Notes under the pieces: generated by a model
The model's input: only the letters and a program-made list of their open reading frames with translations
Database searches by the model: none
Told to the model about the DNA's origin: nothing
NCBI GenBank assembly: GCA_022566775.1
Contig: JADFIJ010000007.1
Span: 1-34,104, forward strand
Length of the DNA: 34,104 nucleotides
From: Pseudomonadota bacterium
Lineage (GTDB): Bacteria; Pseudomonadota; Gammaproteobacteria; Pseudomonadales; Pseudohongiellaceae
Reading direction: 5' to 3'
Program-made: the position numbers and the translations under genes
In this document: positions 1 to 34,104 of the stretch, in pieces
How the letters are laid out: every line of letters starts with the position of its first letter
Position numbering within the stretch: position 1 is the first letter of the stretch

Positions 1-42
1 CCGAAATCACTGTTGATTACATTCTTTCGTCTCAGACCGGCA

Positions 43-504
43 CTACGGGCAGGGCACGTCGCAGTCGTCCGAGGTACTCAGCACGTCGGGATTGTATTTC
101 GCGCCTTTGAACGCAAGGATGAACTGTTGCACGTCGGCGAAGTTCACGACCTGTTCCGGCTCGCAGGGCGCGAAGCCCACAATATCCACCGCAGCCACCG
201 TCCTGGCCGGTATCGAGTTGATGTACGAGCCCTGGAACCCTAGAACCGCAAGTTGGACGTCGGCGAAGTTGACGACCCTATTGTCGTCCGCGTCCGCCCA
301 GGTCCGCATGACCACATTCACAAGTTCGGTCGGAAAATTGCATATCGCGCGGACGCTATACGTGGTCGGCTGAAAGCTGCCAAGATCGGTCTCGCTCGGT
401 AGAATATCCGAACCGGTAATGTAGAGCTTCCCGAAATCGCACGTTTCGAACGGTTCGCATGTTTGAATCCGCGTACATGTATCGCCGGGCGTTGTGCATT
501 CCAC
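43..504 (-). CDS. Planctomycete-type secreted protein, C-terminal fragment with two dockerin-like repeats (partial)
   Basis: The reading frame ends at a TAG at 43-45 and is the C-terminal part of a larger protein. It has two dockerin-like EF-hand-type units, 'DADDNRVVNFADVQLAVLGF' and a second 'VVNFADVQQFILAFKG'. A cysteine-rich linker with 'CTTPGDTCTRIQTC' precedes them. This style of repeat is familiar from large exported planctomycete proteins, where it is thought to mediate attachment or calcium-stabilised folding. The listed GTG at 504 is probably not the true start: the frame stays open upstream and still reads plausibly (RCGSDVEC) to about 519, where enterobacterial sequence takes over on the other strand. 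No neighbour in the window fits this gene. I see it as foreign to the main contig. The phylum call comes from motif memory, not a search. Confidence 0.55.
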   Translation of the reverse strand: MECTTPGDTCTRIQTCEPFETCDFGKLYITGSDILPSETDLGSFQPTTYSVRAICNFPTELVNVVMRTWADADDNRVVNFADVQLAVLGFQGSYINSIPARTVAAVDIVGFAPCEPEQVVNFADVQQFILAFKGAKYNPDVLSTSDDCDVPCP

Positions 505-765
505 ATCGCTACCGCATCGGGTGGGCTGCAGCTGACAGGCGTTCGCGATGGCGCGATTATTAAACGTTTACCGGGCGCAGCGGAAGCGACTTTGCCGTTG
601 CAATCAAGTGGAGGGGCAGGTGAACGCTGGTGGTTTCTGAATGGCGAACCGTTAACTGAACGCGGGCGCAACGTGACCCTGCATTTGACGGATAAAGGTG
701 ATTATCAATTGCTGGTGATGGATGACGTGGGGCAAATCGCGACAGTGAAATTTGTCATGCAATAG
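463..765 (+). CDS. pbpC: Penicillin-binding protein 1C C-terminal fragment (truncated, enterobacterial)
   Basis: Only codons from about 517 onward look like PbpC; the codons before that fall in the planctomycete-like stretch and are an artefact of the open frame. The ending, with 'RWWFLNGEPLTERGRNVTL' and 'YQLLVMDDVGQIATVKFVMQ', matches the C-terminal non-catalytic domain of the class A penicillin-binding protein PBP1C, as I remember it from enterobacteria. The intact enzyme is close to 770 residues, with a membrane anchor, a glycosyltransferase domain and a transpeptidase domain; all of those are missing here. In E. coli pbpC lies directly upstream of ndk in the same orientation, which is the arrangement seen here. 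The piece is non-functional as found and probably comes from enterobacterial DNA joined to the contig. Confidence 0.7.
   Translation: MNPRTCIAGRCAFHIATASGGLQLTGVRDGAIIKRLPGAAEATLPLQSSGGAGERWWFLNGEPLTERGRNVTLHLTDKGDYQLLVMDDVGQIATVKFVMQ
505..520. other. Probable chimeric junction: planctomycete-like to enterobacterial DNA
   Basis: To the left, the minus-strand frame reads as a cysteine-rich planctomycete-type protein. To the right, the plus-strand frame reads as the PbpC tail. The exact base cannot be fixed without reference genomes, because the minus-strand reading is plausible up to about 519 and the plus-strand reading starts at about 517. No insertion sequence, repeat or integrase site is seen at the join. 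Confidence 0.6.
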
Positions 766-913
766 TCTGTTTTGTCCCTGATTGTTGCTAAAACTCATTT
801 TATTTTAAAAAAATGTTACCTTCATCAATAGTCAACGGCCCTGTTGCTCATTATAATCCGCGCCATCTCGTACGCTGGTACAGACAACAACAGAACAATT
901 TACAGAGGTAAAA

Positions 914-1336
914 ATGGCTATTGAACGTACTTTTTCCATCATCAAACCGAACGCGGTAGCAAAAAACGTCATTGGTAATATCTTTGCGCGCTTTGAAGCT
1001 GCAGGGTTCAAAATTGTTGGCACCAAAATGCTGCACCTGACCGTTGAACAGGCACGTTGCTTTTATGCTGAACACGATGGAAAACCGTTCTTTGATGGTC
1101 TGGTTGAATTCATGACCTCTGGCCCGATCGTGGTCCAGGTTTTAGAGGGCGAGGACGCGGTTGCACTCAACCGTGAATTGATGGGTGCAACCAATCCCGG
1201 CGAGGCAGAGCCTGGCACGATTCGAGCAGATTTTGCCAACTCCATCGATGCCAATGCGGTGCATGGATCAGATTCCACTACATCTGCCGAGAGAGAGATA
1301 GGCTACTTCTTCGACGCTGACGAGATGTGTTCCTGA
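914..1336 (+). CDS. ndk: Nucleoside diphosphate kinase (hybrid of two sources)
   Basis: Ndk transfers the gamma-phosphate between nucleoside triphosphates and diphosphates through a phosphohistidine, balancing NTP pools in the cytoplasm. The frame has the usual 140-residue length. The 'NAVHGSDS' motif places the catalytic histidine at residue 117, as in E. coli Ndk. The start is ATG with an AGAGGT ribosome site 5 bases upstream. Residues 1-74 match the E. coli protein as I recall it except G49 changed to C (ARCFY instead of ARGFY). From residue 75 ('[15 protein letters not shown]') to the end the sequence is clearly divergent and fits a non-enteric gammaproteobacterium. The 5' part brings E. 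coli-type pbpC and spacer with it, while the 3' part leads into the Pseudomonas-like rlmN-pilF order. The gene is in frame, but probably a chimera rather than a natural allele. Confidence 0.93.
1115..1135. other. Probable chimeric junction inside ndk (enterobacterial to contig organism)
   Basis: From memory, E. coli ndk continues GTGGTT TCC GTG where this window has GTGGTC CAG GTT. The last base that can agree is therefore 1134, and divergence starts at 1135. The word GGCCCGATCGTGGT just left of the break is a conserved coding stretch that both parents could share, which is typical for an assembly or template-switch join. Confidence 0.65.
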
Positions 1337-1377
1337 GGCAGGACGCGCCGGGGAGCATCGCTTAAGGCAGGTTGAAC

Positions 1378-2553
1378 ATGACGGCGAAAAGCAAGGTTAA
1401 TTTGGCTGGACTCAGCCTGGCGAATTTAAGGGCTTGGTTCGTCGACGCCGGAGAAAAACCCTTCAGGGCCGAACAGGTCATGAAATGGATCCATCAACGG
1501 GGCGTTGTCGATATCGATGTCATGACTGACATCGGCAAGACCCTGCGCGAAAAACTCAAGCAAAGCACCGAAATAAGTTTCCCCAAGATTCTGCAAAATT
1601 ATGCTGCCGAAGACGGCTGCCACAAATGGATTGTCGAAGTGGCCAGCGGCAGTTGTGTGGAAATGGTCTATATTCCCGAAGCGGGCAGGGCCACCCTCTG
1701 CATTTCCTCCCAGGCAGGTTGTTCTCTGGACTGCAGTTTCTGTGCAACCGGCAAGCAAGGCTTTAACAGCAATCTGACCGTCGCTGAAATTGTCGGCCAA
1801 CTCTGGTGGGCAAATCAGAAACTGGGTGGATTCGATGGTTCCGGTAAACGAGTGGTCAGTAACATCGTGATGATGGGAATGGGCGAGCCCCTGCTCAATT
1901 TCGAAAATGTCATGGAAGCGGTCAATATCATGATGGAAGATTGCGCCTATGGTCTTTCCAAGCGCAAGGTGACTATCAGTACCTCGGGTGTGGTTCCCGC
2001 GATCGACCGGCTCAAAGATTTTACCGATGCCTCCCTGGCTGTTTCCCTGCACGCACCAAACGATGAGTTGCGCAGTCAGATCATGCCGATCAACAACAAG
2101 TATCCCATCCGTGAATTGCTGCGCTCGGTGCAGGGTTATATGGATAGCCTGGCCGACAAACGGGTGCCGGTTATCGAGTATACAATAATCAAGGGGGTTA
2201 ACGATCATCGAGCCCATGCGCGGGAGTTGGCGGTGCTGTTACGCGAGTTCCCCTGTAAAATTAATATCATTCCCTTTAACCCGTTCTCGCTCAGTGATTA
2301 CCGCCGGCCCAGCACTTCCTCTATTGCTAATTTCAGGCAGATATTGCAGGCTGCGGGTTTTATCGTAACAGTCAGGGCCACTCGCGGAGAGGATATTGGT
2401 GCCGCCTGCGGCCAACTGGTGGGTGACGTGCAGGATCAGACCCGTCGTAGCAGTCGCCATAAGCGGCTGGCTGCCGCCAGGCGCGGTGAAAAAATCTTCG
2501 CACGCACTGATAATCTTGCCGTTGCGGCCGACAGAGTAGATAGAAACCTTTGA
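1378..2553 (+). CDS. rlmN: Dual-specificity 23S rRNA A2503 / tRNA A37 C2-methyltransferase RlmN
   Basis: RlmN is a radical-SAM enzyme that methylates C2 of A2503 in 23S rRNA and A37 in some tRNAs, in the cytoplasm. The CxxxCxxC iron-sulfur motif is at residues 115-122 ('GCSLDCSFCATGKQGF'). The late catalytic cysteine is visible in 'TRGEDIGAACGQL'. The substrate-binding core 'MGMGEPLLNFENV' is also present. Length is about 391 residues, normal for the family. I chose ATG 1378 because AAGGCAGG lies about 7 bases upstream; the ORF track starts at TTG 1372, two codons earlier. It is the first gene of the window that is wholly from the contig organism, and pilF follows at a short distance, as in Pseudomonas. 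Confidence 0.96.
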   Translation: MTAKSKVNLAGLSLANLRAWFVDAGEKPFRAEQVMKWIHQRGVVDIDVMTDIGKTLREKLKQSTEISFPKILQNYAAEDGCHKWIVEVASGSCVEMVYIPEAGRATLCISSQAGCSLDCSFCATGKQGFNSNLTVAEIVGQLWWANQKLGGFDGSGKRVVSNIVMMGMGEPLLNFENVMEAVNIMMEDCAYGLSKRKVTISTSGVVPAIDRLKDFTDASLAVSLHAPNDELRSQIMPINNKYPIRELLRSVQGYMDSLADKRVPVIEYTIIKGVNDHRAHARELAVLLREFPCKINIIPFNPFSLSDYRRPSTSSIANFRQILQAAGFIVTVRATRGEDIGAACGQLVGDVQDQTRRSSRHKRLAAARRGEKIFARTDNLAVAADRVDRNL

Positions 2554-2606
2554 TAAGAGCGTAGCCTATCGTGCAGATTGCGAATAGTTCAGGAGAGCAT
2601 ATTAAG

Positions 2607-3398
2607 GTGCCCATTCAAAAGCTTATTTCATTGCTGGCGGCTGCAGCCGTGGCCTTTCTGTTGTCATCCTGTGTTACCACGACGACTGGTGGCTACATGG
2701 TTAAGGCCTCGGAACAACAGGCAGCCCGGGACTATATCCGACTCGCGATCGCCTACTACGATTCTGACGATCTGATCACATCGAGGCGACATCTCAATAA
2801 TGCACTGGCAATCGATGCGCGCAATGCGGACGCATATAATGTATTGGCATTAATCTCCCAACGGGAGGGCGATCTGGATCTGGCGGAAGACGCCTTTCGT
2901 ACCGCATTGAGGTACGATCGATCCAATTCCCGGGCCAGAAATAATTATGCGGTGCTGTTGTTTGGTCAGGAACGCTTCAGCGAAGCCTATGATGAACTGG
3001 TGCGTGTGACCAGCAATGCGAACTACGACGGCAGGGCCATCGCCTTTGAAAATCAAGGCCGCAGTGCGTTGCGTCTGAGTCGCATCGATGATGCCAAGAA
3101 TGCCTTTACGCGCGCACTGCGATTGAATGCCAACCTGCATATTTCCGCACTCGAGCTGTCCTTGATCGAATTTAATCAGGAAAATAAGGATCGGGCACAC
3201 CAGCTATTTCAACAATATTTAACCAACGTGCAATTCTATAGCATCCCCTACACGCCGCGGGCACTGCTGGCGGGAATACAAATTGAGGGTCACGCTAAAA
3301 ATCAGAAAATAGTAGATACCTTCGCATTATTACTGACAAGTCTGTATCAGGATTCGCCAGAGTTCGAGACTTATCAACGGCTAAGTAATGCCCACTGA
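2607..3398 (+). CDS. pilF: Type IV pilus biogenesis/stability lipoprotein PilF (PilW)
   Basis: PilF is an outer-membrane TPR lipoprotein (pilotin) that helps PilQ secretin multimerise and localise during type IV pilus assembly. The N-terminus has a short basic region, a hydrophobic stretch and a lipobox 'LLSSC', so the mature protein should start with a lipidated cysteine. Several TPR-like helical repeats follow, such as 'AYNVLALISQREGDLDLAEDAF'. I chose GTG 2607: it has AGGAGA about 10 bases upstream and gives a compact signal peptide. The ORF-track start at GTG 2571 would add 12 residues in front of it. The end overlaps the rodZ start by 11 bases. Position between rlmN and rodZ is the conserved Pseudomonas-type order and supports the name. 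Confidence 0.88.
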   Translation: MPIQKLISLLAAAAVAFLLSSCVTTTTGGYMVKASEQQAARDYIRLAIAYYDSDDLITSRRHLNNALAIDARNADAYNVLALISQREGDLDLAEDAFRTALRYDRSNSRARNNYAVLLFGQERFSEAYDELVRVTSNANYDGRAIAFENQGRSALRLSRIDDAKNAFTRALRLNANLHISALELSLIEFNQENKDRAHQLFQQYLTNVQFYSIPYTPRALLAGIQIEGHAKNQKIVDTFALLLTSLYQDSPEFETYQRLSNAH

Positions 3399-4395
3399 GG
3401 AGCCCGGGGAACAGGCGGAAGCAGGCGCCGAGACTACGGAGACCACCGTGACTTTGGGTGAAATCCTGCAACAGGAACGGCTGCGCCGTGGCCTTAGTGA
3501 GAGAGAAGTCGCAGATCGGCTTCATATCTCCATGTACTACGTGAAGGCACTGGAAGCCAATCAATTTGAAAAGCTGCCAGGCGCCGTATTCGCAAAGGGC
3601 TATATCAAAAATTACGCCTCATTACTGAATCTGGATGCCAGCGAACTGATTCCGTTGTATGAGGAAATCAGCAGGACGCAGTCGGCGGTGGCTGAGTCCG
3701 AGCTCGGCAACAGCACGCGGCGCAAGCTGGACCGCAACAAGTTCTGGCTCGTGGTTTCAGTGCTGGTGTTCGTGGGTGGTTTTACACTGCTGTGGCTCTA
3801 CAACAGTTTTGTCACCGAGGATGAGGTGGATGCGGCCGGGACGAGGCCATCACCAGGACTGACTCAGACCACCGCACCGAACGCAGCGGCAGAGACAGTC
3901 AGCGTCAGCGCAACGCCGCAAGTGCCGCGGCCAAGCCCCGTTGTATCCACCGAGCAAGAAAGCAAACCCGGCTCCGATACAAACTTTATTGCAGCCCTGG
4001 CCGCCATTGCCGACGGCAATTCGTCGAACACCGCGCCGTCAACCCCGATCGGGTCGGTCATCGCGGCGGGGAACAGGGAAATCGATGCGCTTGCGGCAGC
4101 GGTGGCGTCCAGCCTGGAAAATACCCGGCTTATTGAAATTGGCTCTGGTGGTGAGGATTTGCTGAGGATTACGTTTTCCGGTGAGAGCTGGATCGAAGTC
4201 AACGACGGGGAATCCAGGCAGATTTATCGGGATCTCGGAGCAGCCGGAGATGTGCTTGAGATCACCGGTAATGCGCCCTTCAACATCCTGCTGGGAGATG
4301 CACCGTTTATTCGAATGTCGTTAAATGGGACAGAAATCGACGTTGGCGCTAAGATACGTATCGACAATTCTGCCCGCCTCACTGTAGGCTTATAA
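3388..4395 (+). CDS. rodZ: Cytoskeletal/cell-shape membrane protein RodZ
   Basis: RodZ anchors MreB filaments to the inner membrane and supports rod shape. It is bitopic: residues 23-90 form a helix-turn-helix domain ('TLGEILQQERLRRGLSEREV', 'FAKGYIKNYASLL'), residues about 119-138 are a single membrane helix, and the periplasmic part ends in a DUF4115-type beta domain ('ESWIEVNDGESRQIYRDL'). A long Ala/Thr/Pro/Ser-rich linker joins the last two. Length 335 is usual for the family. ATG 3388 lies inside the end of pilF, suggesting translational coupling, and ispG starts 3 bases after the stop. The HTH domain binds MreB in characterised RodZ proteins rather than DNA. Confidence 0.93.
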   Translation: MPTEEPGEQAEAGAETTETTVTLGEILQQERLRRGLSEREVADRLHISMYYVKALEANQFEKLPGAVFAKGYIKNYASLLNLDASELIPLYEEISRTQSAVAESELGNSTRRKLDRNKFWLVVSVLVFVGGFTLLWLYNSFVTEDEVDAAGTRPSPGLTQTTAPNAAAETVSVSATPQVPRPSPVVSTEQESKPGSDTNFIAALAAIADGNSSNTAPSTPIGSVIAAGNREIDALAAAVASSLENTRLIEIGSGGEDLLRITFSGESWIEVNDGESRQIYRDLGAAGDVLEITGNAPFNILLGDAPFIRMSLNGTEIDVGAKIRIDNSARLTVGL

Positions 4396-4398
4396 GTC

Positions 4399-5511
4399 AT
4401 GAATCCCAATCCGCTTATTTCCCGTCGCAAAACCCGCCAGCTCATGGTGGGCAACGTTGCCGTGGGCGGTGATGCACCCATTTCCGTGCAGAGCATGACC
4501 AACACGGAAACCTGCGATGTCGAGGCCACACTGGCTCAAATTTCACGCCTGGTAGCGGCCGGTGTGGATATCGTGCGGGTGTCTGTACCCAGCATGGATG
4601 CCGCCGAAGCCTTCAAGGTAATCCGCTCTCAGGTACAGGTGCCACTGGTCGCCGATATCCACTTCGATCATCGCATCGCCCTCAAAGTGCTGGATTACGG
4701 CGTCGATTGTCTGCGCATTAATCCGGGCAATATAGGCAATGAACAGCGCATCCGGGCCGTCGTCGGCAGCGCAAAAGATAAGGGCATACCGTTGCGAATC
4801 GGGGTAAATGCGGGGTCGCTGGGCAAGGCTCTGCTGCGTAAATACCGGGAGCCGAATGCCGAGGCCATGGTGGAGTCGGCGCTCACTCAAATTGAGATCC
4901 TGGACAAGCTGGACTTTCAGGACTTCAAGATTTCTCTCAAGGCCTCAGAAATATTTATGACCCTAAAGGCCTATCGTAGCCTGGCATCCCAGATAGAACA
5001 GCCGTTTCACCTGGGTATCACGGAGGCAGGAGGATTGCGCTCTGGCACCGTGAAGTCGGCCATTGGCCTTGGATCGCTGTTGATGGAAGGCATCGGCGAT
5101 ACGATTCGAATATCCCTGGCGGCGGATCCGGTGGAAGAAGTAAAAGTCGGCTTCGATATCCTGAAGAGCCTGGGCCTGCGTCACCGTGGCGTAAACCTGG
5201 TGGCCTGTCCCAGTTGTTCCCGGCAAAACTTCGATGTGATCAGCGTGGTCAATGAATTGGAATCTCGTCTCGAAGACATCACCACGCCGATAGACGTTGC
5301 CGTCATCGGCTGTATCGTCAACGGTCCGGGCGAGGCCAAGGTGGCCGAGATCGGCCTGACCGGTGCCAGCCCGAATAACCTGGTTTATGTGGGGGGGGTG
5401 CCGGATCATAAAATAGGCAACGCCAATCTTGTAGATGAGCTCGAAGCAATGGTTCGAGCGCGGGTTATGGAAAAACAGGCGCTAGAGAAGGACATCATTG
5501 CCACTGGCTAA
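4399..5511 (+). CDS. ispG: 4-hydroxy-3-methylbut-2-en-1-yl diphosphate synthase (IspG/GcpE)
   Basis: IspG catalyses the penultimate step of the MEP isoprenoid pathway, reducing the cyclic diphosphate MEcPP to HMBPP with a [4Fe-4S] cluster in the cytoplasm. The cluster cysteines are visible in '[10 protein letters not shown]' and '[10 protein letters not shown]', and the N-terminal TIM-barrel motif '[19 protein letters not shown]' is intact. At 370 residues it has the short bacterial form without the plant-type insert. Its stop overlaps the longest possible hisS ORF, but not the hisS start chosen here. The gene lies in the conserved rodZ-ispG-hisS order. Confidence 0.97.
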
Positions 5512-5557
5512 GAACCGGGCGCCCAGTACCGACGATAGAAGTAACCGAATCTGCACT

Positions 5558-6856
5558 ATGGCCAAACTACAAGCTATCCGCGGGATGAATGACATCCTCC
5601 CAGCGCAATCACCGACCTGGCAATATCTCGAAACCTGCTTTGCCCGCGTGGTTCAAAGCTTTGGTTACAGAGAGATTCGATTTCCTATCCTCGAGCAAAC
5701 TCAATTGTTCAAGCGCTCGATCGGGGAAGTCACCGATATCGTCGAAAAGGAGATGTACAGTTTCGATGACCGTAACGGCGACAGCCTGACCCTGCGACCC
5801 GAAGGCACCGCCGGCTGTGTGCGGGCGGCAGATCAACATGGCCTGCTGTACAACCAGCAACAGCGGCTCTGGTACCAAGGTCCCATGTTCAGGCATGAGC
5901 GCCCACAGAAAGGCCGTTATCGCCAATTTCATCAATTCGGCATAGAAGCATTTGGCATGGCGGGGCCCGATATCGATGCGGAGATTATCCAATTGGCCGC
6001 GATACTGTGGCGCGAACTGGATTTGACCGACTTCGTGGTCCTCGAGATTAATAATATTGGCAGTGCCGAGGACCGGCGGCACTACGGCCAGGCCCTGAGA
6101 AAATTTCTCGAGTCGAAATCGGAGCAGCTCGATGACGATGCCCGCAAGCGCTTGGTCAGCAATCCCATGCGGGTGCTGGACAGCAAGAATCCTGCGGTAC
6201 AGGCGGCGTTAAGCGATGCACCGCTGCTGGCTGATTTCGTCAGTGCCGACAGCCAGGCCCAGGTACGGCAATTGCAGCGCCTGCTGAAGGCTGCCGGAAT
6301 TAGCTATAGGGAAAATCCACGCCTGGTGCGGGGGCTGGATTATTACAATAACTGCGTGTTTGAATGGACTACGGAGTCCCTCGGAGCCCAGGGTGCGGTG
6401 TGTGGTGGCGGTCGCTATGATGGCCTGGTTGCTCAGCTGGGCGGCAAGCCGACGCTGGCGGCCGGCTTCGCAATCGGAGTCGAGCGACTGGTGCTGATGC
6501 TGGATTCCCTGCAGAAAGTGCCCGATTCCTCGTGCCAGAGAATCGACGTGTATGTGCTGGTGGTGGGCAACAACCTGGCCGGACAGGGCCTGCAGTTGAG
6601 CCAGAAAATCCGTGATTATTACCCGCAACTGGGGGTGATTTGTCACTGCGGGGGTGGTAAATACAATAATCAGTTAAAACGTGCCTTCAATAGTGGCGCC
6701 GGCCTGGCTGTGATTCTGGAGCGGGAAGGCGACGCCGAGACGCCACTCGCCGAGGTGAAAATTCGTAGCCTGGATGATGCTGGGGTATCGACGACGGTGG
6801 CAATAGGCGACAGCATAGAGAAAGTGGGCGAATTTCTCGGTATTTCAGCGTCATAG
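5558..6856 (+). CDS. hisS: Histidyl-tRNA synthetase
   Basis: HisS charges tRNA-His with histidine; it is a class II synthetase, normally a homodimer. Motif 2 is seen as 'FRHERPQKGRYRQFHQFG'. The histidine-specific motif is 'LVRGLDYYNNCVFEW', and motif 3 appears in 'AAGFAIGVERLVL'. A C-terminal anticodon-binding domain follows. I moved the start from ATG 5498 to ATG 5558, because 'MAKLQAIRGMNDILP' is the standard HisS N-terminus. The extra 20 residues of the longer ORF overlap ispG and look non-coding. The ribosome site before 5558 is weak, so coupling to ispG is plausible. Length from this start is 432 residues, normal for the family. Confidence 0.97.
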   Translation: MAKLQAIRGMNDILPAQSPTWQYLETCFARVVQSFGYREIRFPILEQTQLFKRSIGEVTDIVEKEMYSFDDRNGDSLTLRPEGTAGCVRAADQHGLLYNQQQRLWYQGPMFRHERPQKGRYRQFHQFGIEAFGMAGPDIDAEIIQLAAILWRELDLTDFVVLEINNIGSAEDRRHYGQALRKFLESKSEQLDDDARKRLVSNPMRVLDSKNPAVQAALSDAPLLADFVSADSQAQVRQLQRLLKAAGISYRENPRLVRGLDYYNNCVFEWTTESLGAQGAVCGGGRYDGLVAQLGGKPTLAAGFAIGVERLVLMLDSLQKVPDSSCQRIDVYVLVVGNNLAGQGLQLSQKIRDYYPQLGVICHCGGGKYNNQLKRAFNSGAGLAVILEREGDAETPLAEVKIRSLDDAGVSTTVAIGDSIEKVGEFLGISAS

Positions 6857-7014
6857 AGCCTGTTGAGAACATTGCACCGTGCCCTATAGCACGCAAACAT
6901 GTAGAATTAGCACTTTTTCGCTGGGCCGACCGGAGCCGTTGGATGAACACGGCATTCGGAACCAATGGGAATAATCCAGATCGAATCTAATTGAAGCAGA
7001 AACAGGAGTGAGTC

Positions 7015-7683
7015 GTGGCGTTAAACGCGGCAGAAGAAGAGACGGTAGAAGCCCTCAAGAAGTGGTGGGATGAAAACGGCAAACAGCTGCTATTGATGGT
7101 CGTGGTGGTGGTTGCAGGCTATGGCGGTTGGTTGCTGTGGCAAAACGCCCGACTCGCCAGCGCGGATGCGGCGTCAGATCTGTACGAAGAGATTCTGAGC
7201 ATAGCCGCGGTGACCGAAGGGGTAACGGTTAACGCCGCAGATGGTGCCCGGGTACTCGAACTGGCCGACGAACTGCGGGTCGAGTACAGCGACTCTATCT
7301 ATGCCCTGTTTGCTTCTCTGTTCGATGCCCAGCAAGCGGTGAGGGTTAATGATCTGGAGGCGGCAGAGTCATCGCTGCAATGGATATTGGATAATCAGCA
7401 ATCCGGGTTTTTCAAGCAGACCGATGCCGGACTGATCCTCACGACCCAGCTGCGATTGGGCCGGGTGATCCTGGCGAGAGGTGATGCCGAGCGCGCCCTG
7501 ATCCTGGTAAACAACGTCAACCCGGTATCATATGAACCTGGATTCGCCGAGCTCAGAGGCGATATTTACTTCGCCCTGGGTCGGATTGTCGATGCGCGGG
7601 AAGCCTATGTGGCTGCGCAGCAGGCGGGTTCCAATAGCGACGCTCTGCGCATGAAGCTTGACAATCTCAGCGACGAAAGTTGA
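7015..7683 (+). CDS. yfgM: YfgM-like tetratricopeptide membrane protein (ancillary SecYEG translocon subunit)
   Basis: The protein has a short cytoplasmic N-terminus, one membrane helix at about residues 23-42 ('QLLLMVVVVVAGYGGWLLW') and a periplasmic TPR-like region. This is the layout of YfgM, which in E. coli associates with SecYEG and PpiD and hands secreted proteins to periplasmic chaperones. Start is GTG 7015 with AGGAG about 8 bases upstream. The gene precedes bamB and der, its usual companions. The 158-base spacer after hisS contains only a weak 5-bp hairpin (CGTGC/GCACG), so a separate promoter for yfgM-bamB-der is possible but not demonstrated. Confidence 0.88.
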   Translation: MALNAAEEETVEALKKWWDENGKQLLLMVVVVVAGYGGWLLWQNARLASADAASDLYEEILSIAAVTEGVTVNAADGARVLELADELRVEYSDSIYALFASLFDAQQAVRVNDLEAAESSLQWILDNQQSGFFKQTDAGLILTTQLRLGRVILARGDAERALILVNNVNPVSYEPGFAELRGDIYFALGRIVDAREAYVAAQQAGSNSDALRMKLDNLSDES

Positions 7684-7700
7684 GTGTTCCCGAAGCAACA

Positions 7701-8936
7701 ATGATGAAAAAACCACAGATTATTTTCCCACACTGCGGCACTTACTTTGCTAACCCCAGGTTGCGAGGGAGCCATCTGCGCCTGGCCGTGGCCGCCGTCT
7801 TAGCGCTGGTCCTGTCCGGCTGCAACTACCTCAATCCGCTGAACTGGTTTGGTGGCGATGATGAGGCCAATGCGCCGGTGGAGTTGGGCGCATTCGATAG
7901 GGAAGTAGAAATGAGCCGGCAATGGCGTGTCTCCGTGGGTAATGGTCAGGGTGCTAACTATACAAAAATTACGCCGATTATCGACGGCGGTGTGATCTAT
8001 GCTGCGAGTGAGAACGGCGTTGTGCTTGCAGTTGAACTAAGCACCGGAAACGTGCTGTGGCGGCAACGTCTAGCTTCTACTATTACCGGTGGTGTGGGCG
8101 CGGGTGAGGGATTGGTCATGATTGGCACCGAGGACGCCGAGGTGGTCGCGCTGGACCAGAGTAATGGCGAGATCTTGTGGACGGCTGCGGTTTCCAGCGA
8201 AGTACTCTCGGCGCCACAAACCAATGGTGATATCGCCGTCGTCCAGACCGTGGATGGCAAACTGGTGGCGCTGGAAGCGTCCGACGGCAGCCAGCGCTGG
8301 ACCTATGAAACCACCTTGCCGGCATTGACCCTGCGCGGTACCAGTCAACCAGTCATCACGCCTTCAGGGTCGGTTATCGCAGGATTCAGCAATGGCACGC
8401 TGATTTCCGTGGCCGCGGACGATGGTGTCTTGTTCTGGGAAGAACGGGTGGCGGTACCCGAGGGCCGCTACGATATCGATCGTGTGATCGATGTGGATGG
8501 CAATTTATTGCTCGATGGTAATCGAATTCTTGCCGCCAGCTACCAGGGCAATCTGATGGCCTTTGAAATCACCTCCGGTCGCATCGTATGGGGTATGCAG
8601 GCATCGAGCTATCACGGCATGGAGCAGGGTTTTGGCAATATTTACTACAGTGATGACGAGAGCCGCGTCATCGCCATCAGAGACAATAGTGAAGACGTGG
8701 TTTGGGAAAACACCGATCTCCATTTCCGGTCGATTACGGCGCCGACTGCGATTCGCAATTATATTGCCGTGGCTGATTTCGAAGGCTACATCCATCTCAT
8801 TTCCCAGATCGATGGTCGTCTGGTTGGTCGCTTTGAGGTCGGCGGCGATGGTGTGCGGGCAAATTTACTGGCGAATGACGGCACGCTTTATGTATTCAGC
8901 AATGATGGCAGTCTCGCGGCCATCAGTTTGCAATAA
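7701..8936 (+). CDS. bamB: Outer membrane protein assembly factor BamB
   Basis: BamB is the beta-propeller lipoprotein of the BAM complex that inserts beta-barrel proteins into the outer membrane. A lipobox 'LVLSGC' sits about 41 residues after ATG 7701, followed by eight-bladed PQQ-like propeller repeats such as 'GVVLAVELSTGNVLWRQRL' and 'KLVALEASDGSQRWTYE'. The repeats are structural here; BamB does not bind PQQ. The ORF track starts at TTG 7680, which overlaps the yfgM stop; ATG 7701 or 7704 is more likely. The signal region is long, with about 22 residues before the hydrophobic core. Gene order yfgM-bamB-der is conserved. Confidence 0.93.
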   Translation: MMKKPQIIFPHCGTYFANPRLRGSHLRLAVAAVLALVLSGCNYLNPLNWFGGDDEANAPVELGAFDREVEMSRQWRVSVGNGQGANYTKITPIIDGGVIYAASENGVVLAVELSTGNVLWRQRLASTITGGVGAGEGLVMIGTEDAEVVALDQSNGEILWTAAVSSEVLSAPQTNGDIAVVQTVDGKLVALEASDGSQRWTYETTLPALTLRGTSQPVITPSGSVIAGFSNGTLISVAADDGVLFWEERVAVPEGRYDIDRVIDVDGNLLLDGNRILAASYQGNLMAFEITSGRIVWGMQASSYHGMEQGFGNIYYSDDESRVIAIRDNSEDVVWENTDLHFRSITAPTAIRNYIAVADFEGYIHLISQIDGRLVGRFEVGGDGVRANLLANDGTLYVFSNDGSLAAISLQ

Positions 8937-8957
8937 TTATCCCACCGGGGTTGTGTC

Positions 8958-10358
8958 ATGCGGCCAGTAATCGCCATCGTTGGTCGCCCCAACGTCGGTA
9001 AATCAACACTGTTCAATCGTCTCACCCGGAGTCGCGACGCCATCGTGGCTAATATTCCGGGGCTGACCCGTGACCGTCAATACGGTGATGGACAGCTGGG
9101 CAAGCAGCATTTCATCGCCATCGACACCGGAGGTATCACCGGCTATGAAGATGGCATCGATCACGAGATGGCGTCGCAATCGTTGCAGGCTATCGAAGAA
9201 TCCGATATCTGCCTGTTTCTGGTGGATGCCAGGGACGGGCTCACACCCGACGACCACAAGATCGTCGACTATCTACGCAAAAACAACAAAAACAGCTATC
9301 TGCTGGTAAACAAGATCGATGGCCTGGACCCGGCCCAGGCGATGGCGGATTTTTACAGCCTGGGTATGGCAGACCTGTTTCCGATTACGGCAACACAGGG
9401 TCGTGGCGTAAGCAGTATGCTCGCTTCAGTATTGCAGGATTTTTCTAATGAGGATGAGACCGGCACCGAAGCAGTCGCAGCGAAGGGCATTAAAATTGCC
9501 ATCGCCGGCAGGCCCAACGTGGGCAAGTCCACCCTGGTTAATCGCATGCTCGGAGAGGATCGGGTCGTGGTCTTCGATGAGCCGGGCACGACCCGTGATA
9601 GTGTTTATATTCCTTTCGAGCGTCGGGGCGTACCCTATACCCTGATCGACACTGCGGGTATCAGAAGGCGCGGCAAGACCAAAGAGACCGTGGAGAAATT
9701 TTCTGTGGTTAAGGCCTTGCAGGCAATACAGGACGCCAATGTAGTGGTGCTGATCGTAGACGCCCGTACCGGTATCGTGGAGCAGGATTTACACCTGTTG
9801 GGTTATGTCATCGAGACCGGCCGCGCCCTGGTGATTGCATTGAATAAATGGGATGGCATGGAGAGCGCAGACAAGGATCATATTAAAACCGAGATCAGAC
9901 GGCGCTTTATCTTCGTCGACTTCGCCAGGCTTCATTTCATTTCCGCGAAGTATGGCACCGGCGTGGGGGATTTGTATAAATCTATACACAAGGCTTATGA
10001 CTCCGCTAACAAGAAGCTTGCCACCAATAAACTCACACAAATATTGCAGGATGCGGTGACGGACCATGCGCCGCCAATGGCCGCCGGTCGACGCATCAAA
10101 CTGCGTTACGCTCACAGCGGGGGGCATAACCCGCCGATCATTGTCATTCATGGCAAACAGACTGAAAAACTTCCAGGGCATTATAGTCGTTATCTGGAAA
10201 AAACATTTCGCAAGAGATTGAAACTGGAAGGCACGCCAATAAAAATCGTACTGCGATCCGACGACAATCCCTTCGTCAAGGGTGAGGAAAATCTCAGCCA
10301 ACAGCAAGTTGCGCGCAGGCGAAGAATTCGCAAGAATCGAAAACTCGCAAAAGAATAG
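8958..10358 (+). CDS. der: Ribosome-associated GTPase Der (EngA)
   Basis: Der is an essential double GTPase needed for maturation of the 50S ribosomal subunit. Two G domains are evident: '[14 protein letters not shown]' near residue 8 with 'DTGG' and 'NKID', and a second '[14 protein letters not shown]' near residue 183 with '[10 protein letters not shown]' and 'NKWD'. A KH-like RNA-binding domain and a basic tail '[14 protein letters not shown]' follow. Length 466 is within the family range. It starts 21 bases after bamB. The next gene starts 12 bases downstream of the stop, so they may be cotranscribed. Confidence 0.97.
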
Positions 10359-10370
10359 GGCGGCAAGAAG

Positions 10371-11351
10371 ATGACAGTAACACTCGAAGATATCTCCCAG
10401 GCGGCTGCCCGCCTGCAAGGCGTGGCGATAAAAACGCCGCTGCTGCAATCCCATGTTCTTAACGAGCGCCTGGGGGCCGAAGTATTTCTCAAGCCTGAGT
10501 GTCTCCAACACATAGGCGCTTTCAAATTTCGCGGTGCCTACAATCGCATCTGTCAACTCAGCGACACGGAAAAATCCTTCGGCGTGGTGGCCTACTCGTC
10601 CGGCAACCATGCCCAGGGTGTCGCCTATGCGGCCAAATTGCTGGGGCTGCACGCGACTATCGTGATGCCGACAGACGCCCCGACGATTAAGATCGAAGGC
10701 ACGGAAAAACTGGGAGCAGTGATACGGTTTTACGATCGCCATAGCGAATCCCGAGAAGACATTGCCGCGGAAATTGCGGAAAGCACCGGGGCGATATTAA
10801 TTCCGGCTTTCGATGACGTGGATATTATCGCCGGTCAGGGCACGGCGGGTCTGGAGCTCATGCAGCAGCTCGCGGACAATGACAGGGTGCCGGATAGCGT
10901 ATTGAGCCCCTGTGGCGGTGGCGGTTTGTTAGCGGGTGTTTCTACAGCCGTTAAGGCCCTGCATCCCCAGACCAGGGTCTACGGCGTTGAACCAGAAAAT
11001 TTTGACGACCACCGGCGCTCGAAATTGGCCGGGAAGCGCGTCAGACTGGATGGCAGCAGCCCAACCTTGTGCGATGCGCTGATGGCCATGACGCCGGGTG
11101 AAATAACCTGGTCCATTAATAGCAGAACGGTGGATGATTTTCTCGTGGTTAGTGAAGATGAGGTGGCCTATGCGGTGAGCTATGCCTTTCGCCATCTGAA
11201 GCTGGTGGTGGAACCGGGCGGGGCGGCAGCGCTGGCGGCATTGCTAGGCAACAAGCTGGAAGTTGCCGGTGAAACCGTGGGCCTGGTCTTGTCCGGTGGC
11301 AATATGGACGCCCAGACCTTACACCATTGTCTGCAACATCATGCTAGCTAA
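10371..11351 (+). CDS. PLP-dependent threonine/serine dehydratase family protein
   Basis: This fold-type II PLP enzyme probably deaminates threonine or serine to the 2-oxo acid; serine racemase-like activity is an alternative. The PLP lysine lies in 'GAFKFRGAYN' at about residue 52. Substrate and cofactor loops appear as 'SSGNHAQGVAYAAKLLG' and 'CGGGGLLAG', and the end carries 'EPGGAAALAALL' and 'LSGGN'. At 326 residues it lacks the C-terminal ACT regulatory domains of biosynthetic IlvA, so it resembles catabolic or short forms. ATG 10371 is 12 bases after der, with GGCGGCAAGAAG upstream. I give no gene symbol, because tdcB, ilvA-like and racemase members cannot be separated by eye. Confidence 0.85.
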   Translation: MTVTLEDISQAAARLQGVAIKTPLLQSHVLNERLGAEVFLKPECLQHIGAFKFRGAYNRICQLSDTEKSFGVVAYSSGNHAQGVAYAAKLLGLHATIVMPTDAPTIKIEGTEKLGAVIRFYDRHSESREDIAAEIAESTGAILIPAFDDVDIIAGQGTAGLELMQQLADNDRVPDSVLSPCGGGGLLAGVSTAVKALHPQTRVYGVEPENFDDHRRSKLAGKRVRLDGSSPTLCDALMAMTPGEITWSINSRTVDDFLVVSEDEVAYAVSYAFRHLKLVVEPGGAAALAALLGNKLEVAGETVGLVLSGGNMDAQTLHHCLQHHAS

Positions 11352-11458
11352 AAGCATGGGAAATGTATGCCATCGGTTCCAGGGCGTTGCTTTTGCCGGG
11401 AGGGTGTAGCCCGGTTCGGAGCAGATGGGGAGCTTAGGAATTTGGAGAAAAGATAGAA

Positions 11459-12442
11459 ATGGAGAACGCGTCGCTGTCTGACCCGGTTTATTATCAGGAT
11501 TTGGGTCATGGGATTACCTGCATCGATACCATGCTGCAGCGCCGGGGCCTGGCCGCTTGCTATCTTCTGGAACACCAGGGAATGGCAGGCTTTATCGACA
11601 CCGGCACCAACAACTCGGTGCCGATACTATTGGAGGTGCTGAGGCGCAAGGGCATAGCACCCGATGCCGTCGCCTATGTCATGCCAACCCATGTCCATCT
11701 CGATCATGCCGGTGGCGCCGGCGGCCTGATGCAGCAATTCCCCAATGCAAGCCTGATCGTCCATCCCCGCGGTGCCCGTCATATGATCGACCCGGCGAAA
11801 CTGGAAGCGGGCTCGCTCGCGGTCTATGGTGAAGAAGAATTTGGCAAGATGTTTGGTCGGCTCACTGCTGTCGATGCCGACCGTATCCAGATAGCGGAGG
11901 ATGGTTTCGAATTGGACTTTAATGGCAGAAGACTGGTCTTTCTCGATACCCCGGGCCACGCGCGACATCATTACGTGGTCTACGACGAATTCAGTCGTGG
12001 CTTGTTCACCGGTGATACTTTTGGCGCCAGCTACCCCGAATTAAACTACGGCCGAGCAAGGTTCGTTTTTCCGCCCACCACCCCCATACAATTCGATCCC
12101 TTGGCATGGCAATCCAGCCTCGAGCGCTTGATGACGCTGGACCCGCAGCGAGTATTTGTTACCCACTTCGGTATGCATGAAGAGATACCGGCGATGAAGG
12201 CCTTGTTGCTGCAGTCCATTCAGGACCACGCCGATACCGCCGAAGATCTTGCCCAGGTCCCGGATCGAAGTGAGCGCATCGCCCGATCGCTGTTGCAGGG
12301 AAGTATCGACTACCTGCTGGATGCCCAATGCGGCGTCGATGTAGACACTATTCGTTCACTCATCGGCCGCGATATGGAACTCAATGCCCAGGGCCTGGAT
12401 CACTGGTTGAGTACGCTGCAGGCCCATAGCTCCGGCCCATAG
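11459..12442 (+). CDS. Metallo-beta-lactamase-fold hydrolase
   Basis: A cytoplasmic MBL-fold hydrolase of unknown substrate. The zinc motif is intact: 'THVHLDHAGG' (HxHxDH) near residue 78. Further ligand motifs are 'TPGHARHHYVVY', 'FTGDTFG' and a late 'VTHFGMHEE'. There is no signal peptide. Possible roles include thioesterase, glyoxalase-II-like or lactonase activity; nothing in the sequence decides between them. ATG 11459 follows GGAGAAAAG at a good distance. The 107-base gap after the dehydratase is large enough for a separate promoter. The gene converges on the minus-strand doxX-like gene. Confidence 0.83.
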   Translation: MENASLSDPVYYQDLGHGITCIDTMLQRRGLAACYLLEHQGMAGFIDTGTNNSVPILLEVLRRKGIAPDAVAYVMPTHVHLDHAGGAGGLMQQFPNASLIVHPRGARHMIDPAKLEAGSLAVYGEEEFGKMFGRLTAVDADRIQIAEDGFELDFNGRRLVFLDTPGHARHHYVVYDEFSRGLFTGDTFGASYPELNYGRARFVFPPTTPIQFDPLAWQSSLERLMTLDPQRVFVTHFGMHEEIPAMKALLLQSIQDHADTAEDLAQVPDRSERIARSLLQGSIDYLLDAQCGVDVDTIRSLIGRDMELNAQGLDHWLSTLQAHSSGP

Positions 12443-12569
12443 GCGACGCAATACCGGGCTCTGCCGGGGCGACTCGTAGCTGAAAACATCGGTAAGAAAA
12501 CCGCCATTTACGGTCTGCCAATTGTTGCAGATATATTGCGCGGCCGCCTCAGCCGTCGCTGCCTCTCGA
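12443..12569. other. Convergent intergenic spacer, no clear gene
   Basis: This spacer lies between the 3' ends of the MBL hydrolase (+) and the DoxX-like gene (-). It has no convincing hairpin with a T-run on either strand. A minus-strand ORF (12356-12637) crosses it but overlaps both neighbours and has no family signature. Confidence 0.4.
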
Positions 12570-13043
12570 TTAGTTTTTATGCCGCGCACGCCTGGCGAGC
12601 CAGGAATCCACGCTGAATGGGCCGGCACCCGCCGCAAAGATCACCATGAAGGCCACGAAGTACAAACCCGCCAGTTCACCCCGATTCAGAGTCGGATACC
12701 AGGCCAGATGCGAGGTCAGATAAGCCATGGTCATTAACAACATCGTCATCAAGGCGGCGAGGTGAGTACGGAAACCGATAAAAACCAGGAAGCCTGCAAA
12801 AAACTCGATAATACCGGCGATAAACAGGGCATTGATGCCACCAGGAATGGGAAAAGAGAGAATTTCTCCAATATTTATGCTGGTCATGCCACCGCCGGTA
12901 AACGGCTGTGGATTCTCGCCAAAGAGCTTGGCATAGCCATGGGTCATAAACATGGAAGCCGTGAGAAGTCGAAAAATCGTCCAGGTAATATCCTGGGATT
13001 TTTCGCCAACGCTGCCGAGTAGTGAATTTAGCCTGATTAGCAT
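12570..13043 (-). CDS. DoxX family membrane protein
   Basis: A small protein with four predicted membrane helices. Family features are an early 'RLLTASMFMTHGYAKLFG', a small Gly/Thr-rich loop, then 'FIAGIIEFFAGFLVFIGF' and a final helix before a basic tail. DoxX-family proteins are often linked to redox or thiol metabolism, but the function of this one is unknown. I chose ATG 13043 because GGAGGA lies directly upstream at good spacing; the ORF-track start at 13121 adds 26 residues with no signal. Length from this start is 157 residues, normal. The upstream gene on the same strand is a DsbA-like protein, separated by 126 bases. Confidence 0.82.
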   Translation of the reverse strand: MLIRLNSLLGSVGEKSQDITWTIFRLLTASMFMTHGYAKLFGENPQPFTGGGMTSINIGEILSFPIPGGINALFIAGIIEFFAGFLVFIGFRTHLAALMTMLLMTMAYLTSHLAWYPTLNRGELAGLYFVAFMVIFAAGAGPFSVDSWLARRARHKN

Positions 13044-13169
13044 GCCGATAGTTCCTCCGTATTGGGCTGTTGCGTAGTTCGATTGCTGTAAGGTGTCGGC
13101 GTGTGAATCCGCAGGCGCCACACTCGACCCTGGCGATAGATTGAGCCTTGGCGTATAGATCCAGGCGGA

Positions 13170-13868
13170 TCAGGATTCCCCAGATTCCTCGGCAACCACC
13201 TGCATGATCCTTTCTCTGGTCGGTCGCGCCAGTTGGCGGCCATTGATGAACACCGCCGGTGTGCTGCGAACGCCCGAGGCGTTGCCACTGCGCTGGTCGT
13301 TACGGATCTTCTGGATGACCTCGTCGGATTCGATGTCGGCGCGCAACTGGTCGAGATCCAGGTCTAACGCCAGCGCATAGCTATCGAATTCTGATTCCGC
13401 ATCGGTTAATCCGGACCAGATGGTCTGGTTAGCGAACAGGTAATCGTGCATTTCCCAGAAGCGGCCCTGCTTACCCGCCGCTTCCGCATAGAGCGAGGCA
13501 GTCCAGGAGTGGGGATGGGACGCGGTCAGGGGGAAATGCCGAAACACCAGGTGTGCCCGGTCCCGAATCCTCGGCCAGAGGCGGGTCATGGTGTCATGTT
13601 CGGTGGCACAGGCTGGGCACTGGAAATCGGCGTAGACGGTGATACTAACGGGTGTCTCCGCGCTACCGCGGACATGGTCGCCGGCAACGATTTCGATGGT
13701 GGAATAGGTAGGATCCTGGCTGAAGAATGTATACAGCACGAACAGCAACAGCACCGGAGCGACCACGAAACTGCCCACCTTGACCATCAGTTTCCGGGTT
13801 TGTTCTCGCTGTTTCGCTGCTTGCTGCTTCTGTTCTTTTATCTTGCGTTGCTGATCTCGTTTACCCAT
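13170..13868 (-). CDS. Membrane-anchored DsbA-like thioredoxin-fold protein
   Basis: A disulfide oxidoreductase-like protein. It has a very basic cytoplasmic N-terminus (residues 1-30, Lys/Arg/Gln-rich), one membrane helix at about 32-48, and an exported thioredoxin-fold domain. The active site is CPAC (cysteines 84 and 87, 'YADFQCPACATEHD'), and the cis-proline loop is visible in 'RSTPAVFINGRQL'. These fit the BdbD/DsbA 'Thioredoxin_4' group rather than classical soluble DsbA. It may oxidise or shuffle disulfides in exported proteins, for example the many exported enzymes encoded nearby; that link is inference. ATG 13868 has only a weak AGAG upstream. Confidence 0.85.
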   Translation of the reverse strand: MGKRDQQRKIKEQKQQAAKQREQTRKLMVKVGSFVVAPVLLLFVLYTFFSQDPTYSTIEIVAGDHVRGSAETPVSITVYADFQCPACATEHDTMTRLWPRIRDRAHLVFRHFPLTASHPHSWTASLYAEAAGKQGRFWEMHDYLFANQTIWSGLTDAESEFDSYALALDLDLDQLRADIESDEVIQKIRNDQRSGNASGVRSTPAVFINGRQLARPTRERIMQVVAEESGES

Positions 13869-14090
13869 CTCTAGTCGGACACCTGAGGTTATTTTATTGG
13901 AAGATGCCAGAGCTGCGCTGGCTTCGAAACCTGGATTACGCGGCTATGTACTATAACCAGAAATGTCGATGAGGCAAAGCCACCACCGTCATCGGCTCAT
14001 CTCAGATTAATGTCGCCAATGGGACTGGCTAAGACGCAGTCATCGAGGCAGGGCTCGATGGGGGACGCTGGCGCTAAAAAAAGAACCGCC
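13869..14090. other. Spacer without recognised gene
   Basis: This lies upstream of the DsbA-like gene and downstream of the DUF3307 gene (both minus strand). It probably carries the promoter of the DsbA-like gene. I see no RNA gene and no strong hairpin; ORFs here are short and lack family features. Confidence 0.35.
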
Positions 14091-14432
14091 CTAGTACCAT
14101 AAAACCAGGGCATAGCCGACTTTGCAACCGATGTGTACAGCCTGATCTTGATGCATGCCGATCCAGCCCTCACACTTGGCAAAGTCCGTAATCCAATGCA
14201 GGACGACCTCTAACAGCGCCAGCCACAGGCTGTTGGTGACCAGAAAGACGATACCGCCGTGCACCATGGCGTGTGCGGTGAGCCAGTAATACCAAACTGG
14301 GAACAGGCTCGCCTCTTTATCATGAATCTTGTCATTGCGATTCTTGCCGTAGCCCATAGCTTCGGGTTGCAACACGAAGTCAGCCAGAGCATGGCCAAAG
14401 ATCAGCATGAAAAGGGTTTCAATAAATGGCAT
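14091..14432 (-). CDS. DUF3307 family membrane protein
   Basis: A 113-residue protein with about three membrane helices. The conserved polar residues of DUF3307 are visible in order: 'GHALADFVLQPEAMG' in the first helix, 'AHAMVHGGIV' in the second, 'HWITDFAKCEG' in the third, and 'DQAVHIGCKVGYAL' near the end. The His/Asp/Gln pattern inside the membrane suggests an ion-binding or enzymatic role, but no function is established that I can name. ATG 14432 has GGGGAC upstream. The gene stands alone on the minus strand with long spacers on both sides. Confidence 0.8.
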   Translation of the reverse strand: MPFIETLFMLIFGHALADFVLQPEAMGYGKNRNDKIHDKEASLFPVWYYWLTAHAMVHGGIVFLVTNSLWLALLEVVLHWITDFAKCEGWIGMHQDQAVHIGCKVGYALVLWY

Positions 14433-15003
14433 GTCCGGGTCCCCAGCTAAGGTGGATCTTCCTTGTCAGAATTGGCGCGGCACCGCGAATATTTTCCGAG
14501 CCTGCTTCTGCAGGGGGAATAACAGCACGATTTACGCTACTCCACAATAATACGTATTAAACAGGCCAGGGGATCGCTCGCCGAGACGAAGTTGCGAGAG
14601 AGATCACACATATTTGCAACTTTATCCAAAGCTTTGACCGATATTGGTAAAATCCTGGTTTAACTTGTTGAAAAATCTACGGAATATAAAAAAACCCACA
14701 CTATGAAAATGCTGGAATTGAGTCGAAATTGGGCTAGATTTGAACAAATTTGACACAATATATCCCTGCCAGGCTAACCACCAGGGACTTCCAATTTTCA
14801 CCTCGGTCCCGGCAGTAGAACCGGCCAGCCGGTACCGTGCCGGCCCAGAGGCCGCTGTTGGTACCGTGTTCGAGAATCCAGATAAGTTCCACAGACCGTG
14901 CATAACACCTATTTTATGGTATGCCCTTGTACGTCATGGACTGACATTTCACATGTCGGTACAGGTTAGGTGTGAGTTCAACCAGGGCCATGTTTGCACC
15001 GGC
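14433..15003. other. Non-coding spacer of 571 bases with hairpin and AT-rich block
   Basis: No supported gene. The stretch 14640-14760 is notably AT-rich, with a run of seven A at about 14687. Around 14907-14971 there is a nested inverted repeat: outer arms CACCTA/TAGGTG, middle TTGTAC/GTACAG (imperfect) and an inner 7-bp hairpin with stem GACAT/ATGTC. It lies just downstream of the M23 peptidase gene and could help end its transcription, but no T-run follows. GGTACCGTG occurs twice within 14830-14870, probably by chance. The plus-strand ORF 14740-15555 runs antisense into the peptidase and is not believed. Confidence 0.45.
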
Positions 15004-15885
15004 TCATTGTGTCAAAAACAGGGCAGGATCGACTCGAGTGTTATTGAGATTCACACTCCAGTGCAGATGAGGTCCGGTTACTCTCCCGGTTTGGCCGACA
15101 CGGCCGATCTGGTCGCCGGTACGAATAACGGTACCGGGCTCCACATCGATCGTGTTCATATGGCAGTAGAGGCTGATCAGGCCATGACCATGGTCGATGA
15201 TGATGGTGTTGCCGTTGAAGAAATAGTTACCGGTGGTGAGAATAATACCCGGCGCGGGCGCGTAGATGGCTGTGCCTTCATCGGCGGCGATATCCATGCC
15301 GGAATGGGGATTGCGAGGCTGCTCGTTAAAAAAGCGCTTAAGGCCGAACGAACTGCTGCGGATGCCAGCCACCGGCGCCTGCATGCTGAAAACGGGTGTC
15401 AGAGAATCGTCCCAGCTGGAGAACGCCCTGGTCATCTCGGCACTCTCGCGATTTATTCGTACCATATCTTCAGCGTTAGGATTTACCTGGCGAGTATTGC
15501 TAATAGTAAGGTGTTGTTCAACATACTCCTTGAATTCGATGGAGAATTGCAGTGACTCACTACGCCCGTCTGCGAAACTGAGATCAAATTGCTGGGAACC
15601 GATCTCGGCATTCAAGGGAATGCCGATGATGGCATATTGTTCACCATTGTAATTCGCCAGAGTAATGCGTTGATTCTTATAGCGGCCGGACAGCGCCCCG
15701 GCGCGGGTGGGAATGACGGCGATGCCGCCTGGAACCAGGGAAGATTTGGGCAGTGTCGTGACGGCAACATCCGCCAGTATGTATGCAGAATTTACGAGCA
15801 ATAAGAGGCTTAGGCAAATTGGAATCAGATGACCTATAACTAGTCTTTGCCTAAATATAAGCCGGTGTATGCTCTTATTTCTCAT
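15004..15885 (-). CDS. M23 family metallopeptidase (LytM-like murein hydrolase)
   Basis: An exported zinc peptidase or LytM-type protein acting on peptidoglycan. It has a basic N-terminus and hydrophobic signal segment ('HLIPICLSLLLLVNSAYILA'), an N-terminal beta domain, and a C-terminal M23 domain. The metal-binding motifs are intact: 'HSGMDIAADEGT' (HxxxD) and 'GPHLHWSVNL' (HxH), with 'YCHM' in between. An active endopeptidase is therefore more likely than an inactive EnvC/NlpD-type activator. The start overlaps the end of xseA by 11 bases, which indicates translational coupling. Length 293 is typical of single-domain exported members. Confidence 0.9.
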   Translation of the reverse strand: MRNKSIHRLIFRQRLVIGHLIPICLSLLLLVNSAYILADVAVTTLPKSSLVPGGIAVIPTRAGALSGRYKNQRITLANYNGEQYAIIGIPLNAEIGSQQFDLSFADGRSESLQFSIEFKEYVEQHLTISNTRQVNPNAEDMVRINRESAEMTRAFSSWDDSLTPVFSMQAPVAGIRSSSFGLKRFFNEQPRNPHSGMDIAADEGTAIYAPAPGIILTTGNYFFNGNTIIIDHGHGLISLYCHMNTIDVEPGTVIRTGDQIGRVGQTGRVTGPHLHWSVNLNNTRVDPALFLTQ

Positions 15886-17260
15886 CGTTTTCCACTGACT
15901 CCACCACGGAAATTATCTGTCCCCGGTTCACTCTGGATAAAATCGTACTGCCTATCTCAACATCGTCGCTGCGGCGGATTACTTTCGCGGAGTCGTCAAA
16001 GGTAATGCTGTATCCCCGGCCCAAGGTGCCGAGGGGGCTCACCGTGTTGAGAGAACGACTCAATTCCCCCAGTTTTGCAACACGAGTTTTAATCAGAGCA
16101 GTCGCCGCCTGCCTCAGGCTCTTCATCACATTGTCCATCTGAATTTTCAGTTGCTGCAGTCGCTGTGCCGGCGAATGTGCTAATAGTGATCTGGCCAGTT
16201 CGTTTAGATCACTTCTCTGTCTGCTGAGGCCGTGTGTTATCGCCAGCCGCAGACGGTTTTCGAGTCTATCCAGGTTCTGTGCCTGTTCCTGCAGGCGACG
16301 GTCTGGATGTTTTAACTGTTTAATCAACCATGCCAGAACCTGCTGCGCCTGGCGGAGGGTCTGTCCGATGGCGCTGCGAAACTGTAACTGATAAGCCGTA
16401 AGTAACTGAAAGTAATCCTCCTGGTCCGGGCTCATGAGCTCGGCGGCGGAAGAAGGGGTCGGTGCCCGCAGATCGGCGACGAAGTCGGCGATGGTGAAGT
16501 CGATCTCGTGGCCAACGGCGCTGGTTATCGGCAGTTCGCTAGCATAAATTGCCCGCGCAACCCGCTCCTCGTTGAATGCCTGCAGATCTTCCAGGGAGCC
16601 ACCGCCGCGACTGACGATGAGTGCCTGCAGGTCGAGTTTATGTCGGACTCGATTGGCAGATTCGATGGCGCTAACGATTTGCTCCACGGCATCGCCGCCC
16701 TGCACGGCGACGGGAAACAGGGTGATGCGGATGGCTGGAAACCGCCGTCTGAACACACTCAGAATATCCTGTAGCGCCGCCCCCGTCGGTGAAGTGACGA
16801 CACCGATGTGGTCATAGTGGGAAAGCACTTGCTGTTTATTTTCCTGATCGAACAGGCCCTCGGCCTGTAGCCTGGCTTTCAGTTCTTCGAATGCCCGCCG
16901 CAGGGCACCATCTCCCACTTCCTCCATGGAGTCGGCGATCAACTGGTAGTCGCCCCGTCCTTCATAAATGCTCAAGCGTCCCCTGACGATGATCTGATTG
17001 CCGTTTGCCGGTTTGAAGCGAACGCTCCTATTGTTCCCGCGAAACATGGCGCAGCGAATCTGGGCTGACTTGTCTTTTAAGGTTAGGTACCAATGGCCGG
17101 AGGCCGGCATCGCCAGGTTGGAAATTTCGCCTTCGACGATGACCGCCGGGAAATTGGATTCCAGTATCGAGCGCGCCATTCGATTGAGGCTGCTGACCGT
17201 GAGGAGTTTTGCGGGCGCATCGGCATCGGTGGTGGAGGCTGGGAATTCGCTCTGTCGCAT
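15875..17260 (-). CDS. xseA: Exodeoxyribonuclease VII large subunit
   Basis: XseA with XseB forms exonuclease VII, which degrades single-stranded DNA from both ends to oligonucleotides. The N-terminal OB-fold DNA-binding domain is visible ('EGEISNLAMPASGHWYLTLK'), then the catalytic domain with 'VVTSPTGAALQDIL' and 'VSRGGGSLEDLQAFNEE'. A long coiled-coil region of Gln/Leu/Arg-rich helices follows, and the ending 'LGRGYSIT' is characteristic. Length 461 is normal. The small subunit xseB is not in the window. The gene overlaps the M23 gene downstream. Confidence 0.96.
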   Translation of the reverse strand: MRQSEFPASTTDADAPAKLLTVSSLNRMARSILESNFPAVIVEGEISNLAMPASGHWYLTLKDKSAQIRCAMFRGNNRSVRFKPANGNQIIVRGRLSIYEGRGDYQLIADSMEEVGDGALRRAFEELKARLQAEGLFDQENKQQVLSHYDHIGVVTSPTGAALQDILSVFRRRFPAIRITLFPVAVQGGDAVEQIVSAIESANRVRHKLDLQALIVSRGGGSLEDLQAFNEERVARAIYASELPITSAVGHEIDFTIADFVADLRAPTPSSAAELMSPDQEDYFQLLTAYQLQFRSAIGQTLRQAQQVLAWLIKQLKHPDRRLQEQAQNLDRLENRLRLAITHGLSRQRSDLNELARSLLAHSPAQRLQQLKIQMDNVMKSLRQAATALIKTRVAKLGELSRSLNTVSPLGTLGRGYSITFDDSAKVIRRSDDVEIGSTILSRVNRGQIISVVESVENDEK

Positions 17261-17321
17261 ATAAGCAGTCTAACCTAGAAGGCTGTCGAAAATCTCTCAG
17301 GGAGTCCTGAAGCAGCCAGTT

Positions 17322-18557
17322 TCAAGGCACACTGTGCCGGCGGTCGCCGCGGGACAGTATTGCGGTAGCGGTGACGTTGGCAGTGACGTTGGCTGCGGTG
17401 ATAAACATATCGACGATGAGATCGATGGCAATCAGGATGCCGATGCCGGCAACCGGCAGACCGAGGGAGGTGTATACCGGCGCCATGATTAACAGCCCGC
17501 CGCTGGGTATTCCCGGTGAATAAAAGCTGAACAGTCCGATCGCCAGGGCGATTACCACCATCGCCGGAAATCCCAGCTCGATGCCATAAAGACTGGCGAT
17601 GAAATAAGTTCCGGCGATGCGCCCAACCGGAGAGGCAAATTTAAACAGTGTGACTGCGACAGGCAGAACCACCCCGGATGTTTTACTGGAGATGCCAAGT
17701 TTCTCGGTTGCGGCTATTGTTGCCGGCAAGGTGGCGAGAGAAGAACGGGTGCTGAATCCAATTACCTGAACCGGTGCCACGGTGCGGGCAAACTGTAACA
17801 GTGGCAGTCTGCCAACCACTGTTGCCAGCGGGTAGAGCAGCAGGGTCATGCCGACGATGAGGCCACAGGCAATCACGATAAATGAGCCCAGCGCCGTGAT
17901 CGCAGCCACGCCCAGGGTCGCCGCCAGGGGAAATACCAGGGCGAAGATACCGATAGGCGCCAGCGCCATTATCCAGCCGATGAGGACAAACATCGCGTCC
18001 TTGATGGCGGCAAAAAACTTAACGATCAGCGTCCGATGGCTTTCGGATATGTAGAGCAGGGCAGTAGCGAACAGCGCTGTGAAAATCATCAAGGGCAGGA
18101 TAGAGCCATCCGCGGCGGCGCGAAACGGATTGGCAGGAATAAGGTTGACCAGCCAGTCTCGGAACGGCGGCAGGTCGGTAGCGGTCGCCACCGCCACGTC
18201 GGTACTGGCTAACAGGGCCCGGCTGGCGTCGGCATCAATATTAAGCAGAGCAATCAGCGGGGGCGCAAAGATAAGCGTGTAGCTGCTGGTCGCGATGATC
18301 ATCAGCACAAACAGCGTTAGGGTCTTGCCGCCCAAGCTGGCGGCGATATCGGCGCTGTCCTGTCCCGCTATGGCGGTGACCAGTAAGCCCATGAGCAGGG
18401 GAATTACGGTCATGCGGATAGCGTTTACCCACAGCGTACCGATGGGCTCGATCCATGTCGGCAGCGAGGGAAAGAAGGGGTCCTGCACCAGGGAGAATCC
18501 CACGCCGGCCGCCAGACCCAGCCCCAGAGAGATTAATATGCGAGTAGAAAGGTTCAT
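17322..18557 (-). CDS. DAACS (SLC1-like) cation-coupled symporter, altered substrate/ion motif
   Basis: A secondary transporter of the dicarboxylate/amino acid:cation symporter family, with about eight membrane helices and two re-entrant loops. The first re-entrant loop reads 'GFSTRSSLATLPATI'; the second region has 'SPGIPSGGLLIMAPVY'. The last helix reads 'DMFITAANVTANVTATAIL'. Aligned by eye to GltPh 'DMGRTMVNVTGD', the amino-group Asp is kept, the arginine that recognises an acidic side chain is Ile, and the sodium-site Asp is Asn. So it is unlikely to be a normal aspartate/glutamate carrier. Asn at the last position occurs, as I recall, in proton-coupled members such as DctA. I chose ATG 18557 ('MNLSTRILISLGLGL'); the longer ORF adds 58 non-family residues and overlaps the divergent gene. 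Confidence 0.85.
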   Translation of the reverse strand: MNLSTRILISLGLGLAAGVGFSLVQDPFFPSLPTWIEPIGTLWVNAIRMTVIPLLMGLLVTAIAGQDSADIAASLGGKTLTLFVLMIIATSSYTLIFAPPLIALLNIDADASRALLASTDVAVATATDLPPFRDWLVNLIPANPFRAAADGSILPLMIFTALFATALLYISESHRTLIVKFFAAIKDAMFVLIGWIMALAPIGIFALVFPLAATLGVAAITALGSFIVIACGLIVGMTLLLYPLATVVGRLPLLQFARTVAPVQVIGFSTRSSLATLPATIAATEKLGISSKTSGVVLPVAVTLFKFASPVGRIAGTYFIASLYGIELGFPAMVVIALAIGLFSFYSPGIPSGGLLIMAPVYTSLGLPVAGIGILIAIDLIVDMFITAANVTANVTATAILSRGDRRHSVP

Positions 18558-18596
18558 GATTCTTGTTCTGTGGTTACGGCCTGTGAATTCAGAGGT

Positions 18597-18625
18597 GCCT
18601 TGCATAGACAAGGCCAGCTTTTTTT
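18597..18625 (+). terminator. Hairpin with T-run in the divergent intergenic region
   Basis: GCCTTG (18597-18602), loop CATAGA and CAAGGC (18609-18614) form a 6-bp hairpin. It is followed by CAGC and seven T (18619-18625). This resembles a small intrinsic terminator reading toward the PQQ dehydrogenase gene. A second, overlapping pairing CCAGC/GCTGG (614-618 with 631-635) would compete with it. It may be an attenuator or may stop antisense transcripts. Confidence 0.4.
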
Positions 18626-18711
18626 GCTTAGCTGGGACAATACTACCTCGATTCTCGCCAGGAAATCCCACCGGGTATGGCGAGATCTCAACGTAATGCC
18701 AGGAAGTAAAA

Positions 18712-20772
18712 ATGAGAACAAGCTTGGTCAACCGGCTCCTGTTCGCGGCCTTGGTCTATCACTTGGGATTTAGCGCCCAACTGCTCGTCGCCCAGCAGGG
18801 TGCGCCCAACGGTGAATGGCCGAGTTACGGCGGTGACCTGGGTCACACGCGGTACTCGGCGTTGTCCCAGATCAACGCGCAGAATTTCTCGGAGTTGGAA
18901 CTGGCCTGGAGTTTCAAGACCGACAATCTCGGTCCGCGGCCGGAATACCGCTATCAGGCCACACCGCTGGTCATCGATGGTGTCATGTACACCACCGGGG
19001 GTTCCCGCCGCGCCGTAGTGGCGCTGGATGCCCGTACCGGCGAGATGCTGTGGATGTATAGTCTCGACGAGGGCGAACGTGGCGGGGCGGCACCCAGGCA
19101 ATTATCCGGCCGCGGTCTGGCATTCTGGCAGGAGGGCGAAGACAAGCGGGTATTATTTGTGACACCTGGCTACCGCCTGATAGCACTGGATGCAGGCAGC
19201 GGTCGCCCGGTGCCGGAATTCGGTGACAACGGCATCGTCGATCTGAAACAGAATGCCGATCAGCAGATCGACCTGGTGACGGGTGAGATAGGTCTGCACG
19301 CGACACCCATCGTCGCCAAGGATGTGGTGATCGTCGGCGCCGCTCATCGTACCGGCGGCAATCCCCGTAGCCGGGAAAATGTAAAGGGCTTCGTCAGGGG
19401 CTTCGACGTTCGCAGTGGTGAGCGCCTGTGGATTTTCCACACCATCCCCCTGCCGGGGGAGTATGGCTATGAATCCTGGTTAGACGGGTCCGCGGAATAC
19501 ACCGGCAACACCGGCGTGTGGGCACAAATTTCCGTAGATGAGGAATTGGAAATCGTGTATTTGCCGGTAGAGGAATCCACCGGCGATTACTATGGCGCCT
19601 ATCGGCCTGGCGATAACCTGTTTGGTGAAACCCTGCTGGCGGTAGATCTCCATAGCGGCGAGCGCAAGTGGCACTACCAACTGGTGCACCACGGGATCTG
19701 GGATCACGATATCCCCGCCGCGCCCATACTGCTGGATATCAATGTGGACGGCCGCCAGATCAAGGCCGTGGCCCAGCCGACGAAGCAGGCGTTCCTGTAT
19801 GTGTTCGACAGAGTCACCGGCGAGCCGGTGTGGCCAATCGAAGAGCGTGCCGTGGAGGCGGGAGACGTGCCGGGAGAATGGTATTCACCCACCCAGCCCT
19901 TTCCCACCAAACCGCCGGCCTATGACCGCCAGGGAGTGACCGAAGACGATTTGATCGACTTCAGCCCCGAACTGCGGCAACAGGCGCTGGAAATAGCGAG
20001 CTGGTACAAGCTGGGACCCATTTTTACGCCACCGGTGGTCAGCAATATCGACGGGCCGCTGGGCATCTTGATGGCGCCGGCAACCGGTGGGGGTACGAAT
20101 TGGCCCGGCGGCTCCTACGATCCGGAAACCAATATTCTGTACGTTTCGTCCAGTAGCTCGGTTGTGGGCCTGGCCGTGGTGCCACCCTATCCCGGCCAAT
20201 CGGATATGGCTTATATCCAAGGTAACGCCGCCACCGGCCCACGCACTTCCGGCGGTGCCGGCTCTGCGGCCGGCGGTGGCCGCACCGAATTTCAAGTCGC
20301 TGCGCGAGAACAACCGGTTTCAAGTCGCGGCAGGCCGCCGATTGGTTTGCTGGTACAGCGCCTGCCGCTATTAAAACCACCTTATGGCGTGATAGCCGCT
20401 ATCGATATGAACAGGGGCGAAATATTGTGGACGATTCCCCACGGTGAAACCCCGGACAACGTACGCAATCATCCCCTGCTGCGAAATCTCGATATTCCCA
20501 GAACCGGGCAGAGTGGTTCGGTGGGGACACTGGTGACCAGTACGCTGTTGATTGCAGGCGAACCCCAGTTCACCACGGACGGCTCGGGCGTGCGCGGCGC
20601 CTGGTTGCGTGCCTATGACAAGGCGACTGGCGTCGAGGTCGGCGCGGTGCATCTACCCGCACCGCAAACCGGCTCCCCCATGACCTATATGCTCGATGAT
20701 GAGCAGTACCTGGTGCTGGCGGTCAGCGGCAGCGGCTACTCCGGTGAACTCCGCGCTTACAAATTACCGTAA
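18712..20772 (+). CDS. PQQ-dependent dehydrogenase, membrane glucose dehydrogenase-like, exported
   Basis: A beta-propeller quinoprotein of the mGDH type that probably oxidises a sugar or alcohol in the periplasm. Residues 1-27 form a signal peptide ending near 'LLVAQQ', followed by 'EWPSYGGDLGHTRYSAL', a standard opening. Family blocks include 'SGRGLAFWQEG', 'FGDNGIVDL' and 'VHHGIWDHDIPAAPIL'. The Asp in 'WDHD' (331) is the likely catalytic residue by comparison with E. coli Gcd. 'GGTNWPGGSYDP' near residue 462 is another family block. It lacks both the five-helix membrane domain of Gcd and any CXXCH haem site, so electrons need a separate acceptor. A Gly/Ala/Ser/Arg-rich insert around residues 504-540 looks disordered. 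ATG 18712 follows AGGAAGT. It diverges from the symporter gene. Confidence 0.88.
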   Translation: MRTSLVNRLLFAALVYHLGFSAQLLVAQQGAPNGEWPSYGGDLGHTRYSALSQINAQNFSELELAWSFKTDNLGPRPEYRYQATPLVIDGVMYTTGGSRRAVVALDARTGEMLWMYSLDEGERGGAAPRQLSGRGLAFWQEGEDKRVLFVTPGYRLIALDAGSGRPVPEFGDNGIVDLKQNADQQIDLVTGEIGLHATPIVAKDVVIVGAAHRTGGNPRSRENVKGFVRGFDVRSGERLWIFHTIPLPGEYGYESWLDGSAEYTGNTGVWAQISVDEELEIVYLPVEESTGDYYGAYRPGDNLFGETLLAVDLHSGERKWHYQLVHHGIWDHDIPAAPILLDINVDGRQIKAVAQPTKQAFLYVFDRVTGEPVWPIEERAVEAGDVPGEWYSPTQPFPTKPPAYDRQGVTEDDLIDFSPELRQQALEIASWYKLGPIFTPPVVSNIDGPLGILMAPATGGGTNWPGGSYDPETNILYVSSSSSVVGLAVVPPYPGQSDMAYIQGNAATGPRTSGGAGSAAGGGRTEFQVAAREQPVSSRGRPPIGLLVQRLPLLKPPYGVIAAIDMNRGEILWTIPHGETPDNVRNHPLLRNLDIPRTGQSGSVGTLVTSTLLIAGEPQFTTDGSGVRGAWLRAYDKATGVEVGAVHLPAPQTGSPMTYMLDDEQYLVLAVSGSGYSGELRAYKLP

Positions 20773-21102
20773 AGTAATGTCACACGGGCACTATGGTCCA
20801 AGTACACTGAACTCACAAAGCGATGTGATGGTATATCCTTCTGCATCAGCAATAAAAGTGCAGCACCGAGTGACAGAGGGAGACCTTAGGTTCCCGACAG
20901 AGTGAGGAGAACACTCTTGGGGGTGTCTCCTCCCTCCGTAGATGCATATTTCTCTTCGGATTCGGATATTTTCCTGGAGGAACCTCCCGGGAGGGGTGCA
21001 AGCTGCTGAGGCAGGAGGGTATGCCAGCACAGCGCGCCGTAACTGAACTGATTTTGCTCAATGCCACTCAAATCTGATTTCATCTATTCATCAGGAGGTT
21101 CT
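20773..21102. other. Spacer of 330 bases with strong hairpins (possible structured leader or terminators)
   Basis: No gene is supported here. A hairpin GAGGAGA-A-CAC / GTGTCTCCTC at 20904-20932 has ten pairs, one bulge and an 8-base loop. It is preceded by a GGGA/TCCC pairing around ACCTTAGGT. A 12-bp perfect palindrome CCTCCCGGGAGG lies at 20983-20994, and its left half can instead pair with GGAGG at 20976-20980. None is followed by a T-run. The last hairpins are 110-200 bases before the next start, so a structured mRNA leader is possible; I do not recognise a known riboswitch class. Confidence 0.45.
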
Positions 21103-21888
21103 ATGTCCGTCAACTACTCTTCGATAATTGTTCTGTTGCTGACCAGTTCTTTTGCCTTGGCGGATTCCGTATCTGGATCGAAGGGTCCTATCGAAATAAC
21201 GACGCTGCTTCATGCTGGCGTGCAATTGGAGTACCAAGGTACTGTGGTCCAGGTAGATCCCTGGGATCGCCTGGGATTACCGCGCGCGAAACCGGCAGAC
21301 CTGATTCTGATTAGTGATGATCCTGGCCATCATCTCGATGTGGGCGCTATCGAGAGGCTGCGCAAGCCAGGAGCGAGTGTCGTCTTGACCGCAGCCGGCA
21401 AGCAGAAGTGGCCCGATGGAATTGTGATCGCGAATGGTGAAACTGTGAGGGTGGCAGGTGTCACAGTTGAGTCGATTGCAGCCTACGACATTATTCAGGG
21501 CAATCCTTCTCATCCCAAGGGTGACGCGAATGGCTATGTGGTCAGCCTCGGTGGCAAGAAATTCTTCTTCGCCGGCGTCACCGAATGTGTCGATGAAGTG
21601 AAGGCCCTGCAAGGTATAGATGTTGCCTTCATGCCCATGAATATTCCCCTGGCCCGGATGACGCCGGCGGCGGCGGCCGCCTGTACGCGCGGATTGAATC
21701 CCGCGGTGGTGTATCTGTATCACTACGATCAGGATTATGCGCGCCGAGCCCAGCAGCCCGATTACGTCGGTTCCGGCAGCCTGCCGGATGGATTGACAGT
21801 AGCCGAATCCCTTGAGCGGTTCGCGGAAGAGTTGGATGGATCGGGAATCGAATTCAGAATGGGAGAATTCTATCCGCCTCTCGACTAA
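21103..21888 (+). CDS. Exported metallo-beta-lactamase-fold protein with altered metal-binding motifs
   Basis: An UlaG-like MBL-superfamily protein ('beta-lactamase superfamily 3' style) with an N-terminal signal peptide ('IIVLLLTSSFALADSV'). The fold is recognisable: 'LHAGVQLEYQGTVVQVDPW', 'DLILISDDPGHHLDVGAI', 'AGVTECVDEVKALQGIDVAF' and 'MPMNIPLARMTPAAAA'. Usual members have THxHxDHLD where this has SDDPGHHLD, and a GDT where this has GVT. Most zinc ligands therefore appear replaced, while the rest of the fold is well kept. It may have lost hydrolase activity or use another chemistry. I chose ATG 21103: a perfect AGGAGG lies 4 bases upstream and gives a clean signal peptide. The ORF-track start 21061 is 14 codons earlier. 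The gene converges on a small lipoprotein gene 16 bases away. Confidence 0.83.
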   Translation: MSVNYSSIIVLLLTSSFALADSVSGSKGPIEITTLLHAGVQLEYQGTVVQVDPWDRLGLPRAKPADLILISDDPGHHLDVGAIERLRKPGASVVLTAAGKQKWPDGIVIANGETVRVAGVTVESIAAYDIIQGNPSHPKGDANGYVVSLGGKKFFFAGVTECVDEVKALQGIDVAFMPMNIPLARMTPAAAAACTRGLNPAVVYLYHYDQDYARRAQQPDYVGSGSLPDGLTVAESLERFAEELDGSGIEFRMGEFYPPLD

Positions 21889-21904
21889 GTCTAGCAGCGT
21901 ATAA

Positions 21905-22189
21905 CTAATTGCGGCTGATGTACGAGAGTATTACATCGTTGCCTATTCTGTCGATTATTTCACCGTCAGATAGGAAGTAGCTAATTGACCCGTCATCGTT
22001 GGCCCAGTGTTGGATATTGGCATTGACAAGTTCAGCGAGTATTTCTTCCCTTATTTCAGTGTTACCGATTTTGAACTTGCCTATGCGCCCGGCGCTTTCA
22101 TTGATGGCTGTCTCAGAAATCGCCGCCTCTTGGTTGGCATCACAGCCAACTGAGAGGATAAAGAGAATTAATAATTGCAGAAATTTCAT
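21905..22189 (-). CDS. Small hypothetical lipoprotein
   Basis: A 94-residue protein with a signal peptide and lipobox 'LSVGC' at residues 12-16, then a short mature domain of about 78 residues rich in Ile, Glu and Asn. The mature part has alternating patterns that suggest a small alpha/beta domain ('SISYFLSDGEIIDRIGNDVI'). I recognise no family. The lipobox and the clean spacing to both neighbours argue that it is real. It ends 16 bases from the convergent MBL-fold gene, and its ATG lies about 90 bases beyond the 3' end of the minus-strand sugar dehydrogenase gene. Confidence 0.62.
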   Translation of the reverse strand: MKFLQLLILFILSVGCDANQEAAISETAINESAGRIGKFKIGNTEIREEILAELVNANIQHWANDDGSISYFLSDGEIIDRIGNDVILSYISRN

Positions 22190-22282
22190 GGGATTAAAGT
22201 TTAAAATGCTTTCTCCAGCTTATCCATAAACCTCTGAGCATCTGAAACACAGATTAGGAACTAATTCGTTTCCCTGTTATTT

Positions 22283-23833
22283 CTAGTCGACGGGGACGAG
22301 CCGGACGATTCGACCGCCGGCGCTATGTTCCAGTAGCAAATAGATATCGCCGTCAGGACCCTGCTCGATATCACGAATGCGGCCGAGTCCTGCAATCAGG
22401 GTCTCGCGCCGGACCAGGCGATTGTTCTCGATGTCTATACGGAAAAGGCTGCGTGCCTTCAGGGATCCGACAAGAAAATCCCCCTCCCATTCGGGAAACT
22501 GTGTACTGCTGGAAATGATAAAACTGGATACGGCGGGAGAGGGTGTCAGGTCCACCACCGGCTGTTCGATATCGGCTAACTCGAAGGCGATGCCCAGCTC
22601 CTTGCCGTACTCGACCGGTGTGCCATCGTAGTCCATACCCAGAGAATACAAGGGCCAGCCATAGTTGCGCCCGGGCAGCAGACGGTTCACCTCATCGCCA
22701 CCACGGGGTCCGTGTTCGGTACCCCACAATTCACCGTTTACAAGATCGAATTCCAGTCCCTGGGGACTGCGATGGCCATAAGTATAGATGCTGCGATAGA
22801 CATCATCGCGATGGGCGAAGGGATTATCTTGCGGAATACTGCCATCATCGTTGACGCGATGAATCTTGCCCCAGGGCGTGGACAGATCCTGAATGCCGCG
22901 ATGATTGGCCTGTTGCACTTTTAAACCCACACTGAAATAGACATGGCCAGCATTATCGAAGGCGACCCGGCCACCGGCGGCCACATCGCTCGAGGCACTA
23001 TAGTGTTCGATATTCGCTTCCCAGATGGTTTCCTGCGCTATCCATTCACCTTCAACGATTTTGCCCCGTACCAGCTTGTTCATGGAAACCGGTGAACCCC
23101 GTTCTCGGCTGATGGCATTACAATCATCGCAGCGGTCACCGAAGTATAGATAGATCCAGCCGTTCTCCTCGTAGTTGGGATGCAGCACGATATCGAACAG
23201 CCAGCCCATGCCTCTCTCTATATCCAGGCGGGTATCCAGACGATAAATATCGTCATAGGCCTGGGGTGTTCCCGATATCAGCTCCGACTGCTCACCGCCG
23301 CGACTGATGATGCTGACACCTTGTGTTTTTTCGGTCAGCAGCAGGCGCCCATCGGGCAGAGGCTCGATCGAGAATGGCAGTGGATTGAGGTTGCTGACTA
23401 CCGTTTCCAGGCGGAAATTATGTAGCTCTGTCTCTATGGTGCCAGCTGGGATCGTAAGCGGCATTTCGAAATTTGAGGTCTCGTAATTAACGTCGGCGCG
23501 GGTCTCGAGGATGAACAGGGCAATGTTACGGATTTGCGCGTTGCTGAAGGTATCGCGCCAGTTGGGCATACCCGAGTCCGTATAGCCATTGCCGATACTC
23601 GCGGTAATCTCTGCCATGGAGTCACCGTGGCGCAGTTCTCCCCGCAGCGGCGTGCCCTGGGGTGCCCCTTCCAGGTTTTCACCATGACACACCGCGCAGT
23701 TCTCTTGAAACAGCGCAATGGAATCGGTGACACCGGAATAAGCCTGAGCTTGCGCGAAGGCAGCGGGCGCCACCATCAGAGTAGTTGGCAATACGATCAG
23801 CAAGATTTTTAAATACTGGCTCAGCTTTTTCAT
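22283..23833 (-). CDS. Cytochrome c / PQQ-dependent sugar dehydrogenase fusion
   Basis: Exported two-domain oxidoreductase. After a signal peptide ending near 'PAAFAQAQA' there is a class I cytochrome c domain with 'CAVCHGENLEGAP' and a probable axial Met in 'SGMPNW'. The C-terminal domain, about 400 residues, is of the soluble glucose/sorbosone dehydrogenase type (six-bladed propeller). It has 'FDIVLHPNYEENGWIYLYF' with the likely catalytic His, 'YGHRSPQGLEFD' and 'WGTEHGPRGGDEVNRL'. The fused haem would take electrons from PQQ directly. I chose ATG 23833 ('MKKLSQYL'), which has AGGAAAT upstream; the ORF-track start adds 12 residues. It lies downstream of the epoxide hydrolase and a PQQ dehydrogenase on the same strand, with gaps of 94 and 58 bases, so an operon is plausible. 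Confidence 0.88.
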   Translation of the reverse strand: MKKLSQYLKILLIVLPTTLMVAPAAFAQAQAYSGVTDSIALFQENCAVCHGENLEGAPQGTPLRGELRHGDSMAEITASIGNGYTDSGMPNWRDTFSNAQIRNIALFILETRADVNYETSNFEMPLTIPAGTIETELHNFRLETVVSNLNPLPFSIEPLPDGRLLLTEKTQGVSIISRGGEQSELISGTPQAYDDIYRLDTRLDIERGMGWLFDIVLHPNYEENGWIYLYFGDRCDDCNAISRERGSPVSMNKLVRGKIVEGEWIAQETIWEANIEHYSASSDVAAGGRVAFDNAGHVYFSVGLKVQQANHRGIQDLSTPWGKIHRVNDDGSIPQDNPFAHRDDVYRSIYTYGHRSPQGLEFDLVNGELWGTEHGPRGGDEVNRLLPGRNYGWPLYSLGMDYDGTPVEYGKELGIAFELADIEQPVVDLTPSPAVSSFIISSSTQFPEWEGDFLVGSLKARSLFRIDIENNRLVRRETLIAGLGRIRDIEQGPDGDIYLLLEHSAGGRIVRLVPVD

Positions 23834-23927
23834 TGCTATTTCCTGTTCTCGTTTTATTCTTCTAATCAATTTATAACAAATTTATCGATGTGCGATTACA
23901 GGCCTGACACTATTGCCTTCCCGACTG

Positions 23928-25070
23928 TCAGCGGTCCAACTCCAATGAATCCAGGAATTCGATCAGGAGTCGATTAGTATCTTCCGGAGCCTGTTGCTGG
24001 TTTCGATGGCCGATGCCGGCTTGCAGTATTACGCCTCTAAGATCGTCAAACTGTGGCCTGCCTCGGGCCTCGAGCTGATCCTGCGTCGCACCCCTGTTCA
24101 CTATGTCCAGATCGCCGGCAATAAACAGAGCCGGCTGGCTTATTTTTTTGCCTGCAAGTTGAGTCGTAAGCTCCCAGTTCAGAGTGCCGTTGCGGTAGTA
24201 GTTGATGCCGCCTCTAAAACCGACGTTTTCAAATTCACTAACGTAATAGTCGAGGTCTTCCTTACTCAGCCAATGAGGCAAGCGAATGGGCTCGCCGAGT
24301 CGTTTTATCCAGCCACCTGCGCTGGCTCGTGGATCGGTGATTTCCGGTGGTTCAGTCGGGGTGCCCGGTGATCTTGAAGTATAGAGTCGAGCGATCAGGG
24401 CTCGTGGATCGGCATCGAATTCGGCTTCGGCCACTCCCGGTTCCTGAAAATAACGGGCATAGAAAAAGTCATCATCAGGTTCCTGGCGCAGCGCCTGGAC
24501 GGGTCTGGTCTCGGAACGTCCTCCATAGATGACGCTCAGACCAACAACAGCCTTAAAAACATCCGGATAAAGCAAAGCACTCTGCCACGCAATCGGTGCG
24601 CCCCAGTCATGACCTACAACTACTGCACTGTCTTCGCCAAGTGCTGACACTATGCCGGCGACGTCAGCCGTGAGTTCTATAATATTATAGTCTTCGATAT
24701 TTTCTGGGATGCTAGAGCCGCCATACCCGCGCATATCCGGCGCAACCGCGTGATAACCAGCATCGGCGAGCGCCTGTAACTGATGACGCCACGAATACCA
24801 GGACTCGGGCCAACCGTGAACAAGAATAACCAGCGGGCCTATGCCGGCTTCGACCAGGCGCAGTCTTATGCCGTTGGAATCCACATAAGTGACCTCGCCG
24901 CCGAATCTCGCGGCCAGTTCTTCGGTCCTGTCTGTGTTCGTTGACACGTTTACCTGTGCATCCTCGTTGCTTCTATTGCGCTGCAGTTGCGTCCCCACGA
25001 AGACGAGCGCCGCAATAAAACCGAGAACGCCAATGGCTGTGGCTATAGGTGGAATATTGGCTTTGTGCAT
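23928..25070 (-). CDS. Membrane-anchored epoxide hydrolase-like alpha/beta hydrolase
   Basis: An alpha/beta-hydrolase of the epoxide hydrolase group, which opens epoxides with water via an aspartyl ester. Residues 8-27 form a membrane anchor. The HGxP oxyanion motif is 'HGWPESW' at residues 85-91, and the nucleophile Asp155 lies in 'GHDWGAPIAW'. A likely acid is in 'AGDLDIV', and catalytic His355 in 'GIGHRNQQQAPEDTN'. The cap region contains 'YYRNG', which may supply a ring-opening tyrosine. Haloalkane dehalogenase or esterase activity is possible, since these share the fold. The anchor implies action at the outer face of the inner membrane, unusual for a family that is mostly cytoplasmic. 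It lies between two PQQ-type enzymes. Confidence 0.86.
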   Translation of the reverse strand: MHKANIPPIATAIGVLGFIAALVFVGTQLQRNRSNEDAQVNVSTNTDRTEELAARFGGEVTYVDSNGIRLRLVEAGIGPLVILVHGWPESWYSWRHQLQALADAGYHAVAPDMRGYGGSSIPENIEDYNIIELTADVAGIVSALGEDSAVVVGHDWGAPIAWQSALLYPDVFKAVVGLSVIYGGRSETRPVQALRQEPDDDFFYARYFQEPGVAEAEFDADPRALIARLYTSRSPGTPTEPPEITDPRASAGGWIKRLGEPIRLPHWLSKEDLDYYVSEFENVGFRGGINYYRNGTLNWELTTQLAGKKISQPALFIAGDLDIVNRGATQDQLEARGRPQFDDLRGVILQAGIGHRNQQQAPEDTNRLLIEFLDSLELDR

Positions 25071-25128
25071 TTGATACCACCAGGGTGTTTTTCCAATCCG
25101 TCATCGAGTCCAATGACAGCATTTGAGC

Positions 25129-26931
25129 CTAATTCAGAGCGAACACCCAAAGTGCTGCTGCCCCGGGATTGGTATCGGTATATCCGGTAAACCTATTCAT
25201 CAGGCCGAGCCAGATTCCCGTGTGCAGGTTAAGCTGCCCGGCCACCACGGCGATGTATTGCTTACCGTCGACGCTGTAACTGATTGGAAACGAAGAGGGG
25301 ATGGCGTCGAGTTCAGTCTGCCAAAGAATCTCACCATTTCGTTGATCGAAGGCCTTGAACGAATGGTCCAGGAAGCCAAGGAATACCAGGCCTCCTGCCG
25401 TCGCCAGGGTCGCGGAAATCGGCGGTATTACCTGCCGATGTTGCCAGGCTAACTCGCGCCGTTCTAAATCGATGGCCTGGAGCCGCCCGAATTTGCCATC
25501 GCTGCCGGGAATTGGGACGGCATCCATCCACAGCCCGCTGCTGAGCAGTGTGCCCTCACCATTAAGCAGGGTATCCATGCAGACCTCAAACATCGGCACG
25601 AACAACATCTTGGACTCGCTGTTGATGGAGCTGGCCTGCCAGTTGCGACCCCCTTGATAGAGCGGACAGACCGTACGAATAATTTCGGCGTCGGGGATAA
25701 CATCGGGGTTGATCAGTTTGGTCCCGGTGACCGGGTCGATGCCGATGACGATGTTTTGTATGCCCGGATCTACGGAAAACAGGTATTGACCTGTGGCTGC
25801 ATCCAGCGCATCGAAGAGGCCGGGCTTGCCCGCAGTGACGATCACTTTTCTGGTTTCGCCATCGATATCGAGTTCGACAATCGACCGCTCGAATGCCCAG
25901 TCAAGATCGAATTGATCGTTGGCAATGTGCTGGTAATACCAGACCAGTTCGCCGGTGGCCGGTCGCAGGGCGAGAGTCGCATTGGTGTAGAGCGCGTCGT
26001 TGCTAACCCCTTCGATGCCTAGGGGATACAGCAAGGGCCCGGTATTGTAGGTAGGCGAAACGCCGAAGAAAACCAGATCCAATGCCGGGTCATAGCCACC
26101 GGTATTCCATACCGAGCCGCCCTGACGCTGTTCCAGTGGGATGTTGTTCCAGGTGTTGCCGCCCGGTTCACCAGGCCTGGCCAGGGTGTAAAAGCGCCAG
26201 GTTTCCTCGCCGGTTTCCAGATCGACGGCGATGATAAAACCACCCCCGGGTACCCGGGAGGCAGCCACGCCCTGGATTACCTGCCCCCCTGCTGTCAGTG
26301 GCGCACTGCGCAGTGCGTAACCGCTGTTATCACCCGTATCGATGGCGTGATCCCACAGGACCCTGCCGGAGCGCGCATCCAGCGCCACCATGTGCAGATC
26401 CGAGGTGGGCACCAACACCTTGTTCTCATGCAGTGATATACCAAACTTATGGCTGGTGATGGCGCCACCTTGGTGCCGATAGCGCCACAACAGCTCACCG
26501 TTGGTGGCATCCATGGCCAGCACCACATCCCCGGCGCTATAGAGAAACATGACGCCATCGTGTACCAGTGGAGTTGGCATGTTGTTGCCGGGGGTCACCG
26601 TTTGGTGCCAGGCGAGTTCCAGATCGGTAACGGTTTGTCTGTTGATCGAGTCGAGAGGTGAATAGCCCTTATTGTCATAAGTACGACGCCATATCAACCA
26701 GTCGGAGGGAGGGGGATTTTGTAAGAGTTCATCATTTACCGATGAATAATTGCGTAGTAATGGAACCTCGTCAGGGTCAGCTATCACAGATTGCAGCGAA
26801 CTGGCGTCGGTTCGACCATATTGCTCGATAATTCCTCTTGGAGGGCTGCCGTCCTGCTGGGCGATTGCCGTGTTAACGAATAGTGCTAGCAGCAGAACAA
26901 AAGCTGTAGCGATGTGTATTATCGTTCTCAT
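25129..26931 (-). CDS. PQQ-dependent alcohol dehydrogenase-like protein (no haem domain)
   Basis: Exported eight-bladed quinoprotein of the methanol/ethanol dehydrogenase group. A signal peptide ('ATAFVLLLALFVNTAIAQQ') precedes a linker and the propeller. Tryptophan-docking repeats include 'ATNGELLWRYRHQGGA' and 'ARSGRVLWDHAI'. The probable catalytic Asp is in 'DQFDLDWAFERS'; a second Asp two residues later gives the DxD spacing reported for lanthanide-dependent members. There is no CXXCH motif. It resembles the dehydrogenase at 29031-31217 in block order ('VARPGE'/'LARPGE', 'NWQAS'/'NWQSS'), so the two are distant paralogs. I chose ATG 26931 ('MRTIIHIATAF') with a GGGGTG site upstream rather than 26976. 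The substrate is unknown; alcohols are the family norm. Confidence 0.86.
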   Translation of the reverse strand: MRTIIHIATAFVLLLALFVNTAIAQQDGSPPRGIIEQYGRTDASSLQSVIADPDEVPLLRNYSSVNDELLQNPPPSDWLIWRRTYDNKGYSPLDSINRQTVTDLELAWHQTVTPGNNMPTPLVHDGVMFLYSAGDVVLAMDATNGELLWRYRHQGGAITSHKFGISLHENKVLVPTSDLHMVALDARSGRVLWDHAIDTGDNSGYALRSAPLTAGGQVIQGVAASRVPGGGFIIAVDLETGEETWRFYTLARPGEPGGNTWNNIPLEQRQGGSVWNTGGYDPALDLVFFGVSPTYNTGPLLYPLGIEGVSNDALYTNATLALRPATGELVWYYQHIANDQFDLDWAFERSIVELDIDGETRKVIVTAGKPGLFDALDAATGQYLFSVDPGIQNIVIGIDPVTGTKLINPDVIPDAEIIRTVCPLYQGGRNWQASSINSESKMLFVPMFEVCMDTLLNGEGTLLSSGLWMDAVPIPGSDGKFGRLQAIDLERRELAWQHRQVIPPISATLATAGGLVFLGFLDHSFKAFDQRNGEILWQTELDAIPSSFPISYSVDGKQYIAVVAGQLNLHTGIWLGLMNRFTGYTDTNPGAAALWVFALN

Positions 26932-27094
26932 TACAATGCACCCCGTAAGGTTCGGTTGTTTATGCCCTGGCTTCACAGGCGGTTATTCTGCTCTGAATTT
27001 TAACGCGATGTGCCCGCATTCTGCCAGTTGGTCTTGCCTTAGCATTTTGGACCACTGCGCCAGGTCATAATTTCTGCTTCGAATGGGGCTTGCC

Positions 27095-27138
27095 AAAAAC
27101 GAGAAAGGGCGCCGACCGGTAACAGCCGGTGGGCGCCC
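27095..27138 (-). terminator. Rho-independent terminator of the FAH-family gene
   Basis: The arms GGGCGCC-GA-CCGG (27107-27119) and CCGG-TG-GGCGCCC (27126-27138) form a 12-pair GC-rich stem with one mismatch and a 6-base loop. Read on the minus strand it is followed by TTTCTCGTTTTT. It lies 28 bases beyond the stop of the FAH-family gene and separates it from the PQQ dehydrogenase gene downstream. Confidence 0.85.
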
Positions 27139-27165
27139 GAGAGTTCGTCATGACCCTCTGCGCTG

Positions 27166-28326
27166 CTAACGGTACGTACTTACCGGAGGTAACTGCGCAC
27201 CCGACAGGTCGTCCGGAATGCTCATCTCGACCCTGACCGTGTGGGTCAGTGTGCCGATTCCCTCGATGCTGGCACTGATGGTCTCACCGTCGATCAGGTA
27301 TCCGGAGCCTGACGCGCGCTCGACGCGACCAGCACCGGTTCCGCCCGACGTCCCGCTCTGCATGACATCACCGGGGAAGACCGTGATCAGCGACGAGGCG
27401 TACTCGATGAGCTCAGGGATATTATGGATCATGTCACCAGCCCTGGCCTCCTGCACGGTGACGCCGTCGATAACCAGGGTCTGGTGCAGGCGCTCCATGG
27501 GATCGCCATAGAACTCTTTTGGCACGATCCAGGGACCATGCGGCGCGAACGTGTCGTGGCCCTTGCCGACGAACCAGTCCGAACCGGAGCCAAAACCGCC
27601 AGGAGGACGTCCGCCACGGTCGGAGATGTCCATCGCCACCATATAACCAAACACGTAGTCGTACGCACGGTCCGCGGAGATGTACTTACCGGTGCGGCCG
27701 AAGACGATGGCCATCTCCACTTCCCACTCGATCCGGTCACGTCCGTAGGGCATGATGATGTCCTCACCGTCGCCGATGATTGCTCCGCGGGTGGGCTTCA
27801 GGAACAGATAGGGAACGCCGCGGTTTTCCTGACGCTGGCGCAGGCGAGCTTGAAATTCATCGTCATTGCAGCCCTCGCAGGCGTGGCTGTAAAAGTTCAC
27901 GGCCGCGTTCATGAGTTTGCTTGGATACTGAATCGGGGCCATGATATCCACCGAGCCCACCGGGTGCACAAAGCTGCGCTGGCCACTGCCGCTCAGCAGA
28001 TTCTCCTCCACGAGCCAGTTCACAACCTCGTAGATCCGGAACTTCAGGCCGTACTCGTACTGCTCGATGAGCCCGAGCATATCCTCGGGCATGCTGATCT
28101 GGCTGTACTGCGGCAGCAACTGCATGGCGCGGTTCGCGGCCGCAAGCTCGACGATCAGCTGGTCATCGCGCATGACCAGGCCGACGGTCGGTATATCGTT
28201 GATCGCAAAGGTGCCGACCTTGAACGGCTCGACCGACTCCATGGCCTGGGCAGAGACGTCGACCGGGCTGGCAAAAATCACCAGCGTCGCAGCAAACGCC
28301 AGGGTTAATAGGGACTTTCTTATCAT
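27166..28326 (-). CDS. Fumarylacetoacetate hydrolase (FAH) family protein with signal peptide
   Basis: FAH-family enzymes hydrolyse, decarboxylate or isomerise C-C bonds of 2-oxo or 1,3-dicarbonyl acids from aromatic degradation, using Mg or Mn. The metal ligands are in place: Glu202 and Glu204 in 'EWEVEMAIVFG' and Asp233 in 'VAMDISDRGG'. 'AVNFYSHACEGC' matches the conserved 'NYxxHAxE' block, and 'FPGDVMQSGTSGGTGAG' the usual TGTPxGVG loop. Unusually, residues 1-27 form a Sec-type signal peptide ending near 'VSAQA', which places the protein in the periplasm; family members are normally cytoplasmic. About 90 residues precede the catalytic domain. The gene has a strong terminator of its own, and by eye a higher G+C than its neighbours. 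Substrate unknown. Confidence 0.87.
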   Translation of the reverse strand: MIRKSLLTLAFAATLVIFASPVDVSAQAMESVEPFKVGTFAINDIPTVGLVMRDDQLIVELAAANRAMQLLPQYSQISMPEDMLGLIEQYEYGLKFRIYEVVNWLVEENLLSGSGQRSFVHPVGSVDIMAPIQYPSKLMNAAVNFYSHACEGCNDDEFQARLRQRQENRGVPYLFLKPTRGAIIGDGEDIIMPYGRDRIEWEVEMAIVFGRTGKYISADRAYDYVFGYMVAMDISDRGGRPPGGFGSGSDWFVGKGHDTFAPHGPWIVPKEFYGDPMERLHQTLVIDGVTVQEARAGDMIHNIPELIEYASSLITVFPGDVMQSGTSGGTGAGRVERASGSGYLIDGETISASIEGIGTLTHTVRVEMSIPDDLSGAQLPPVSTYR

Positions 28327-28535
28327 TTCTTACTCCCGTGCAGAGCACTAACAGGCTTATTGGTAGAACCAAAGCTATCTCTGTAGTGGGCCAATGTCCA
28401 GGCCTATGAATTGTGAGCTGCTTATTGGCCTATCATCGACGACAGCGCTGAATCTATTTAATTTGGGAGTAATGGGATACACTCGAGTCGTTAACCTATT
28501 AATCCAATTTCCTGCGAGCTCAAAAGGAGAACATC
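28327..28535. promoter_or_regulatory. Divergent intergenic region between FAH-family gene and small exported protein
   Basis: These 209 bases separate two genes transcribed away from each other, so promoters for both should be here. The half nearest the plus-strand gene is AT-richer. I could not place a convincing -35/-10 pair on either strand. A clear AAAAGGAGAA ribosome site ends the region on the plus strand. Confidence 0.45.
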
Positions 28536-28913
28536 ATGAAATTAACAAGAAAAATTATGCTAATCGTCCTAATCGGACTATTTTCCCAATTTTCCATGGC
28601 GGATAACGCCTCATCTGCCAAGGAAATCGCCGATATTGTTGCGTCTTTGAATCATTTCCCGTCTGACGCGGACAAGGAAGCGTTGATGGCTATCTCCTCA
28701 GACGATAGCCTTGGCGAAGGCGTACGGGCTATGGCTACGGCGATTGCTACTTTTGCCCATTCTGCAAATGACGAAGGCAAAGCAGCGATGGCCATGATCC
28801 AGGCTAATGATGAGGCCCCTGACCGCACCAAGGAATTGGCCGGAATAATTGCCGGTATCACCCACACGGCTAGTGCGGATGCGAAAGCCACGCTGGCAGA
28901 ATTGTTCCCGTAG
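28536..28913 (+). CDS. Small exported protein of three 35-residue repeats
   Basis: A 125-residue protein of unknown family. A signal peptide ('IMLIVLIGLFSQFSMADN') is followed by three repeats with an exact 35-residue period, starting near residues 29, 64 and 99. Equivalent positions line up: His40/75/110, Ala32/67/102, Ala36/71/106, Lys47/82/117, Leu50/Met85/Leu120 and Ile53/Ile88/Leu123. Each repeat reads like a short helix, a His-containing turn and a second helix, so a small all-helical solenoid is likely. There are no cysteines in the mature part. The start is certain, with AAAAGGAGAA before ATG 28536. A terminator follows the stop, so it is a one-gene transcript. The conserved His could bind metal or haem; this is a guess. 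Confidence 0.8.
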   Translation: MKLTRKIMLIVLIGLFSQFSMADNASSAKEIADIVASLNHFPSDADKEALMAISSDDSLGEGVRAMATAIATFAHSANDEGKAAMAMIQANDEAPDRTKELAGIIAGITHTASADAKATLAELFP

Positions 28914-28933
28914 TAATCGCTCAAGGATGACCG

Positions 28934-28965
28934 AAGGCCTCGCTTTGTCACGAAGCGAGGCTTTT
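28934..28965 (+). terminator. Rho-independent terminator after the repeat protein gene
   Basis: GCCTCGCTT (28937-28945) pairs perfectly with AAGCGAGGC (28953-28961) around a 7-base loop. Flanking GAA... and TTT... extend the stem, and a TTTT follows directly. It lies 20 bases after the stop at 28913. On the minus strand the hairpin lacks a T-run, so it probably works in one direction only. Confidence 0.88.
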
Positions 28966-29030
28966 CCCGTTTCAACTATAATGCACCCGGTGTGGGGCAG
29001 ACGGTTGCGGACCGCGTATTTAGTTTGGTC

Positions 29031-31217
29031 CTAATCTGGCAGCTTGAACACATACAGTGCGTTATGCCCGTCCGGGCTGCTCAGCTCCGGCGCCAGGAAA
29101 CTGCCGATGCGCCACGGGCTGCCGCCCTCGCGGCCGGCAGCAATGGCGATGTACTGTTCGCCATCGATGGCGTATGACACCGGAAACCCCTGCACCGATG
29201 TAGCGAGTCTGGTGCGCCACAGTTCCTCACCGTTGCTGACGTCGTAGGCGTGGACGTAACGGTCGTAGTCGCCTATGAACAGCAGGCCGCCGGCCGTACT
29301 CAAGGCGGCGGTCAGGAAAGGCGCGCGCTGCTCCACACTCCAGGTCTCATCCATGGTGGCCACGTTGTAGGCACCCAGTTTGCCGAACTGCTCATCGGTG
29401 CCGGGCATGGGCATCCATCTGCGATCCCCCTGAGTGCCGCCGGAGCCGATTTCAAATGTAGTTTGCCGGGGTGACATCTCCATGCAGGACTGGCTCAGCG
29501 GGATGATCAGTTGCTGGGTGGGGGGGTGATAGGTACTGGACTGCCAGTTATGGCCACCGGCGGTGGAGGGGCATACCGAGAGCCATTCTCCTATTTTCAT
29601 GTTGCGAATGTCTTCCCGATACCGTACCTGACCGGTTTCCAAGTTAAGCTCCGAAAACACATTTTGATAAACCGTCTGTTTTAAGCCCCGGAACTCTCCG
29701 CTGCGACGATCCAGCTTCCAGAGGATGCCGCTCTTGCCGATCGTCAGCAGGAAGGGTTCATCGAATATATCCACCAGCACCTGTTCGAATGCCTCGTCCA
29801 TGTCCAGGGATTCGCCGGGCACATGCTGTCGATACCACACCAGGCGGCCATCATCCGGATTCAGTGCCAGGGTGGAATTGGAATACAGGGCGGCGTCTTC
29901 GGTGGTGAGGCCGCGGCTCGCCGCCATCCAGGGCTTGGCCTGGGCGGTACCGAAAAACACAAGATTCAGATCCGGATCCCAGCTGCCGCTTATCCAGACA
30001 TCGACGCCGCCGCGGAATTCCAACGGTAGTCCACCCCAGCTATCGCCCCCGGCTTCCCCGGGCCGGGCGACGGTATAGGTACGCCAGAGTTCTTCACCGC
30101 TGCGGGCGTCGTGGCCGGTGATGAAACAGCTCTCTTCATAGAAACGGCCACACCCGGTGATGCCATTGATGACCTTGCCATTGGCTACGATGGGGCCGCT
30201 GGTGTTGGAGTAGCCCAGGCTGCTGTCGGCGATTTCAACATCCCAGCGTACGGCACCGGTACGGGCGTCCAGCGCCACCAGGTGCGCGTCGGTGGTGGCG
30301 ACATAGATCATGTCCTCCCACATCGCCAGCGTACGCAGATGCCCGCCCTGGCGACCCCCTTCCGGAAACTGCCGGCGGTATTCCCATAATAAGGTGCCAT
30401 CTCGCCCATTTAAGGCTTGCACGACGTTGCCAAAATTGGGAATGAAAATAAACCCATCTCTCACCAGTGGCGCCGGTTGGCTGCGGCCGGGTTCCATGCC
30501 CCAGACCCAGGCCAGGCTCAGGTTCTTAACATTGTCGGTATTGATTTGCGTGAGCGGCGTAAAACCGTGGCTCTGTGGAGTGCGGCGCCAATAGGTCCAG
30601 TCGGCGGCGGCTGGGTCGATCAGCTCAGCCGTGGTGACATTGCGAAAACCCGGCAGCGCTTGCAGGGAGCGGGTCAGTGCGCGTTCAGACCGGTAGATGG
30701 TGGCAAACTCCGGCACGCTGCTGCGAGCAGAGGGAGTGGGCATGGTGCCGGCTCTGCCGGGAACCGGTAGTCGCGGGGCTTGTCGCTGCACCGCGTTGGC
30801 CTGATCGCCAATGAAGGCGACCGCGTCAGATGAGAAGCTCAGCGCCTGGGAGCCAGGGGCGATATCGTTGGCGCTGAGCAGGTGCGCTACCAGGGCCGCG
30901 TAGTCTGCATCTGCCAGGCTCGCCGGCGCCTGTGGCGGCATCGTGCGTCGGATTAGATCCAACAGCTCGCTGACACTTCGATTCGACCAGTTGCTGGTGA
31001 AGTTGCTGCCGGCAAGCGCCGGTGCTTCGAATGAACCCTGCAGATCCAAGAGATGACAGACGGCGCAATTCTGCTGATAGAGGGTGGCGCCGGTGCCGGC
31101 CTGGGCCTGGGTAAAGCTGGCTTGCTCGAGCTCCTGCGCCAGCGAGGTGGCAGCACAGGAGGCTGCAAACAACAGCGACACGCTCAGAAGCCGTTTGCGG
31201 ACGCTTGGATTATTCAT
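29031..31217 (-). CDS. Cytochrome c / PQQ-dependent alcohol dehydrogenase fusion
   Basis: An exported quinohaemoprotein. A signal peptide is followed by an N-terminal cytochrome c domain with Cys51, Cys54 and His55 ('[14 protein letters not shown]') and a likely axial Met in 'RRTMPPQAP'. After a Pro/Ser-rich linker comes the eight-bladed PQQ domain with '[16 protein letters not shown]', '[14 protein letters not shown]' and '[18 protein letters not shown]'. The probable catalytic Asp is in '[11 protein letters not shown]', with Asp at +2 as reported for lanthanide-dependent relatives. The haem sits at the N-terminus, whereas well-known quinohaemoprotein alcohol dehydrogenases carry it at the C-terminus. 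It is the last gene of a three-gene minus-strand operon (71-base gap to the copper protein). Confidence 0.9.
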
Positions 31218-31288
31218 GCCATCATCTCTTATTATCAGCTGCCCGCCGATTATTGCAGCGGCTCCTGTAGTCGACCCGATCGATCAAT

Positions 31289-32632
31289 TTAATTCAGCGA
31301 CAGGGTTTCCTGATATGCCCGCCTCTCGGCTATGGCCTGCACATACTGCTCTTCATCGATGTAGGTGATGCCGACCCAGGCATGACTCATCTCATCGACA
31401 CCCCGGCGGCCAAACACCACCCACTGGTTGGGGTCCGGGTTAATCGGATTGTTCGCCGTATTATCGAACACGGTGGTGAATTGCAGCACCGTGCCCCTCG
31501 GCAATATGGGTTTTACTTCGTCGGCATAAATGTAGGCGATCTGCCAGGTGTGGTTGTATTTATTCACCTGGCTCAGCACTTCCCTGCGACCGTCAGGATA
31601 AATGGCGGTCATGGTCATCACCTTGCCGCGCATGTGCATGTGGGGACGAAAACTGTGAAGCACCGCCGCCGACTGCAACACGTGGGTGCCCTGTAATACC
31701 TGATAGCCATGGGGAGGGATGATGATGTCCTGTCCCCTGGCCATGCCATTGAGGCCGTCTACCCTGAACATGGATTCGCCATTGGTAACGAGTTCCGGCT
31801 GCTGACCTTCGGGATAAAACCAGAGGCCGACCTCGACCACATCGTCTTCACCCCCGATACCCACCGGAAAATAGTGCAGGTTCCAGGCGATGTTGCCACC
31901 GGCCGGCACCAGCATGCCGGTGCCCTGAGGGTATATTTCCCAGGACTTGCCGACGCCATATCTGGCCAGTGCCACGGCGCGGCCGCCATCGGCGGGCTGC
32001 AGTACCGCATGGCCGTGGTGCACGACCTTCTTGCCCAGGGGAAAGGAGGGCTTAAATTCCGCCGCGCGCAGCCAGCGATCTGATTCGAGGCCTTCAAATG
32101 GCACATCCGGTGTCCACCACTGATCCTGACCATTGGCGATCACATCATAGGGTCTGGACTTGATAATCAGGTCAGGCGGGCCTAATTCCTCGGCGAGGTG
32201 CCAGGCACCGCCGGCGAGCAACTGGATCGGTGCGGGCAGGTCTGCCGGGTCGCCCTCGGGCGCTCCCCCGTCCGCCCAGGCGGCGAGCGTGGCTATCTGT
32301 TGTTCCGACAGCGAGGCATCGTTCTTGAACTGTTGAATACCGGTGGTGGGATCGTTATGCCAGGGCGGCATCATGCGCTTGCCGGTTCTGTCTTTTATCA
32401 GCGCAGCGAAGGGCATTACCTGCTGGTAGGTCTGCAGTGGCATCGGGCCGATACCGTCCGGATTGTGGCAGCTCACGCACTTCTGCTGCAGGATCGGAGC
32501 CACATCCCTGGCGTAGACAGGCGCGAATGCGCTACCGTCCTGGGCCAGCATACCACCGGTGAAACCCGTCAGCACCAGGAAGACGGCTAATTGTAAAATA
32601 CTACCTCGATGTGTTTGCCTGTAACTGTTCAT
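31289..32632 (-). CDS. Cytochrome c / PHM-like type II copper monooxygenase fusion
   Basis: An exported two-part redox protein. After a signal peptide, residues 45-120 form a cytochrome c-like domain with 'CVSCHNPDGIGPM' (Cys52, Cys55, His56) and a Met candidate in 'RMMPPWH'. The C-terminal part resembles copper type II ascorbate-dependent monooxygenases (PHM/DBM). By analogy the CuH ligands are His205-His206 ('VVHHGHAVL') and His253 ('WNLHYFPVG'). The CuM ligands are His331, His333 ('RPHMHMRGK') and Met415 ('DEMSHAW'). The 'DNTANNPINPDP' block is typical of this bacterial group. PHM-type enzymes hydroxylate C-H bonds using O2 and two electrons; the fused haem may deliver them. Start ATG 32632 follows AGGAG. 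Second gene of the operon 33558-29031. Confidence 0.85.
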   Translation of the reverse strand: MNSYRQTHRGSILQLAVFLVLTGFTGGMLAQDGSAFAPVYARDVAPILQQKCVSCHNPDGIGPMPLQTYQQVMPFAALIKDRTGKRMMPPWHNDPTTGIQQFKNDASLSEQQIATLAAWADGGAPEGDPADLPAPIQLLAGGAWHLAEELGPPDLIIKSRPYDVIANGQDQWWTPDVPFEGLESDRWLRAAEFKPSFPLGKKVVHHGHAVLQPADGGRAVALARYGVGKSWEIYPQGTGMLVPAGGNIAWNLHYFPVGIGGEDDVVEVGLWFYPEGQQPELVTNGESMFRVDGLNGMARGQDIIIPPHGYQVLQGTHVLQSAAVLHSFRPHMHMRGKVMTMTAIYPDGRREVLSQVNKYNHTWQIAYIYADEVKPILPRGTVLQFTTVFDNTANNPINPDPNQWVVFGRRGVDEMSHAWVGITYIDEEQYVQAIAERRAYQETLSLN

Positions 32633-32697
32633 TCGGCGCTCCTGTTTAAGAGGTGGGTCTCAAGCTGTGTGGTTTATTCGTTGCTGTTTCAATTCTC

Positions 32698-33558
32698 TTA
32701 ATTACTGATATCGACCGTAAAATAGGCATTGGTATGGCAACAGTAAAATTCAAACGCCGCGATACTGTCAATGGTCTGCATGCGCACAATATAGCGCCCC
32801 GGGGCTGCGAACGTCGCCTCAACTTCGGTGGGTCCTGCAGCGGGTCTCATCATATACTCCAATTCGTCGAATTCGACAACACCCGGTCCAGAATGCTTGG
32901 CCCATCCCACCCATATTTCCTCGTCGGGGTGTTCGATCCAGGCGCTTAAGTTTACCGCTTCCCCCACCCGTCCGCTAATAGCAGCTTCGGAAAATAACCC
33001 CTTGCGACCACGCACGCCGACACCATCGGCGGATAGTTTCACCAGCGGTGCCACGTCACCGCGACCGCCGGAAGCCGGCTCGTCTAATACATAAGCCGGC
33101 AGAATGTGTCCGGGGATGCTCAGAGATTGGCTGGCGCTGCTCAGATTCCACACCACGGTTTCATCGATGCCGAAACTGGCAGGCACGGTGACGGTAAAAA
33201 CACAGAATTTGTGCCGGTAGCGCGGTGGCAGTGGATCGAAATGGGTGGGCAGAATGGCGTCAAGACTGGCGTCGCTTAGATGGTTATCGGTCCCCAATGG
33301 AATGGTCAGTGATTGTTCGGAATTGAGATTGAAGAAGCTGAAACAGAGACTCTTGCTGCCATCTGCATTGGCAAACCAGCCGTCGAACAAGGGAATCACT
33401 GGCTGGCCGCTGGGTCTTATGACATCGGCAGACCAGATCTGATTGGACAATTGAATCTGTTGTGCCACTGTACCCGCAATAGGCGAGAGCAACAGCGCCA
33501 GCAACAACGCCTGTAACAACAGGCAGCGCTTGCTTGACAGGTTCTTGCTCATCATCAT
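32698..33558 (-). CDS. Exported protein of unknown function, first gene of the haem-copper operon
   Basis: A protein of about 286 residues with a signal peptide ('LLLQALLLALLLSPIAGTVAQQ'). The mature part is rich in beta strands. An N-terminal domain contains 'PVIPLFDGWFANADGSKSLC' and 'LPPRYRHKFCVFTVTVP'. The C-terminal half looks Ig- or PKD-like, with 'PGRYIVRMQTIDSIAAFEFY' and a final 'CCHTNAYFTVDIS'. I cannot name a family. It could be a partner, metallochaperone or substrate-binding subunit for the two enzymes encoded 65 and 136 bases further on. I chose ATG 33558; two further ATGs at 33555 and 33552 are equally possible, and the ORF-track start at 33603 adds 15 residues. Confidence 0.75.
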   Translation of the reverse strand: MMMSKNLSSKRCLLLQALLLALLLSPIAGTVAQQIQLSNQIWSADVIRPSGQPVIPLFDGWFANADGSKSLCFSFFNLNSEQSLTIPLGTDNHLSDASLDAILPTHFDPLPPRYRHKFCVFTVTVPASFGIDETVVWNLSSASQSLSIPGHILPAYVLDEPASGGRGDVAPLVKLSADGVGVRGRKGLFSEAAISGRVGEAVNLSAWIEHPDEEIWVGWAKHSGPGVVEFDELEYMMRPAAGPTEVEATFAAPGRYIVRMQTIDSIAAFEFYCCHTNAYFTVDISN

Positions 33559-34104
33559 GGCGAGGACTCTATAGATGCTGTAGTGCCCGCCGATAGTACT
33601 CAATCCCTGAGCCGTTGTCTCCTGCGGGCACCAATCCTGGGCCTTGCAACCCAGACTCTGGTCAGCTCGCTGGCTGTGCGGGAAGACGACTGATGTGTGG
33701 CTCCAGGCACGTGTTGCAGATCGCCTGCAGGGCGAATCCCAACTAGCGCGACTTCGGGTCGCACGCGCTCTAACACGCGATAATCGGGCTTTCTACCGTA
33801 CTTTAAGAGTAAATGCATCATTTGTTTGTAAGAGCGCGCTTTAGCGCTTTACGCTTATTGTGGTAGAATTCTCGAGGTGGCTTCTCTGGTTTTTGGCACT
33901 AAGGTGCTGAAATCTAAGAGAAGACGCTCGAATGTCCCTGTTCATAGTAGATATTATGCAAGAATCTACGGAATTATAGCATTACGTAATGGTAATATGT
34001 GTCATTAGAAATTAATTCATAAAGGTTTATATACTCGTTGATTGAGTATTTATTATTCATTTATCAAATCGCGTAAATGAAGTATAGATGAACAGCGGTT
34101 TTGC
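33559..34104. other. Non-coding right end: operon leader, tandem 8-mer and long hairpin
   Basis: No supported gene in these 546 bases. The first part should hold the promoter of the minus-strand operon. At 33836-33851 GCGCTTTA is repeated twice in tandem, followed by a partial copy CGCTTA. At 33881-33923 a long imperfect hairpin (CTTCTCT...TTTTTGGCAC, loop TAAG, GTGCTGAAATC...AGAGAAG) has about 18 pairs including G-U. From 33950 on the DNA is very AT-rich, as in a promoter region or an older intergenic stretch. The window ends before any further gene starts. Confidence 0.45.

Follow-up and report, generated by a model that had tools for sequence, protein, structure and literature searches.

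The chemistry of PHM and DBM is known mainly from the synthesis of amidated animal hormones and of the neurotransmitter noradrenaline, with ascorbate as the electron donor. In PHM, the CuM ligands are H242, H244 and M314, positions that were checked by residue counting, and R240, N316 and Y318 are the residues for the carboxylate of the peptide substrate. The CuH ligands are H107, H108 and H172 in the naming of PMC6123673, which also reports a closed conformation among PHM mutant structures. In DBH (PDB 4ZEL), chains A and B represent closed and open states, and an N-terminal DOMON domain plus a dimerisation domain (PMC4846438) stand where the protein described here has a haem c domain. The fusion of cytochrome c with such an enzyme may already be present as an architecture in domain databases; among open-licence papers, we found no study of a cytochrome c-PHM fusion and no characterised member.

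How does the locus studied here compare with these enzymes? The window, which is the whole stretch of DNA analysed (34,104 nucleotides), is an entire contig (C228) of a 3.4-Mb, 86%-complete genome. It holds a complete open reading frame with limits of exactly 31289..32632 on the minus strand, the product of which, P0001, resembles PHM (PDB 1OPM, 1PHM and 6ALA) in its two-domain fold, in six ligands that lie in register and in the positions of Q272 and R240. P0001 is unlike PHM in its bacterial origin, its fused cytochrome c, the absence of disulphides, the His and Trp that replace N316 and Y318, and the conserved gene set to which it belongs. Its features are as follows, with conservation among 116 homologues.

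31289..32632, minus strand: P0001, putative cytochrome c-PHM/DBM-type dicopper monooxygenase fusion, 447 aa, ATG start
32540..32632, minus strand: N-terminal Sec-type signal-like hydrophobic segment, about residues 1-31, recognised by eye
32465..32479, minus strand: CVSCH haem c attachment motif, residues 52-56, kept in 98-100%
32369..32371, minus strand: Met88 in MMPPW, likely axial haem ligand, 115/116
32015..32020, minus strand: H205-H206, assigned as CuH ligands (PHM H107, H108; aligned to PHM via L126), 116/116
31874..31876, minus strand: H253, assigned as CuH ligand (PHM H172), 116/116
31634..31642, minus strand: H331-M-H333, the histidines assigned as CuM ligands (PHM H242, H244), 115/116
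31388..31390, minus strand: M415 in DEM, assigned as CuM ligand (PHM M314), 115/116

From its sequence, P0001 is predicted to be a secreted, periplasmic protein. The Pfam cytochrome c family (Cytochrom_C, PF00034) matches it at 23.6 bits, above the cut-off of 21.3, in agreement with the preliminary description, which had placed a CXXCH domain in front of the copper enzyme. The C-terminal copper family (Cu2_monoox_C, PF03712) scores 18.1 bits (E=0.002), below its cut-off of 23; it is matched by 36 of 53 diverse family members (best 4e-5), and two paralogues of P0001 in its own genome exceed the cut-off for PF03712/PF01082. No NCBIfam model matched P0001. That description had also claimed a complete PHM/DBM-type core with six ligands in the order HH, H, HxH, M, and the homologues bear this out: down to approximately 30% identity, each ligand is kept in 99-100% of the 116 sequences and is absent at most once. 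All six are retained in 22 of the 24 near-complete copies in the own genome, most of which are only 30-55% identical.

Structure prediction and comparison with PHM, which had been proposed as a check, agreed at the level of the fold. An AF2 model of P0001 (pLDDT 91.2; input, an alignment of 53 sequences) was used in a Foldseek search of the PDB, in which ranks 1-31 were all DBH or PHM structures. DBH 4ZEL was the best single match (E 3.9e-12), the TM score against PHM reached 0.65 on PHM length, and the hits beyond rank 31 were unrelated folds (next-best E ~1e-5, TM <0.2). This match provides independent support for a PHM/DBM-type core in P0001. The model scored higher on the chains of 6ALA (TMt 0.64-0.65) than on open PHM (0.52-0.60), and higher on closed chain A of DBH (TMq 0.51) than on open chain B (0.47), a difference that may reflect a modelling preference.

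Direct PDB searches with the P0001 sequence and with its profile did not retrieve PHM or DBH. The two are bridged by L126, a cytochrome c-PHM fusion from another proteobacterium that lies above the PF01082 cut-off and belongs to a type of bacterial cytochrome c-Cu2_monooxygen fusion with the same architecture and ligands as P0001. L126, with its HAH and DEMC motifs, is closer to PHM in sequence than P0001 is. Its alignment with rat PHM (E=2.8e-7) brings VHH, QVHY, HxH and DEMC into register; that with P0001 is full-length (9e-29, or 1.9e-38 by profile; 25% identity). A search with PF01082 found one positive genome among 150 of the phylum. P0001 is thus homologous to PHM, on the basis of this transitive alignment together with the modelled fold, and we regard it as an apparently uncharacterised variant within the PHM/DBM class. 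By the resulting alignment, PHM H107/H108/H172 correspond to H205/H206/H253 and H242/H244/M314 to H331/H333/M415; Q272 corresponds to Q364 (kept in 104/116 homologues) and R240 to R329 (97/116). N316 and Y318 are replaced by H417 and W419, so that the peptide-carboxylate residue set is not fully kept. With His and Trp at these two positions, a peptide is an improbable substrate, even though R240 is retained.

The genes around P0001 revealed a second regularity that had not been described for this DNA before. The relevant loci in the window are:

32698..33558, minus strand: P0003, secreted-looking protein with two Ig-like/PKD-like beta domains, start placed at an MMM cluster (open reading frame from TTG at 33603)
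29031..31217, minus strand: P0002, cytochrome c plus quinoprotein alcohol-dehydrogenase-type propeller, with Asn453 at the canonical catalytic-Asp column
18712-20772, 25129-26976 and 29031-31217: PQQ-type propeller loci, the last being P0002

P0003 lies directly upstream of the P0001 homologue in 47 of 48 gammaproteobacterial loci and in 24 of 28 other loci, the two sets being divided by locus number and the second consisting mostly of Gemmatimonadota or Acidobacteriota, with a small number of MAGs that bear the label Gammaproteobacteria but have copies similar to those of Gemmatimonadota. The gammaproteobacterial set maintains the arrangement P0003-P0001-P0002, all on one strand. Ten copies in the own genome adjoin a P0003 relative, on the upstream or the downstream side depending on the copy; this variation points to functional linkage rather than mere inherited gene order. 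P0003 is a more constant partner than the quinoprotein P0002 and is kept across several phyla. It has no Pfam family of its own; a PKD match was found in 30 of 53 relatives, and its model resembles two Ig-like domains, with which a fold search returned only generic Ig-like matches of low TM that indicated no function. When a constant fourth gene was sought in the flanks, none appeared beyond the triplet and the quinoproteins (the largest cluster was merged and mixed). Elsewhere in the window we noted a small secreted-looking open reading frame of 125 aa (28536-28913) with no Pfam or NCBIfam match, and an FAA-hydrolase-family protein (27166-28326) with an apparent signal peptide, in a family that is normally cytoplasmic.

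P0002 is directly downstream of the P0001 homologue in 45 of 47 gammaproteobacterial loci but in only 5 of 23 others. Over its propeller it matches the PQQ-dependent alcohol dehydrogenase 4CVB (E=7e-103), and it differs from 4CVB in its N-terminal cytochrome c (CXXCH in 42/42 orthologues) and in an Asn at the canonical Asp. At the column that we take, by its motif, to be that of the catalytic Asp, Asp occurs in 34 of 43 aligned sequences and Asn in the other nine; 4CVB itself carries Lys there, so the Asn of P0002 alone does not exclude activity. A further fusion, of cytochrome c with a glucose/sorbosone-dehydrogenase-type domain, is encoded at 22283-23869 in the neighbourhood of P0001. The own genome contains approximately 50 PQQ-type propeller loci (80 matched stretches). 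The gene pqqC passed its cut-off in 9 of 31 genomes from the genus, and in 4 of the 17 good ones, and a high-scoring pqqE occurred in 8 of 31; pqqC was detected neither in the own genome (86% complete) nor in a single-contig genome (G187) that carries a P0001 orthologue. This leaves two options: the cells scavenge PQQ, or many of the propellers function in its absence. With pqqC absent from the majority of genomes in the genus, P0002 is at most a candidate PQQ electron source. The 'partner PQQ enzyme' of the preliminary description thus holds as an adjacent cytochrome c-quinoprotein in the gammaproteobacterial loci, and is weakened by the other loci, the Asn and the scarcity of pqqC.

The family to which P0001 belongs is present in many copies. 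Its own genome has approximately 25 (29 matched stretches, about 27 by open reading frame, several at contig ends); a sample of 24 genomes from the genus gave 10 to 27 matches each and five near-complete genomes of the host family 13 to 35, these per-genome counts being upper bounds, as long hits may be split. The profile matched 98 of 119 genomes of the host family (75 of 92 good ones) and 3 of 399 (~1%) in a sample of the phylum that included the own genome. Orthologues with 70-98% identity occur in gammaproteobacterial MAGs, among them several with the label Pseudohongiella, OM182 or Pseudomonadales; OM182 has been placed in Pseudohongiellaceae (PMC8371827). More distantly, the protein family is widely diverged over several bacterial phyla. 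In the tree, the own paralogue L027:5061-6287 is sister to L122:6073-7305, labelled Gemmatimonadetes, with support of 100/100, which suggests transfer between phyla, with the reservation that MAG labels can be wrong. A plasmid search gave no match.

The copies are not uniform. Some are in tandem (e.g., three on contig C68), and two of about 600 aa (L123 and L018) have a thioredoxin/AhpC-like domain N-terminal to the cytochrome c and PHM core. In L020:3086-4777, both CuM histidines are replaced (PRMGYRG) and the CuH ligands, the Met and the haem motif are kept; to judge from these residues it is possibly a non-catalytic copy, and monooxygenase activity thus cannot be assumed for all copies. Another copy ends abnormally near a contig end, and with these two cases we rejected the idea that every copy is active. 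By analogy with oxidoreductase expansions in SAR202, the diverged copies within a genome probably act on different substrates.

What might P0001 do? We consider it probable that P0001 is a secreted, O2-dependent copper monooxygenase of the PHM/DBM fold, fed with electrons by its haem and acting on a small organic substrate. Periplasmic cytochromes, or the adjacent P0002, would reduce the haem of the fused single-haem cytochrome c domain, which would replace ascorbate as the one-electron feeder. The fusion of the two domains suggests that the haem in turn reduces copper held at CuH (H205, H206 and H253) and CuM (H331, H333 and M415). O2 would then bind at CuM, and a C-H bond of the substrate would be hydroxylated. 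P0003 could serve as a dedicated partner in assembly, docking or substrate presentation. We infer electron entry through the haem from the CXXCH motif and Met88, which vary no more than the copper ligands do, and the earlier proposal of haem instead of ascorbate is in this sense well founded, as a proposal.

Could the likeness to PHM be accidental, or the chemistry that of the animal enzymes? It is extremely improbable that the His/Met pattern arose by chance in an unrelated C-terminal beta protein: the subthreshold PF03712 score and the failure to retrieve PHM from the PDB by sequence would fit such a coincidence, but the fold search, the alignment through L126 and the invariance of the ligands speak against it, and their retention in 22 of 24 diverged copies effectively excludes a chance pattern. 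We also think it very unlikely that P0001 is a genuine hydroxylase of the peptidylglycine or dopamine type, driven by ascorbate, in which the haem domain is incidental. Such an enzyme would share the fold, the ligands and the conserved Arg329 (R240), but it is difficult to reconcile with H417 and W419, with haem ligands conserved as strongly as those of copper, with a protein family widely diverged over several bacterial phyla, or with the composition of P0001, which has no cysteine besides those of CXXCH and therefore lacks PHM's disulphides. Less remote, and still unlikely, is that the same dicopper fold performs other chemistry, as an oxidase, an H2O2-using peroxygenase or a copper/redox sensor, and not O2-driven carbon hydroxylation. 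The loss of N316 and Y318, the paralogue that retains the fold without CuM histidines, and the fact that we found no assayed family member would all agree with this; in nearly all copies, nonetheless, the two copper sites are kept, along with the CuM Met and the equivalent of Q272, as hydroxylation of the PHM type needs.

The haem-fed monooxygenase that we favour may also take a more specific form, a product-recycling unit in which P0001 hydroxylates, P0002 oxidises the resulting alcohol and the electrons return via the two cytochrome domains. This is possible but doubtful. The adjacency of the two genes on the same strand in the gammaproteobacterial loci, the cytochrome c in both products and the co-expansion of quinoproteins in the own genome are consistent with it, whereas the rarity of a downstream quinoprotein in the other loci, the few genomes with pqqC or pqqE and the Asn at the catalytic column of P0002 argue against it. 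More speculatively, and with slightly less expectation of being right, P0003, the haem-fed P0001 and P0002 might form one periplasmic module that recovers, by oxidising its product, the electrons spent on hydroxylation; dozens of substrate-specific copies of it would then be one of the main ways in which a single marine family deals with organic matter.

The preliminary description is therefore partly supported overall; it contained neither the P0003 partner nor the paralogue expansion. New in this study are the expansion and distribution of the family, the linkage to P0003 and, in gammaproteobacterial loci, to a cytochrome c-quinoprotein gene, and the scarcity of pqqC in the genus. Oxygenase-rich relatives have been noted (PMC8371827), and two papers on SAR202 propose that expanded oxidative enzyme families serve the use of resistant organic matter (PMC5395668, PMC6946804). 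A haem-wired bacterial branch would give uncoupled dicopper enzymes a new electron route, and would offer a bacterial system in which to study how electrons enter at CuH and CuM. These proteins, of which near-complete genomes from a single marine family show 13 to 35 matches each, would be candidate enzymes for marine organic carbon, and their copy number and constant partner gene point to a large unstudied bacterial toolkit for organic-matter oxidation.
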